Shown here piece after piece: positions 1 to 53,771 of a stretch of 53,771 nt of DNA. The DNA is taken from positions 1-53,771 of the IMG/VR virus record IMGVR_UViG_3300050821_003786. One strand, 5' to 3'. A program made the translations under genes and the position numbers. Position 1 is the first letter of the stretch, and each line of letters opens with the position of its first letter. The notes under the pieces were generated by a model, which had not been told where the DNA came from, did not search any database, and saw only the letters and a list, made by a program, of their open reading frames with translations. Source of the DNA: a virus.

Positions 1-1
1 G

Positions 2-211
2 GCGGACGGTTCGTCGCGGTATCGGGAGATCCGGAGTGCCGTCTACGACAAGGTGTACCCGGTCGCGAAGGCCAAGGCGCTCGAGGTTCTCGGTCCGTCG
101 ATCGACGAGCTGCTCCCGTCCGCGCTGGACCTGTTTGACCGAATGCTGCCTGCGGAGCCTTTGCAGGCGCCGGTGATCGACAACGCCGAGCTGCTGTTCG
201 CGGCGTCATGA
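2..211 (+). CDS. C-terminal part of hypothetical protein (gene continues from the window end)
   Basis: This open frame enters the window from its left edge and stops at TGA 209-211. It encodes the last 69 residues of a protein with a helical, acidic C-terminus. The frame matches exactly the incomplete gene at the right edge (53464-53771): its last two bases TT plus base 1 make a Leu codon, and base 2 then starts the next codon. Joined, the two parts make one protein of about 172 residues. The stop overlaps the next start as ATGA. I do not recognise a function. The protein is short, soluble-looking and lies in the early operon. Confidence 0.75.
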   Translation, partial: ADGSSRYREIRSAVYDKVYPVAKAKALEVLGPSIDELLPSALDLFDRMLPAEPLQAPVIDNAELLFAAS

Positions 212-534
212 GCGACGACACGCAGACGGACGAGCAAACCTACAGCGCGCCGTTTGAGATTACGCCGCTCTACCACGTCCCACGCTCGCAGGTGTGGGAA
301 GGGTCGCGCGGCGCGCAGCGCGGTCACGTTCACCTGCACGTCTCGCGTGGGCCTACGCGCTTCACCGCGGCCAACGGGCGCAGCATCACTCGCGGCGGCG
401 GCGTTGCGCTCTGCCGACGCAATGGTTGGTATGAGCGCGCTCCGGAAGGCGAAACGGCGAGCGATCTGTGTCCGCGCTGCAAGGATGTGGCCGAGCGTTA
501 CGGCGTCGAGATGCCGGAGGGCTTTCGCTCATGA
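208..534 (+). CDS. Hypothetical protein with CPRC motif
   Basis: A 108-residue protein. The start ATG overlaps the upstream stop by four bases (ATGA), and its own stop overlaps the next ATG, so it is a translationally coupled operon member. It contains a Cys near residue 71 and a CPRC pair near residue 90, which could hold a metal ion together with nearby His residues. It is His- and Arg-rich in the middle. No family is recognised. Codon use matches its neighbours. Confidence 0.6.
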   Translation: MSDDTQTDEQTYSAPFEITPLYHVPRSQVWEGSRGAQRGHVHLHVSRGPTRFTAANGRSITRGGGVALCRRNGWYERAPEGETASDLCPRCKDVAERYGVEMPEGFRS

Positions 535-743
535 GTCAAACCGACACCATCACGGCCTACCCGGTTGACTACCGGGAGCTGTGGGAGGAAGCCGCGCGCG
601 CTGCGCTGATCTGGCGTAAGAAGTACGAGGATTTGTTCGAGGCGATCGGCGGGTATCGGCTGTGGGAGCCGGGGCGCAGGGGCTACGCCGCCGCGCGGCG
701 CGAGCTTGAGCGTGCGTGGCTCGGGGAGGACGTGGACGAGTGA
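531..743 (+). CDS. Small acidic/Trp-rich hypothetical protein
   Basis: A 70-residue protein starting at the ATG that overlaps the preceding stop (ATGA). An upstream in-frame ATG at 468 would overlap the previous gene by more than 60 bases, so 531 is preferred. The sequence is helical, with many Glu, Arg, Trp and Tyr residues and no membrane segment. Function is unknown. Its stop overlaps a GTG start of the next small gene. Confidence 0.55.
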   Translation: MSQTDTITAYPVDYRELWEEAARAALIWRKKYEDLFEAIGGYRLWEPGRRGYAAARRELERAWLGEDVDE

Positions 744-892
744 CGCCTTCACGCGAGGGCTATGACTGCGGCCACTGGTGGTTCAGCCAGGGTCTCGATT
801 GGCGGCGTTGCCGGTTCTGCCGCAAGTATCAGGTCCGCTTGTTCAGCGTGTTCGGCGGTCCGTGGGTGACGGTGGAGCGGGGACAACCATGA
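740..892 (+). CDS. Small putative zinc-ribbon protein
   Basis: A 50-residue gene with GTG start overlapping the upstream TGA (GTGA) and a stop overlapping the next ATG (ATGA), so it fits exactly into the operon. The protein has CGH near residue 14 and CRFC near residue 28, a plausible Cys/His metal-binding set, with several Trp residues between. It is one of several tiny Cys-pair proteins in the early region. Function is unknown. The fit to both neighbours is the main reason to accept it. Confidence 0.5.
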   Translation: MTPSREGYDCGHWWFSQGLDWRRCRFCRKYQVRLFSVFGGPWVTVERGQP

Positions 893-1173
893 GCGCAACT
901 GTTCACCGCCTCGCGCGTCCGGACGCGCTGCTTACCAAGCAGCAGCTCGCCGCGCACCTGGACCGTTCGACGCGGTGGATCGAGATGCGCGTCCGCGAAG
1001 GCATGCCGTCCGAGGAACCGACGACGAGATTCCCTCACCGGCGGTTCAAACTGGCCGACGTCGAAGCATGGCTCGCTAACAGCGAACCGCGACCCGATCG
1101 CCTGTCGATCCTCGAGGCGCAGGTGGCTAGGCTGACGGCCACGGTGGAACGACTCGAGCGGAGGACAGCCTGA
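889..1173 (+). CDS. Excisionase-like MerR/HTH protein
   Basis: A 94-residue protein whose first half reads as a winged-helix domain of the excisionase/MerR type (LTKQQLAAHLDRSTRWIEMR, then a basic wing and a VEAWL helix). It ends in a heptad-like coiled coil (ILEAQVARLTATVERLE) that would allow oligomerisation. It starts at the ATG overlapping the previous stop, and its own stop overlaps the integrase ATG (TGATG). Family knowledge plus position suggest an Xis-type directionality factor that binds attP arms and controls integrase. It could instead be a simple repressor of the integrase operon. Confidence 0.7.
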   Translation: MSATVHRLARPDALLTKQQLAAHLDRSTRWIEMRVREGMPSEEPTTRFPHRRFKLADVEAWLANSEPRPDRLSILEAQVARLTATVERLERRTA

Positions 1174-2249
1174 TGGCGATCATCAAGCGCGGCGACAAGT
1201 ACGGGGTGCGCGTGTGGGTGGACGGCCGCCATCGCTGGCTCGGCACGTTCGACACGCGCACCGAGGCGAAGCGCGTCGAGGCGGACGCCACGATCGCCCC
1301 GGTCACATCGTCGTCGACGACCGTTGAGCAGTGGGCGCGGATCTGGCTGACCCGCTATGCCCGGCCGGCCGCGGCGACGCAGCGCACCTACCGGTACGCG
1401 GTCGAGCAGGTGATCCGCGACATCGGAGACGTTCGTCTCGCTGCGGTGGATCGGCCGATGGCGAAGCTGTGGGCGAACGAGTGGCCGCGGAACACGACGC
1501 GCACAGCCCGCACGATGTGGGCCGACGCGCTCCGTGACGGCGTCTGCCAGCACAACCCCTTCACCAGCCTGCGGCTCGAGACGCCGAAGGGTCGCAAGGA
1601 TCTGATCGCGCTCACCGAACCCGAGATCGACAAGCTGGCGAAGCTGGCTCGCGAGCAGTCTGGCGACTACGGCGACGAGATGGCCGCGATCGTGCTGTTC
1701 GCCGCCTACACCGGCGTGCGCCCGGGCGAGCTCTCCGCGCTGCAATGGCCGGACCTGGATCCGGCGAACCGCGAGGCGACGATCAGTCGCGCGCTCGACG
1801 GCCAGGGCGGCATCAAGGCGCCGAAGAACGGGCTCGCGCGCACGATCATCCTTCCACCACGCGCGCTCGAGGCTCTCGGCATGGTCGCGCGTCGCACCGA
1901 TTCGCCATACGTGTTCCATTCGCCGCGCGGGCGCCCGCTGAACAAGGGATCGCTGAGCTACCTGTGGCGTCCGCTCGCCGCAGCGTGGCGGTCTAAGGGC
2001 GGACGCGACCTCGACATGTACGAGCTGCGGCACGCGTGCGCGACGCTGATGCTCGAGCGCGGTCTCACGCCGGCGGACGTCGCGGTGCAGCTCGGCCACA
2101 CTGATGGCGGCCGGCTTGTTCAGATCCTCTACGGGCACCCGGACGAGGGGAACGCGCGCGACCGGTTGAAGATGGCGTTCGCGGCAGACGGCCACAAACA
2201 CGAAACCGATGCTGATCGACTCGGCCACATTTCGGACGCGACCGCATGA
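1173..2249 (+). CDS. int: Tyrosine recombinase / phage integrase
   Basis: A 358-residue integrase. Residues 1-45 form an AP2-like arm-binding region (KYGVRVWVDGRHRWLGTF), followed by a core-binding helical domain and a catalytic domain. Catalytic residues visible are Arg183 (GVRPGE), Lys216/218, Arg286-His287 (YELRH), His309 (LGH) and Tyr320 (ILYGH). The first His of the usual HxLRH box is Tyr283 here, a tolerated variation. It catalyses site-specific integration and, with an Xis, excision. It is coupled to the excisionase-like gene upstream. The non-coding stretch directly downstream is the natural place for attP. Confidence 0.93.
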   Translation: MAIIKRGDKYGVRVWVDGRHRWLGTFDTRTEAKRVEADATIAPVTSSSTTVEQWARIWLTRYARPAAATQRTYRYAVEQVIRDIGDVRLAAVDRPMAKLWANEWPRNTTRTARTMWADALRDGVCQHNPFTSLRLETPKGRKDLIALTEPEIDKLAKLAREQSGDYGDEMAAIVLFAAYTGVRPGELSALQWPDLDPANREATISRALDGQGGIKAPKNGLARTIILPPRALEALGMVARRTDSPYVFHSPRGRPLNKGSLSYLWRPLAAAWRSKGGRDLDMYELRHACATLMLERGLTPADVAVQLGHTDGGRLVQILYGHPDEGNARDRLKMAFAADGHKHETDADRLGHISDATA

Positions 2250-2573
2250 CCGATCGCCCGGTGAACACTCGTGGTTTCGTGGCTGTTGAACCCACCGTCT
2301 CCACTGACGACCACCGGCGCGAAGGAACGCGAATTCGCGCCGGTGCAGGGAGGTTTCCAGGCGGGGTGGTGCGCAGAACCGCGAACGGATTCGCGCAAAC
2401 TGCACGCTGCTGGTGGGCGACTCGGCTACAACTCGGCCGCAGAGGCACCGGATCTCGGCCACTCTCGCGGCTGCTCGAGCTCGTTCGGTTCCTGTCGACC
2501 GGCGGTGACGAGGCGCATGCGCGGAATCGGAGCTCGAGTGCCCGCTAACGAGCGTTACGTAAAGCTGGAGCCG
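2250..2573. other. Gap between int and methyltransferase: probable attP region
   Basis: These 324 bases contain no convincing gene. A 100-residue open frame from 2246 is Arg/Gly/Thr-rich without recognisable features. The stretch holds a perfect 12-bp inverted repeat (2312-2345) and, at about 2288-2308, a sequence resembling the 3' end of a tRNA (T-stem-like CCCAC, acceptor-like CGTCTCC, then A). Many actinophage integrases use a tRNA 3' end as attB and keep attP next to int, so this gap is the best attP candidate. The identity of the core is inference. Confidence 0.4.
2312..2345. repeat. Perfect 12-bp inverted repeat downstream of int
   Basis: CACCGGCGCGAA (2312-2323) is followed after a 10-base loop by its exact reverse complement TTCGCGCCGGTG (2334-2345). 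The loop and right arm also form a second palindrome, CGCGAATTCGCG (2329-2340). There is no T-run after it, so it is a weak candidate for an intrinsic terminator. It could be a terminator-like RNA hairpin after int or a protein-binding site in attP. Confidence 0.75.
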
Positions 2574-3161
2574 ATGAAATTCGCCTACGCCGACCCGCCA
2601 TATCTCGGGTGCTGCAAGCTCTACGACCACCATCACCCGGACGGGCGCTGCTGGGATGACCTGAGCACGCATGTCGCGCTGATCGAGCGCTTGGCGTGCG
2701 AGTTTCCGGACGGGTGGGCGCTCAGCTGCACGTCGGGCTCGCTACGACATCTGCTGCCGCATTGTCCGGCTGATGTGCGAGTGGGTCCGTGGGTCAAGAC
2801 GTTCGGCGCGTTCAAGCGCGGTGTTCGGCCAGCGTGGATGTGGGAGCCGGTGATCTTTCGGGGTGGTCGCAATCCGTCGAACGGTCACGCGCACAAGCCG
2901 CCCGAGAAGAACGGTAAGCAAACGACGCCCGAGGACTTCGCGATCGTCGAGGACGGCGGCTCGCTGCTGGCCGAGCCGATCACCCTGAAGAAAGGTTTGA
3001 CCGGAGCGAAGCCAGAGGCGTTCTGCGAATGGGTGCTCGACCTGCTGAATGTCCAACCCGGTGATGAGGTTGTGGACCTGTTCCCCGGCACCGGGATTAT
3101 GAGTCGTGTTGCTGCTGCGCGAGGTGCGCTCCCAGCGATTGATTTCGAGGCTGCTGCGTGA
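2574..3161 (+). CDS. DNA methyltransferase (DPPY type, permuted motif order)
   Basis: A 195-residue protein beginning MKFAYADPPYLG, so the catalytic DPPY motif lies at residues 7-10. The SAM-binding motif comes at the C-terminus (VVDLFPGTGIMS), after a conserved GAKPEAFCEWVL stretch. Catalytic-before-SAM order is the beta-like arrangement of N6-adenine/N4-cytosine methyltransferases. It probably modifies phage DNA against host restriction. Start choice is open: ATG 2574 has GGAG nearby, but an in-frame GTG at 2538 also has a GGAG five bases upstream and would add 12 residues. No cognate endonuclease is seen next to it. Confidence 0.85.
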   Translation: MKFAYADPPYLGCCKLYDHHHPDGRCWDDLSTHVALIERLACEFPDGWALSCTSGSLRHLLPHCPADVRVGPWVKTFGAFKRGVRPAWMWEPVIFRGGRNPSNGHAHKPPEKNGKQTTPEDFAIVEDGGSLLAEPITLKKGLTGAKPEAFCEWVLDLLNVQPGDEVVDLFPGTGIMSRVAAARGALPAIDFEAAA

Positions 3162-3186
3162 TGTCGAGCGCCCGATAAGAGGTCAT

Positions 3187-3465
3187 ATGGAAAGCCACAT
3201 AACAACGCATCCCGAGATCCTGCGGGGCATCGACGGCGCGCCGCCGGTGTACGTGAGCGCGGCTGGTCTGAACACGCCCGAGGCGGCCATCGCCTACGTG
3301 TACGGGCTCGGCGAGCTTGATGATCCGAACGTGTCTGCGACCCGGGTTCTGATGCGCGAGCTGGACCCGATCGCGTGCAAGATCCGCGGCGTCGATGAGG
3401 GCCGATGGGTCGAATGCACGCCGCGCGCTAAGCAGGCACGAGCGTTCTGGAGGATCGACGGCTGA
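3187..3465 (+). CDS. Hypothetical protein
   Basis: A 92-residue soluble protein starting at ATG 3187, with an AAGAGG ribosome binding site about eight bases upstream. Longer in-frame starts overlap the methyltransferase. It has a conserved-looking middle (AAIAYVYGLGELDDPN) but matches no family I recognise. The stop overlaps a 16-codon mini-ORF (3465-3515) that leads into the next gene. Confidence 0.55.
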   Translation: MESHITTHPEILRGIDGAPPVYVSAAGLNTPEAAIAYVYGLGELDDPNVSATRVLMRELDPIACKIRGVDEGRWVECTPRAKQARAFWRIDG

Positions 3466-3477
3466 TGTTCTGTTTCG

Positions 3478-3704
3478 TTTCTACGCACAAGGAGCACGGC
3501 GATGCCGCTTTGTGAACACGAGAATCCCGATGAGTGTCCTAACCACGGCATCGAGGCGCAGTTGACGGCAGCCCTGCAACGAGCCGAGAGGCTCCATGCC
3601 AAGGCGAAAGATGATGTCCACTTCTACGCCACCGAGCGCCTCAGAATCGCGGGCGAGCTAGCAACGTATCGAGTCGATCACCAGCTTTCTACGCACAAGG
3701 AGCA
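3478..3704 (+). repeat. 19-bp direct repeat pair carrying ribosome binding sites
   Basis: An identical 19-base sequence, TTTCTACGCACAAGGAGCA, lies at 3478-3496 and again at 3686-3704, 208 bp apart. Each copy supplies the AAGGAG ribosome binding site of the gene starting just after it (3502 and 3708). Both copies are also read as the peptide STHKE, in the mini-ORF 3465-3515 and in the last residues of the gene 3502-3711. This suggests a local duplication of a gene end together with the following start region. Confidence 0.8.
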
Positions 3705-3711
3705 ACGATGA
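3502..3711 (+). CDS. Small helical hypothetical protein with N-terminal Cys/His
   Basis: A 69-residue protein. The N-terminus (MPLCEHENPDECPNHG) has a Cys-His / Cys-His spacing that may bind zinc, and the rest is a single charged helix likely to form a coiled coil. AAGGAGC upstream of ATG 3502 lies inside the 19-bp repeat. The 3' end carries the second copy of that repeat and overlaps the next start by ATGA. Function is unknown. Confidence 0.55.
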   Translation: MPLCEHENPDECPNHGIEAQLTAALQRAERLHAKAKDDVHFYATERLRIAGELATYRVDHQLSTHKEQR

Positions 3712-4055
3712 GCCAGCAAGCCATCTGCGGCGTGAGTTGTAATTGCGGTCCGTTCGGCGAGCCGCTTGTCTGTGGGCACCCGACCGGCCACGGTGGGCCG
3801 CACGCCTGGTCGTCACTGCCGACGTTCGTGGACGGTCGTCCCATGTTCGCTCCCACCGACCGCCCTGGCGCAAGCCTCGATGTTCAGCTCGTCGTGGTCG
3901 AGTTCGGACCTCGCCGCTGGCGTTGGGAGGTTCGCAACCTGACGACGGCGAAGCGCGCGACGTACTTCGGCTTGCAAACGACGGAGCGCAAGGCATGGAT
4001 CAAGGCACTCGCCGTCGCGCGGACTGGCTTCGGCCCGAAGGCGAGCGCCCGATGA
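3708..4055 (+). CDS. Hypothetical protein with Cys-rich N-terminus
   Basis: A 115-residue protein. The first 30 residues are rich in Cys and His (CGVSCNCG, CGHPTGHGGPH), a pattern suggesting a small metal-binding knuckle. The rest is a beta-rich domain with WRWEVRNLTT. The start overlaps the previous stop and has AAGGAGCAACG upstream. The end overlaps the next ATG (ATGA). No known family is recognised. Confidence 0.5.
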   Translation: MSQQAICGVSCNCGPFGEPLVCGHPTGHGGPHAWSSLPTFVDGRPMFAPTDRPGASLDVQLVVVEFGPRRWRWEVRNLTTAKRATYFGLQTTERKAWIKALAVARTGFGPKASAR

Positions 4056-4219
4056 CCGATCAGATTCAGACGAGCCTGCCGCCACGCAACTACGCAGACC
4101 TAGAGGCACCACGCGAGGGCTTGAACTGCGAGGGCTGTGGGAAGGTGACGACAGGCCGTGCTCACAGTTCGGAGCGAGGCTGGCATGCGCTCTGCGTCGA
4201 GTGTGGTGGTGGGCGATGA
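4052..4219 (+). CDS. Small putative zinc-ribbon protein
   Basis: A 55-residue protein with CEGC near residue 27 and CVEC near residue 49, the classic two-CxxC zinc ribbon layout. It starts at an ATG overlapping the previous stop and ends overlapping the next ATG. Its first codons are almost identical to those of the gene at 4216 (both proteins begin MTDQ-x-QTS). It could be a nucleic-acid or protein-binding adaptor; there is no direct functional evidence. Confidence 0.5.
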   Translation: MTDQIQTSLPPRNYADLEAPREGLNCEGCGKVTTGRAHSSERGWHALCVECGGGR

Positions 4220-4524
4220 CCGATCAGTTTCAGACGAGTACCGAGCCCCCGGGGCCACCGTCTCCTCCGCTGGTCCCTGGTCATCTCGGAGCCCCAAGCG
4301 AAGAGGTCTGTCGCGACATGGCAATTGTGCTCGCGTTCGCGGAGGCAGCAGGTGACGAGAAGTTCTTGCGGCGCGTAGAGAACGGCGTCCATGACGCAGG
4401 GACGACGCCAAATCAGCTCCGGCGTTGGCTGCGAGAGCAGATTGAACGTCACGGCCATGACTGGGTACTGGAAGCTGTCGGCGGCCCAGCGACCGGACCG
4501 GACTGGAGAAGCAGGCTCAGATGA
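4216..4524 (+). CDS. Hypothetical protein
   Basis: A 102-residue protein. After a Pro-rich N-terminus the rest is helical (VCRDMAIVLAFAEAAGDEKF, then LRRWLREQIERHGHDW). The start overlaps the previous stop. The first 24 bases around the start (4215-4238) match those of the preceding gene (4051-4074) with one mismatch, pointing to a shared or duplicated translation start region. Function is unknown. Confidence 0.5.
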   Translation: MTDQFQTSTEPPGPPSPPLVPGHLGAPSEEVCRDMAIVLAFAEAAGDEKFLRRVENGVHDAGTTPNQLRRWLREQIERHGHDWVLEAVGGPATGPDWRSRLR

Positions 4525-4919
4525 GCGCGGTCGATTCCTGGACGCCACGACGGCAGCCGCGCGCACCGCTCAAGACCCCGGTGGGGCGCCTCACGCGCGA
4601 CGAGGCTACGTGCATCATCCGCTCGATCTTCCGCCGCTGCGGCTACGCCATCGCCGAGCACGGCACCCGAGGCCGTGACCTCGATCTGGTGGCTGTCCCG
4701 TGGACTGACCGCGCGGGCCTGCCGCACTTGATCGTTGACGAGGTGCTTCGGACGCTTCCTGGATGGCTCTCGGGCGACCCGGAGCAGAAGCCGCACGGTC
4801 GCATCGCCTACGCGATCTGGCCCGAGCTGATCTTCGGCCATGACATGTGGTACCTGGACCTGAGCGTGATGCCGCCGGCTGATTATCTCCCGCCGGTTAT
4901 TGACAACCCCGGGTCATAA
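4521..4919 (+). CDS. Conserved phage-type hypothetical protein
   Basis: A 132-residue soluble protein starting at ATG overlapping the previous stop. Recognisable features are GRDLDLVAVPW in the middle and GRIAYAIWPE later, a pattern I associate with small conserved phage proteins of unknown role. The upstream in-frame context makes 4521 the only reasonable start. It ends before a short AT-richer gap (4920-4960). Confidence 0.6.
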   Translation: MSAVDSWTPRRQPRAPLKTPVGRLTRDEATCIIRSIFRRCGYAIAEHGTRGRDLDLVAVPWTDRAGLPHLIVDEVLRTLPGWLSGDPEQKPHGRIAYAIWPELIFGHDMWYLDLSVMPPADYLPPVIDNPGS

Positions 4920-4960
4920 CAAGGCCCCATAACACGCACTATGACCACCAGCGAACGCCC

Positions 4961-5791
4961 GTGATCTTCCCGTCCGACCAGGTCGCCCTGATCGCGTCCA
5001 GGCGCAAAACGCAGGGCCGCGTCCCGGTGCAGTTCGTCTCGGACCGTCAGCCGGCGAAGCTGCTGCCATGCCGATTCCAGATCGGCCGCGCCTACCGTGT
5101 GCAGGCCCGGCGTGACTGGACGGTCAGCAAGCTCGCCGCTCGAGCTCGCGTTGAGCAGCGAATCCAGCCGTCGCGCGCTCGCGCGGTCGTGTCCTACCTC
5201 GACGCCCCGCTGGACGCGACGCTGCCACCAACCGGGTTGCAGATCACGGTCGTCGATGTTCGCCGCGAGCTGCTCGGCGATCTCACACCCCAGGACGCCC
5301 GCCGCGAAGGGTTCCGGTTCACCGCAGAGTTCATGGCCCGCTGGGAACGCACACACGGCCTCGTAGACCCAGACCTGCACGTGTGGGTGATCTCGTTCGC
5401 GGTCGGCGATCTCCGCGACCAATTCGACCGCCCCCGCCTACTCACAAGCATCCGCCATGTCGGCCATGTCGCCTACGAGGTCGACAGCTCGGGCCGTCAG
5501 CACTGGCCGGCGAACGACGATCACTCCGAGGACTACACCGACCGGCCCGATCTCGCGATGCGCGCCAGCAGCGACCCCGGCGAAGGACTCACCGAAGCGC
5601 AGCTCAAACCCTACGTCCGCGACGCCCATCTACGAGACCTGGCCCGTCAGCGCGACAGCACAGAACGCTCACACGCACGCTCGCTCGCGATCCGCCTGAA
5701 AGACGCGCAGAAACGTCGTGACGCTGACGAGCTCGCGAAGATCCGCGGCGAGCTGGAACTACTCGAGCATCAGATCAGGACAGCAGCGTGA
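4961..5791 (+). CDS. ASCH/PUA-like domain protein
   Basis: A 276-residue protein. Residues about 15-160 resemble an ASCH (PUA-like) fold: a VPVQF strand, a basic RARAVVSYLDAP segment, then LLGDLTPQDARREGF and an HVWVISFAVGD strand after the conserved Trp helix. The last 90 residues are charged and helical, probably coiled coil. ASCH domains are thought to bind RNA or modified nucleotides, so a role in handling nucleic acid is inferred. The GTG start at 4961 overlaps the stop of a seven-codon ORF (4941-4964). Its own stop overlaps a GTG that opens a 23-codon ORF. Confidence 0.6.
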   Translation: MIFPSDQVALIASRRKTQGRVPVQFVSDRQPAKLLPCRFQIGRAYRVQARRDWTVSKLAARARVEQRIQPSRARAVVSYLDAPLDATLPPTGLQITVVDVRRELLGDLTPQDARREGFRFTAEFMARWERTHGLVDPDLHVWVISFAVGDLRDQFDRPRLLTSIRHVGHVAYEVDSSGRQHWPANDDHSEDYTDRPDLAMRASSDPGEGLTEAQLKPYVRDAHLRDLARQRDSTERSHARSLAIRLKDAQKRRDADELAKIRGELELLEHQIRTAA

Positions 5792-5859
5792 ATCCGTCCA
5801 CACCGTCCGTAGACTTGCGTGCCGAGCCCGCCAGAGCGCCGCGATCGGACTCGCTATGA
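5788..5859 (+). CDS. 23-codon bridging ORF
   Basis: A GTG-started frame of 23 codons overlaps the stop of the upstream gene (GTGA) and the start of the next gene (ATGA). The predicted peptide is Pro/Ser/Arg-rich with no motif. It may be a real tiny gene or simply a translational relay carrying ribosomes across the 65-base gap between two genes. Similar bridges occur at 3465, 6496, 50275 and 52901. Confidence 0.3.
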   Translation: MNPSTPSVDLRAEPARAPRSDSL

Positions 5860-6074
5860 GCACGGTAGGCCGTGGCCGCCGCATGCTCAAACTGCGACTC
5901 GCGAGAATCCTCCGCGAGGCCGCAGCTCAACTCGACGCCGAAACGCGACCGCTCACAGTCGAACGCGACGGCAAGGTGCTACGCCTACCACCCGGCTCAA
6001 CACTCGAGCAGGCATTGGATCTTCTGGCGCGGGTCGAAGAGTTCCTGCCGCCCGCTAGGGGTCCGCGGCCATGA
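5856..6074 (+). CDS. Small helical hypothetical protein
   Basis: A 72-residue protein starting at the ATG that overlaps the 23-codon bridging ORF. An N-terminal helix (KLRLARILREAAAQLDAE) is followed by a short strand (TVERDGKVLRLP) and a second helix (LEQALDLLARVEEFLP). It resembles a small dimerising helical protein. Function is unknown. The stop overlaps the next ATG. Confidence 0.5.
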   Translation: MSTVGRGRRMLKLRLARILREAAAQLDAETRPLTVERDGKVLRLPPGSTLEQALDLLARVEEFLPPARGPRP

Positions 6075-6499
6075 GATCATCGACGCGCATGGCAAGCAGG
6101 CAGCCTGGCTGGCACCAGAAGCTGCATCGGACGGAGATCCCGGGCATCTTCAAGCGCGGGAACCGGTATGTGTTCAGCTATCGGGTGAACGGGAAGCAGC
6201 GGTGGGAGTCGTGCGCATCGATGGCTGAGGCGTTCGAGCGCAAGTCCAAACTGGTCACCGAGCGCAATCAGGAAGCTCGAGCAGCACACCGCGAGATCAT
6301 CCGGGCGAATAGCGTCAGGCTTGCCGAGAATCGACGTACAGCGGCCGAAGCACTCTCCTTGATGATCCGCGCTGCGCAAGCGCTACAACGGGTGGCTGAC
6401 ACATCTGAGGGCGATCTCGTCATCTCGGCTCGCGCCTGTTTAATGCGGCTGTACGAGAACGAGGACTCGCTGAAGCGCGCGATGTACCGCAACACATGA
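6071..6499 (+). CDS. Stand-alone AP2-like integrase arm-binding domain protein
   Basis: A 142-residue protein. Residues about 22-55 (IPGIFKRGNRYVFSYRVNGK, then a conserved Trp) look like the N-terminal arm-binding beta-sheet of tyrosine integrases, followed by helical ARERN-type segments. It has no catalytic domain. It may be a DNA-binding accessory protein or an integrase remnant that was kept. It starts at ATGA overlapping the previous gene and is the last early gene before the terminase module. A five-codon ORF (6496-6513) bridges to the small terminase. Confidence 0.55.
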   Translation: MRSSTRMASRQPGWHQKLHRTEIPGIFKRGNRYVFSYRVNGKQRWESCASMAEAFERKSKLVTERNQEARAAHREIIRANSVRLAENRRTAAEALSLMIRAAQALQRVADTSEGDLVISARACLMRLYENEDSLKRAMYRNT

Positions 6500-6509
6500 G
6501 CGAGTCAAC

Positions 6510-6956
6510 GTGAAAGTCACCCCGGTCCGCATCCGTATCACCGAGCGAGAACGTGACGCCCTGGAGCTGCGTAAGGGCGGGATGACGTTCGAGCGGATCG
6601 CCGAGCAGTTGGGGTACGCGGACCGGTCCGGCGCGTGGCGTGCGGTGAACGCTGCGTTGTCGGCGACGTTGCAGGAGCCGTCTGACGAGCTCCGCCGCCT
6701 TGAATGCGAACGCTTGGATGCTCTGCTCCTCGCGATGTGGCCGAAGGCGCTGGAAGGCTCGACGTGGCACGTGGACCGCTGTCTGGCGGTGATGGATCGT
6801 CGCGCGAAGCTGTTGGGGTTGGACGCGCCGACTCGGCGGATTGTGGATGTGATCACGCGGGATGCGTTCTCGCAGGCGATGGAGGAGTTGGAGGCCGAGA
6901 TTGCCGAGCTCGAGACCGTTGATGGCGAGACAGTGGGAGATCGAGGCCAGTCCTGA
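6510..6956 (+). CDS. terS: Terminase small subunit
   Basis: A 148-residue protein with an N-terminal helix-turn-helix (LELRKGGMTFERIAEQLGYA), a helical middle and an acidic coiled C-terminal end. This is the usual layout of the DNA-recognition subunit of phage packaging terminase, which binds the packaging site and activates the large subunit. The GTG at 6510 follows a tiny ORF whose stop it overlaps. The 3' end overlaps the large terminase start (6922) by 35 bases, supporting tight coupling. Confidence 0.75.
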   Translation: MKVTPVRIRITERERDALELRKGGMTFERIAEQLGYADRSGAWRAVNAALSATLQEPSDELRRLECERLDALLLAMWPKALEGSTWHVDRCLAVMDRRAKLLGLDAPTRRIVDVITRDAFSQAMEELEAEIAELETVDGETVGDRGQS

Positions 6957-8697
6957 CGAGCTGGCGCGCTACAGGGCGCGCAGCCAGTACCTGGATGAGC
7001 TGAGGCGACGTAAGCCGAAGCAGCGTCGGTATGCGACTGCAGGCGAGATGGCGATGCGTCTGGATCCCGCAATGGTGCAGACGCCGGCGCTTGAGCTCAT
7101 CGACGCGGAGCTGGTTGAGATTCGCGATTGCGTCGAGATGATGCTGAACCGCCGCGGCTGGTTCGCGCTGATGGTCAACCTCGGGTTCGACGAGCAAGAC
7201 GCGCTGCGCCTGGTCGAGGAACTGATCCCGAATGCCGGGAACGCCCGGCTGGTGCTGTCGATGCCGCCGCAGGAAGGCAAGAGCTCGCGTGTCGGCCGGT
7301 ATGGCGTGCTGTGGCTGCTGCGCCAGTTCCCGGGGTTGCGGATCGGGATCGTCTCGTACGACGGCGATCACGCCGCGCGGATCTCGTACATGGTCCGCGC
7401 CGACGTTGAGGCGTTCGACGGCTCCGGCGGCAACCCAGACTTGGGGTTGAGGCTGGCTCGCAACCAGAAGGCCGTCAGTCGCTGGCTGTTGGCGCCGCCG
7501 GATGATGGCGGCGTATTCGCGATCGGTATCGGCGGCGGTCTGACCGGTCGGCCGCTGGATCTACTGCTGATCGACGATCCCGTCAAAGACACCAGGGCCG
7601 CGGAGTCGCTGTTGCTGTCGTCGCATGCGTGGGACTGGTGGCAAACCGTCGCACGGCCGCGACTTGCACCGTGGGCGCCCGTGATCGTGGTTGCGACCCG
7701 CTGGCATGAGGCGGACCTGATCGGCCGGATGCTCGCGAAGCAGACCGAGGACCAGCAGGCAGGGCTCGAGCATTTCGACCGGTGGCGTGAGGTCAACATT
7801 CCTGCCGAGGCCGATCACGACCCGGAGAAGGGCCAGACAGACGTTCTTGGTCGTGAGCCCGGCGAGTTCATGATCTCGGCGCGCGGTCGGACACGCGAGC
7901 AGTGGGAAGCCACGAAGGCCGCGACGTCGGCCCGGTTCTGGACCGCGCTGTATCAGGGCAAGCCCTCGCCGGATGTCGGCGATGTGTGGCTCAAATCGTG
8001 GTGGCGCCGGTACACGGAGCCGTTGTGGGAGCAGCAGCCAGACGGCTCCTACCGCGTGCCGAGCATGGAAAGCCTGTTGCAGTCGTGGGATATGACGTTC
8101 AAGGACAAGGACACCAGCGACTACGTGGTCGGGCAGCTGTGGGGGAAGCGTGGCGCCGACGCGTACCTGATCTTCCAGGTGTGGGCTCGCCTTAGCTTCA
8201 CCGACACCTTGGACGCGATGCGGCGTCTCACGCGCCTGTTTCCGGACGCTCATCGCAAGCTGGTGGAGGACAAGGCGAACGGCACTGCGGTGATGGACTC
8301 GCTGGCGCACGAGCTACCCGGGATCATCGCCGTCGAGCCCCGCGGCGGCAAGCTGGTGCGCGCCGAGGCCGTCAGCCCGTTCATCCGTGCCGGGAACGTG
8401 CACCTGCCGACGTCGACGGTCGCGAGCATGCAGGCCGAGATCGCGTGGGATCCGGAAGGACTGATCGTGGAGGCGACCGCGTTCCCGAACGGCGCGCACG
8501 ACGACCAGGTCGATGCCACCTCGCAGGCGCTCGCGGAGCTGTACTTGGGCGCGGGTGGTCCTGCGGAGGTGCTGGTCGCGCAGGGCGAGATCCCGCGGCC
8601 TGACCGCGCGCGCGAGCAGACACGCCAGGCGCCGGCACGGCAGCAGAGCGTTCAGCTGCCTGAGTGGCAGCGGCGCATGCTCGAACGCGCCCGCTGA
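6922..8697 (+). CDS. terL: Terminase large subunit (ATPase and nuclease)
   Basis: A 591-residue protein. The ATPase half shows a deviant Walker A (PPQEGKSS, about 115-122), Walker B (LDLLLIDDP, about 212-220) and motif III (ATRWHEADL, about 258-266). The nuclease half has spaced acidic residues: SWDMTF, VEDKANG and HDDQVDA near the C-terminus. It translocates DNA into the prohead and cuts concatemers or headful ends. Start at ATG 6922 is preferred over an in-frame ATG at 6862, which lies deeper inside the small subunit gene. It opens the late region. Confidence 0.95.
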   Translation: MARQWEIEASPDELARYRARSQYLDELRRRKPKQRRYATAGEMAMRLDPAMVQTPALELIDAELVEIRDCVEMMLNRRGWFALMVNLGFDEQDALRLVEELIPNAGNARLVLSMPPQEGKSSRVGRYGVLWLLRQFPGLRIGIVSYDGDHAARISYMVRADVEAFDGSGGNPDLGLRLARNQKAVSRWLLAPPDDGGVFAIGIGGGLTGRPLDLLLIDDPVKDTRAAESLLLSSHAWDWWQTVARPRLAPWAPVIVVATRWHEADLIGRMLAKQTEDQQAGLEHFDRWREVNIPAEADHDPEKGQTDVLGREPGEFMISARGRTREQWEATKAATSARFWTALYQGKPSPDVGDVWLKSWWRRYTEPLWEQQPDGSYRVPSMESLLQSWDMTFKDKDTSDYVVGQLWGKRGADAYLIFQVWARLSFTDTLDAMRRLTRLFPDAHRKLVEDKANGTAVMDSLAHELPGIIAVEPRGGKLVRAEAVSPFIRAGNVHLPTSTVASMQAEIAWDPEGLIVEATAFPNGAHDDQVDATSQALAELYLGAGGPAEVLVAQGEIPRPDRAREQTRQAPARQQSVQLPEWQRRMLERAR

Positions 8698-8733
8698 AAC
8701 TTCGACGTTCATCGAACAACAAGGAGGCATCGC

Positions 8734-9075
8734 ATGACTGCGATCGAGGACAACGCCGAGCTGCTGCTCGACATGCTGCACAACTCGCTGAACCCGGCTG
8801 TCTCGAGCGTCGCGTTGACGTCGGGAACGGCGGTGCAGGACGCGACGGGGAAGAACTCGACGTGGTACATCCCGATCACCGGCGGCACCGCGGGCACGCT
8901 TGAGGTGCAGATCGGGCCGGATAACACGGTCGCGCACACGATCGTTCCGGCGACGGCGGCGGATGCGGTTGCGTCGCAGCTGTTGACGATCAAGTTGCCG
9001 GCGAACTGGTTCATCAAGGTCACGGTCGCTGTGGCGACGATCTCGGCGAACGCTCAGGTCGTTACGGGCGGCTGA
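8734..9075 (+). CDS. Small beta-rich putative virion protein
   Basis: A 113-residue protein with an AAGGAGG ribosome binding site ahead of ATG 8734. It has a helical start, then beta-rich Thr/Val/Ala sequence (NSTWYIPITGGTAGTLEVQIG) typical of small phage structural proteins. It sits between terminase and the fibre genes, so a decoration, accessory or fibre-attachment role is possible. No family is recognised. Its stop overlaps the next ATG. Confidence 0.55.
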   Translation: MTAIEDNAELLLDMLHNSLNPAVSSVALTSGTAVQDATGKNSTWYIPITGGTAGTLEVQIGPDNTVAHTIVPATAADAVASQLLTIKLPANWFIKVTVAVATISANAQVVTGG

Positions 9076-9407
9076 TGAGCACCGAGGCCGCGGTTGAGCG
9101 GCTGATGCGCGACGTGCACCCGGCCGAGCTGCTGTTGCCCGATGGCAGCGTCGTTCGTGATGCGCGCGTGTTCGTGACCTCGAGGCGGCTGCTCGCGTTC
9201 CGCGTGGGCGACGGCGGAATCGAGAAAGCGGCCGATTTGGAGCTCGAGCAGCCGTGTTCGGTGCCCGCGGATCGCGGCAGCCTTCGCGGCCGTCTTGAAG
9301 CCCGGTTGGCGGATGGTGGGACGGTGTGGATCAACCGTGGTTCCGGCTGCGGTTGCGGATCGCCGCTCCGTGCTCTGGCCGGGCCGGTGTCGTGGACGGG
9401 CTCCTGA
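9075..9407 (+). CDS. Hypothetical protein with GCGCGSPLRAL motif
   Basis: A 110-residue protein starting at TGATG with the previous gene. The C-terminal end holds SGCGCGSPLRALAG, a Cys pair motif that recurs, from memory, in small conserved actinophage proteins located near structural genes. The N-terminal two thirds is beta-rich and acidic. Function is unknown. The next gene starts with a one-base overlap. Confidence 0.5.
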   Translation: MSTEAAVERLMRDVHPAELLLPDGSVVRDARVFVTSRRLLAFRVGDGGIEKAADLELEQPCSVPADRGSLRGRLEARLADGGTVWINRGSGCGCGSPLRALAGPVSWTGS

Positions 9408-9718
9408 TGGGCTGGGAACGTGTCGCCGGCGAGCCAGGCGGCGTTGAGCCTGAGGTGAGCCAGCTTGCCACCGATCTCTCGGTCCGTGCGTTCCGTGAGC
9501 GCGCGCAGGCCGCACAGACAAGGCTGGATGCTCGGCGGTTGCAGGCAAAGGCGGTCACGACCCGCAGGCGGGCTCTCAGAGCGCGCGTCGGGTCGAACGA
9601 GCGAAAGAAGCTGACCGCTCGCGCAGCGCAGCTGCTCGCGATGGCAGCACAGTTGGAAGCGGTCGCGGCTGCGGCGGACACAACCTCGACGCGGGGGAGC
9701 GACATTGGCGTTCTCTGA
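9407..9718 (+). CDS. Helical hypothetical protein
   Basis: A 103-residue protein, almost wholly charged helix with Ala/Arg/Gln-rich heptads ([18 protein letters not shown], then [18 protein letters not shown]), so probably a coiled coil. The ATG at 9407 overlaps the upstream stop by one base, and the 3' end overlaps the TTG start of the collagen-like gene at 9705. It may be a chaperone or trimerisation partner for the fibre, but this is only inference from position. Confidence 0.5.
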
Positions 9719-10667
9719 CTGGTCAATCCGGCTGACCACGATCGGCGCGACCGAGCTCGAGCTCGAGATGATCGCGGCGTCGTACTCGGTGACGCAAGCG
9801 ACCGTGCAGGCCGCATTGGACACGCTTGTCGCGTCGATCAGCAACCGCGATCTGCTGGTGATGCTGAACAATTGGCGGGCGAACGCCGGACCGTTCCAGG
9901 CGTCGTATCCGGGCGGTGGCCTGCTGTTCGGGGTGCTGGAAGGACCGCCGGGACCGACCGGCGCCGGCGTACCAGGCCCCACGGGCCCTACAGGGCCTAC
10001 GGGACCGTCCGGAGGGCCGACGGGGGCGACTGGCCCGACCGGCAGCACTGGCGCGACAGGACCGGTAGGCGCGACCGGCAGCACCGGTGCAACAGGCAGT
10101 ACCGGTCCGACGGGGTCGACTGGTGCAACTGGTCCTGTGGGCCCGACCGGCTCGACTGGCAGCACGGGGGCGACCGGCCCTGCCGGGGCAACAGGACCGG
10201 TGGGAGCGACAGGCCCGAGCGGAGGACCCACCGGTGCGACCGGTCCAGCAGGATCCACGGGTGCAACTGGCGCGACCGGTCCGACCGGGGCGGGACTCGA
10301 TTCGCACGGTCACCTGATCGGCTCCGGAGCTGCGCCAGCGGTCGCAGTTGGTGCCGGCGCGGGCAGTGGCGCTTCGGTCTCGCTCGATGCGCATGCGTCA
10401 GATCTCGCTGGCACCGTGACGCTCGCGGTGGGGTCGAGCCCGCCGTCGAGCGGGACATTGTTCACGCTGACGTTCGCGGCTGCGTACGCGAACACTCCGC
10501 ACGTTGTGTTCTCGCCGGTGAACCCGGCCGCCGCCAACTTCAGCGGCTTCGGTAGTGGACCTGAGATTTACGTGACCCCGAGCGTCGGGGGATTCACGCT
10601 GAGCATTGCGTCCACCGCGCTGACGGCGTCAACAACCTATGAGTGGTCCTACGTCGTGGTCGGATGA
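9705..10667 (+). CDS. Collagen-like tail fibre / appendage protein
   Basis: A 320-residue protein. The N-terminal about 80 residues are helical. Residues about 82-200 are uninterrupted Gly-X-Y triplets, mostly GPT, GAT and GST, broken twice by the same GPSGGPTG step. A beta-rich C-terminal head of about 110 residues follows. Such proteins form trimeric collagen-like rods on phage tails or capsids. The TTG start at 9705 has GGGGGAGC upstream. The many Thr residues in the Y position are possible glycosylation sites, which matters because a glycosyltransferase gene follows directly (ATGA). Confidence 0.85.
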
Positions 10668-11731
10668 GACTGCACGTCGTCGGGCTCCCGCACACTGAAA
10701 CGACCGTCGCCTACTCGTGGTGCGCGTATACGCAGAAGGTCCGCCGGTTCTGCGACATGATGAGCGCCCGCGGCCACCAGGTGTTCCTGTACGCCGGCCC
10801 GCGGAACGAGGCGTCTTGCTCCGAGCATGTCGTCTGCGTCGACGAGCTGCCGCCGGCCGGCACGATCCCCGAGTTCTACGCTGACGCGCCACCGTTCGCC
10901 CAGTTCAACCAGCGCGCGATCGCGGCGATCGGCGAGCGCCTAGAGGCTCGCGATTTCGTGTGCCTGATCGGCGGTACCGCGCAACAGCCGATTGCTGACG
11001 CTTTTCCCGCCCACCAGGTCGTCGAGTTCGGGATCGGATACGGCGGCGTGATCGCCTCCACCCACCACGTGTTCGAGTCCTACGCGTGGATGCACACCGT
11101 CCTCGGAGCGTTGACCGGCGGCGACTCGCACCGGGCCGACGGCCGCTTCTTCGACGCTGTGATCCCCAACTACTACGACCCCGCCGAGTTCCCCGCCGGC
11201 GACGCGGACGGCGACTATCTACTGTTCATCGGCCGGCTAATCGAGCGCAAGGGAATCCAGATCGCGCTTGACGCGGCGGCCGTGAGCGGACTCGAGCTGA
11301 TCGTCGCCGGCGCCGGGGATTACCCGCTTCCCGACTGGGTTGACCACCGCGGTGTTGTTGGCCCGGTCGAGCGCGCCGAGTTGATGGGTGGTGCGCGCGC
11401 GCTGCTGTCACCCACCTTGTATGTCGAGCCGTTCGGCGGTGTCGCCGTCGAAGCGCAGCTGTGCGGGACACCGGTGGTTACGACCGATTGGGGCGCGTTC
11501 ACCGAAACCGTCGAGCATGGCGTGACCGGGTTTCGCTGTCGGACGCTCGCCGAGTTCACGAACGCGATCGAGCGAGCCGGCAGCCTTGACCGTGACCGGA
11601 TCCGGGAGCACGCGATCGCGACATGGTCGCTCGATGCGATCGGACCACGGTACGAGTCCTATTTCGAGCGGCTCCAGACGCTGTGGGGCGACGGGTTTTA
11701 TGCGGACGCGCTGACGACGATAGGAGCTTGA
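10664..11731 (+). CDS. GT4-type (GT-B fold) glycosyltransferase
   Basis: A 355-residue cytosolic protein. The C-terminal domain shows the family-4 pattern: [18 protein letters not shown] (NDP-sugar domain start), then [18 protein letters not shown] with the E-x7-E pair, and an EHGVTGF motif. It should transfer a sugar from a nucleotide sugar with retention of configuration. It overlaps the collagen-like fibre gene by four bases and is followed after one base by the next fibre gene, so a virion fibre is the most likely acceptor. The host surface is an alternative acceptor. The presence of the enzyme is clear; the substrate is inference. Confidence 0.88.
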
Positions 11732-11732
11732 C

Positions 11733-13580
11733 GTGGCCGATTTTCCGCTCGAACGGTTTCAGCGTATCGCCGCCCCGGCCATGTTGATCTCACAGCTGCA
11801 GGCGGCGTGGGCGCTGTTGTCGCCGGCGGTGCAGGAGGCTGAGAAGCTTCGAATCGAGTCGCTGTCCGATTTCGCGGTCGCGCAGATCATGTCGTTCCCG
11901 GTCTCTGGCGGCGCGGTCCCGGCGCCCGCACCCCCGAGTGGGCAGTTGATCGTGGTGCAGGAGGTCACGGGCGCCGGCCCGGCGGTGGGTGCGCCGGTTT
12001 CGGGGGCTGCTGACAGCTCGCTGCTGGTCACCGACAGCTCGGGCGATCTTGCGTCCGGTCCCCCCACGAGCTCGGTGGTAACCGTAAGCTCAGGCACCCC
12101 GACCGCCGGGCAGGTTCCGGTGTTCACCGGCTCGGGCAACACGACGACACCGGGTGCTGGCGCTGCTGCAACCGCGCTCATCCCGAAACTGCATGTCGCG
12201 GGCCACAGCATCGCTGCTGCGGACCCGGTGACCTACGACAGTCACGGCGACGGGATCATCGGCAAGCTCGCGATGCTGCTCGGCGCCCGCGAGAACAACT
12301 ACGGCGTCGACAGCGCCGGGATGATGTCCGACAACTCGCAGGCGTGGGGGCACTTCGCAGCCACGGGCTCCTGGGTCAATTTCGTGCAGAACGTGGTGCA
12401 GCCCGCCCGCACCCGCGCGCCGTACCTCTCCCCGTTGGCGGTCGTTGAGTTGATGTGGGGGATCAACGACATCGCGCAGTACGGGCCCGCTAACGCCAAC
12501 TTCGTTGCGGTCTGGAAGATGGTGCTGACCGCGCTCGCCGCCCGCGGCCGCCTCGGTGCGCTCTACGAGGACAATGATGCGAGCGTCACCTACGGCAGCG
12601 GCTGGTCAACGGCAACCCAGACCACGAAGAACTCAGGGGCCGGACTGCACTTCACGGGCACGAACGGGTCCAGCTTCACGGTCACCGTCCCCGCCGACTA
12701 CGACGGACAAGGGGTCGTTTTCTGCTTCCTGGCGACGAACTCCTACACCGGCACGATGACCGCGACCATCGGCGCAACGCCCGTTGGCAATGTCAGCGGC
12801 GCAGCAGCGGCAGCCCTTAGTCTTGGCGTCGTCGTTCCATTCGTGCTGCGTCTGCCCGCGGGAACGCCGGGACTCGTGCCGGGGGCGACGATCACGATCA
12901 CCGCGAGCGCAATCTCTACCTTCGTGTTCTTCGACTGGTGGGGAATCGAGGCGAACCCGGCGCCGCTCGTGATCCTCGCGGACTGCCTGCGGCCACCGAC
13001 CCCGAACTACGGTGCGTACAGCGGCTGGCCGTACACGCCAACGGACGCTGATCTGCTTGCGGTCAACGCTGCGAACGCGACCGTTGCGGCACTGTTCAGC
13101 GACGGGATGGTGATCACGGACGGTGCCGACGCGCTGATCAACAAGGGCGGCGGCTGGCTCGTATACGTTCACCCCGACGAGCGCAGTTGCGGGAAGATCG
13201 CCGCGTTGCACGCCTCGCTGGCCCGGGCGGCGCTGACGCCAGCGATCCTGTCCGAACTCGACACCACAAGCCCCACCGCCAGGGTATTGCCGAGCACTCA
13301 GCAGCCGGGCAACTACACGCTGGCGCTCGCGGACGCCGAGACCTGCGTGGAGGGCACCAGCGCATCGGCGCAGACGTTCACGCTGCCGCCGAACGTGTTC
13401 GCGGTCGGCGATACCGGCGAAGTGTTCCAGGACGGCGCGGGGCAGATCACGATCGCCGCCGGGGGTGGCGTGACGCTGCGATCCGATGGCGCGAAGGTCA
13501 AGACGGCCGCGCAGTACTCGACGATCGGGTGGCGCTGCCGCGCGATCAACGAGTTCGTGCTCAGCGGCGACCTAGCGTGA
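11733..13580 (+). CDS. Fibre-like protein with SGNH/GDSL esterase domain
   Basis: A 615-residue protein. A helical N-terminus and a Thr/Ser/Val-rich linker of about 100 residues lead into an SGNH hydrolase: block I GHSI with Ser159, block III WGIND with Asn245, and block V VHPDE with His480 and Asp482. A beta-sandwich insert lies between blocks III and V. The last about 90 residues resemble a fibre tip (TLPPNVFAVGDTGEVFQDG). Such esterases on phage fibres deacetylate surface polysaccharide. The GTG start lies one base after the previous stop. Confidence 0.8.
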   Translation: MADFPLERFQRIAAPAMLISQLQAAWALLSPAVQEAEKLRIESLSDFAVAQIMSFPVSGGAVPAPAPPSGQLIVVQEVTGAGPAVGAPVSGAADSSLLVTDSSGDLASGPPTSSVVTVSSGTPTAGQVPVFTGSGNTTTPGAGAAATALIPKLHVAGHSIAAADPVTYDSHGDGIIGKLAMLLGARENNYGVDSAGMMSDNSQAWGHFAATGSWVNFVQNVVQPARTRAPYLSPLAVVELMWGINDIAQYGPANANFVAVWKMVLTALAARGRLGALYEDNDASVTYGSGWSTATQTTKNSGAGLHFTGTNGSSFTVTVPADYDGQGVVFCFLATNSYTGTMTATIGATPVGNVSGAAAAALSLGVVVPFVLRLPAGTPGLVPGATITITASAISTFVFFDWWGIEANPAPLVILADCLRPPTPNYGAYSGWPYTPTDADLLAVNAANATVAALFSDGMVITDGADALINKGGGWLVYVHPDERSCGKIAALHASLARAALTPAILSELDTTSPTARVLPSTQQPGNYTLALADAETCVEGTSASAQTFTLPPNVFAVGDTGEVFQDGAGQITIAAGGGVTLRSDGAKVKTAAQYSTIGWRCRAINEFVLSGDLA

Positions 13581-14290
13581 TGCTCGCCGTCGCCCGGAGA
13601 CGAAGCCTCGCGCCGAGCACCGGCGCACCGCCGATCATTCCCCCGTCCTCCCTCTCTGGGCTCGTTGGCTGGTGGAAAGCTGACTCGCTTGCGCTCACGG
13701 ACGGCACGGCCGTCTCTGACTGGACCGACATGTCCGGTGCCGGACACGATCTACTCCAAGCGACCGGCGCGAACCAGCCGATCTACAAGCTCGCGATCAT
13801 CAACGGACACAACGTTGTCCGGTTCGACGGCACCGACGACTACATGCAGGGATTGTGGACCCAGGCGCAACCCGTGGACACGTTCCTCGTGATCCAGGTC
13901 GTCGCCGATCAGAGCAATCAGGCGCTCTGCGACGGCGGTGTGAACCTTGGCGGCCAGATTTACGAGAGCGCGTTCGGTGCGGCGATGAACATCAGCACGT
14001 ATGCGGGCTCGTTCGGTCCTGTCGCTACGAGCGTGCCGAGCAGGCCCGCTCACCTATGGGAGTTCGTGGAGAACGGGGCGTCATCGTCGCTCGCGATGGA
14101 TAACACGTCGGCTGTGACAGGCGACGCGGGGACCAACAGTCCGGGCGGCCTGACGCTCGCAGCGCGCGGCGGCGCGACCAACTTCGCGCAGATCGACGTT
14201 GCCGAGGCGTTCATGTTCAACCGGGTTCTGAATGGCACGGAGCGCGGGGAGATGCAGGCATACGTTGATTCGCGCTACGCGCTCTGGTAG
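13580..14290 (+). CDS. LamG/concanavalin-like lectin-fold protein
   Basis: A 236-residue protein. It has the LamG-like signature: LVGWWKADSLALTDGTAVSD, then a VRFDGTDDYMQ strand and a C-terminal IDVAEAFMFNRVL followed by the usual LNGTERGEMQAYVDSRY end. This fold binds carbohydrate, so the protein probably acts as an adhesin tip or accessory of the fibre upstream. The start overlaps the previous stop (TGATG). No signal peptide is seen, consistent with a virion component. Confidence 0.75.
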   Translation: MLAVARRRSLAPSTGAPPIIPPSSLSGLVGWWKADSLALTDGTAVSDWTDMSGAGHDLLQATGANQPIYKLAIINGHNVVRFDGTDDYMQGLWTQAQPVDTFLVIQVVADQSNQALCDGGVNLGGQIYESAFGAAMNISTYAGSFGPVATSVPSRPAHLWEFVENGASSSLAMDNTSAVTGDAGTNSPGGLTLAARGGATNFAQIDVAEAFMFNRVLNGTERGEMQAYVDSRYALW

Positions 14291-14409
14291 CCGCTCGACT
14301 GTGGAGTTGGGGGAGAACCGTGGCTCAGGCGCGGTAGAGTGACGGGCCCATAAAGCGCCCCCGCACCGCTTGCAACGGCCGGGGGCATGGCCCAGAGGAT
14401 GTGACCCTC
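14291..14409. other. Intergenic region with TAGAGT element and GC hairpin
   Basis: This is one of the longer gaps in the late region. It holds a possible -10 element TAGAGT (14335-14340) without a clear -35 box, and then the strong hairpin at 14357-14386. It separates the adhesin genes from a recombinase, so the recombinase may be transcribed on its own. Confidence 0.35.
14357..14386 (+). terminator. GC hairpin GCCCCCG/CGGGGGC
   Basis: GCCCCCG (14357-14363) pairs with CGGGGGC (14380-14386); the inner ACCG and CGG can extend the stem. There is no T-run, so it may be an actinobacterial-type terminator or a leader hairpin. A closely similar hairpin with the same seven-base arms lies at 45397-45425, also a short distance upstream of a start codon. 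Confidence 0.5.
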
Positions 14410-15153
14410 ATGAGCAGCCCGGACCCTATCCGGACCTCGGACGCACCGTTGTATCTGCTGGACGCCCGCGGGCGCCGGCGCTCACCCGCCGCCACGCGCG
14501 GCTTCAAGCAGGCCAAACCGCCGGCGACGAAGGGACGCACGTTCCCGCCCGACCCGCTCGCCGTCGAGGACTTCCTCGCGCTGTTCGACGCGTGCGTCCC
14601 CCAGCGCCCCGGCCGCGTCGGCGAACTCTCAGCGCTACGCCTTCGCGCGCTGATCGTGATCCTGTGGCGCTCGGGGATCCGCGTCTCCGAAGCACTCGCG
14701 CTCGAGGAGCGCGACCTTCACCCCGAGGAGCAGATGATCGTCGTGCGACGCGGCAAGGGCGGCAAGCGCCGCCTGGTGATGATGGACGCGTGGGGCTGGC
14801 AGGCGATCGCGCCGTGGCTTCACGCGCGCGCCGAGTTCGAGCCCGGGCAGATCTTCTGCGTCCTCTCCGGGCCGACCGAGGGCCGTGCGATCCACGACTC
14901 CGACGTTCGCCGTCAGCTCGCCGAGCTCCGCCGGCGCGCCGGCGTCCGCCGCCGGGTCCACGCTCACGGGATGCGCCACAGCCACGCCGTCGACCTCAAC
15001 CGCGAGGGCGTCGACCTCGTGACGATCTCGACGCAGCTTGGTCACGCGCACCCCGGCATCACGATGCTCTACCTCAGGTCAATTGCGGTCGAGGAGAAGC
15101 TGGCGCCGATCGCCGCGCGAAGGCCGCCGATGATGGTGCTGCCGCTGAGCTGA
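14410..15153 (+). CDS. Catalytic-domain tyrosine recombinase (XerC/D-like)
   Basis: A 247-residue recombinase. The catalytic set is complete: Arg91 (SGIRVSE), Lys116 (RRGKGGKR), His186-x-x-Arg189 (HGMRHSH), His212 (LGHAHPG) and Tyr221 (MLYLR). The N-terminal core-binding domain is missing or reduced to about 60 residues. It is a second recombinase besides the integrase at 1173 and sits next to the fibre genes. It may resolve multimers, rearrange fibre genes or be a mobile remnant. An in-frame GTG at 14401 is an alternative start; AGAGG at 14393-14397 fits the ATG better. Confidence 0.88.
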   Translation: MSSPDPIRTSDAPLYLLDARGRRRSPAATRGFKQAKPPATKGRTFPPDPLAVEDFLALFDACVPQRPGRVGELSALRLRALIVILWRSGIRVSEALALEERDLHPEEQMIVVRRGKGGKRRLVMMDAWGWQAIAPWLHARAEFEPGQIFCVLSGPTEGRAIHDSDVRRQLAELRRRAGVRRRVHAHGMRHSHAVDLNREGVDLVTISTQLGHAHPGITMLYLRSIAVEEKLAPIAARRPPMMVLPLS

Positions 15154-15167
15154 CTAGCCGTTCCTTC

Positions 15168-15182
15168 GGCCGCATGGCGGCC
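15168..15182 (+). repeat. Short hairpin GGCCGC-ATG-GCGGCC
   Basis: A perfect six-base stem with a three-base loop, located about 25 bases before the next start codon. The same arms, with loop GTA, recur at 39180-39194, again just upstream of a ribosome binding site. It may shape translation or RNA stability. Confidence 0.6.
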
Positions 15183-15206
15183 CCGCATAAATCAACAGGA
15201 GGGCGC

Positions 15207-15557
15207 ATGGCGTTCACCCCGATCACGATCACCTTCACCGACGACCGGCCCGACAGCGGCGCCGGATCGGGCAAGGTGACAGCGACGCTGTCCGAAGCGA
15301 TCCAGAACGGCACCGAGGTCATCGACCCCACGCCGATCGTCGGCATCCTGAACGCCAGCGGCCAGTTGAAGGACAACACGGGCCTGAACCCGTTCACGCT
15401 CGTCGCCAACGACGACGCAGGCACGACCCCGGCCGGATCGACGTACCTGTTCGTGATCCAACTGGACTCCGCGCCACTGCGCGAGGGCTCAGCTGTCGTC
15501 CCGCATGCTGCCGCCGGTGGGACGATCGATCTGTCGGTTCTGGTGCCGGCACCGTGA
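15207..15557 (+). CDS. Small fibre-type / minor structural protein
   Basis: A 116-residue beta-rich protein. ACAGGAGGG stands before ATG 15207, a strong ribosome binding site that fixes the start. The sequence (TITFTDDRPDSGAGSGKVTA, then FVIQLDSAPLREGSAVVP) resembles the N-terminal adapter part of phage fibre or minor tail proteins. It may be a separate attachment module for the fibres encoded upstream. It overlaps the next gene by four bases (GTGA). Confidence 0.55.
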   Translation: MAFTPITITFTDDRPDSGAGSGKVTATLSEAIQNGTEVIDPTPIVGILNASGQLKDNTGLNPFTLVANDDAGTTPAGSTYLFVIQLDSAPLREGSAVVPHAAAGGTIDLSVLVPAP

Positions 15558-15880
15558 CCCACTCAGCCACGCTGCTCGCCCTCGACGCGCTTGCCGTGTT
15601 CCGGCTGACCAGGCTCGTCGTTGCTGACAGCATCACCGCCAACCTCCGCATCCGTGCCAGCGGCGTCCGGCCGACCAGCGACCGGCACCTGACCGGCGAG
15701 AAGATGATCATGGTCGCGCGCCCCAGGCTCGCCGAGTTCCTCGGCTGCCCATGGTGCGTCAGCCCATGGCTGGCGGCCGCTGTCGTGGCCTGTCAGGCGC
15801 TGGCACCCCACGTGTGGCTGTACGCCGCCGCCGTGCTGGCGTTCTCGGCGGTTGCCGGGCTGCTCGCGGAGCACTCCTAG
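15554..15880 (+). CDS. DUF1360-like membrane protein
   Basis: A 108-residue protein with a GTG start overlapping the upstream stop. It has the CPWCVSPWLAA motif typical of DUF1360 proteins and two C-terminal hydrophobic segments (WLAAAVVACQALAPHVWLYA and AAVLAFSAVAGLLA). DUF1360 genes are known from bacteria and phages with unclear function. Its place in front of the portal is away from the lysis region, so a holin role is unlikely but not excluded. Confidence 0.65.
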   Translation: MTHSATLLALDALAVFRLTRLVVADSITANLRIRASGVRPTSDRHLTGEKMIMVARPRLAEFLGCPWCVSPWLAAAVVACQALAPHVWLYAAAVLAFSAVAGLLAEHS

Positions 15881-15883
15881 CCG

Positions 15884-18442
15884 ATGGCCACGGTGACGCG
15901 CGGCGGCTGGTTTCGCCGGAACCACAAGGCGATCACCGCCTCAGGCACTCGCATCGAGTTCGTTGGTCATGGGCGCGGGCTGACCGCGGCCGCGAACCGG
16001 CTCGACATCTCCGACCGCAAGGAAGCCGCGCGTCAGATGCGGCTGCGTCAGGGCTGGCAGTTCAACGCGTGGGCGTACCGCGACTCGATCGGCGAGCTTC
16101 GCTACGCACTGAACTTCCTCGCGAACTGTGCCGCGCGCATGAAGATCTTCCCGGCCGTCTACCCGCAGGGCGGCGAAACCGACAACCCCGTCCCGCTCGC
16201 CGAGCTCGACGAGCAGGTTCCGGCCAGCGTGATCACCGCGTGCGCCGCAGCGATGCAGGCACTGGGGAACGGTCGCTGGGACATCTCGGACACGATGCGG
16301 CGCCTGTCGACGAACAAGAGCGTCGCCGGCGAGTGCTTTCTGCTCGGCGAAGAGGATCCGCTGACCGGCGATGACACCTGGTCGATCCGGTCGATCTCCG
16401 AGATCCTGATCAAGGACGACAAGTACTACCTGCGCGAAGTCCCGACCGACAGTCAGGGCGTTCTAGGCCAGCGGGAGCTTGACCCCGAGCTGTGCGTGAT
16501 CTCGCGGATCTGGACGCCGCACCCGCAGTACCGGATGTGGGCCGATTCGCCGATGCGAGCGATGCAGGACGACTGCGAGAGCCTGCTGATCCTCCGCCGC
16601 ATGATTCGCGCCGCGGGCCGGTCAAGGTTGGCGGGCGCTGGGATCCTCGGGATTCCGGAGGGCCTCGAGATCAAGATGCCGGACAACGACAACGGCGACC
16701 CTGAAGCCGACCCGTTCCTCGGCCTGCTCACCGAGGCGATGATGACCCCGCTCGACAACGAGGGCGCCGCCTCCGCCGTGGTGCCGATCGTGATCCGCGG
16801 TAAGGGCGAGCTGCTGAAGGAGATCACGCACATCACCCTCGGCCAGCAGTTCGCGAAGGAGGACGCTGACACGCGAGCCGAGCTGGTCGGCGTGATCGCG
16901 ACGACCCTCGATCTCCCGAAGGAGATCATCACCGGCATGATGGACGCGAACCACTGGACGGCCTGGCAGATCGATGACAGCACGTTCCGCCATCACGTCG
17001 AGCCGCACGTGATCCTGTGCTGCGACAGCCTCACCGGCGCGTTCCTGCGCCCGTTCCTCGAGGTCGAAAACGTCCCGGTCGAATGGGTGAAACGGCTGCT
17101 GCTCTGGTACGACCCGACGGAGCTCGTAACGCACCCGGACAGGGCGAAGGATGCGCAGACGGCGTATGACGCGATGGCGCTGTCCGGCGAGGCTTTGCGG
17201 AACGCGTACGGGTTCTCCGAGACGGACAAGCCAACGATCGAGGAGCTCGAGATGCGGCGCGTGATGGACATTCGCGCGCTGCCGCTGAACCTGCTGATGG
17301 AGTACGCGTCCCGGGCGGATCCGACGCTGATCGTTCCGCCGATGACCGGGCCGCCACAGTTGCCGGGGATCAAGCCCGGCGGCGGCGTCGATGTTGGCGC
17401 CGCACCACCGACCGCAGGCGCGCTCCCACCGGCCGGCGGAACGATCGCTGGTGAATCGCCGAAGCCGTCTGTGGACACGGCCGCCCCTGGGCCGCCGTCG
17501 GCGGATCGTCCCGAGCCGAAACCGCCCGCGATCATCGCCGCCGGCGCGGATCCGGCCGCGCGCTTGTCTCGCAAGCTCGCGGAGATTGACCGAGACTTAC
17601 GCGCTCGCCTGCAGATCGCCGCGAACGCCGCGATGTTGCGCCAGCTCGAGCGCGTCGGGAACCGGCTCAGGAGCAAGGTCGCGAAGGACGAGACGATGCG
17701 CACGAAGATCGCGCACCGCGCGAACGAGCGCGTCGCAGCGATTCTCGGCCCGGAGATCGTCACCGCCGCCGGCGTCAACGTCGACCAGCTGCTCGGCGAC
17801 GGATGGACGGGCTTGCAGGCGCAATTCATGCAATGGACGGAGACCGCGCAAAAGCAGGCGCTCAAGCTCGCGCTACGGCTCGGTGGCCTCGACGCGACCG
17901 ACGACGCGGCCCGGCAGGCGGAGCAGGCGATGGCCGAGGGTCGTGACAGGGCGTGGGAGGTGCTGTCAGGCGCGCTCACAGGCCTCTCAGAGCACTTGCT
18001 GTACAACCCGGACCCGAACACTGCCGCCGGCGACTGGGGTGATCTGAACCCGCAAACGCTCGTTCCCGCCGGCACGATCCGCGCTGCATTGGCGATCGCC
18101 GGCGGGACGGACACCTCAGCGGTCACCGTCGGCGAGCAGGGCGCGACCGCGCTGATGCAACCGGTCGGGCAGATCGGGACCGGCGCCACGATCGGCGGCC
18201 TGCTCACAAGTGCGGGCGGCGAGACGGACAGGTGGGAATGGAGTCACGCGTCGACCGCGCAGAATCCGTTCGAGCCGCACGAGGACTTGGACGGCGTCGA
18301 GTTCGACAGCTTCACCGACGACGTGCTCGCGAACACCGGAGATTGGCCGCCCGTCGAGTACTACCTACCCGGTGATCACAGCGGCTGCCTCTGTGACGCT
18401 GTGCCGCTCTGGAATTTTTCGGGTGCCTCTGCGGTAGAATGA
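15884..18442 (+). CDS. Portal protein fused to a MuF-like head morphogenesis domain
   Basis: An 852-residue protein. Residues about 1-480 match a phage portal: an N-terminal region around [20 protein letters not shown], a central stem and [18 protein letters not shown]. After a Pro/Ala-rich linker (about 490-560) a helical part leads to a C-terminal [15 protein letters not shown], the Cys-containing end typical of MuF/SPP1 gp7 proteins. Separate portal and MuF genes are common; here both appear in one chain. It forms the dodecameric DNA gate at one capsid vertex. Confidence 0.85.
18430..18440 (+). promoter_or_regulatory. Possible -10 element before HNH gene
   Basis: GCGGTAGAATGAG at the very end of the portal gene contains TAGAAT, which fits an actinobacterial TAnnnT -10 box; GCGGTAGAGTGAC at 14331 is similar. 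No -35 box is visible. It could give the HNH gene its own transcript. Confidence 0.25.
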
Positions 18443-18446
18443 GCGG

Positions 18447-19010
18447 ATGCAAACACGCCCATGTTGGAAGTGCTCAGCGCCGGTTCCCATCAAGCCGAAG
18501 CAGCGCGGTCGCGTCGCCTGCGAGAACTGCCGGTGGCGGCAAAAGGGTCGAGCGCGCGTCGAGTGCGTCTGTCGGGAGTGCGGTCGCCGCTATCGCACGG
18601 CCTCGGGAGCGACGATCTGCGGCTCCTGCCGACACCGAGCCGACAAGCATCCGTGCGCGATGTGCGGCGAGCCGTGTGACAAGCGGGCGACGGTCTGCCT
18701 CTCATGTGCGCCCGAGCACCACATCAAGGGACGCGAGCTGGGCCCAGGGCGCTACGTCAATCGCGGGTACGCGTTCGTGCGCGTGCCGGGCGATCCCCGT
18801 GGTCTGTATCGGCGCGAGCACATCATCGTCATGGAGCGCCACTTGGGGCGGTATTTGCTACCCGGCGAGACGGTGCATCACAAGAACGGAATCAAGGACG
18901 ACAACCGTCTCGAAAACCTAGAGCTGTGGGTCAAATCGCAGCCAGCAGGACAACGCGTCGAGGATCTTCTCGCCTGGGCGCGCGAGATCATCGAACGCTA
19001 CGGCCCATAG
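18447..19010 (+). CDS. Free-standing HNH homing-type endonuclease
   Basis: A 187-residue protein with three Cys-pair clusters (CWKC..CENC, CREC..CGSC, CAMC..CLSC) followed by an HNH nuclease core, [20 protein letters not shown], near residues 145-165. Such genes insert between phage structural genes and cut alleles lacking them. It interrupts the usual portal-protease order, and its codon third positions look less GC-rich than those of the portal gene, which fits later acquisition. The start lies four bases after the portal stop. Confidence 0.85.
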
Positions 19011-19019
19011 GAGGTCGAC

Positions 19020-21296
19020 ATGCCGCGACTGCAGAACGCCGTTAGCCGCACCGAGTTGATCGCCAGTCACACGTACGGGCGCGATGCGTTCGCGTCGTAC
19101 CCGTGGGATCAGTGCATCCAGGATCAGCTCGACAAAGGCGAGTCCCAGGAATCGGCCGAGAAGATTTGTGGGTCAATCAAGGCGCAGAACGCGAACGCGG
19201 CCGCCGCCGACGCGTACGCCAGCGTTGTTCCGCCGGCGCCCGCTGCCGCGAGCCCGGACGAGGCTGACGCCGCTGTGACCGACTGCATTGCTGCGATCAA
19301 AGCGGCGGTGGATAAGGCGATCGAGGCGCAGAAAGCCGATCCGGACACGGACGATCCGAAGGACGAGAAGGTAATGACCGGTCTCACTGCGCTGTCCGAG
19401 CAGGTTGCCGCGCTGGTTGGCGACCAGGCCGCGGACGCCGGCGAACCGGAGCCCGCTGCGAAGGCGCCGGTTACGGCTGCGGGGACGGTTCCGGCGCAGC
19501 CGGTGGCGACGAAGGGCGGCACGACACCGGACGCGAACCCGGTCGACGAGCAGGGGAACGTCGACAACGGCGTGATCTGCGCGAACCCGGACTGCGGGCA
19601 CCTGGCGTCAGCGCATGCGAACACCGATCAGGGTGACAACACGGGCGCCTGCTCGATGCTGAACTGCTCGTGCGAGGGAATGAACGTCGATTCGGACCCG
19701 AACAACGACGCCGACGACGATGCTGATGGCGACGGGATCGCCGACAACAGCGGCGTGACGCCGGCTGCGGACAAGCTTGCGAGCTCGCCGGTGAACGCTG
19801 TCCCGGACGCGCCGGTGCCTCCCGGTCCGCCCGCGCAGGACCCACAGTCGACGTTGAATGCGCCGCCAGAGGTTCCGGGCGGCGAGAACATGGGTCCGGC
19901 GTTCACGATCCCGGTGCTGATCATCGAGGGGCAGCCGACCGGTGACGGCCGGCAAATCGCTCCCGGCGCGCTGACGTGGCGCACACCACCGCTGCCGCTG
20001 ATGGGCTTGGCGACCGAGACGCACGATCCGGAGGGGTTCGACCAGAACGATCCGGCAGTCTTGTGTGGCCGGATCGACTCGCTGACCCGCGCTGACGGGG
20101 AGGGTGGCACGCAGATCATCTCTGCGCAGGGGTTCTTTCTCGCGAACGATGACGGCCAGTACTTCGCGGATCTCGTCGAGGGCATGGGCCGCGTCGGCGT
20201 ATCTGGCGATGTCGCGGCGAACGCGACGGAGATCGAGGTCGGCGACGTCGACGAGATGGGCTTCCCGATCGAGATGTCCGAGAAGCTGACCGAGGGCGTC
20301 GTGATGGGCGCCACGATCGTGCCGTTCCCAGCGTTCGAGGGCGCGTACATCGTGCTCGGCGACGGAACCGAGCAGCCCGACGCGCACGCGATCCCGCAGA
20401 CCGCCGACAGCCCGACGGTGCCGGACAAGCCGCCCGCTGCGGTCACGGCTGGCGGTCAGCTGGTGCACCTGATGACCTACGAGGCGTGCGAGCCGTGCGA
20501 CCAGGGGCTGGACGTGATCGCAGCGTCCGGTGCTGGACCGGTCGCACCCCCGAAGGCATGGTTTGAGGATCCGAACTTCGATCCGGACGACGGGCGAATG
20601 GTCGAGATCTTCGACCGGCGCGGACGGCGGGTGATCGGCGGCAAGTTCGCATGCCCGCTGACGATCACTGACGAGGGCCGCGTGTTCGGGCACATCGCCC
20701 CGTGGGGCGTCTGCCACACCGGCACCAGCGGCCAGTGCATCTTGGCGCCCCGCTCGAGCACCGGGTACGCGCACTATCGCCGCGGCCAGCACTTGGTGAC
20801 CGCGGAGGGCGACACGATCCGCGTCGGCGTGATCACCTGCGACGCAGGACACGCCCCGATCCGCGGAATCTCAGCGTCGCAAGCGATGGCGCACTACGAC
20901 AACACGGCTGTCGCGGTCGCGGACGTGAACATCGGCGAGGACGAGCACGGCATTTGGGTCGCCGGCGCAATGCGCCCCGACGTGACCGAATCACAGGTCC
21001 GGAAGCTGCGCGCCTCCTCAATCAGCGGTGATTGGCGGCAGCTCGGCGGCTCGCTCGAGCTCGTCGCCGCGCTCGCGGTGAACCAGCCCGGGTTCCCGAT
21101 CGTTCCCACGCAGGCCGTGCTCGCGGCCGGCGAGCAGGCCCTGGTCGCCGTCGGGACGTCGGTGATGGACCGCCTGAAGCATCCGCCTGTCGCCGAGGTC
21201 GCGGAGGGCGACGCGGTGCTGCGTGCCGCGCTCGCGCCGCTGCTCGGCGATGCAAAGACTCGTGCGCGAGACCGCCTGGCTGTCCTTAGAGACTGA
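19020..21296 (+). CDS. Capsid maturation protease with long acidic N-terminal region
   Basis: A 758-residue protein with TAGGAGGT before ATG 19020. Residues about 295-455 carry the prohead-protease-type core, ending in GVVMGATIVPFPAFEGAY; which residues are catalytic is not certain. N-terminal to this lie a Cys/His cluster (CANPDCGHLASAHA and CSMLNCSC) and an acidic repeat DSDPNNDADDDADGDG that looks like a calcium-binding loop. The C-terminal 300 residues (GQCILAPRSSTGYAHYRRGQ) resemble a domain attached to such proteases in actinophages. It should process capsid and scaffold during head maturation. Confidence 0.7.
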   Translation: MPRLQNAVSRTELIASHTYGRDAFASYPWDQCIQDQLDKGESQESAEKICGSIKAQNANAAAADAYASVVPPAPAAASPDEADAAVTDCIAAIKAAVDKAIEAQKADPDTDDPKDEKVMTGLTALSEQVAALVGDQAADAGEPEPAAKAPVTAAGTVPAQPVATKGGTTPDANPVDEQGNVDNGVICANPDCGHLASAHANTDQGDNTGACSMLNCSCEGMNVDSDPNNDADDDADGDGIADNSGVTPAADKLASSPVNAVPDAPVPPGPPAQDPQSTLNAPPEVPGGENMGPAFTIPVLIIEGQPTGDGRQIAPGALTWRTPPLPLMGLATETHDPEGFDQNDPAVLCGRIDSLTRADGEGGTQIISAQGFFLANDDGQYFADLVEGMGRVGVSGDVAANATEIEVGDVDEMGFPIEMSEKLTEGVVMGATIVPFPAFEGAYIVLGDGTEQPDAHAIPQTADSPTVPDKPPAAVTAGGQLVHLMTYEACEPCDQGLDVIAASGAGPVAPPKAWFEDPNFDPDDGRMVEIFDRRGRRVIGGKFACPLTITDEGRVFGHIAPWGVCHTGTSGQCILAPRSSTGYAHYRRGQHLVTAEGDTIRVGVITCDAGHAPIRGISASQAMAHYDNTAVAVADVNIGEDEHGIWVAGAMRPDVTESQVRKLRASSISGDWRQLGGSLELVAALAVNQPGFPIVPTQAVLAAGEQALVAVGTSVMDRLKHPPVAEVAEGDAVLRAALAPLLGDAKTRARDRLAVLRD

Positions 21297-21443
21297 CGGT
21301 CGAGCTGACGGTCAGAGTTCCGTCCGCGACCGTGATATTCTTCCGGTGTCTCGCATGGCGAGGCTCCCGACGCACCGGACCATGGGTCTCAGGGCGTCAC
21401 AGCAACTCAACGTTTCCCGAGTTCCCAAGGAGCCCTTGCCGCT
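21297..21443 (+). other. Leader region of the major capsid gene
   Basis: This gap of 147 bases precedes the most strongly expressed gene of the phage. It contains a tandem repeat CTGACGGTC (21293-21301 and 21305-21313), a nested hairpin in which TCCGGTG (21342-21348) pairs with CACCGGA (21373-21379) around an inner CTCGC-ATG-GCGAG stem, and an AAGGAG ribosome binding site. A -10-like TATTCT lies near 21336 but no -35 box is clear. It probably acts as a structured mRNA leader or promoter region. Confidence 0.45.
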
Positions 21444-23189
21444 ATGGATGAGATCCGCGAGCTACTGCAGAACCTGAACCAGCTGTCCGCCGAGGATCTT
21501 GAGCGTCTCCGCGGCCTGATCGTCGCCCAGTTCGACGCTGTCGACAAGGAGCCGACGACCCCTGAGAACGTCGCGCTGCTAAACGAGCTCGCCGACGCTG
21601 GCGAAGCGGTCCAGGCCGAAGGCAGTGAGCGTGAGGCGGCGCAAGCGCAGGCGGAGGCCGACAAGGAGGCCGCTCGCCAGCGGATCGCCGCGATCAGCGG
21701 CAACGGCGACGAAGAGCCCGAGGCTGAGGCCGAGACGGCCGAGGAGGCTGAGGCTGAAGCCGAGACTGCTGAGGAGCCCGCAGCTGAGGCCGAGACGGCC
21801 GAAGAGGCTGCCGAACCGGTCACCGCGACCGGCGGTCGCGTCCGCAAGCTTGCCGCCAGGCAGCCGAAGCCGAAGGGCAGCCCGGAGACCGGCGAGGACA
21901 CGCAACGCACGGCGCTCGTCGCGTCCGGTGAGGCGCGTGGATTCCCTGCCGGCACGGAGCTCGACAAGGAGAAGCTCGCGTACTCGATGTCAGCAGCCTT
22001 GGAGGCTCGGCGCGGCCAGCAGCCCGCCGGCCCGCGCGGCAGCCGTGGCCGGGACGTGATCATCGCTTCCGCGTCATGGGCGGACCAGTATCCGGAGGAG
22101 CGCAGGCTGCGCAACCAGGACTGGTTGCACAACGAGCGCGTGTTCCGTCAGACGAGCCGTGAAGCGCTGACCGCGACCGGCGGGATTTGCGCGCCGGTGA
22201 ACGTCGACTGGTCGATCAACATGATCGCCGATAGCGCCCGCCCGTTGCAGGGCGCGTTCCCCGCGAATCAGGTGTCTCGTGGTGGTCTGATCTACCGTCC
22301 CGACCTCGATTTCAGCGTCGCGGACGGCGCGATCGGCATTTGGACGGAGGCAACAGACGCGAGCCCGGCCGGCGCGACGAAGCCGATCTACACGGTCTCC
22401 TGCCCATCGACCGACACCGTGTACGTCGAAGCGGTCACCTCGCGGCTCGGGTTCGGGAACATGCAGTCCCGATTCGACCCGGAGACCGTCGCCGCGAACA
22501 CCGAAGCGGCGCTCGCCGCCTATGCGCGGACGGCGGACAACAACCTGCTGAACCTGCTCGCCACCGCGTGCACGCAAGGCGTCACGACCGCACCGTCAAC
22601 GAAGCTCGGCGCCACCCGCGACTTGGGGATGGCGATCATCCAAGCGGTCGCCGCGTTCCGCAACCTGCACCGCGCCTACGAGGGCGTGACGCTCCGGGCG
22701 GTGTTCCCGACCTGGGTGAAGGATCTCCTCCGGATCGATCTGCTCCGCGAGACCGCGCACCAGCAGGGGAACGACTGGAATTCGCTGTCGGTCACCGACG
22801 AGCAGATCGTGAGCCTACTCGAGGACTGGGGCGTATCCCCGATCTTCCACCTCGACGGCCAGTCCACCTCCGCCCCGGGCCTGGGCAGCGCGGTGAACCA
22901 GTACTTCACCTCGCAGTCCGGCTCCGCCGCGATCGAGACATTCCCGACCGAATGCGTCTGGTACCTGTACTACGAGGGCGCGGTCCAGTATTTGGACGGC
23001 GGCCGGCTCGACCTCGGGATCGTCCGAGACAGCCTGCTTGACGCCACGAACGATTACGAGTGCTTCGTCGAAGTGTTCGAGACGCTCGCGTTCCGAGGAT
23101 TCGGCGGCGGCGCGATCCAGTTCGTCAGCGCGCTGTGCGCGAACGGCGGATCGGCTGGCACGATCAGCACCACCGGCGTCTGCGCGTAA
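21444..23189 (+). CDS. Major capsid protein (HK97 fold) with N-terminal scaffold domain
   Basis: A 581-residue protein. Residues 1-140 form a charged helical scaffold (delta) domain with a three-fold Glu/Ala repeat (EAEAETAEEA type). After a basic linker the HK97-type core starts near residue 210 and shows GGICAPVNVDWSI, the E-loop and P-domain region, and YECFVEVFETLAFRGFGGGA near the end. The scaffold domain is expected to be removed by the protease upstream. AAGGAG precedes ATG 21444. Confidence 0.88.
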   Translation: MDEIRELLQNLNQLSAEDLERLRGLIVAQFDAVDKEPTTPENVALLNELADAGEAVQAEGSEREAAQAQAEADKEAARQRIAAISGNGDEEPEAEAETAEEAEAEAETAEEPAAEAETAEEAAEPVTATGGRVRKLAARQPKPKGSPETGEDTQRTALVASGEARGFPAGTELDKEKLAYSMSAALEARRGQQPAGPRGSRGRDVIIASASWADQYPEERRLRNQDWLHNERVFRQTSREALTATGGICAPVNVDWSINMIADSARPLQGAFPANQVSRGGLIYRPDLDFSVADGAIGIWTEATDASPAGATKPIYTVSCPSTDTVYVEAVTSRLGFGNMQSRFDPETVAANTEAALAAYARTADNNLLNLLATACTQGVTTAPSTKLGATRDLGMAIIQAVAAFRNLHRAYEGVTLRAVFPTWVKDLLRIDLLRETAHQQGNDWNSLSVTDEQIVSLLEDWGVSPIFHLDGQSTSAPGLGSAVNQYFTSQSGSAAIETFPTECVWYLYYEGAVQYLDGGRLDLGIVRDSLLDATNDYECFVEVFETLAFRGFGGGAIQFVSALCANGGSAGTISTTGVCA

Positions 23190-23228
23190 CCGGCGGATGC
23201 GCGCACCATCACAGGGTGAGGACAGTCG

Positions 23229-24536
23229 GTGACCTACGTTTTCGGTCCTCCGGTTGTCGTTCCGGCGATCCCGCCGCAGCCGCCGCAGCTGACGCTGATC
23301 GGCGCGAGCGTGAAGCCGGACAACACGACCGACCCGGCATCCTCAACCGCTGACACGTCCGGTCTGGATGCGGCGCTGCGGCAGGAGTTGTCGCAGCGCG
23401 AAGGGCCGATGTGGATCCGCGGGTTCACGTACGCGCCAGAGAACCATTACGCGGTCGAGAACCGCGACCCGCAGGACTTCACCAGCGTCGACCTCCCAGC
23501 ACTACCGGCACCGTCCGGATTGCAGCTGTCGCAGGGCACGGGCGGCACGTTGGCGGACGGCACCTACAAGTACGAGGTGACCGCAGTCAACGCGAACGGG
23601 GAGACGACACCAGGCACCGCCGTGTCGATCACCGTGTCCGCCGGCGGCGGGACAGCATCCGTGATCGGCTCGTTCGATCCGGTCGAGGACGGCGACACGT
23701 ACAAGGTGTACGGGCGCATCTCAGGCTCTTTGGGGCTGATCGCGACCGTCGGCCCGTTCGACCCCGACAACCCCCCGTCATTCACGGACACAGGCTCGGT
23801 GTCACCCGGTGCGACGCCGCCGGTGTCGAACACGACCGGCGGTGTAGGCCCGTACACGAATCTGCCGACAGTGCAAGTGCAGCCGTGGATCATCGTTGCC
23901 GCCGACTTCTGCTCAACGTTCGGGTTCGAAGCCCGCGACTTCAAAGGCCGCGCGCTGCGGCTGCTCGAGAACGCGCAATATCAGGCTGTTGAGCGCGAGT
24001 TCTGGACCGGCGCGCTCGCACAGGCGAAGGGGTACCCGAACAACTATCTGACTTCCTCGAGCGCGGTGGACCTGACACCGGGCTCCGGGGCGCCAAGCGT
24101 CGCGCGCGGCCAACAGATCCTGCAGGACTACTTGGCAACGCAGGGGTTCGGCGGGCAGGGCATGATCCACTGCCAGCCGCAGACCGCCCCGAACCTGCTG
24201 AACGCACGCCGGGTCGGGAACCTGCTGCTCGACGTGTTCGACAACATCATCGTCCCCGGCGTCGGCTATCCGGGAACCGCGGCAAGCATCGGCACGCCAT
24301 CCGCGACGACTGCGGTGATGTTCGCGACCGATCTCGTATGCACCCGCGTTGAGGGGCAGGGCCGCGTAAGCCTCGTCGATCCGGACGGTCACGTGTACCC
24401 CGACTCGTTCGCTGAGGCCGTGGACCGTGGCGAGGCCGGGTTCCCGAACCGCGTCACGTTCCGCGCAGAGAAATACGGGTGCGCGTACTGGGACGGGGCG
24501 ATCCAAGCCGGCGTGCGAGTGACCCTCGCAACCTGA
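23229..24536 (+). CDS. Head protein with inserted Ig/FN3-like domain
   Basis: A 435-residue protein with a GTG start. Residues about 90-190 are an Ig/FN3-like sandwich (GTLADGTYKYEVTAVNANGE, then VYGRISGSLGLI). The remaining C-terminal half (FEARDFKGRALRLLENAQYQ, then GMIHCQPQTAPNLLNA and IIVPGVGYPG) matches a head protein type I associate with actinophages and place next to the major capsid gene. It could be a second capsid subunit or a decoration protein. The Ig-like part has a close relative inside the next gene. Confidence 0.6.
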   Translation: MTYVFGPPVVVPAIPPQPPQLTLIGASVKPDNTTDPASSTADTSGLDAALRQELSQREGPMWIRGFTYAPENHYAVENRDPQDFTSVDLPALPAPSGLQLSQGTGGTLADGTYKYEVTAVNANGETTPGTAVSITVSAGGGTASVIGSFDPVEDGDTYKVYGRISGSLGLIATVGPFDPDNPPSFTDTGSVSPGATPPVSNTTGGVGPYTNLPTVQVQPWIIVAADFCSTFGFEARDFKGRALRLLENAQYQAVEREFWTGALAQAKGYPNNYLTSSSAVDLTPGSGAPSVARGQQILQDYLATQGFGGQGMIHCQPQTAPNLLNARRVGNLLLDVFDNIIVPGVGYPGTAASIGTPSATTAVMFATDLVCTRVEGQGRVSLVDPDGHVYPDSFAEAVDRGEAGFPNRVTFRAEKYGCAYWDGAIQAGVRVTLAT

Positions 24537-24591
24537 TCTTTCGACGCGATGCCAAGCACCTTGCTGATCCGATCCAACCAAAGGAGCCACC

Positions 24592-25812
24592 GTGAGCCTT
24601 CCTGATGGAGCCGCCTCAATATTTGCGGTGGCGACTCGTATCTCCACGCTCGACAGCTCGGGGTACGTTGACCCGGGCGCGAACACGTACACCACGACCA
24701 CGCTCGTGAAGTGCACGGTCAACCCGGTCGTTGAGACCGGTGATGACATCGTGATCAAGAACGCCGCCGGCGATCTCGCAGCGTGGGCGAAGCACCCGGA
24801 CATGCGGAAGTACCACACCGTGTCGCTCGAGCTCGCGACCCCCGACCCGGCCTTGGAGGCCGCATGCGCGGGTGGCGTGATCTTCACCGACAGCTCAAGC
24901 GCGTTGGGGACTCCGACAGGGCTGACGGTGACTCCGCAGACGACGCTCGGAACGCTCGCCGCGGGCACGTACGGGTACCGGGCAACGTACTACAACGCGT
25001 ACGGCGAATCGGCAGCCGCGAACGACGTGTCCGCGGTCACGACCGGTTCGACGAGCCTGAACGTGATCAACGTCGGCACGATGGCCGCCGGCGCGCTCGG
25101 CGTTCGCGTGTACGGTCGCACGATCGGCGGTGAGCAGCTGATCGGCCAGATTCCGAACATCGGCACCCAATCCACATCGGCGGCATCGGGCACCGGGACG
25201 GTGACGTCGCTCTCGATGACCGCGCTGACGAAGAGCATTCCGATCGGGACGACGTTCCAGATCGCCGGGGACACGAACTCGCCGAAGATCGTGTTCACCA
25301 CCACCGCGTTCGCCCCCGCCGGCACCGTCACGCTCGCGGTATCAGCGTCGCAGTCGGTTACCACCACGATCGCCGCCGGAAATCTCGTGCCGGTGTTCGT
25401 TGACACGGGTGCGGTCACCCCGTCCGGTTACGTGCCGCAGTCTGATACGACGGCGGGCCCGGGCGAGGTCGGCTACCAGGAGCCCGCGCTCGGGATCGTC
25501 GGTAACCCGAACGGGATCAGCATCGAGTTGTGGTCAAAGGCGATCATCGCCGGCTTCCAGACCTCGACGCTGCCGTACTACCGGTGGGTTCTGCCGCGCG
25601 TGACAGGGATGCACACGACGCAGCGGGACATCGCGAACACGAACACGCAAACGGTGATGGAAGGCCAGGGGTACGGGAACCCGAACTGGGGTTCCGGACC
25701 GTTCGGCGACTGGCAGTTCGATTCGTCGAAGGTGTTCCAGCGCGCGCGGTGCGGCGCGCAGGTGCTGCCGGCCGCGTCGAACGCGCCAACACCCGTCGCA
25801 GCCAACGTGTAG
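24592..25812 (+). CDS. Major tail (tube) protein with inserted Ig-like domain
   Basis: A 406-residue protein with AAGGAG before the GTG at 24592. The N-terminal strand pattern (DDIVIKNAAGDLAAWAKHPD, then KYHTVSLELATPDPALEAA) and the C-terminal part (GISIELWSKAIIAGFQTS, then EGQGYGNPNWGSGPFGDW) fit tail tube proteins of actinophages. Residues about 100-280 carry an Ig-like insert (GTLAAGTYGYRATYYNAYGE) similar to that in the preceding head protein. Its position before the connector genes is unusual for a tube protein, so a head role remains possible. Confidence 0.6.
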   Translation: MSLPDGAASIFAVATRISTLDSSGYVDPGANTYTTTTLVKCTVNPVVETGDDIVIKNAAGDLAAWAKHPDMRKYHTVSLELATPDPALEAACAGGVIFTDSSSALGTPTGLTVTPQTTLGTLAAGTYGYRATYYNAYGESAAANDVSAVTTGSTSLNVINVGTMAAGALGVRVYGRTIGGEQLIGQIPNIGTQSTSAASGTGTVTSLSMTALTKSIPIGTTFQIAGDTNSPKIVFTTTAFAPAGTVTLAVSASQSVTTTIAAGNLVPVFVDTGAVTPSGYVPQSDTTAGPGEVGYQEPALGIVGNPNGISIELWSKAIIAGFQTSTLPYYRWVLPRVTGMHTTQRDIANTNTQTVMEGQGYGNPNWGSGPFGDWQFDSSKVFQRARCGAQVLPAASNAPTPVAANV

Positions 25813-25814
25813 CG

Positions 25815-26690
25815 GTGCGCAACGGTCCTTGCAGCCCCTGGGTTCCCGGGGCCGCTGTCGCACAGTTGCCGTGGGTACAGGCGGCGGCACAGAAAGCTGT
25901 CGCCGGCTCGAACCTGACCGACGAGCAGGTCGACGTGATCTGCGCGGAGGGCGCTCAGGCCGCCTCAGAGATCCTGTACGAGCTGTCCGGCCGCATGTTC
26001 ACCGGCGAATGCGGCCCGGAAACGATCCGGCCGCTGTCGCGCCCAACGGACGTCGACACGAGGTTCGCGTGGTTCGGCGGCCTGGGCTACAACACGTCGT
26101 GGGGGTACGCGCAGTGGTATGACAGCGTGCCCGGCGTCGCATCGCATTACGGGCAGCTGAACCCTCCCGAAATCGACCTCGGCACCTATCCGGTCACGAG
26201 CATTGTGCAGGTGCTAATCGACGGGGTCGTCATTCCGGCGGACGAGTACGAGCTGCGTGACGGGCGGACGCTGGTCAGGATCCGGCCGACCGCGGCGTCG
26301 GTGCCGACGGAGCGGTTCGGCTGGCCGACCGGGCAGATCATGGATCTCCCCGACACGGAGCAGGGCACGTTCTCCGTCACCTATCTGTTCGGTCAGGTGC
26401 CACCCGCGTCCGGGCAGCTCGCGGCCAGGAAGCTGGCGGAGTACCTGGTGCTGCCGCAACTCGGCGACGACACCCACTATCCACGCCGGGTGACGTCGAT
26501 CACCCGTCAGGGCGTGTCAGCCACCGTCACGGACGTGATGGACGTCCTCAAAGCGGGCTCGCTGGGCATCTACGAGGTCGACAGTTTCATCCTGGCCGTG
26601 AACCCGTGCAAGAACCAGCGGCAAGCGAGCGTGTGGAGCCCGGACACAGGCCGGCCCCGCCGTCAAGCGATCCCGTCTCTACCAACCTAG
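25815..26690 (+). CDS. Head-tail connector / adaptor protein (gp6-like)
   Basis: A 291-residue protein with a GTG start two bases after the preceding stop. The helical N-terminus (LTDEQVDVICAEGAQAASEI) and a C-terminal helix near LAARKLAEYLVLPQL flank a beta domain (VTSIVQVLIDGVVIPADEYE). This is the layout of the adaptor ring that docks under the portal and links it to the tail. Longer open frames upstream overlap the tube gene and lack coding character. Confidence 0.7.
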   Translation: MRNGPCSPWVPGAAVAQLPWVQAAAQKAVAGSNLTDEQVDVICAEGAQAASEILYELSGRMFTGECGPETIRPLSRPTDVDTRFAWFGGLGYNTSWGYAQWYDSVPGVASHYGQLNPPEIDLGTYPVTSIVQVLIDGVVIPADEYELRDGRTLVRIRPTAASVPTERFGWPTGQIMDLPDTEQGTFSVTYLFGQVPPASGQLAARKLAEYLVLPQLGDDTHYPRRVTSITRQGVSATVTDVMDVLKAGSLGIYEVDSFILAVNPCKNQRQASVWSPDTGRPRRQAIPSLPT

Positions 26691-26703
26691 GAGCCATCCC
26701 GTA

Positions 26704-27183
26704 ATGCCCGAGCCTCAGATCACGATCACGATGGATCTCGCCGACGCGCAATGCCTGTACGCAGCGTTCGGCGCGGCCCTGAATCCGCCGGCGCCCCCGG
26801 CCGAACCCCAAGGAGCAGCCGTGGACGTTTCAATCAGCGGTGACCCGTTCGCCCCGGAACCGGCCACGGTGCCCGAGAGCGCGCAGCAGCCCGCTCAGGA
26901 GCCTCCGGCGCCTGAGCCAGTGTCACCGGACCCGCAGCCCGAGCCTGCCGCCACAGAGCCGCAGAGCGAGCCCACCCCGGAGCCGGTTCCCGGAGTCACT
27001 CCAGGTCACCCGATGGATGCGGTGACAGGCGAGCCGCTGGACCTGACGCCCGACCAGCATGAGGCGCTGGCACAGGCGCCGCTCGACCCTCCGGACCCGG
27101 CGCTCGCGCCTGCCCTCCAGGAGCCTGCTTCGCCCGAGCCCACGCCGACCGAGGAGGCCCCCGGTGGAATTCCCAGCGAGTAG
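26704..27183 (+). CDS. Pro/Glu-rich structural-region protein
   Basis: A 159-residue protein. A short N-terminal beta-helix segment (ITITMDLADAQCLYAAFGAA) is followed by a long low-complexity Pro/Glu/Ala stretch (PEP, PEPV repeats), probably extended and surface exposed. TAGGAGCC lies upstream of ATG 26704. It sits between the adaptor and other connector genes. Function is unknown. Its 3' end overlaps the next gene by 20 bases. Confidence 0.5.
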   Translation: MPEPQITITMDLADAQCLYAAFGAALNPPAPPAEPQGAAVDVSISGDPFAPEPATVPESAQQPAQEPPAPEPVSPDPQPEPAATEPQSEPTPEPVPGVTPGHPMDAVTGEPLDLTPDQHEALAQAPLDPPDPALAPALQEPASPEPTPTEEAPGGIPSE

Positions 27184-27439
27184 GTTCGTCAGAGCCGGTG
27201 CGACACCGGACGAAATCGAGACGCTCCGCGGGCTCTTCGACGAGCTCGGCGCGGCCGCGCAACAGTCGTACCTGGATCAGATCGCCCCGTTGAGCGACTA
27301 CGCGCTCGGCGAGCTGGTACGAGTCCGCCGCGACGCGACCCCCGAGCCGGAACCGGCGCCCGAGCCAGAGCCTGAGGCGTCGGGGTTCGGGTCAGTCGCG
27401 CCGTCGCCTGACGACGTTCCGCCGCCCGACGTTCACTAG
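27164..27439 (+). CDS. Small helical connector-region protein
   Basis: A 91-residue protein. The GTG at 27164 has GAGGAGG upstream and is preferred over far upstream codons that would overlap the previous gene. The N-terminal two thirds is a helical domain (GATPDEIETLRGLFDELGAA), the rest a Pro/Glu tail like that of its neighbour. Such short proteins occur from memory in actinophage head-tail regions. Its role is not known. Confidence 0.5.
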   Translation: MEFPASRFVRAGATPDEIETLRGLFDELGAAAQQSYLDQIAPLSDYALGELVRVRRDATPEPEPAPEPEPEASGFGSVAPSPDDVPPPDVH

Positions 27440-27939
27440 TGGCAAGCCTCGCCGGTCTGCCGCAAACCGCGGCGAAGCTGCTCGCCGACTTCATCGCGCA
27501 GCTCGAGCAGCTGGATGTTGAGATCCCGGAACGCCGGTATGTCGCGTCCACGCCGATCCCGGTATGGGACGGCGAGCAGCTCACGGTGTCGCTGAGCGGA
27601 ATGAGCCAGGGACAGCCCGGCGCCGGTTTCGGCGGCACCTTTCACCCGTCGGCGCTGAACCAGTTCGCGCAGTTCGCGGTGCAAATCGTCCGGAAGGTGA
27701 GCGTGCTGCAGGCGGACGGCCCGTTCCGCTCCACGATCCCAACAGGCGACGAGATCAACGCGGACGGGCTGGTCACGATGGGTGACGCCGCGGCACTGTG
27801 GACTGCCGCAGCCCGCTTGCATTTCACCTACGCCGAGGGCATGCCGGGGACCGGCTTCGAGGTTGGGCCCTTGCAGACCGTTGGCCCCGAGGGCGGTTTG
27901 GCGGGCGTTCGCCTGCTCCTCAGCCTGACCGTCGACTAG
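27439..27939 (+). CDS. Probable tail terminator protein
   Basis: A 166-residue protein with a GTG start overlapping the previous TAG. The pattern of an N-terminal helix (LLADFIAQLEQLDVEIPERR), WDGEQLTVSLSGM and a C-terminal GGLAGVRLLLSLTV resembles tail terminator or neck proteins, which cap the tail tube and join it to the head. Its stop codon overlaps, base for base, the stop of a convergent gene on the other strand (27936-28109). Confidence 0.55.
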   Translation: MASLAGLPQTAAKLLADFIAQLEQLDVEIPERRYVASTPIPVWDGEQLTVSLSGMSQGQPGAGFGGTFHPSALNQFAQFAVQIVRKVSVLQADGPFRSTIPTGDEINADGLVTMGDAAALWTAAARLHFTYAEGMPGTGFEVGPLQTVGPEGGLAGVRLLLSLTVD

Positions 27940-28109
27940 TGCCAGAGGCGACGCCACACCCCGGCGCGTCCGAGCGCGCGACCCACGATCACGTTCTTGG
28001 CTCTGCGCCGCATCCGCTTCGGGTTTCCGGACGCGACCGCCTCCACATCATCGACAACACGGGCGGCGCGGAACAGCTGGCTGGAGAGACTACGCTTCGG
28101 CATCGTCAT
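27936..28109 (-). CDS. Small basic actinophage-type protein (antisense cassette, gene 2)
   Basis: A 57-residue protein on the minus strand: an N-terminal RSLSSQLFRAARVVDDVEAV, then a basic RRRAKNVIVGRALGRAG and a C-terminal WRRLWH. I recognise this as a small conserved type often found among phage structural genes. GGAG lies four bases upstream of the ATG at 28109 (an in-frame ATG at 28103 is an alternative). It reads against the tail operon, converging with the tail terminator gene and overlapping its stop. Confidence 0.7.
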   Translation of the reverse strand: MTMPKRSLSSQLFRAARVVDDVEAVASGNPKRMRRRAKNVIVGRALGRAGVWRRLWH

Positions 28110-28177
28110 CACGCTCCTAACGTGGTGGCCATGCCCCTCGGCCGTTCACGCGGTGCGAGGGGCGCTTTCGCAGAAGC

Positions 28178-28453
28178 CTACTGGGCGGCGATCGTCCGGG
28201 CAAGCACTGCCACCGACGCGCGCAGCGCGTGCCCATCGTACGGGCATCGTTCGGAGAACACGATCGTGCCGTCGGTCTGGATCGTGATGTGCAACGACAG
28301 TCCGGCCTTCACGATCGCGCCGACCGGCCGATCCGGATCCATCACAGCGTCCTGGTGCTCGCCGACGATCATCACGGTCAGATCGAACCCGAGCCCGCTC
28401 GTCCATTCCTCCCACTGCGCCTGAGCCGCGTCCAGATCCTCGCGCGTGAGCAC
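28178..28453 (-). CDS. Hypothetical protein (antisense cassette, gene 1)
   Basis: A 91-residue protein read on the minus strand from a GTG at 28453, with coding-like GC-rich third positions. It looks like a compact alpha/beta protein (FDLTVMIVGEHQDAVMDP, then GLSLHITIQTDGTIVFSE). No plus-strand frame of similar quality covers this stretch. Longer in-frame starts would run antisense into the neck protein gene. There is no SD sequence, but TAGCCT seven bases upstream of the GTG could be a -10 box for a leaderless transcript. Function is unknown. Confidence 0.55.
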   Translation of the reverse strand: MLTREDLDAAQAQWEEWTSGLGFDLTVMIVGEHQDAVMDPDRPVGAIVKAGLSLHITIQTDGTIVFSERCPYDGHALRASVAVLARTIAAQ

Positions 28454-28471
28454 CGACAGGAGGCTACACCC

Positions 28472-28879
28472 GTGCCCGACGTACACGTCGTCATAGACGG
28501 CGCCGAAATGGACATGCTGCTGCACTCGCCAGAAGGCCCAGTCGTTCGGCACCTCATGGAACGTGCAACGGTCGTTCAGACCGCCGCTCGCCAGCAAGCG
28601 CCGATCCGCACCGGCTGTCTGCGCGAGAGCATCGTCAAGCGCGTCGAGAAGATCGGTGACGAGGTCGCGGTCCGCATCGTGTCGGACACCACGCCGTGCT
28701 CAGCATCGCGAACCTCGTACTCGCTGTTCGTGCACGAGGGCACAGGCCCGCACGACATTCCGGGCGCGTTCGGGATCCCAGTCCCGTTCGGTGTCGGCGG
28801 CCGGTTCGACGGGAAGTTTCACCCGGGCACCAAAGCGAACCGATTCCTCGCAGATAACTTGCACCTCGCCTTGCTGTAG
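28472..28879 (+). CDS. HK97 gp10-like neck / head-tail joining protein
   Basis: A 135-residue protein. The GTG at 28472 has AGGAGG about eight bases upstream, which decides the start against longer frames. Features are helix VVRHLMERATVVQTAARQQA, then the typical PIRTGCLRESI segment and a YSLFVHEGTGPHDI loop, all as in HK97 gp10-type proteins. These sit at the neck and are needed for joining head and tail. Confidence 0.75.
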   Translation: MPDVHVVIDGAEMDMLLHSPEGPVVRHLMERATVVQTAARQQAPIRTGCLRESIVKRVEKIGDEVAVRIVSDTTPCSASRTSYSLFVHEGTGPHDIPGAFGIPVPFGVGGRFDGKFHPGTKANRFLADNLHLALL

Positions 28880-28955
28880 CTGCCGCCGCGGTTCTTGCTG
28901 TCTCCCGCGGCCCATGGCGTTCCGGAAGCGGGACAGCGTCACGGACGCCAGCAGC

Positions 28956-28985
28956 CGAGCGTCGTTTGGATGGGCGGCGCTCGGA
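28956..28985 (+). repeat. Inverted repeat upstream of tail assembly chaperone
   Basis: CCGAGCG (28956-28962) and CGCTCGG (28979-28985) form a seven-base stem with a 16-base loop. It lies in the 146-base gap before the chaperone gene, about 40 bases from the start codon. There is no T-run. It may be a processing or attenuation hairpin separating neck and tail genes. Confidence 0.55.
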
Positions 28986-29025
28986 GCCTTCAACCATCCA
29001 CACCATCCACCAGGAGGAGAACCCC

Positions 29026-29451
29026 ATGTGCCCTGAATTAGCCGTGGTCGGAAAAGTCGACGACCCCGACGAACTGGACCTCGATCCAGTCGTTGTGCCG
29101 GTCTGCGCGTACAAGATCGAAACGCGCGAAGAGGTGATCGAGAAGTTCCCGTTCCGGCCGGTGATGCCGCCCGGCACCGTTGCATACCTGGAACGCATCG
29201 GCGGTCAGACCGCCGGGGTGAACGTCGCGGTTGCCGTCCTGAACGACTGCGTGATCGCGGACGCCCGCGAACGCTGGGACGAGTTCCTGGGACGTGACGA
29301 TCTCGCGATCGAAGCAACAACGCTCGCTGACCTGTTCAAGGCGCTCGTGGAGCATTACGGTGAGCGCCCTACGAAGCGGTCCACCGGCTCCTCACGCACT
29401 GGCACGCGTTCCGGGCGGACATCGAGGGCCGCGCAACCCTCCATGGTGTAA
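29026..29451 (+). CDS. Tail assembly chaperone, short form
   Basis: A 141-residue acidic protein with CAGGAGGAG before ATG 29026. It lies two genes before the tape measure, the standard place of the tail assembly chaperone. The last part after residue about 113 turns into Arg/Thr/Ser-rich sequence that does not look like a folded protein, while the -1 frame continues with good coding sequence. This is the usual pattern for a G/GT pair in which a fraction of ribosomes shift frame. Confidence 0.75.
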   Translation: MCPELAVVGKVDDPDELDLDPVVVPVCAYKIETREEVIEKFPFRPVMPPGTVAYLERIGGQTAGVNVAVAVLNDCVIADARERWDEFLGRDDLAIEATTLADLFKALVEHYGERPTKRSTGSSRTGTRSGRTSRAAQPSMV

Positions 29452-29690
29452 CGCTCCGCGGGCAGCCATTCCCGCGGATCCTCGACGCCGTGTACGCGTC
29501 GATGATCGATGACACGGTCGACAGCGCGCGAATGCACGCTCGCCAGCAGGTTGATCTTGTGCTGGCAACCCCGGTCGATCCGGAAGAGGCCACGCAGTTC
29601 AAACGCGACCACTGGGGCATGACCCCCGGGGCGGTCGCGGACGCAATGCAGATGGACGCGCAGCTGGGTGATGTGACGTACGGCGAATGA
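29364..29690 (+). CDS. Tail assembly chaperone, frameshifted extension (GT part)
   Basis: The -1 frame is open from just after a TGA at 29361-29363 to the stop at 29688-29690 and has good coding character (EAVHRLLTHWHAFRADIEGR, then TPVDPEEATQFKRDHWGM). It lacks a well-placed start with a ribosome binding site, so it is best read as a frameshift product of the gene at 29026. A shift at CGC-CCT near 29365-29370 would give GERPYEAV. The long form should bind the tape measure protein and guide tube assembly. Confidence 0.65.
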   Translation, partial: APYEAVHRLLTHWHAFRADIEGRATLHGVTLRGQPFPRILDAVYASMIDDTVDSARMHARQQVDLVLATPVDPEEATQFKRDHWGMTPGAVADAMQMDAQLGDVTYGE

Positions 29691-29703
29691 GGGAGGTGAT
29701 GCC

Positions 29704-32700
29704 ATGTCTGTAGTCGGCACGGCAGAAATCCTCATCGTTCCGAATGCCGCCGGGTTCAAAGATGCGCTGAAGGCCGAGACCGACGCGTCGTTCGCCGGGA
29801 TGAAAAAGGACGCGGAGGTCGCGGGCGCGGACGCTGGCGCCAGCCTCCGCGGCGGCGTCACGAAAGAAGCCGGGAAGCTCGAGCACGATCTCGGCGATAT
29901 CGGCGCCGCCTCAGGCGTCTCGCTGCGCGAGGGAGTGAAGGACGGCTCCAAGGGTCTCGGGAACGATCTCGGGGATCTCGGGGCGTTGAGTGGCGCGAAC
30001 CTGCGGCGCGGGGTCACCGACGAGACCGGAAAGCTCGCGGACGACATGGCCCGCGACGGGGCGCGCGGCGGCGAAGAGATGGCGAAGGGCGCCGGCGGCG
30101 GCCTTTCCAGGCTCGCGACCCTGATCTCGAACACCGGCCTACCGCTCGGTGGCCTGACCGCCGGACTCGAAAAGGCCGGCGGAGCAGCCGAACACGCAGA
30201 ATCGAAATCCTCAGGGCTCGCCGGATCGCTCGACAAGCTCGGCGGCGTCGCGCTCGCCGGTGTCGCGGCCGCAGGGTTGACGGTCGCCGCTGTTGGCGTG
30301 CACATGGCGGAGGGGATGCAGACCGCGGACGCGTCGATCGCCTCCGCCGCCGGCACCTCGACGAAAGCTGCGACCGAGATCGGGAACGCGTTCCTCGGAA
30401 CCGCCGGCAAAACAGAGTTCGGCGGCGAGGAGATGGCAAAGGCGTACGCCGCCGTTGCCGGGCAGCTGAAAGCCACCGAGGGGCACGCGCTCGACACCGG
30501 CGAGGCGCTGTCGGTGATGACCGCGTCCGCTGATCTCGCGGAGGCGAAACAGATTGACCTCGGCGATGCCACGAGCACGGTCGCCGGTGTCTTGCAGGCG
30601 TTCCAGTTGAAGGCGTCGGACGCGAGCCATGTGACTGACGTGCTGTATCAGGCGTCGAACGCGACCGGCCAGTCAATCGACACGCTCGGGAACCAGCTGG
30701 AAAAGGTCCGGTCGAAGCTCGGGGAAACGTCCGGTTCGGTTGGCGATCTTGCCGGGCTGTTGGTCGACATGACGAACCAGGGGATCACCGGCAGGGCGGC
30801 GATGGCCGCGCTGAACTCGGGGATGAACACGCTGCAGAAAACGTCGACCGGCGTGGTCACCGCCACCTCGAACGAGAAGGCGGCGTACGACCAAATGTCG
30901 CCGTCGCTGCAAAAGCTCGCGGACGCCTACCGGTCCGGGTCGATGACGAGCTCCGAGTTCACGAAGGCGACCGACGCGCTCCCGCCGGCGCAGGCCGACC
31001 TCGCGAAAGCGTTCGCTACCGCGTCGACGGCGGTGCAGACCGCACAGATCAAGTTCAAGGAGATGGGTGTCACCGCGTTCGACGCCCAGGGCAAGTTCGT
31101 GGGGATGGGCTCGATCATCGATCAGCTGCATCCGAAGTTCGCGCGAATGACCCAGGATCAGCAGCTCGCCGCGGCCGCGACCCTGTTCGGCGCGGGCGCG
31201 GCCCGGCAGATGGTCGCGGTGATCAACGCCGGCCCCGCCGCATACGACAAGGCCACCAACAGCGTCAACCAGATGGGCGCGGCGCACTCGGCGGCTGCTA
31301 AGCAGGCGAGCACGCTGCACGGCGAAGAGAAAACGCTCGAGGCCGAATTCGGCGACCTGGCGACGAAGGTCGGCGAGGTGCTGATCCCGGTGATCACCAC
31401 ATTGGTCGGCTGGTTCGCGAAAGCCACGTCGTTTGTTGCCGATCACAAGGCCGCGCTGATCGCTTTGGCGGCTGTTGTCACAGGGATTTTGGGGCCGGCG
31501 ATCGCGGTGTTCACGATCAACAAGATGGCTGCGTTCGCGGAGTCGTTCGTGACCGCGAAGGGGCACGTCACCGATTTCGCATCCGGGGTGCAGACGGCGG
31601 TGTCGAAGGTGATCGGCCTGTTCGGGCAGCAGTCCGCGGCTGCGAGCAAGATGGCCGGGGACGTCGGCACGAGTACAAAGGCGGCATCGGGGTCGGTTGC
31701 GACCGAGGCGACGGAGGTCGGCACGTCGACGACCGCGATCGAAGGGGAGAACACCGCTGCCGCGACGTCGTTTGAGGGCGTCGGAGTGTCTGCCGGTGCC
31801 GCAGCGACTGAGGTTGGTACCGCGGAGGCCGCGCTCGCCGGCGAGGTAACTGCGGCCGATACCACGATCGAGACTGAGAATGCGGCGGCTGGCGCATCGT
31901 TCACGGCGTTGCTCGGGCCGTTGGCGGCCGCGGCCGGGCTCGGATACGTCCTGAACACGTTCGGAACTCCGAACGCGCAGGCGCACTACACGAGCACCGC
32001 GACCGGTCAGCAGGTTTACAACCCCAGGGCGCAGACGGGATCGATCCATTTCGGGCCGGGTGGTGAGACGACTGCGGCGGGGCCGGTCAATCAGCCTGGT
32101 GATGCTGCGACGACGACGGGCGGGCCGACGCTGAAGCAGGCGGCGGGGCTCGGCGCGAACATCGCGAAGCTCGGAGTGTCGACCGATCAGAACACGGTCT
32201 CGACTGACAGGCACACAGCGGCGACGGAGAAGCTGACCGCGGCGCTGAACATGCATTTCGGGAAGGCCGGGTCGGAAACGATCGCGGGTGCCAGCACGGG
32301 CGGCTACAAGGGCTCGTCGTTGATGAGGGCGGCGGAGGATCCGTATGCGCCCGCGTCGGTGACACGGTGGGCGGCGATCGCGCAGGCCGCGGCCGCGAAA
32401 TACGGGGTTCCGGTTGATGAGCTGCTGGCGCAGATCGACCAGGAGTCCACCGGGAACCCGGGCGAAGTGTCGTCCACGGGCGCGTTCGGCGTCTCGCAGT
32501 TCGAGCCGGGCACCGCCGCGAAGTACGGCGTGCAGCGCGGCACGAGCACAGCAGCAGTCGAGTCGCAGATCTTCGGGGAGGCTCACTATCTCGCGAACCT
32601 CGGGAACTCGACCAGCCAGACCGCGGCACTGGAGGGCTACTACACGGGCACGGTCGGCAATCCGGCCGGCGCCGGCTACGCAGCCCAGATCGAGGGCGGC

Positions 32701-34242
32701 GAGCACCTGTACTCGAAGTACGACACGAACCGACGGACGGCTGCTGGAACCGGGGCGATCGGCGCAGCAACCGGGGCGATCTCGGCGATGCTCAACATCG
32801 CTAACGCACTCGTCGGCACCAAGTACACGTGGGGCGGCGGTCATAACGGCTGGGACCCGGTAGCCGAACTGAAAAAGATCGGCGTTGACTGCTCCGGGTT
32901 CGTCTCCCAAGTCCTGCACGCCGGCGGCGTGTCATTGCCCGGGCCGCAGACAACGACCGGGCTCGCGCAAAACCTCATCAAGGGCGCCGGACCCGCCGGT
33001 GGGGTGACGGTATACGACCGCGCGAACGCTGGCGGCAACAGTCACGCGATCATCGACATCGCCGGCCAGTACTTCGAGTCGGGCGGCAAGGTCAACAAGG
33101 GCGTCGTGAAAATGACCGCGGCCGAAGTGAAAGCCGAACTGGCCGGCGGCGGCTTCGTGGCGTACCACCCGAACCTGCCCGCAGGCAGCACAACCGGCGC
33201 ACCTCTGTCAGCGCAGACGATCGCGATGGAGAAAGCGCAGCTCGCGGACCTGATCGCCAAGGAGAAGGCCGCGATCGACAAGGAGATCGCAAGCCTGCAA
33301 GCCGGGGAGCACGCGAAGGGAGTCAGCCCCGCCACCAAGACCGCGGACGCCGGGGTGATCGCCGAGCTGAGAGCCGGCCTGCAGATCGAGATCGCGAACC
33401 AGCGCGCCGCGCTCACCGTAGAGACCAGCAAGCAGTCAGCCGAGCTCAAGAAGCAGACCACCGATGCGAAGGCCGGAACGACCGATCTGAACAAGCTGCT
33501 GGCTGCGATCCATTCCGGTTCGCTGTCCTCGCTGAAATCAGCGCTCGAGTCCGTGCACCTGTCCGGGATCGGGAAGCTCGAGCGTGACCTTGACCATGAT
33601 CATTCGGCGGCGCTCGCGAGCCTTTCGAAGCAGCTGGTCGAGGTGCACAAAGAAGCGATGGCCGCCGAGGCGAAAGCGGAGGCTGCGGCTGTCGCTGCGG
33701 CTGCTGCGAAGGCGTGGACGAACGCGCTGAACAAGTCCGCGACCGACTTGGGCGCGACCGCGAAGCTGCAAGCCGACCAGATCACGGACGCAACGAAGGT
33801 GTACCTGGACAAGCAGGCGGAGGTCGGGTTGACCGGCGCGGCGTTGACGGCCGCTCAGGCGCAGACGTCGTTGGATGAGGTGACGCAGGCGAGCGATCAG
33901 GCGATCGACGCGGCACAGCAGAAGGTGAACGCGGCCGCGGCCGGGTCAGCGCTCGCGCAGGCCGAGGCGAACTACATGCTCGCGCAGGCGCAAGCAACCG
34001 CCACGGTGCAGGAAGCGCAAGCGCAGGCTGTTCTGGACAAGGCGAACGCGGCTGCGAACGCTGCCAGCACAACCGCCTCAACATCGTCGAGCTCTACGAC
34101 GACGAACTCGCCGACATACATTTTTGAGATCGGCGGCGGGGCGAACATGACGCCGGCCGGCCTGATGACTGAGGTTGGGTGGGCGCTGAAGGTCGGAAAC
34201 CTCCCCGTCGCGCTGCCAACCCCCACCCCGGTGGGCGCGTAA
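29704..34242 (+). CDS. Tape measure protein with SLT and NlpC/P60 domains
   Basis: A 1512-residue protein, the longest gene here, with GGGAGGTGAT before ATG 29704. The N-terminal 850 residues are helical tape measure sequence with Gly/Ala repeats and a hydrophobic segment near 580 (LIALAAVVTGILGPAIAVF). Residues about 885-995 are a soluble lytic transglycosylase domain (IDQESTGNPGEVSSTGAFG with the catalytic Glu). Residues about 1030-1165 are an NlpC/P60 peptidase with its Cys in GVDCSGFVSQ and a His in NSHAIIDI. Long coiled coils follow. It sets tail length and probably opens the cell wall during DNA entry. Confidence 0.92.
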   Translation: MSVVGTAEILIVPNAAGFKDALKAETDASFAGMKKDAEVAGADAGASLRGGVTKEAGKLEHDLGDIGAASGVSLREGVKDGSKGLGNDLGDLGALSGANLRRGVTDETGKLADDMARDGARGGEEMAKGAGGGLSRLATLISNTGLPLGGLTAGLEKAGGAAEHAESKSSGLAGSLDKLGGVALAGVAAAGLTVAAVGVHMAEGMQTADASIASAAGTSTKAATEIGNAFLGTAGKTEFGGEEMAKAYAAVAGQLKATEGHALDTGEALSVMTASADLAEAKQIDLGDATSTVAGVLQAFQLKASDASHVTDVLYQASNATGQSIDTLGNQLEKVRSKLGETSGSVGDLAGLLVDMTNQGITGRAAMAALNSGMNTLQKTSTGVVTATSNEKAAYDQMSPSLQKLADAYRSGSMTSSEFTKATDALPPAQADLAKAFATASTAVQTAQIKFKEMGVTAFDAQGKFVGMGSIIDQLHPKFARMTQDQQLAAAATLFGAGAARQMVAVINAGPAAYDKATNSVNQMGAAHSAAAKQASTLHGEEKTLEAEFGDLATKVGEVLIPVITTLVGWFAKATSFVADHKAALIALAAVVTGILGPAIAVFTINKMAAFAESFVTAKGHVTDFASGVQTAVSKVIGLFGQQSAAASKMAGDVGTSTKAASGSVATEATEVGTSTTAIEGENTAAATSFEGVGVSAGAAATEVGTAEAALAGEVTAADTTIETENAAAGASFTALLGPLAAAAGLGYVLNTFGTPNAQAHYTSTATGQQVYNPRAQTGSIHFGPGGETTAAGPVNQPGDAATTTGGPTLKQAAGLGANIAKLGVSTDQNTVSTDRHTAATEKLTAALNMHFGKAGSETIAGASTGGYKGSSLMRAAEDPYAPASVTRWAAIAQAAAAKYGVPVDELLAQIDQESTGNPGEVSSTGAFGVSQFEPGTAAKYGVQRGTSTAAVESQIFGEAHYLANLGNSTSQTAALEGYYTGTVGNPAGAGYAAQIEGGEHLYSKYDTNRRTAAGTGAIGAATGAISAMLNIANALVGTKYTWGGGHNGWDPVAELKKIGVDCSGFVSQVLHAGGVSLPGPQTTTGLAQNLIKGAGPAGGVTVYDRANAGGNSHAIIDIAGQYFESGGKVNKGVVKMTAAEVKAELAGGGFVAYHPNLPAGSTTGAPLSAQTIAMEKAQLADLIAKEKAAIDKEIASLQAGEHAKGVSPATKTADAGVIAELRAGLQIEIANQRAALTVETSKQSAELKKQTTDAKAGTTDLNKLLAAIHSGSLSSLKSALESVHLSGIGKLERDLDHDHSAALASLSKQLVEVHKEAMAAEAKAEAAAVAAAAAKAWTNALNKSATDLGATAKLQADQITDATKVYLDKQAEVGLTGAALTAAQAQTSLDEVTQASDQAIDAAQQKVNAAAAGSALAQAEANYMLAQAQATATVQEAQAQAVLDKANAAANAASTTASTSSSSTTTNSPTYIFEIGGGANMTPAGLMTEVGWALKVGNLPVALPTPTPVGA

Positions 34243-34245
34243 ACC

Positions 34246-35187
34246 GTGTTTCCTGATCCGTCGTTGACGCCGCCGGAGATGAGTCTCCTGCAATTGAGCT
34301 TCGGCGGCCTCGTGTTCGGCGGCCTTGCACCGAACGGCCCTTATCAGTTGCAGACGCTGACGATGGACATGCCGGATGTCGCGACCGCGGACATGCAACG
34401 CGCCCTGGACCAGGGCGAGTTCGCCGGGGTCGACGTGCTCCCGGGCCGCGACATCACCATCGTGCAGTCGGTCAGCTATCCGGGCGCTCCAACGGGCATG
34501 CGACCGACCCCGGCGCAACAGATCGCGCTGGATCAGGCCGTTCGCGCGCTCGGCGGCGTGTTCGGACCCGGCGGCGCGACCGAACAGCCGCTCTGGCTGC
34601 AAATGGCATCCGGCGTGTTCGCCTGCATGGCACGCCCGCGGAAGCACAACTGCCCGCTCGACATCAACCGCGTGCTCGCCGGCGGAACCGTCGCGACAAC
34701 ACTCCTGCACGCGACAGACCCGCGCTGGTACGCCGCCCCGTCAAAAAGCACGAAGGTCGGGCTGCCTCCCGTTCCAGAGCACACCACGTTCAACATCTCG
34801 TTCCCGCTCAACTTCGGCGGCGGCACCTACGACTCGACAGTCACCGTCTACAACAACGGGCTGTTCGAAGTTCGCCCCAAGCTGATCATTACGGGGCCTG
34901 CGACGCATCCGTTGATCACGAACATGTCGCTGCCCGGCATGCCGCAGCTCGGGTTCAACGTGACCATGAATTCCGGGGACACGTTGACGATCGACACCGA
35001 CTCGCAAACCGTTGTGCTGCTCCCGGCCGGCGCGAGTCAGGGAATCAGCTACCGCAACGCGGAAATGCTCGGCAACACCTGGTTCAACTGTCCCCCGGGG
35101 CCGACGGTGCTCGAGTTCGTGACGTTCGACGGATTCCAGGAAGCGACCCTGACAGTCGAGCTCGCCGACGGGTACCTGAGCCTCTGA
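34246..35187 (+). CDS. Distal tail protein (Dit-like)
   Basis: A 313-residue protein with a GTG start three bases after the tape measure stop. The position after the tape measure, the beta-rich N-terminal half (YQLQTLTMDMPDVATADM, DITIVQSVSYPG) and the C-terminal beta-sandwich (FEVRPKLIITGPATHP) fit a distal tail protein that forms the ring joining tube and baseplate. It overlaps the next start by one base. Confidence 0.75.
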   Translation: MFPDPSLTPPEMSLLQLSFGGLVFGGLAPNGPYQLQTLTMDMPDVATADMQRALDQGEFAGVDVLPGRDITIVQSVSYPGAPTGMRPTPAQQIALDQAVRALGGVFGPGGATEQPLWLQMASGVFACMARPRKHNCPLDINRVLAGGTVATTLLHATDPRWYAAPSKSTKVGLPPVPEHTTFNISFPLNFGGGTYDSTVTVYNNGLFEVRPKLIITGPATHPLITNMSLPGMPQLGFNVTMNSGDTLTIDTDSQTVVLLPAGASQGISYRNAEMLGNTWFNCPPGPTVLEFVTFDGFQEATLTVELADGYLSL

Positions 35188-36353
35188 TGCCGAACCCGTT
35201 CAAATACAGGGCGTTCGATCTGCTGACGATGCGAGAGTTCGACTCGCTGCCGTATCAGCAGGTTACGTTCGGTAAGCAGCTGAATCAGCCTGGCCCGTGG
35301 CAGGGCGTGTTGAAGCTCGGCGACCCAAGAATCCACGCGTTCAACTGGGAGGCCGCGACCTCGCCCGGCCGGACGATGCTGATCGTTGACTTTCTCGGCC
35401 AGCCGGTGTGGGGCGGCATCCTGTGGACGCGCCGGTACACGCACGGCTCGACCGTCTTGCAGCTCGGCGCGTCGGAGTTCGGGTCGTACACGCAGCAGCG
35501 GGTGCAGGCCGAGGATTACACGAACACGTGGGCGGACGGCGCGGACCCGATGTTCATTGCTCAGCGTGTCACCGCTGACGCGCTCACGGTCGGGAACGTC
35601 GCGGGCGGTATTCAGATCGCATTGACGCCTCCGACGGGCTCGGGGAAGAGCGTCGCCCCCTCGTACTCGTCGCAGGCGGTGCAGACGGTTGACGCGATCG
35701 TGCAAATCCTGTCGCAGATGGGTTACACGTTCGGGTTCGACTACAGCTTTGACGTCCGCTACCTGCCGGGCACCCGGACACCGTCGGTGACGATGAACAT
35801 CTGGTATCCGCGTCAAGGCCGCGAAGGCAAGACGATCACCGTGCTGTCCAAGGACACGACCGACTGGACGTACGATGAGGACTCCACGCAGCAGGCGACA
35901 TCGGTTACCGAGACCGCATCAGGATCCGCAGCCCCGGTCGTCGCGACCGCAAATGTTCCTGACTATCCGCTCTTGGAGCGCGCGTTCGCCCGCACTCAGG
36001 TTCTCGACGACGACACGTTGGCGAACATCGCGATCGGCGATCTCGGCATCTACTGCTACCCGGTCACGACCCCGACGATCACGGTTCCGATCGCGATCCC
36101 CGACCAGAACGGTCATGGTGATCCTGGGCCGATCGGGTTTCACGAGTTCACACTGGGTGACGACATGCTGTTCAGGGTCGACCCGCTCGCCGGCGGCGGC
36201 ATGAACGTCGACCCTAGGTTCCCGAACGGGATGAGTTTCGAGTGGCGGATCACGAACTGGACTGCCACGGTCGCTGACAAGGGCGTGTCGACGCTGCTGT
36301 TCGACCTCGCGATCCCGCCCGCTCAGATAATCCCGCCACCACCGCCGCCCTGA
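35187..36353 (+). CDS. Minor tail protein (baseplate hub type)
   Basis: A 388-residue protein. It begins with a segment common to tail hub proteins (SLPYQQVTFGKQLNQPG, then VWGGILWTRRY) and has a large beta-rich middle, ending in a run of prolines. It lies in the usual order tape measure, Dit, hub, and probably forms the tip through which DNA passes. Start and stop overlap the neighbours by one base. Confidence 0.7.
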   Translation: MPNPFKYRAFDLLTMREFDSLPYQQVTFGKQLNQPGPWQGVLKLGDPRIHAFNWEAATSPGRTMLIVDFLGQPVWGGILWTRRYTHGSTVLQLGASEFGSYTQQRVQAEDYTNTWADGADPMFIAQRVTADALTVGNVAGGIQIALTPPTGSGKSVAPSYSSQAVQTVDAIVQILSQMGYTFGFDYSFDVRYLPGTRTPSVTMNIWYPRQGREGKTITVLSKDTTDWTYDEDSTQQATSVTETASGSAAPVVATANVPDYPLLERAFARTQVLDDDTLANIAIGDLGIYCYPVTTPTITVPIAIPDQNGHGDPGPIGFHEFTLGDDMLFRVDPLAGGGMNVDPRFPNGMSFEWRITNWTATVADKGVSTLLFDLAIPPAQIIPPPPPP

Positions 36354-36973
36354 TGCCTGGTTCTCCACCGCCGGGACGCCAAGCGTTCGCCGCGGAGCTC
36401 AACGATTTTCAGCGTCGGATCACTGCGCTGGAGGCGTGGGCGCGAACGACACTCGGGTTCAACCCAGCCTCACTCCAGTTCCTCGTGGACATTGTCCGCG
36501 AGCAGCAGACGGTGCTGGACACGATCGGTGCCTCTCTGGCGGCGCTGGGGCCGGTCGCTATCCGGTTCGGCGCCTACAACTTCCCGGGCAACGGCGCGAC
36601 GTCCATCGAGCTCCCGGGCATCGCGCACGGCCTACCGACCGGGTTCGGTCTCGCGTACGTGAAAACGATCACGTCGCTGACCAGCGCTGATCTGCCGTGG
36701 TTCGCTGATGACGCCCAGTACGCAGCGGCGGACACGAACTTTTATCTGGCGTTGGAGCTGTCGCCTGTCATATCGGGCGACGGGTCAATCGAAGTGTCTG
36801 GAGGCGGATCCCAGACCATCGACGGCAACTTCCTGGTCTCGGGCAGCTCAACCTCGGGGTCGGGCGGCGTGGACGGGTCAAGTGTGATCACCGGTGCCGC
36901 GATCCTCGGCGAGGCCACGTTTGACCCGAGCACGACCTATTACTTCAACTGGATTGCAGTCGGGGTCTCCTAG
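36353..36973 (+). CDS. Minor tail protein
   Basis: A 206-residue protein with a helical N-terminal half (FAAELNDFQRRITALEAWAR, likely coiled) and a beta-rich, Gly/Ser-rich C-terminal half ending in TTYYFNWIAVGVS. The layout resembles short baseplate or tail tip subunits. It starts at an ATG overlapping the preceding stop. No closer assignment can be made. Confidence 0.55.
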   Translation: MPGSPPPGRQAFAAELNDFQRRITALEAWARTTLGFNPASLQFLVDIVREQQTVLDTIGASLAALGPVAIRFGAYNFPGNGATSIELPGIAHGLPTGFGLAYVKTITSLTSADLPWFADDAQYAAADTNFYLALELSPVISGDGSIEVSGGGSQTIDGNFLVSGSSTSGSGGVDGSSVITGAAILGEATFDPSTTYYFNWIAVGVS

Positions 36974-37005
36974 ACGATGGGTACGCCACTAAGAAAGAAG
37001 GCTCG

Positions 37006-38127
37006 ATGGCTCTATTGACACCACCGTGGGTGCTGCAGGCCGGCACATATGGCGCACAGTTCTTCCGTGAGGCGGTCGGCAGCCTGATGTGGCCGGGCGG
37101 CGGCGTCGTCAACGAGGGCGACCTGGCGGTCACGCCGACCGGCGCGATGAGTGTTCAAGTCGCCGAGGGGCAGGCGTGGATTCCCGGCACCTACGCCGCT
37201 TCGCAGGGCCCGTATTACACGCAGAACCAGGCGGCGGAGATCCTTGCGATCGGGACGGCCGACCCGTCGAACCCGCGGATTGACACTGTGATCGCGCAGG
37301 TTGAGGACGCCGCCTACGTCGGCTCGTCGAACCTGGCGCAGCTCGCCGTGGTTCCGGGGACGCCCAGCGCCGGTGCGACATTGGTGAACCTGACCGGCGC
37401 TGCCACGCTGCCGGCGAACTCGCTCGTCTTGGCCTACGTGCTGGTGCCCGCGGGCGCGACCTCGATTGTGACTGGAGATATCGCGAGCTTCGCTCGGCAG
37501 ATCTCATCAGTACCGGACATGCAGATCGTGTTCGGCACGTTCGAGTCGATTCAAGCGCAGCCCGGCCAAATGATCACGGCAGGAGCCGGATTCACGGTCA
37601 CGCTGCCGCCGCTCGAAGCCGGCGCCCTGGTAGGAGTGCTGGCGTACGGCTCCCCGTCGTCGCCCGTCGTGATCGACGGTGGTGGCGCCGAGATCTGGGG
37701 GCCGGGCGACACAGCCGGACGGCCGAGCATCAACCAGGGCGTGTACGGATCGTTCGTGGCTTTCCAGTCGAACGGGGTCTCATGGCTGATGGTCGAGGGT
37801 GCTCGCGACACGGGCTGGCTCCCGTTGCCGTACACCTCCGGCTATAGCGACAAGGGGTCGCCGTTCCTGACGGGCGCGTATCGGGCTCGCAACGACGAGG
37901 TGTGGTTGCGAGGCTGTGTCACCTCGAATGGCAGCGGCGGCTACTCGTGCGCGACGCTGCCAGCGGGCGCGCGACCGTCGGCGCAAGCCGAATTCGTGGC
38001 GCCCTACAGCATCAGCCCGTACCAAATCCTCGTTCAGCCCGACGCGAGTGGCGACGTGAACCTCGGCCAGATCCCGGCATCCGGCGACTATCTGATGCTC
38101 GACGTTGTTCGGTTCACGATCGACTGA
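37006..38127 (+). CDS. Minor tail / baseplate wedge-like protein
   Basis: A 373-residue protein. The N-terminal about 160 residues (AEGQAWIPGTYAASQGPYYT, then NPRIDTVIAQVEDAAYVGSS) match a fold seen in phage minor tail proteins near receptor-binding genes. The C-terminal half is beta-rich with a GAGFTVTLPP and fibre-like end. It may carry a receptor-binding function for the tail tip. AAGAAAGAAGG precedes ATG 37006. A 13-codon ORF (36977-37018) overlaps the start. Confidence 0.6.
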   Translation: MALLTPPWVLQAGTYGAQFFREAVGSLMWPGGGVVNEGDLAVTPTGAMSVQVAEGQAWIPGTYAASQGPYYTQNQAAEILAIGTADPSNPRIDTVIAQVEDAAYVGSSNLAQLAVVPGTPSAGATLVNLTGAATLPANSLVLAYVLVPAGATSIVTGDIASFARQISSVPDMQIVFGTFESIQAQPGQMITAGAGFTVTLPPLEAGALVGVLAYGSPSSPVVIDGGGAEIWGPGDTAGRPSINQGVYGSFVAFQSNGVSWLMVEGARDTGWLPLPYTSGYSDKGSPFLTGAYRARNDEVWLRGCVTSNGSGGYSCATLPAGARPSAQAEFVAPYSISPYQILVQPDASGDVNLGQIPASGDYLMLDVVRFTID

Positions 38128-38172
38128 TCGCTCTCTTCTAGCGGGCCGGGAACCCACGATCGGGAAGGGACC

Positions 38173-38676
38173 ATGAACGAGACACACGAGCCGGGAGACG
38201 ACGAGCTGGTTCAGCTCACCCGCGGCGAACTACAGGACGTCGCTGCGGATGCTGCGAAAGCCGGGGCGGCGGCCGTGAATCGCCACGCTCTGTTTTGGGC
38301 GTTCTTGGTCGGGTTCGCGGCATCGAGTATCGCGGCGATAGCGATCGCGGTGCCGGTCGGGCTGCTGATTCATCACAACACGGAGTCGCAGGCTCGCAGC
38401 TGGGCGGTGTACGACTGCAATCTGGATCAGACGTTCGCGGGGATCTTCGGCCGGTTCATCCAGTCGGACGCGCAGCTGCGGGTGCAGCAGGCGCACCAGA
38501 GCATCACGCCGCGACTGCTGCATGACATCGAGCGCGTGATCCCGCTCCCTGACCTGGAGGCCGCGGCGGCCGCGTCGACGCGGTTGAGTGAGAACGCGGC
38601 GAACATGTGGACTTCGAGGTATCTGCCGCCGCTGACCCGGCTCGTCAATCTTGACTGCCGGGCAGCGCTCCCGTGA
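38173..38676 (+). CDS. Single-pass membrane protein of the lysis region
   Basis: A 167-residue protein with GGGAAGGGA before ATG 38173. An acidic N-terminus leads to one hydrophobic segment (WAFLVGFAASSIAAIAIAVP, about residues 43-68). The rest is a soluble helical domain likely on the outer side. It may be a holin accessory or an anchored regulator of lysis. Its stop overlaps the next GTG. Confidence 0.5.
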   Translation: MNETHEPGDDELVQLTRGELQDVAADAAKAGAAAVNRHALFWAFLVGFAASSIAAIAIAVPVGLLIHHNTESQARSWAVYDCNLDQTFAGIFGRFIQSDAQLRVQQAHQSITPRLLHDIERVIPLPDLEAAAAASTRLSENAANMWTSRYLPPLTRLVNLDCRAALP

Positions 38677-39170
38677 GGCTCGGGATTGTCGTTGGGCTGA
38701 TCGTCGGTGCTTTGTCGTCACCGCCGACGACCGAGAGCCTGAACATCCTCACGCTGATCGAAGGGGTCGCCGCGCTGATTGCGATCATCGCCGCCGCTGT
38801 CTCATGGCGGCGCGCGAGGACGGTCGCCGGGGCGCAGCGCGAGGAGATGGAGGCGTCTGCGGCGCAGAAGGCTGTGCAAGCGTTGGATCAGGCGCTCGGC
38901 CGGTACGTCGCGGAGCTCGAGGCGGCGAAGCAAGCGATCGCGGAGCTGCAATCACAGCTCGCCGAATCGAACGAACGGATCGCCGTTCTCGAAAGCGCAC
39001 TGGAGCACTCGAACGGCGAGCGCGACCGATTGCAGAAACGGTTGGATGAGGCGCTCAAGACGCGAGCGAAGCTCGAGCTTCAGATCGACGAGATGACCCG
39101 GCAGGTCAATGACTTGCAACGCCGCGTAGGCGGCCGCCGTCGGGCGGACAGGCCGAAACCGGACGCCTGA
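38673..39170 (+). CDS. Membrane-anchored coiled-coil protein
   Basis: A 165-residue protein with a GTG start overlapping the previous stop. Two closely spaced hydrophobic stretches (residues about 3-16 and 26-45) are followed by a long coiled coil (about 55-155) and a basic end. The layout resembles phage proteins that span the envelope during lysis, but no spanin motif is seen. A role in lysis or cell-surface modification is inferred from position. Confidence 0.5.
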   Translation: MRLGIVVGLIVGALSSPPTTESLNILTLIEGVAALIAIIAAAVSWRRARTVAGAQREEMEASAAQKAVQALDQALGRYVAELEAAKQAIAELQSQLAESNERIAVLESALEHSNGERDRLQKRLDEALKTRAKLELQIDEMTRQVNDLQRRVGGRRRADRPKPDA

Positions 39171-39179
39171 CCGTCTGTC

Positions 39180-39194
39180 GGCCGCGTAGCGGCC
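39180..39194 (+). repeat. Short hairpin GGCCGC-GTA-GCGGCC
   Basis: A perfect six-base stem with a three-base loop, about 30 bases before the GH25 gene start and just ahead of its AGGAGG ribosome binding site. The arms are identical to those of the hairpin at 15168-15182. Confidence 0.6.
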
Positions 39195-39223
39195 CGTTCC
39201 CAACCATCCAGGAGGTTTCCACC

Positions 39224-40264
39224 ATGCGACGAATCGCTGCGCTCACGGGCGCTCTCATCGCCGCGCTGCTGATCGTCGGCTGCGGCTCAACCGCACATCG
39301 TTCGAAGCTAACCGAACTGTGCCCGCCTGGGCGCTCGTTCATGGGCTGTGCGTCCGGCGCCGTGCCGCATCCAAACCATGCGCTGCAGAACCTGAAGCCA
39401 TCCGGCGTCACGAAACCAGTGGCCGGCTGTCTATTCCCCGACGTCTCCTCCTATCAGGGCCATCCGGACTGGGCGGCGGCCTCGAGCTCGATCTGTGCGG
39501 CGGTCGCAAAGGCAGGCGAGTCGAACTTCGAGGACCCCGACTTCGCTTACAACGTCGCCTCGCTGCGGGCGCTACATATCCCGTGGGCCGGGTACTGGTT
39601 CGTGCGCGGCTGCTCGGAGGGACCGTCGTTCGTGTCCGTGCTCAACAGCGTGGGGTTCAGGGGCGACCGTGACGCGCTGCGACCGGTCGAGGATATGGAA
39701 GTCCCGTCCGCGTTCGGGTGCGCCGTCCCGATCGCCCGCGCGATCCACGCAGCGTTCGGTGTCTGGCCGATCATCTACACCGCGCCCGGCACCTGGCCAG
39801 GCGGCGCCTCCGGCGGCCTGGAAGCGTGGGAGGCCGACTACGGTCCGTCGCTCGCCGCGCTGCCGTTCGCGGCGGTGGTGCTCGCGTGGCAGCGGTACAG
39901 CCCCCCATACACGTACCGGTCAATCCCCGGGCTCGGATACGGCGACGTGAGCATCGATCTGCGCGGCTTCTCGAAAGCGCTCGCGTTCCCCGCGCCGACG
40001 GTCAGCCCGTTCGCGATCTACCCGCTGAAACCAGTCGAGCTGTACGCGCACAAGATCTCCGAGCGCCTCACCGTCGAGTCGTGGTGGTCGCATGGCTGCA
40101 AGAACCCCGTGCGTCGGCACGTGTGCGTGATCGACCGCCGCAACCTGCAGTGGCTCGCCGGACGACTGGTGACGATCTCCGGTGGTCACTGGGGCAGCGC
40201 GCGTTCCGGGGAGTTGAAATGGGGCCCGCGCCACTACCGGATCGAGCGGATCCTCAATGGCTGA
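39224..40264 (+). CDS. GH25-type lysozyme with lipoprotein signal
   Basis: A 346-residue protein with CCAGGAGG before ATG 39224. The first 20 residues are a lipoprotein signal with lipobox LIVGC. A GH25 muramidase domain follows: FPDVSSYQG at the start of the barrel, then PVEDMEVP with the Asp-x-Glu catalytic pair, and VVLAWQRYSPP near its end. The last about 85 residues form a separate domain. It should cut the glycan backbone of peptidoglycan. A lipid-anchored lysozyme is unusual for an endolysin and may act on the outside of the membrane without a holin. Confidence 0.8.
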   Translation: MRRIAALTGALIAALLIVGCGSTAHRSKLTELCPPGRSFMGCASGAVPHPNHALQNLKPSGVTKPVAGCLFPDVSSYQGHPDWAAASSSICAAVAKAGESNFEDPDFAYNVASLRALHIPWAGYWFVRGCSEGPSFVSVLNSVGFRGDRDALRPVEDMEVPSAFGCAVPIARAIHAAFGVWPIIYTAPGTWPGGASGGLEAWEADYGPSLAALPFAAVVLAWQRYSPPYTYRSIPGLGYGDVSIDLRGFSKALAFPAPTVSPFAIYPLKPVELYAHKISERLTVESWWSHGCKNPVRRHVCVIDRRNLQWLAGRLVTISGGHWGSARSGELKWGPRHYRIERILNG

Positions 40265-40267
40265 GCC

Positions 40268-41311
40268 GTGCTGAAGGCGATCAACGTCATCCAGTGGCTC
40301 GTCGCGAACCCAGGCCCAACACAGGACTTTCTAGCTACGCCAGGCAACGTCGACACGGTTATCACCTGGGCGCGCAATCCGGCGTGGGGACCAACATGGG
40401 GCGCGTGGGAGCAGTCGGACGAGGCGGTGCAGTGGGCTCTCAGTCACGGCAAGCGGTGCATGGTGTGCGTGACGTCGAGCGATCTGCCTCCCGGGTGGGG
40501 TTACGCGGAGCGTCGTCAGCTGGTGTTCGACACGATCGACCGGTACCCGGAGTGCAGCGTCATCGTCTCGAACGAGCCTTCGTTCGCGCCTGCTGTCGCG
40601 AGAGCGCGATCGCTCTCGGTCGCCGCGGTCATCGACGACAAGGCGATCGCGATGCGCCCGGCCCACGATGGCACGAAGGAGGCGCTCGCGGCCTACCTGC
40701 GCGGCGGCCCGCTGCTGGCGTCGGCCGCCGGTCCGAGGATCCGCGCCTCGGAGTCCGCGCAGCTGATGAAAGACGCCGCCGAGCACGCGGCCGGGCTCAA
40801 GTCGGGCACCGGCTCAACGCACCTGCTCGGGCCGGCGGAGGCGACGTTCTGGGGGACGCCGAACTGCCTGAAGTATCTCTGGGGATACGCACCGCCGAAG
40901 GGCGTCCGAGTGGATGTCGCAATGCACCACTACTACGACCTGGTGAACGGCGGCGCGCGGATGACGCGGACCGCGCTCGCGGCGATGAAGCTGCTGCGGC
41001 TGCATGGCTCGTGGCGTCCCAACCTGTTCCTGACTGAGGGCGGCTACATCTTCCACGTCGGCCGGTCCCCGGCCTATAACCCGGCCGATCCGTCGAACCC
41101 GGCCGGCTACGAGTACCTGAGTCGCGCAGCCGACGAGGCGATGCAACTCCAGCGGATCATGCGGTTCTACCCGTGGTGCAAGAAGCAGTCGCAGATCGCG
41201 CTGTGGGCCAACTACGAGGTGGTCGACAGCTTGTCGAGCGGCTGGGCGTCTGGCCCGTTCGCGCACGACGGCACCCTGAAGCTGATCCTCCCTCACTGGG
41301 CCGGGCTTTAG
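40268..41311 (+). CDS. GH-A clan-like glycoside hydrolase
   Basis: A 347-residue protein with a GTG start three bases after the GH25 gene. The sequence reads as a TIM barrel with VSNEPSF (acid/base Glu after strand 4) and FLTEGGY (nucleophile Glu after strand 7), plus VAMHHYYDL between them, the pattern of clan GH-A enzymes. No signal peptide is visible. It may act in lysis or on cell-wall polysaccharide. The exact family and substrate cannot be told. Confidence 0.65.
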   Translation: MLKAINVIQWLVANPGPTQDFLATPGNVDTVITWARNPAWGPTWGAWEQSDEAVQWALSHGKRCMVCVTSSDLPPGWGYAERRQLVFDTIDRYPECSVIVSNEPSFAPAVARARSLSVAAVIDDKAIAMRPAHDGTKEALAAYLRGGPLLASAAGPRIRASESAQLMKDAAEHAAGLKSGTGSTHLLGPAEATFWGTPNCLKYLWGYAPPKGVRVDVAMHHYYDLVNGGARMTRTALAAMKLLRLHGSWRPNLFLTEGGYIFHVGRSPAYNPADPSNPAGYEYLSRAADEAMQLQRIMRFYPWCKKQSQIALWANYEVVDSLSSGWASGPFAHDGTLKLILPHWAGL

Positions 41312-41344
41312 GCGAATGGCAACGACGCTCGATAGGAGCTGCGG

Positions 41345-41785
41345 ATGATTGAGGACAAGGACAGGGGCGTTGTTCGTAAGCTCGCGGCGCTACTCGTGTT
41401 CGCGGCTGCTGTCGCGGCGGTGATCGTGTTCCGGTCACGGATCAGCGCGGATTTCTGGCCGCTCGACTCGTCCAGAGTGGGCCCGAATCTGGTGGCGAGC
41501 ATCGTGCAATGGGCGGTCATCTTCATTGCCGCGGTGCTGCTGTACCCGCCGTGGCGCCGCCGGCTGCACAGGCTGATCGATGCGAAGCTCAAACCGCTGC
41601 ATGAGCACGCGAAACGGCAGGAGCAGCACAACGAGTGGGCGGCGAAAGCGATCGCGTCGATGCACCTGAAGGTCACCGGCGAGCATGTCGACCGTCACCC
41701 GCATTTCAAGAGCGTGGGGCCGCCGGCGCCAACGCCGATCCGCCGCCGGACGGCTGCTCGCAAGGTGCCGAAGAGCAAGACGTAA
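41345..41785 (+). CDS. Two-pass membrane protein, holin candidate
   Basis: A 146-residue protein with TAGGAGC before ATG 41345. Two hydrophobic helices (KLAALLVFAAAVAAVIVF, residues about 12-29, and VQWAVIFIAAVLLYPPW, about 55-71) are followed by a long basic, His-rich cytosolic tail. This could be a class II-like holin or a membrane regulator. A second candidate lies at 42954. Confidence 0.5.
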   Translation: MIEDKDRGVVRKLAALLVFAAAVAAVIVFRSRISADFWPLDSSRVGPNLVASIVQWAVIFIAAVLLYPPWRRRLHRLIDAKLKPLHEHAKRQEQHNEWAAKAIASMHLKVTGEHVDRHPHFKSVGPPAPTPIRRRTAARKVPKSKT

Positions 41786-41809
41786 CGTCCGCGAAGCCAG
41801 GAGGGCGTC

Positions 41810-42052
41810 GTGTTCAACGCAGCGGTGCGCGGCAGAGATCCCCGGACGATTGCGCCCGTTCGCTCGTATTGGAGTGACGGGAAGCGGCTGATCGAGATCG
41901 TCGAGGTTGATCACTCAGGCGCGATCGGTGTCGACCTGTTGACGGACGTACTGGTCGAAATCTCGCCGCTGGACCTGATCCAGAAGTGGACGCGCAGGCA
42001 TCCGGATCAGTCGTGCTCAGCGGCGTTGTGGCGCGCGGAGCATCCCGCGTGA
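41810..42052 (+). CDS. Small hypothetical protein
   Basis: An 80-residue soluble protein with CAGGAGGG upstream of GTG 41810. The middle (KRLIEIVEVDHSGAIGVDLL) suggests a small beta domain. It overlaps the following GTG by four bases. Function is unknown. Confidence 0.5.
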   Translation: MFNAAVRGRDPRTIAPVRSYWSDGKRLIEIVEVDHSGAIGVDLLTDVLVEISPLDLIQKWTRRHPDQSCSAALWRAEHPA

Positions 42053-42201
42053 GGCGTCTGCTTGACGCGGTCCTGCTGAACGTGGCGCTCGTGGTCGCCT
42101 ACGACGTGCTCGCGTGCTTGGCGCGGGCGTGGATGCACTGGCGTACAGAGACCCCGGTTATTGACCCATCCCTCGTAGCTCGACTGCTACGCGAAATCTA
42201 G
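42049..42201 (+). CDS. Small membrane protein
   Basis: A 50-residue protein with a GTG start overlapping the previous stop. One hydrophobic helix (LDAVLLNVALVVAYDVLACL) is followed by a short soluble end. It may be a small holin, antiholin or membrane regulator in the lysis region. The evidence is size, hydrophobicity and tight spacing only. Confidence 0.45.
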   Translation: MRRLLDAVLLNVALVVAYDVLACLARAWMHWRTETPVIDPSLVARLLREI

Positions 42202-42210
42202 GAGGACAGC

Positions 42211-42945
42211 TTGAGCATCCACCGCATTCGCATCCCGGAGGTCGTGATCCCCGGGAAACGCCTGGGACGGCACATCCACATCGACGACCGCTCCGACGCG
42301 TACCCGGCCGAGACCGCCGCGCAGCTGGTCAGCGTCACTCACCGTTCCGCGGGGCTGCCGCTCAATCAGCAGGAGACCTCGAGCTGCACGGCGCACGCGG
42401 TGTGCGGAGCGCTGAACGCGATCCCGCACTGGGCTGCCGGGCAGCCGACGCTCGGGGAGCCCGACTGCTACGCCGTCTACTCCGACGAGGAGGTGCTGGA
42501 GGGGTTCGGGCCATATCCGCCGAACGACCAGGGCGGCTCGGGCACCGAGGTCTGCCAGGCCGCGAAGAATCGCGGCTGGATCTTCGAGTACCAGCACGCC
42601 GCCGACATCCATAGCGCGTTGTTGGCGGTCGTGCCGCGGCCGGCGATTTTCGGGATGAACTGGTTCACGTCGTTCGACTCGCCGGACGCGAACGGGTACA
42701 TCGAGATCGCTCCGGGCGCAACGGTTCGCGGCGGGCACGAGGTGTGCGCAATCGGCCTTGACGCTCAGAACGAGCGGATCTGGTTCGTGAACTCGTGGGG
42801 CACCGAGTACGGGGTGGCGCACGGCGACATTCCGGGCGGCTGCTTCTGCATGAGCTTCAACACGCTCGCCGCGCTGTTCGACCAGGGCGCCGATTGCACG
42901 GTGCCGCGCACTCTCAAGGGCTGGGTCGCCAGCCCGCTCAACTAG
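42211..42945 (+). CDS. Papain-like (C1) cysteine protease
   Basis: A 244-residue protein with GGAGG seven bases before a TTG start. The papain layout is clear: oxyanion Gln53 six residues before the nucleophile Cys59 (NQQETSSCTAHA), then GGHEVCAIGL with the catalytic His and NSWGTEYG with the Asn. No propeptide or signal peptide is seen. Between lysozyme and holin genes it could cut peptide links of the wall or surface proteins, or process a virion protein. C1 proteases are uncommon in phage lysis regions. Confidence 0.75.
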   Translation: MSIHRIRIPEVVIPGKRLGRHIHIDDRSDAYPAETAAQLVSVTHRSAGLPLNQQETSSCTAHAVCGALNAIPHWAAGQPTLGEPDCYAVYSDEEVLEGFGPYPPNDQGGSGTEVCQAAKNRGWIFEYQHAADIHSALLAVVPRPAIFGMNWFTSFDSPDANGYIEIAPGATVRGGHEVCAIGLDAQNERIWFVNSWGTEYGVAHGDIPGGCFCMSFNTLAALFDQGADCTVPRTLKGWVASPLN

Positions 42946-42953
42946 GAGGATTC

Positions 42954-43253
42954 ATGAAGCTCACATCGACAGGCGACGTAAGCCACATCAAGATCACGCA
43001 GGCCGGACTAGTCTCCCTGCTCGTGACGATCGTCGGGCAGGTGGTCGCGTTCGTGCCGTCGCTCGCGTCCAAGGAACAGATCCTGATCTCGGCTGGGTCG
43101 ACGGTGATCGCTGCCGTGTTCCTGGTCGTCAACGCCGTGCACGCGTTCGCAGGCGCGAAGATCGCCGCAGCGGGCGTATCCGCTCCCCGCCCCTTTGTGA
43201 CCTCCGGGACACCGGCGGCGACCGGTCAGCCTCCAGCAGCTTCGCCCCAATAG
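42954..43253 (+). CDS. Holin-like two-pass membrane protein
   Basis: A 99-residue protein with TAGGAGG before ATG 42954. Two hydrophobic segments (GLVSLLVTIVGQVVAFVPSL and ISAGSTVIAAVFLVVNAVHA) are followed by a Pro/Ala-rich tail. Size, layout and position at the end of the lysis region fit a holin that permeabilises the membrane and times lysis. It is the last gene before the terminator. Confidence 0.7.
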   Translation: MKLTSTGDVSHIKITQAGLVSLLVTIVGQVVAFVPSLASKEQILISAGSTVIAAVFLVVNAVHAFAGAKIAAAGVSAPRPFVTSGTPAATGQPPAASPQ

Positions 43254-43302
43254 GAGCGGACGCCCGAGCTCGTCTCGGGTATGACCTCCTCCCCCAGGCG
43301 GG

Positions 43303-43333
43303 ACGCCCTGTGAGCCTTTGGCTTACGGGGCGT
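43303..43333. terminator. Strong hairpin terminator between convergent operons
   Basis: ACGCCCTGTGAGCC (43303-43316) pairs with GGCTTACGGGGCGT (43320-43333) over 14 base pairs including two G-U pairs, with a TTT loop and a T-containing tail (TTTCGTCGTTCT). A shorter CCCGAG/CTCGGG stem lies about 40 bases upstream. It follows the holin gene on the plus strand and the lipoprotein gene on the minus strand, so it probably ends both transcripts. Confidence 0.75.
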
Positions 43334-43342
43334 TTCGTCGTT

Positions 43343-43735
43343 CTACTGCGCCACGATCCGGATCGTCCAATTCGCGGCCGAGATCACCTGCGCGTTCGGA
43401 TACGCCCCCGGGCCGATCGCCGACGTTCCAGAGCTCGACGTGGAGCTGACCGCGATCGCGGTCGTGCCGCTGACGCCGCTGGTCAAAGCGAAGGACGGCC
43501 CGGAGGATCGCCACTCGATGATCGACGGTCGGTCGATCGTGATCGTGCCGAGCGATTTGGTGCCGTTACCGGAGAACGATCCTGGAGACTGGGCCACGGC
43601 CGTCGTGGCGGCTGGCGCTGGGGCGGCTTGGATGATCGTGGTGACGGTGACGGTACGGGTGGTGCCGCAGCCTGCGAGGGCAAGAACCGCGAGCACTACC
43701 GGAAGAACCCGTGTTGCCGTCGATCCGTCTCTCAT
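43343..43735 (-). CDS. Predicted lipoprotein expressed from the immunity region
   Basis: A 130-residue minus-strand protein. Residues 1-23 are a signal peptide with lipobox VLALAGC. The mature part is Thr/Ser/Ala-rich and beta-rich (TIDRPSIIEWRSSGPSF), ending in ANWTIRIVAQ. AGGA stands eight bases before the ATG. It reads in the same direction as the repressor, so it may be expressed in lysogens. Phage lipoproteins in such positions often block superinfection, but that role is inference here. Confidence 0.7.
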   Translation of the reverse strand: MRDGSTATRVLPVVLAVLALAGCGTTRTVTVTTIIQAAPAPAATTAVAQSPGSFSGNGTKSLGTITIDRPSIIEWRSSGPSFALTSGVSGTTAIAVSSTSSSGTSAIGPGAYPNAQVISAANWTIRIVAQ

Positions 43736-43840
43736 GTGTACATCCTGGACGAACGTTGCGGTTGCGACCTGCCTAACCGTCTGCTTATGATCACGGCAAC
43801 AGCGAGACCACGAGCGGACCGGGGAAGGGCAGCGAGAGGG

Positions 43841-44050
43841 ATGAAGCGGAAATTGCGGGTTGTTGGCGAGCGTGACGCGCAGCCGACGACTGGAGAGGCC
43901 GTGCTACAGGACTGGGTGGACATGTCTGCCAACTATTTCACTCGCCGGCTGCCGGAGCTTCCGGAGGCCGACCCTTTGCGCGCCGAGCTTGAGACGCTTG
44001 CCGCTCGGTACTGCCTGCTGGCCGTCCCGATAGCCGCTCTGCTGTGCTAG
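43841..44050 (+). CDS. Small hypothetical protein, convergent with repressor
   Basis: A 69-residue plus-strand frame with GAGAGGG just before the ATG. It is a helical, charged protein (EAVLQDWVDMSANYFTRR). It overlaps the 3' end of the minus-strand repressor by 113 bases, and at most one reading is conserved over that overlap unless both are real. It would need its own promoter in 43736-43840. I keep it as a weak call. Confidence 0.35.
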   Translation: MKRKLRVVGERDAQPTTGEAVLQDWVDMSANYFTRRLPELPEADPLRAELETLAARYCLLAVPIAALLC

Positions 44051-44495
44051 CCCCAGTCTTCGCCGCGTCGAGCAGCTCCTCGGTGGTCGGCGGGACGCGT
44101 CGGAGCAGCTCGGCGAGCATCGCTTCAATCCGATCGAGCTGAGACTGATCGTCATCGGGTTCGAGCGTTTCCATGAGCGCCGGCGTTCCATTGGATTTGT
44201 CGGCCGGGGAAGTGTGGAACCAGGCTAGAGGCTTGCCGGTCGCTTTGCCGATCTGAGCGAGCGTGTCGTCGCCGGGGCGGTGGATGCCGCGCTCCCACTT
44301 GGACACCTGGTCGCTGCCCGCCTTGCCTGGGATTTTTGCTGCTAGCTCGGCTTGAGTGAGGCCCGCTTCTTCGCGGGCCTCAGCGATCCGTCGCCCCACA
44401 AGCGCCGTGTGCTCGGCGACCATGAGTTCAAACCTACGGCGGGCGATTGAGTTTGTCGTGGACAAGTTCCTAGAAGCCACTTGACTAGACAGCAC
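43938..44495 (-). CDS. cI-like HTH repressor
   Basis: A 185-residue protein on the minus strand. A Cro/CI-type helix-turn-helix lies at about residues 33-90 (VGRRIAEAREEAGLTQAELA, then SDQVSKWERGIHRPGDDTLA). The C-terminal half is acidic, then Arg/Ala-rich, with no peptidase domain. It is clearly related to the rightward regulator at 44519: both have VSKWERG-x-HRP. The GTG at 44495 sits six bases from a -10 box and would be leaderless; an ATG at 44423 is an alternative start. It probably keeps the lysogenic state. Confidence 0.75.
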   Translation of the reverse strand: MLSSQVASRNLSTTNSIARRRFELMVAEHTALVGRRIAEAREEAGLTQAELAAKIPGKAGSDQVSKWERGIHRPGDDTLAQIGKATGKPLAWFHTSPADKSNGTPALMETLEPDDDQSQLDRIEAMLAELLRRVPPTTEELLDAAKTGASTAERLSGRPAGSTERQASQARRAKGRPPEAPAAGE

Positions 44496-44509
44496 ACTCC
44501 TAGTATGGT
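44481..44509 (+). promoter_or_regulatory. Rightward early promoter
   Basis: TTGACT (44481-44486), a 17-base spacer and TATGGT (44504-44509). The expected transcript start is near 44516-44519, at or next to the ATG of the cro-like gene, so the mRNA may be leaderless. The -35 box lies inside the left operator arm. Confidence 0.6.
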
Positions 44510-44530
44510 GGTTGCCAGATGTCTAGTCAA
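44502..44530 (-). promoter_or_regulatory. Leftward repressor promoter
   Basis: Read on the minus strand: TTGACT (44530-44525), a 17-base spacer and CATACT (44507-44502). The GTG of the repressor follows six bases later, again suggesting a leaderless mRNA. Its -10 box overlaps that of the rightward promoter on the opposite strand, so the two promoters cannot be occupied at the same time. Confidence 0.6.
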
Positions 44531-44752
44531 GCAACTAGCAGACCGGCAACTACTCTCGGCGCGAACATCAAGCGTGCGAGGCTCGCAGCGGGGCTGACGC
44601 AACGCCAGCTCGCCGACCGGGTCGACGTCGACCCGATGATGGTCAGCAAGTGGGAGCGCGGCTGGCATCGGCCGAGCGAGGAGAACCTGATTGCGCTGAC
44701 TCGCGAGCTTGGTCGTGACATGGCGTGGCTATACACGGAGCGCGCGGCATGA
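44519..44752 (+). CDS. Cro-like HTH regulator
   Basis: A 77-residue protein with one helix-turn-helix domain (KRARLAAGLTQRQLADRVDV, then MMVSKWERGWHRPSEENLIA). It shares VSKWERG-x-HRP and the following AW-x-x-T ending with the divergent repressor, so the two probably bind the same operators. The ATG at 44519 lies on the right arm of the operator, hence its first residues SSQATSR resemble SSQVASR of the repressor. It likely shuts off the repressor promoter and opens the lytic path. Confidence 0.8.
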   Translation: MSSQATSRPATTLGANIKRARLAAGLTQRQLADRVDVDPMMVSKWERGWHRPSEENLIALTRELGRDMAWLYTERAA

Positions 44753-44985
44753 CTCGCCACGCTCGTCCGCCGGCGACCCAGTTCGTACTCGGCAAGCCGC
44801 GCCCCTGGCAGAAGCGTTCGATCAACAACGCCAAGCCAGGGACTACGAACTCCGCGCGTCAGATGGCCGCTCTGAAATCAATGAGCCCGTGCGAGTTGGC
44901 GTGCGGGCTCACGGTCGAGCAGATCGACGAGTTCCACCGCGCGCAACGCGAGCGCGTTCTCCGCCGGCTGGGGCTGACCACATGA
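44749..44985 (+). CDS. Small hypothetical early protein
   Basis: A 78-residue protein starting at ATGA with the cro-like gene. The N-terminus is basic, and the C-terminal half is helical (GLTVEQIDEFHRAQRERVLR). It overlaps the next start as ATGA. It is probably an immediate early gene. No family is recognised. Confidence 0.5.
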   Translation: MTRHARPPATQFVLGKPRPWQKRSINNAKPGTTNSARQMAALKSMSPCELACGLTVEQIDEFHRAQRERVLRRLGLTT

Positions 44986-45170
44986 CGTTCGACTCGTCGT
45001 CACCGTTGGCGGCTCGCCTGGCTGCCGCTGCTCGCCGGTATGACTCGACGCCGGTGGATGTCAAAACGTGCACGCGTTGCGGTTCGAGCCCGCACACGGG
45101 CACGTGGGAGCGGTTGTGCGCTGCCTGCGAGCTGATCGTGGCGGACATTCGCGCGGGAACGGTCCGATGA
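44982..45170 (+). CDS. Small putative zinc-ribbon protein
   Basis: A 62-residue protein with a helical start, then CTRCGSS and CAACEL, a two-CxxC zinc ribbon with a 15-residue spacing. The start overlaps the previous stop and its stop overlaps the next ATG. It belongs to the set of very small Cys-pair proteins of the early region. Confidence 0.5.
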   Translation: MTFDSSSPLAARLAAAARRYDSTPVDVKTCTRCGSSPHTGTWERLCAACELIVADIRAGTVR

Positions 45171-45316
45171 GCGCGGTTTTCGCGATTGGTTGCTGGCTGA
45201 TCCTGATCGGCTTCATCTGCCGGTGCGCATGGCGGGACGCTCAGGATGCTGCTGAGCGTTCGCGCGCGAGAGCCGAGTACTTCAAGTGCATCGACCGTTT
45301 CGGACGGCGCCCATGA
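45167..45316 (+). CDS. Small membrane protein
   Basis: A 49-residue protein. One N-terminal hydrophobic helix (VFAIGCWLILIGFICRCAWR, residues about 4-23) is followed by a charged cytosolic helix. Starts and ends with four-base overlaps. It could be an early membrane-acting protein; no function can be assigned. Confidence 0.45.
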   Translation: MSAVFAIGCWLILIGFICRCAWRDAQDAAERSRARAEYFKCIDRFGRRP

Positions 45317-45429
45317 CTTGCGTCGAGGCCTGTCCCGACGTGAGCGCCCGCGACAGCCGCGCCCCCGGCTGCTCGCGGGCCACCCTTACCAATGATGCCC
45401 CCGCGCGGTTGCTGCCGCCGGGGGCGTGA
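45313..45429 (+). CDS. Doubtful 38-codon ORF overlapping a hairpin
   Basis: A 38-codon frame from an ATG overlapping the previous stop to a TGA at 45427. It has a few Cys residues and an Arg/Ala-rich composition. Its end runs through the hairpin at 45397-45425. It may be non-functional and only reflect the open frame by chance. Confidence 0.25.
   Translation: MTCVEACPDVSARDSRAPGCSRATLTNDAPARLLPPGA
45397..45425 (+). terminator. GC hairpin GCCCCCG/CGGGGGC (second copy)
   Basis: GCCCCCG (45397-45403) pairs with CGGGGGC (45419-45425). It has the same arms and nearly the same loop length as the hairpin at 14357-14386, and again a start codon follows, here 28 bases downstream. There is no T-run. 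It may be a partial terminator that tunes early transcription or a leader element. Confidence 0.5.
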
Positions 45430-45452
45430 CCCACAGGAGATAAAGCCCTCCC

Positions 45453-45962
45453 ATGAGCGTGCACAGCCTATCCAACGATCCCACCGACCATTTGACCGCG
45501 GAACAGGTCGCGTTCATCGACGGGCTGCGCGAGCTCGCGGACTTTCTGGAGCGCGCCCCACGCCCGGAACGCCTGATTGACCGACGAGACGCGGTTCGCC
45601 TGATCGACTATCAGCTGTCGCGCAGCCTGCTGGTGGAACGCGAACGCGAGCTTGGCGGCCCGTGGGAGAAAGGGCGACTCGGTACCGACGACACGTACTT
45701 CTATCTGACTCGCCGGTTCGGCCCGCACGAGGTCACCTTATACACGGATCGGTCGAACGTATGCGAGCGCGTCGTGATCACAGAGACGGTGACCCGCGAG
45801 GTTCCCGATCCGGACGCGCCACCGGTGCCGATGGTCACGGTCACGGAGGAAGTAGAGCGGGTGAGTTGGCGCTGTCCCGAAAGCCTTCTAGAGCCGCTCC
45901 CGGTTGACGTCGATTTCCTGGCTGGCTCGGACGGCCCTGATCCTGCGGAAGCAGGCTTCTGA
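45453..45962 (+). CDS. Hypothetical early protein
   Basis: A 169-residue acidic protein. The N-terminal half is helical (EQVAFIDGLRELADFLERAP) and the C-terminal half is beta-rich with a Val/Thr/Glu stretch (VVITETVTREVPDPDAPPVP). It directly precedes the recombination genes, with a one-base overlap, and may be an accessory to them. CAGGAGA stands 14-20 bases upstream of ATG 45453. No family is recognised. Confidence 0.5.
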   Translation: MSVHSLSNDPTDHLTAEQVAFIDGLRELADFLERAPRPERLIDRRDAVRLIDYQLSRSLLVERERELGGPWEKGRLGTDDTYFYLTRRFGPHEVTLYTDRSNVCERVVITETVTREVPDPDAPPVPMVTVTEEVERVSWRCPESLLEPLPVDVDFLAGSDGPDPAEAGF

Positions 45963-46783
45963 TGGCGACGACGACCGCCAGGACGACGCCCAACGGCTCC
46001 GAGGCCGCCGAACCCACTGTCAGCTTCCCGGTCGACAGCTTCCGCGACGCCGCGAAGCATCTGCGCCGCCCGTTCACGCCGGCGGCCGTGAAGTTCAAGG
46101 TGCAGGCCACCTGGCCGAAAGAGAACCCGACCGGAGGCCTGATCGTCGCCTACATCGATGCGCGCCTGGTCGTCGAGCGGCTCAACCTGATCGTCCCGCA
46201 CCTCTGGCATGACGCGTACCGCCCGGTCGGCGGCGGCCAGATGTGGTGTGACCTCACGATCGACGACATCACCCGCTCGGACGTTGGCGAAGGCGCCGGC
46301 AAGGGACTCGTGTCGGATGCGTTGAAGCGTGCCGCGGTGAAGTTCGGGATCGGCGTGTCGCTGTACGCGACCCCGAAGCTCACGTTGAAGATCGGCAGTG
46401 GGCTCGAGCTCGGCGGCCGCGACAAGGTGAGGCTGACCGCTGAGGGCGAGCGAATGGCGCAGTCGAACTACAAGACGTGGCTGGAGTCGCACGGCACCAG
46501 CGCGTTCGGAGAGTCCCTCGATCACGGTGACGTCGAGGGCGCCCAGGGGGACGCCGAGATCGACGCGCCCCCCGAGCCTGACGCGCCGGCGCTGGTAACC
46601 GAGTCCGATATCGAAGAGCTGAAGGCTGCGGCCAAGGGTCTGAAGGTCGGTCAGGTGCGTTTGGCGCTCGGATCGGTTGGCCTTTCCGCCCCGGAGGGTG
46701 TCGCGATCTCGTTCGCCGGCGTGCCGGCGGCTGTTGCGCCGGCGCTCGCGGAAGCACTGGTTGGGATGGAGCGCACGTCATGA
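45962..46783 (+). CDS. Rad52-family single-strand annealing protein
   Basis: A 273-residue protein. Residues about 20-140 match the Rad52-type annealing core: YIDARLVVERLNLIVPHLW, then LTIDDITRSDVGEG and the typical SDALKRAAVKFGIGVSLYAT. The C-terminal third is an acidic linker plus a small helical domain. It anneals complementary strands during phage recombination and works with the exonuclease encoded next. Start TGATG and end ATGA overlaps show close coupling. Confidence 0.82.
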   Translation: MATTTARTTPNGSEAAEPTVSFPVDSFRDAAKHLRRPFTPAAVKFKVQATWPKENPTGGLIVAYIDARLVVERLNLIVPHLWHDAYRPVGGGQMWCDLTIDDITRSDVGEGAGKGLVSDALKRAAVKFGIGVSLYATPKLTLKIGSGLELGGRDKVRLTAEGERMAQSNYKTWLESHGTSAFGESLDHGDVEGAQGDAEIDAPPEPDAPALVTESDIEELKAAAKGLKVGQVRLALGSVGLSAPEGVAISFAGVPAAVAPALAEALVGMERTS

Positions 46784-47592
46784 CCGTGTTCGAGCGGCCG
46801 TACACGGAGCGTGACGGCTCCGAGTTTCAGGCGTACGGCAGCGTCACCGTCGAGTATCGGGACGCGTCGCATCGCTATTGGCTTCACACCGGTGGTGAGC
46901 GCGTTTCGGCGATCAGCGTCACTTCGGCGCTTAAAGTGCTCGACAAGCCGGCGCTGCTCGCGTGGGCGGAAGCATGCGGCGCCGAGGGCGCGGCCAGACT
47001 CGCAGCACAGGGCGAGCTGGTGAACGTCGATCCGTCGCAAGCGATCAGCGTCGTACGGATCAACGGGCTCGGGATGGAAGCCAGGCGCGACGCCGGCGCC
47101 GATCGCGGCACGGCGGTTCACGCGGTCCTGGAGCTGTGGGGGCGCGAGCAGACCGTCCCCGACCTCGGAGACTTCCCGGGCGAGGTTCGCGGCTATGTGC
47201 AGGGCTTGTGCGCGTGGCTGCTGAAGGCGCGTCCGAAGCCGAGCGCGGTGGAACGGTTTGTCGGCTCGGTCACGCACACGTATGCGGGCCGGCTGGACAT
47301 GCGTGCGGAGATCGACGGCCGCGATCTGATCGTCGACTTGAAAACGAACCCGAAGGGCCGGGTGTTCGATGAGGCGCACTTGCAGGCGGCCGCGTACCGG
47401 TTGGCTGACGTGGAGTGCGGTAGCCCGGAGCCGGATGGGGCGATCATCGTCGCGGTCGGCGAGGACGGCAGCTTTGAGCAGGTGGAGTGCGAGGCGCAGG
47501 CTGGCGACTGGCTGAACGTGCTGGCGACCCACCGGTCGATGTCGAGGTTGCGGAGCGCGCGCACGGCGCGGGAGCGGAGGGCCGCGGCGTGA
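46780..47592 (+). CDS. PD-(D/E)XK (RecB-like) exonuclease
   Basis: A 270-residue nuclease. Motifs are DRGTAVHAVLE (about 107-117), YAGRLDMRAEIDG with the metal-binding Asp, IVDLKTN with Asp-x-Lys, and HLQAAAYRL (motif with Gln and Tyr). This is the RecB/Cas4-type nuclease fold. Pairing with an annealing protein makes a two-component recombination system like Exo-Beta: it would trim ends to leave single strands. The start overlaps the Rad52-like gene by four bases. Confidence 0.85.
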   Translation: MTVFERPYTERDGSEFQAYGSVTVEYRDASHRYWLHTGGERVSAISVTSALKVLDKPALLAWAEACGAEGAARLAAQGELVNVDPSQAISVVRINGLGMEARRDAGADRGTAVHAVLELWGREQTVPDLGDFPGEVRGYVQGLCAWLLKARPKPSAVERFVGSVTHTYAGRLDMRAEIDGRDLIVDLKTNPKGRVFDEAHLQAAAYRLADVECGSPEPDGAIIVAVGEDGSFEQVECEAQAGDWLNVLATHRSMSRLRSARTARERRAAA

Positions 47593-47999
47593 CGACCGTT
47601 CATCGCGACCCTACCGATCCGGTGACGATCATGGCCGAGCTTGACCAGGCCACCGAGGAGCTGAATCAGCTGTCCGGCGCGCTCGCCGAGCTTGAGCGCA
47701 AGTTGACCCCCGTCGAGATGGAGGTCGAAGAATTCATGGCTGCCCACGAGGAGGGCCTGTGGACCCGCCACACGGAGGACGGCGAGAAGTTCCCGCCGGA
47801 GGCGTTGCGGACCCGGCTGGCGCATCGGGCGATGGACGCGAACCTGTTGGGCCGGTACTCGGCGCTGTTGGCGTCGCGGCGCAGGATGGAGAAGCGGATC
47901 TCGTCGCTGAAGGCTGTGGTGAACGCAAAGCAGTCGATTCTGTCGGCGCTGAAGGAAGCGGGCCGGACGGACGGGTCGGGGCTGAGGAGGGCGGCGTGA
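47589..47999 (+). CDS. Coiled-coil accessory protein of the recombination genes
   Basis: A 136-residue helical protein with two coiled-coil segments (ELDQATEELNQLSGALAELE and ALLASRRRMEKRISSLKAVV) around a loop with TRHTEDGEKFPPEA. The GTG start overlaps the exonuclease stop. The layout recalls small helical proteins next to phage recombinases, but I cannot assign a function. A later ATG at 47631 is possible. Confidence 0.55.
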   Translation: MTTVHRDPTDPVTIMAELDQATEELNQLSGALAELERKLTPVEMEVEEFMAAHEEGLWTRHTEDGEKFPPEALRTRLAHRAMDANLLGRYSALLASRRRMEKRISSLKAVVNAKQSILSALKEAGRTDGSGLRRAA

Positions 48000-48100
48000 C
48001 GTTCGGCGATTTCTCCCCGATCGTGCACAAGCGTTGCGTGTGCGGCGCGGTCGGCGAATGGCCAGGCCGGCCGTGTCCCGCGTGCCGGGGTGCCGCGTGA
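47996..48100 (+). CDS. Tiny putative zinc-ribbon protein
   Basis: A 34-residue protein with CVCG and CPACRG, i.e. two Cys pairs about 13 residues apart. The GTG start overlaps the upstream stop, and the stop overlaps the next GTG. Its position and pattern support a real tiny gene. It probably binds zinc and acts as an adaptor or regulator. Confidence 0.45.
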   Translation: MTFGDFSPIVHKRCVCGAVGEWPGRPCPACRGAA

Positions 48101-48802
48101 ATCACGTGCTCGAGGCTGTCGGCCGGGAACGCGAGACGATCGCGTTGCTGGAGGCTCGCCTGCGTGAGCGGTCGGACACGTTGGACGAGATCGAGCGGCT
48201 TGCAGCGGAGTTGGACGGCGACGAGGTGCCCCCCCCCCGTGGAACTCTCGCCAGCGTCGAAGCCCGCTGCGCGGCCACGCAGGAACGGTCACGCGCCGTC
48301 ACGTGCGCTGGCCCCGGTTTTGCGATCGCGCCCGGGTCGGGTTGCGGCGAGTCGCTCAGAAATTGCGGAGCGCGGCACGCTCGTCATCGGGCTGATTCGC
48401 GAGTTGGAGCCTGTCTCGTTTCGGGATTTGGCCGCACGCGTCGAGTTTGGATCGGGCGCACTGACGACGGTGCTGACGAAGCTCCGTGAGGCGAACGTGA
48501 TCCAGGCTAGCCATCGCAACCGGCACGCTCGCTGGAGCCTGACCGAGACCTTGGATCGTCAGATCGCCGAGCGGAACGGCACTCGCGGTGCTCATGGCGC
48601 GGAGTTGGGTCGCTGCCGTGATGATGTGCTGCAGACGATTCGGTCCGAGCCGGGCGAGTGGTCTGAGCAGCGGATCGCGGATTCGGGCGCTTGGGATCGG
48701 GAGCAGGTCGCGGACGCGTGCGGGGTTCTGCTGGTCGACGGGCTCGTGCAGCTGTGCCCTGATGGCACTTATGTGCCGTTGGCTGGAGCGGTGACAGCGT
48801 GA
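48097..48802 (+). pseudogene. Winged-HTH regulator interrupted at a ten-C tract
   Basis: The GTG at 48097 opens a frame for a coiled-coil N-terminus (LEARLRERSDTLDEIERLAA) that runs into ten C bases (48229-48238). After them the coding frame continues one register away, with SEIAERGTLVIGLIRELEPV and a winged-helix part (FRDLAARVEFGSGALTTVLT, then HASHRNRHARW-like) up to TGA at 48802. Removing one C would restore one protein of about 234 residues. Either the tract is a sequencing artefact, or expression is switched by slippage there. The domain is a DNA-binding regulator. Confidence 0.6.
48229..48238. repeat. Homopolymer C10 tract
   Basis: Ten consecutive C bases at the point where the reading frame of the regulator gene changes by one register. 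Nine C bases would keep the frame. Such tracts are prone to slippage in replication, transcription and sequencing. Confidence 0.85.
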
Positions 48803-49503
48803 CCCGCGCGGAGAAGGTTGCTTTGGCGCGCAGGCTTCGAGGGGGGGGGCTTACGGTGGTTGAGATCGCTGAGCAGATGGGTTTTGCCAGGTCGACGGTC
48901 GGCGCGTATCTGAGCGACCCGGATCTGTCGAAGCAGAAGAATCGTCGCGCTCGCTACTCGAGCCCCTGTGCCGCGTGTGGTGCTCCGACGGATGGGTCCG
49001 GCGGCTACAAGACACGGCGGCGCCTGTGCGCGGAGTGTGCGGCTGAGCAGCCTCACACGTTGGAGCGCGCGCGCTTGCACGGTGACGGTGTTCCTCAGTG
49101 GACTGACGAGGCGTTGCTTGACGCGCTTCGCGCCGGTGATGATCTTGGCATCTGGACGGTGAAGGAATGGCGGCGCCGGGCGATGGCGCTGGGGTTGCCG
49201 TCCGCGCACTTGTTCGTTCTGCGGTTCAACTCGTGGAACCGTGCGCGCGAGCTTGCGGGCCTGCCGGTGTGGGAGCCGCGACGGTCCTACTCGAGGACAA
49301 GCACAAGTGATTGCGTTGCCGCGGTCGCCCGGGTGTGGCGCGCGCTTGGCGAGCCACCAAGCAAAGCCACATACGACGCGTACATGGCGTCCGCCGACAA
49401 CCGGCTGCCGTCAGAGAGCCTGATCCGGTTGCGTGTTGGTTCGTGGGTCGCGGCTTTGGAGGCCGCATCCTTCATCGTCGAGCGTGAGCTGGTGCCGGCG
49501 TGA
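48799..49503 (+). CDS. HTH protein with zinc motif and two HNH-associated repeats
   Basis: A 234-residue protein with a GTG start overlapping the previous stop. Residues about 8-38 form a helix-turn-helix (GLTVVEIAEQMGFARSTVGA). A Cys-pair motif follows (CAACG..CAEC). Two repeats of the type seen in HNH homing endonucleases end in LRFNSWNRARELAGL and LRVGSWVAALEAAS. No nuclease core is present. It should bind DNA at several sites, as a regulator or a former homing protein. A run of nine G (48841-48849) codes for three Gly residues in frame. Confidence 0.65.
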   Translation: MTRAEKVALARRLRGGGLTVVEIAEQMGFARSTVGAYLSDPDLSKQKNRRARYSSPCAACGAPTDGSGGYKTRRRLCAECAAEQPHTLERARLHGDGVPQWTDEALLDALRAGDDLGIWTVKEWRRRAMALGLPSAHLFVLRFNSWNRARELAGLPVWEPRRSYSRTSTSDCVAAVARVWRALGEPPSKATYDAYMASADNRLPSESLIRLRVGSWVAALEAASFIVERELVPA

Positions 49504-49925
49504 AACGCGGCGCTGCTCTCGCCAGGCGAGCCCCGCTGCGAGCCCGTCCGCGCGCGCGAGCGCTCGAGCCCGGCGAAGCGGAGTGGAAGGCCGAGCGTTA
49601 CGGGTTCTGCGCCGTGTGCGGCCTGTGGGGACGCCTGGTACTGCACCACGTACTTCGAGAGCGCCTCGTTCGCCGAGCTGGCGGCGATCCGTGGGATCAG
49701 CGCAACGCCGTGCAGATCGGCGCACCGCTCGCCTGGGGCGGTTCCTGTCACTGTCACGACGGGCACCATCATCCTGGCGTCAATGACACAAGAATTCCGC
49801 TGCCGTTGATTCCTGATGAGGCGATCGCGTTCACGGTCGATCTGTTGGGCGAGCATGGCGCGGCTGATTATTTCGCTCGCGCGTACGCGCTCGAGGTCGA
49901 TGCAGGACTGCGGTGGCAGCCATGA
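49500..49925 (+). CDS. HNH-type nuclease-like protein
   Basis: A 141-residue protein. After a basic N-terminus come CAVCG, then LVLHHVLRERL and DPWDQRNAVQI, and a cluster of Cys/His (GSCHCHDGHHHPG). This is the pattern of a small HNH/recombination endonuclease fold with a zinc site. It lies just before the Holliday-junction nuclease, so it may act in recombination or be a NinG/Rap-like function. The GTG overlaps the previous stop. Confidence 0.65.
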   Translation: MKRGAALARRAPLRARPRARALEPGEAEWKAERYGFCAVCGLWGRLVLHHVLRERLVRRAGGDPWDQRNAVQIGAPLAWGGSCHCHDGHHHPGVNDTRIPLPLIPDEAIAFTVDLLGEHGAADYFARAYALEVDAGLRWQP

Positions 49926-50278
49926 GCGCGCAGCTGTCGTTGGATGCTGCTCGCGCCGGCCGACGAGCGCGCGCCCGCGGGGGCCGCGGGGAGCGCGAGA
50001 TCGTGGACGTGTTGCGCGCGTTCGGATGGAAACTCGCGCGCCGTAACACGGTGTTCCCGCAGTTCGGCCGCGACATTTTGGACGGTCCCGCGGGCACGCG
50101 GATCAGCTGCAAGTACACCGAGCGTCTGCGGTTACGTGAGGCGTTCGCCGAGTGCGCCGAGCATTCGCAGCCCGGCGAGATCCCGGTGATCTTTCATCGT
50201 TGCAACGGTCAGCCTTGGCTGGCGACGTTGCCGCTCGACGAGCTGCTGCCGCTGCTGGCATTGCGGGAGCGAGCATGA
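49922..50278 (+). CDS. Holliday-junction-resolvase-like nuclease
   Basis: A 118-residue protein starting at ATG 49922 (overlap ATGA). The order GEREIVDVLRAFGWKLARRN, then GRDIL and ISCKYTERL gives the Glu, Asp and x-x-Lys set of Hjc-type or related PD-(D/E)XK resolvases. It should cut branched DNA made during recombination or replication before packaging. It ends overlapping an eight-codon bridge ORF (50275-50298). Confidence 0.7.
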   Translation: MSAQLSLDAARAGRRARARGGRGEREIVDVLRAFGWKLARRNTVFPQFGRDILDGPAGTRISCKYTERLRLREAFAECAEHSQPGEIPVIFHRCNGQPWLATLPLDELLPLLALRERA

Positions 50279-50298
50279 GTCGTGAGACCACTGCGTGA
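50275..50298 (+). other. Bridging mini-ORF (MSRETTA)
   Basis: A seven-residue ORF whose ATG overlaps the stop of the resolvase gene and whose TGA overlaps the GTG of the replication initiator gene. It may pass ribosomes from one gene to the next. Confidence 0.35.
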
Positions 50299-51164
50299 GC
50301 CCGCGCGTGTTCGACAGGTTCATGGTCGACGTCGAGCTCGGGTCGAACCCGAAGATCGGCCGGCTGAACGACCGCGAGTTCCGCTGCCTCGTGTGCGGCG
50401 TCTGGGCGCTCGCAGCGAAGGCGAACCCGCGCGGCTACCTCGTTGTCGCCGGGCAGGCCGCGACAGAGCGGGACGTGGCGTATCAAGGCCGTTGTTCGGT
50501 ATCGCTGGCGAGGACGACGCTCGGGCGGTTGCGTCAGCTAGGGATGGTCGAGATGGATGAGCGTGTCGGGTTCGAGGTCTGTCATGACTGGGATGCGTTG
50601 AATCCGGGGCCGCGTCCGGATCCGACGAACGCTGATCGACAGCGCCGTTTCCGTAACAGGCATAACGGTGCACGTAACGGCGAAAGTAACGTAACGGATA
50701 ACGGTGGCGTAACGGAAAGTAACGCCGGGGAAGTTAAGGAGAAGGAAAGACCTGCTTCGCAAGCTCAGCAGGTAGCGCGCAAGCGCGCCACTCGCCGAGT
50801 CGATCAGTCGCAGCCACCCCCGGATTTCCCTGACGAGCTGCTGCCGAGGCTCAACCTGGTGCTAACGATCTGTCACGGCGCCTGGGACGCTCGCGGAGGG
50901 ATCGAGCCGATGCCTCGTGGCGTGGGCATGGCGATGCTCCGCAACGTTCGAGCTGACCATGAGCGCGTCGCTCGGCGGCTCGAGCACTGGCTGCTCGCCG
51001 GCAACGGGCGACGGGCACAGTGCAAGGACATCGCGCAGCGTCTTGGCGACTGGATCGCTGACGAGCCGGCCGCCGATCAGGGCTCGAGCAACGTTGTTTC
51101 GATGCGCGATCCGGCGCTCGAGCGGCGCGATCGTTTCAAGCTGTACCGGGAGGATTCGGCGTGA
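50295..51164 (+). CDS. Replication initiator / replisome organiser-like protein
   Basis: A 289-residue protein with a GTG start. Residues about 1-100 are winged-helix-like (FDRFMVDVELGSNPKIGRLN, then RTTLGRLRQLGMVEMD), as in phage replisome organisers. An Asn/Gly/Glu-rich stretch (about 118-145) is encoded by iteron-like repeats. The C-terminal half is helical (ELLPRLNLVLTICHGAWDAR). It directly precedes the DnaC-like loader gene with a four-base overlap. It probably binds the origin inside its own gene and recruits the loader. Confidence 0.7.
   Translation: MSPRVFDRFMVDVELGSNPKIGRLNDREFRCLVCGVWALAAKANPRGYLVVAGQAATERDVAYQGRCSVSLARTTLGRLRQLGMVEMDERVGFEVCHDWDALNPGPRPDPTNADRQRRFRNRHNGARNGESNVTDNGGVTESNAGEVKEKERPASQAQQVARKRATRRVDQSQPPPDFPDELLPRLNLVLTICHGAWDARGGIEPMPRGVGMAMLRNVRADHERVARRLEHWLLAGNGRRAQCKDIAQRLGDWIADEPAADQGSSNVVSMRDPALERRDRFKLYREDSA
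50653..50724 (+). repeat. TAACGG iterons, candidate replication origin
   Basis: Eight copies of (G/A)TAAC, five of them followed by GG, start at 50653, 50662, 50674, 50686, 50691, 50698, 50709 and 50719. They lie inside the initiator gene, in the part coding for a low-complexity linker. This matches the arrangement known from lambda O and relatives, where the origin iterons lie within the initiator gene. Confidence 0.6.
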
Positions 51165-52033
51165 GCACGCTCGACGAGCGCACTGAGCTCCCGGAGTCGT
51201 CGGTCAAGCGGCCGAAGCCGTTCGATTCGGCCAGGAAGCTGCGCCAGTGGGGAATCGATCGCGAGGCGCCGGCGAACGCTCCGGATGAACCCGGTCCTGC
51301 GATCTGCAAATGCAAGGAGGACGGGTGCGTCGGCCGGTGGCGACTGCTCGATCGGTCCGGTCCGGTGTGGATCGTCGAGTGCGACGCCTGCGGGTTCGAG
51401 ACCGGGATCCCGCCGCAGGATAAGAGGGTTCGCGCCGCGGAACGCCTCGCGCGATCTGGGGTGCCCGAGCGGTTCATTGGCCTGATGTTCGAGGAGGACA
51501 CCGAGAATCGGAATGCGCTGATGCTGTTGCGATCGTGGCTCCGCGATTTCGAGGCCGAGCAGCAGAAGGGCGAGGAGGGCTCGCCGGGGATCCCGGCGCT
51601 CGCCGTCTGGGGCGACCCGGGCGTCGGCAAGACACATCTACTCGCCGCGCTGTGCGTGCGACTGATTCGCGAGCGCGAGGTGGGCGTGATGTTCCGGTCG
51701 GTCAGCACGCTGCTACGGGAGCTCCAGCGGTTCGACGATGAGGTGCAGCGCACCGATACGTGGGAGCGCGCCCTTTCGATCGACGTGCTCGCGCTCGATG
51801 ACCTGGGGGCGGAGCGGATTACGGACTGGCGGCTTGAGCAGCTCGCGGACCTGATCGACGCCCGGTACTTGGCGGAGCTGCCGATCTTGCTGACGACGAA
51901 CTATCCGCCGAAGGCGTGGGACGAGATTTTGGACGAGCGCTCGAGCCATCGGCTGCTGGTCCGGCGAATGGTGTTGCCAGTGCAGTTACGGGGCCGCGAT
52001 AGGCGGCAGGAACAACTTCCGGAGGTGAAGTGA
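51161..52033 (+). CDS. DnaC-like AAA+ helicase loader
   Basis: A 290-residue protein with a GTG start overlapping the initiator stop. The N-terminal part has four Cys (CKCKEDGC and CDACG), a likely zinc ribbon. The AAA+ part shows Walker A GDPGVGKTH (about 153-161), Walker B VLALDDLGAE, and sensor LTTNYPP. Together with the initiator it should load the host replicative helicase at the phage origin. No phage helicase or primase is seen, so the host machinery is probably used. Confidence 0.85.
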   Translation: MSTLDERTELPESSVKRPKPFDSARKLRQWGIDREAPANAPDEPGPAICKCKEDGCVGRWRLLDRSGPVWIVECDACGFETGIPPQDKRVRAAERLARSGVPERFIGLMFEEDTENRNALMLLRSWLRDFEAEQQKGEEGSPGIPALAVWGDPGVGKTHLLAALCVRLIREREVGVMFRSVSTLLRELQRFDDEVQRTDTWERALSIDVLALDDLGAERITDWRLEQLADLIDARYLAELPILLTTNYPPKAWDEILDERSSHRLLVRRMVLPVQLRGRDRRQEQLPEVK

Positions 52034-52347
52034 TGGTGACCGTGGCCCCTGACCGTTCGGTTATGCAGCGTCGTGAGGCGCTCGAGCGTGCGAACGAGGT
52101 TCGCGCGGCTCGCGCACAGTTGAAGCGGGATTTGCGAGCCAGGCGCGTTCGAGTGCACGACCTGTTGCTGGATCCGCCGGCGTATCTCGAGACCGCGAAG
52201 GTGTTCGACGTTCTGTTGGCAGCCCCGAAGTATGGGCGCGTGAAGGCGAACAAGACTCTCGGGCGTTGCAAGATCTCCCCGAGCAAGACGGTCGGCGGCC
52301 TGTCTGGCCGTCAGCGGGCCGAGCTTGCGGCGATGGTGAGCGCCTGA
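52030..52347 (+). CDS. mIHF-like (actinobacterial integration host factor) protein
   Basis: A 105-residue protein. The N-terminal helix (REALERANEVRAARAQLKRD) and the C-terminal H2TH-type part (PKYGRVKANKTLGRCKISPS, then GGLSGRQRAELAAM) match the small actinobacterial IHF family. These proteins bend DNA and help integration and nucleoid folding. In a phage it may support Int-attP complexes, origin activity or packaging. GTG 52030 or ATG 52033 may be the start; both overlap the loader gene's stop. Confidence 0.8.
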   Translation: MMVTVAPDRSVMQRREALERANEVRAARAQLKRDLRARRVRVHDLLLDPPAYLETAKVFDVLLAAPKYGRVKANKTLGRCKISPSKTVGGLSGRQRAELAAMVSA

Positions 52348-52904
52348 TGCGGTTCCTGCTGGGAGCAGCCTCGGCCGTCGCAGCACTCGGTACGGTGAGC
52401 GCGTCGGGATCGCCGTCGGGTTGCAGTCGCGTGTTCACGGTCGCGGAGACCGAGCACGCGATCGACCGTGACTTCCGCGGCGCACGGAACGTGACCGCGA
52501 GCCAGACGGCCGCGTACCGGCACATGATTCGCTGCCAGCGGTTCGCGTACAACCGGCCGAAACTGCGACGGTACCTGGCCGCGACCGTGAGGGCGTGGCG
52601 CGTGCGCCGGTATAACGCCGCGAACCCGATCCAATACGCGACAGCCAGCTGGTACTACGACCAGGGCTCGACCGCCTGCGGGTTCCACGCCCGCTATGGC
52701 GTCGCGTCCCCTGATGTCGCGTACATCGGCCCGTGGATCTGCGGGCGCCACGTCGAGTTCTATTTCGACGGGCGCAGCGTGATCGCGACCGTCGACGACG
52801 CGGGCCCGTTCATCGCGGGTCGCAGCTGGGATCTTGGCGAGAGCACTGCTGGCGCGCTCGGGTTCTCCGGCGTGCAGACGGTCGGCTACAGGCCGGTGCG
52901 ATGA
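52347..52904 (+). CDS. Secreted RlpA-like double-psi beta-barrel protein
   Basis: A 185-residue protein starting at TGATG. Residues 1-20 are a signal peptide. Residues about 90-185 form an RlpA-like domain: ATASWYYDQGSTACGFHARY, then GRSVIATVDDAGPFIAGRSW with the Asp-x-x-Gly-Pro turn and a C-terminal GVQTVGYRPVR. RlpA-like domains bind or cut peptidoglycan. Placement among early genes, not in the lysis region, suggests action on the wall of a living cell, for example against superinfection. Confidence 0.7.
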   Translation: MRFLLGAASAVAALGTVSASGSPSGCSRVFTVAETEHAIDRDFRGARNVTASQTAAYRHMIRCQRFAYNRPKLRRYLAATVRAWRVRRYNAANPIQYATASWYYDQGSTACGFHARYGVASPDVAYIGPWICGRHVEFYFDGRSVIATVDDAGPFIAGRSWDLGESTAGALGFSGVQTVGYRPVR

Positions 52905-52915
52905 CCGATGCCTAG
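52901..52915 (+). other. Bridging mini-ORF (MTDA)
   Basis: A four-residue ORF. Its ATG overlaps the stop of the RlpA-like gene and its TAG lies eight bases beyond the ATG of the next gene (52908). Confidence 0.3.
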
Positions 52916-53228
52916 GGGAGTTGACTACAAGATCCCGCTTGCCGACCTGCTCCAGGCCGCCGCGCTACATGCGCGTGGCTGGTCGCTCCGAGCGATCTGT
53001 CGGATGAAGTGGAGTCAGTGGGGCTATGCGAGCCAGGGATCCGCGCTCGAGGGCCTTCGGCACGCGCTGCGAACGATCGACGCGTCAGTTCGTGATCGAG
53101 TCGAGGCCACGATCACAGCGAGCGTCATGCACGGCAACGTGAGCCGAGCAGCACGCCTTCCCGGTCACCCGGATCATGATCGCTTCCTGGCACATCGACG
53201 CACGGTCCGGGCGAAGGGGCGGCCATGA
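52908..53228 (+). CDS. Hypothetical DNA-binding-like protein
   Basis: A 106-residue basic protein. The N-terminal part includes a possible helix-turn-helix (LHARGWSLRAICRMKWSQWG) followed by helices (ALEGLRHALRTIDASVRDRV) and a basic end. It might be a small transcription factor of the early region. It overlaps the next gene by four bases. Confidence 0.5.
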   Translation: MPRGVDYKIPLADLLQAAALHARGWSLRAICRMKWSQWGYASQGSALEGLRHALRTIDASVRDRVEATITASVMHGNVSRAARLPGHPDHDRFLAHRRTVRAKGRP

Positions 53229-53467
53229 CGCAATCTCGCCTGCTGGACCCGCCGCGCCTCGACCACTTCTGCCCGGCCTCGCACTGCGCTCGCGCGTGCA
53301 ACGCCGCCGACTGCACATGCAAGCCATGCCGGTGCTCGAGCTGCCGCTCACGCTCATCCCGTGCGGCCAAGCACTCGCTGACGCCCGACCCGCTCACGCG
53401 CGCATCACGTTCTTCGCAGCTTCGCCTATTCGCAAGCCCACTCCCAGACAGGAGCATCGTCAGATGA
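53225..53467 (+). CDS. Cys-rich small protein
   Basis: An 80-residue protein with ten Cys between residues about 16 and 42 (CPASHCARACNAADCTCKPC, then CRCSSC), which should hold two or more metal ions or disulphides. The rest is Ser/Arg-rich and probably unfolded. Start and stop overlap neighbours by four bases. It might be a zinc-binding adaptor. No family is recognised. Confidence 0.45.
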   Translation: MTQSRLLDPPRLDHFCPASHCARACNAADCTCKPCRCSSCRSRSSRAAKHSLTPDPLTRASRSSQLRLFASPLPDRSIVR

Positions 53468-53771
53468 CCAAAACCCGCAAGCCCAAGCCGATCTTCCTGT
53501 ACCACGGAGGCCACAGGCCCGAGTCCAAGCAGATGTGCTTCAACGAGGCGATCGCATGGCTCGCCGGCGAACCACACAGCGCATCGCCGGTCTGCGCGTC
53601 ACCGGTGATCCGCCGCTTCGGTATGGCGCTGAACGATCGCCTCGACGACGAGCGCCGGCAGCTGCTGCGCCCGTACGTGCTCCGCTCGCTCGGGACGGCT
53701 GGCGACGGCCGCGACCAGGAGCGCCGCGACATGTGCGTGCAATGGCTCGTCGACCACCTGCCCGCCCTGTT
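53464..53771 (+). CDS. N-terminal part of hypothetical protein (continues at position 1-211)
   Basis: An ATG overlapping the previous stop opens a frame that runs off the right edge after 102 codons plus two bases. It reads as a soluble alpha protein with CASPVIRRFGMALNDRLDDE and RRQLLRPYVLRSLGTAGDGR, a pattern I have seen in small conserved phage proteins of unknown function. Joined to the frame at 2-211 the sequence continues smoothly, without a stop, to about 172 residues. This is the best evidence that the window is circular. Confidence 0.7.
   Translation, partial: MTKTRKPKPIFLYHGGHRPESKQMCFNEAIAWLAGEPHSASPVCASPVIRRFGMALNDRLDDERRQLLRPYVLRSLGTAGDGRDQERRDMCVQWLVDHLPAL

Follow-up and report, generated by a model that had tools for sequence, protein, structure and literature searches.

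The region at positions 2250–2537 of the DNA analysed here is, with high confidence, a phage attachment site (attP) whose target is the 3′ terminus of ssrA, the tmRNA gene of the host. Four lines of sequence evidence carry this reading: the core of the site is the end of ssrA, the same core is linked to related integrases in other genomes, one contig bears both an ssrA gene and a displaced core, and the spacing of the predicted arm-type sites on the P′ side is shared with ssrA-linked sites elsewhere. The tyrosine integrase encoded next to the site would be the protein that acts on it, and the phage would presumably become a prophage at ssrA by this route.

The window, by which we mean the whole stretch analysed, corresponds to a 53,771-bp virus record with a GC content of 66.9%, in which no end repeats were found; no near match of its first 25 kb was detected among 50,697 phage records. 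Positions 5052–14262 are 100% identical over 9,211 bp to a separate virus record, IMGVR_UViG_3300020583_000153 (L002), which, to judge by its IMG sample number, comes from a freshwater sample. Tandem repeats at 10029–10099 and 21720–21810, whose unit lengths of 18 and 30 bp are both divisible by three, sit inside long plus-strand ORFs (9705–10667 and 21444–23189).

The integrase gene (int; 1173–2249, plus strand) encodes a protein of 358 aa that matches the Phage_integrase profile PF00589 (E 6.1e-17; 62.4 bits, against a curated cut-off of 27.1) and the phrog_1 integrase family (4.7e-59), which agrees with the original prediction that the gap directly follows an integrase gene. The protein matches 592 phage records (88 of Mycobacterium), all at less than 60% identity, and scans of viral and genome contigs with int peptides returned no relatives. 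Directly upstream, with a 1-base overlap, lies a 94-aa ORF (889–1173, plus strand) that can be regarded as a candidate excisionase; its PHROG matches point to two functions (terminase small subunit, 2.6e-6; excisionase/regulator, 1.9e-5), and it has no Pfam match. The gene after the gap (2538–3161, plus strand), for which neither Pfam nor PHROG matches were found, would become the first phage gene on the ssrA side once the phage is integrated. A comparison of the attP region itself with the 50,697 phage records gave nothing significant (best E 0.3).

Judged by codon usage, the gap after int is probably non-coding. The ORF at 2246–2548 that overlaps it scored −0.17 bits/codon, like non-coding DNA, while int, itself a member of the training set, scored +0.43; the frame at 2271–2537, an upstream extension of the next gene that was likewise used for training, gave +0.04, a value that favours neither side. 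With GTG 2538 as the start of the next gene the gap measures 288 bp, and with ATG 2574 it measures 324 bp. It had been described as the only gap above 300 bases, a description that is not confirmed; a crude gene caller left other gaps of more than 300 bp, on a rough count.

The attP core, CCCACCGTCTCCACT (2291–2305, plus strand), is unique in the window and is part of GAACCCACCGTCTCCACT, present at 2288–2305. Its first 13 bp, CCCACCGTCTCCA (2291–2303), are the 3′ end of ssrA, that is, the 3′ strands of the T-stem and the acceptor, and the identity extends to 15 bp when CT is counted. Within one actinobacterial order, GTTCRANTCCCACCGTCTCCA was found as an ssrA 3′ end in 51 of the 232 genomes, at 56 places. 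ARAGORN called a tmRNA at 27 of the 30 loci listed among these places, and at 10 of the 30 CTCCA is followed by CT, so that the identity with attB often amounts to 13 bp and not 15. The tmRNA family was detected in all eight genomes chosen for closer study. In six of these (G552, G554, G549, G481, G561 and G615) ssrA ends in GATTCCCACCGTCTCCA, or more fully in GTGGGTTCGATTCCCACCGTCTCCA, while G530 and G183 differ. The fuller sequence comprises T-stem, T-loop, T-stem and acceptor strand and pairs with the ssrA 5′ end GGGGACG; CCCACCGTCTCCA is common to the window and the six genes. The attP core thus carries the end of an RNA gene over 13–15 bp, as an element integrating into tDNA would, and the integrase relatives described below suggest the host lineage. 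In the phylum draw the 15-mer occurred in 3 of 396 genomes, as did its reversed control (3 of 396), which is the chance level and, since the draw used the 15-mer, bears on the longer sequence and not on the extent of the 13-bp target beyond the order. The exchange point most likely falls within CCCACCGTCTCCA, because on the left of the core the displaced copies read GAACCC and ssrA reads GATTCCC, and because the ssrA of G554 departs right after CTCCA.

It had first been proposed that the target was a true tRNA gene ending in CCCACCGTCTCCACT. The part of that proposal which sees in the core the 3′ strand of a T-stem and acceptor of a tRNA-like gene is supported by the identity with ssrA; the choice of a tRNA gene is not supported in the genomes searched, and it now appears highly improbable. 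The T-stem/acceptor-like sequence speaks for it, as does G183, whose integrase is 46% identical to that of the window and which bears the same P′ arm behind tRNA-Val. However, the tRNA-Val of G183 ends differently, and it is ssrA that matches the core. The suggested search for tRNA genes with this end, made with the pattern GTTCN{0,1}AACCCACCGTCTCC, which covers both T-loop registers, gave 22 loci in the species collection, none of which is a tRNA at the match; the single tRNA called by ARAGORN lies about 4.9 kb from the match, and nine of the 22 are haloarchaeal loci with one shared context. The genes that do match are the tmRNA genes of the actinobacterial order.

Searches of host genomes were centred on the actinobacterial genome G016, that of the Humibacillus locus L023. 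An int match at E ≤ 1e-20 was present in one of the 396 phylum-drawn genomes, G183, and in 14 of the 232 genomes of the order to which G183 belongs; the best identities were 59% (G552), 53% (G615, two copies), 50% (G481), 48% (G530) and 46% (G183). No integrase more than 59% identical to that of the window occurred in the 396 and 232 genomes, and a search of the same genomes by integrase revealed neither a lysogen of this phage nor a phage with its structural genes at ssrA. At the same time, the core itself recurs just downstream of related integrases, with 19/19 bp twice in G615, where TGAACCCACCGTCTCCACT follows each of the two integrase copies, and with 21/23 bp in G552; the identity of these core-linked integrases to that of the window is 52–59%. 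A looser version, CCGTCTCCACC, was read by eye downstream of the G530 integrase, and no recognisable core was seen behind those of G481 and G183.

With at most one mismatch, the core 18-mer was located at 8 sites in 5 of the 232 genomes, and the reversed pattern at none. When these sites were aligned with the window (n = 9), they proved alike on the left of the core and diverged at its right edge, as expected of junctions; ARAGORN placed none of the eight within a tRNA or tmRNA. An integrase is visible at just 3 of the 8 displaced cores, the site G561a ending at a contig edge. In G554, the ssrA 3′ end (C20:61863) and a displaced core (C20:58513) are found on one contig and the same strand, 3.3 kb apart, so that in this relative an intact RNA gene and a displaced fragment bound a chromosomal element in which no integrase was found. 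For the phage itself, no such arrangement was seen. The island (L093 10514–13884) contains a gene for a RibD_C-type reductase, and would need an integrase in trans or be decayed.

Other core-linked cases differ in what they carry. A TrwC relaxase gene is found near int in G552:C80, and for this reason the att system also serves an element of the conjugation type; in G615 the integrase copies are in tandem, and further islands are without a detected integrase. In G549, a displaced core lies 14 kb from ssrA, and a P′ arm of the window type is absent after the gene. After this ssrA, and likewise after the displaced core in G552:C80 and G561a, comes TTTTnCCTGCAAATnGGC, which represents either DNA that originally lay downstream of ssrA and was moved outward or the terminal part of an older island. 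In G561:C95 (L094 1468–3453), two displaced cores in direct orientation stand 1,968 bp apart, each with its own left arm and with a sulfatase gene between them, which looks like tandem accretion of islands. On the minus strand of G552:C113 (L092 2396–6583), a gene for a 1,396-aa protein adjoins a displaced ssrA core; AAA and WD40 matches fall below the Pfam cut-offs, and the protein is perhaps cargo of the STAND type.

Several further searches gave no additional sites. The core 18-mer was absent from viral_contigs; the ssrA/tRNA 3′-end pattern occurred there in 58 contigs, two of them with a weak integrase match (25–26% identity), with no second exact core in the stretches examined and no lysogen among them. 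The regions upstream of the PEP carboxylase gene in five relatives of G615, taken as a model of an empty attB, matched the core at best with 5 mismatches in 18, one of these regions containing a run of N. Direct repeats around the ends of other integrase genes (G183 twice, G481, G552:C82 and G581) were not convincing, and no displaced tRNA-Val end of at least 12 bp was present in the 80 kb of G183 examined.

The P′ side of the site provides the second body of evidence. Two predicted arm-type pairs, both of the form GCGAA-N4-5-GCGAA, are located there on the plus strand: GCGAAGGAACGCGAA (2319–2333), 13 bp after the core, and GCGCAGAACCGCGAA (2371–2385), 65 bp after it. A search with the core and pair 1 yielded 6 of the 232 genomes of the order (none with the reversed pattern), and all six matches are at ssrA 3′-end sequence; ARAGORN called a tmRNA at five, the contig of the sixth ending early. 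Four of these genomes (G551, G552, G557 and G615) had shaped the pair-1 motif, and G547 and G559 are new matches. Pair 1 has the same position in the six sites, being part of the search pattern, and pair 2, which lay outside that pattern, is found at +65 to +67 in all six. Within 3.6 Mb of loci (both strands, overlaps included), the double arm motif occurs at these six ssrA sites, in the window and behind tRNA-Val in G183, and nowhere else. A single pair turns up more often, in 5 of 1548 host-DNA tiles and 6 of 215 tiles of the window; a 16-base arm motif that was also tried was one base too long, missed real sites and was abandoned. At the G183 site (G183:C2, L075 7637–7803), tRNA-Val(CAC) is followed by a P′ hairpin and the arm pairs, the double motif standing 15 bp after the tRNA gene, and the 46% identical integrase is 2.3 kb away; it is the same arm module at another target gene.

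The P side is conserved weakly. The motif TTTCGTGGCTGTT (2275–2287, plus strand) adjoins the core, and in the nine-site alignment the relatives mostly have TTCGCACC plus 3–4 bp; T[TC]CG[CT] occurs at −12 from GAACCC in 7 of the 9 sites, and the left arm resembles that of relatives near the core alone. As far as the sequence goes, then, the arm-type sites expected of an attP that integrates into tDNA are represented by predicted P′ pairs of conserved position at six ssrA-linked sites and by a weakly conserved P side. Four direct copies of ACTCGGCCAC with at most one mismatch (at 2219, 2420, 2431 and 2453, spanning 2219–2462, plus strand) may be extra protein sites. A 10-mer family with four or more members was present in one of 300 shuffled sequences and in 5 of 157 tiles of the window; the repeats are absent from the six ssrA-linked P′ arms examined (one of which was covered for 112 bp).

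Arm pair 1 is enclosed by a hairpin that starts 6 bp past the core (2312–2345, plus strand). The perfect inverted repeat reported at this place in the original prediction is indeed present; its 12-bp arms, CACCGGCGCGAA and TTCGCGCCGGTG, enclose a loop of 10 nt. The 53.8-kb window contains two perfect 12-bp repeats with a loop of up to 30 nt, against a mean of 0.4 and a maximum of 4 in 100 first-order Markov sequences; for the 288-bp gap, such a repeat was present in 0.15% of 2000 sequences generated likewise. The RNA fold has −25.6 kcal/mol (z −3.07), a value that none of 200 shuffles reached. Comparable hairpins follow ssrA in G547, G551, G552 and G559, and tRNA-Val in G183. The letters of the outer stem vary between elements, yet pairing is kept at 30 of 42 positions, a result equalled by 102 of 5040 permutations of the arms, in a comparison of seven of the eight sequences from which G615 was dropped, its 3′ partner being missing. 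Next to the ssrA of G481, which is without the P′ arm, a strong hairpin also follows directly. The hairpin 18-mer was found in 6 contigs of viral_contigs; the stretches of these that were examined showed neither an integrase match nor further DNA of the window, and the matches are taken as chance.

We read the hairpin as the probable replacement of the ssrA terminator, because integration would part ssrA from its own downstream DNA, and a single structure that is both integrase arm site and replacement terminator is plausible. This terminator role is the least secure step of the explanation, because the covariation is weak, both in the seven sequences just mentioned and in smaller sets (65 of 500 shuffles as good with three sequences, 13 of 500 with five), G557 and G615 fold weakly after ssrA and have no comparable hairpin, and the sequence after the G549 ssrA folds no better than chance.

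It is also very unlikely that the hairpin is just a transcription terminator of the int operon and that the resemblance of the core to ssrA is accidental. The strength of the hairpin and its place 62 bp past the int stop codon would fit such a role, and, although no T-run follows it, the missing T-run is compatible with termination in G+C-rich hosts; but the recurrence of the core and of two arm pairs with their spacing at ssrA in six genomes would be left unexplained. In the excised phage, the hairpin may also end int transcripts. That the hairpin, with its perfect palindromic arms beside int, is itself a recombination core of the symmetric Cre or Xer kind in place of CCCACCGTCTCCACT is barely credible, given that the nine aligned sites share the core and diverge at its right edge, that the hairpin arms vary between elements and lie on the element side of the ssrA junction, and that the 10-nt spacer exceeds the 6–8 bp usual for such sites.

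With attP at the ssrA 3′ end as the preferred reading, integration can be envisaged as follows. The tyrosine integrase would bind the arm-type sites beside the core and catalyse recombination between the core and the ssrA 3′ end, giving the order ssrA (5′ part)–core–P′–phage–int–P–core–host downstream DNA. Since the final 13 bp of the gene come with the phage, ssrA would be made whole again, while the host DNA downstream of it would be carried to the opposite end of the prophage. The hairpin would end up next to the restored gene, beginning 6 bp past it, where it would hold the first integrase arm pair and probably take the place of the displaced terminator.

The closest known systems are the subcluster K1 mycobacteriophages (CrimD, Angelica, Anaya and Adephagia), for which tmRNA integration was demonstrated with an int-attP plasmid and lysogen PCR (PMC3203893). 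They share with the window phage a tyrosine integrase and, as predicted for the latter, the tmRNA 3′ end as the target and arm-type repeats flanking the core; their putative stem-loop terminator between the core and arm site P3 (PMC3203893) has a counterpart in the hairpin beside the core of the window. In contrast, the K1 core is 5′ of int and that of the window phage 3′ of it. The K1 arm sites are repeats of 11 bp, with a pair to either side of the core and the two sides mutually inverted, whereas the predicted sites of the window phage are GCGAA-N4-5-GCGAA pairs on the P′ side, one of them enclosed by the hairpin. The comparison suggests that the phage works like K1 and is not a claim of membership; its integrase matches among phage records are all below 60% identity.

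Beyond phages, the genomic islands of Dehalococcoides are described as tandem and located downstream of ssrA, with ssrA itself or a 20-bp copy of its 3′ end at their boundaries; their integration module codes for a serine recombinase (PMC3146451), unlike the tyrosine integrase of the window phage. The tDNA islands of the Islander database have ends marked by a regenerated RNA gene and its displaced fragment, and the tmRNA gene showed stronger enrichment as a target than did any type of tRNA (PMC4383910); what sets the present case apart is its actinobacterial order, its arm sites and its hairpin. Integration of ICEKp1 of Klebsiella at tRNA-Asn is reported to shift the terminator of the RNA gene to the far end of the element, with int adjoining the RNA gene and read from its promoter (PMC13023037), whereas int of the window phage would sit at the far end and the hairpin next to ssrA. 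Actinobacterial ICEs are treated in PMC3218068.

The strategy of keeping the target gene whole is known already; here it is very probably used by a new actinobacterial phage lineage. By this reading, an uncultured, probably freshwater phage gains a site-specific target and a probable host order, and its int-attP region might serve as a compact cassette for that order. One att architecture appears to be common to the phage, a relaxase-bearing element and other ssrA islands, with a possible double role for the hairpin. We tentatively suggest, as a possibility that we would not yet favour, that one actinobacterial integrase family, common to the phage, the relaxase element and the islands without a detected integrase, keeps a fixed P′ module, in which the arm pair is built into the terminator hairpin capping the restored RNA gene, whereas its core has switched between ssrA and tRNA-Val. 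If this were the case, integrase binding could compete with the folding of the hairpin or with ssrA read-through, and would thereby tie the state of the prophage to tmRNA expression.
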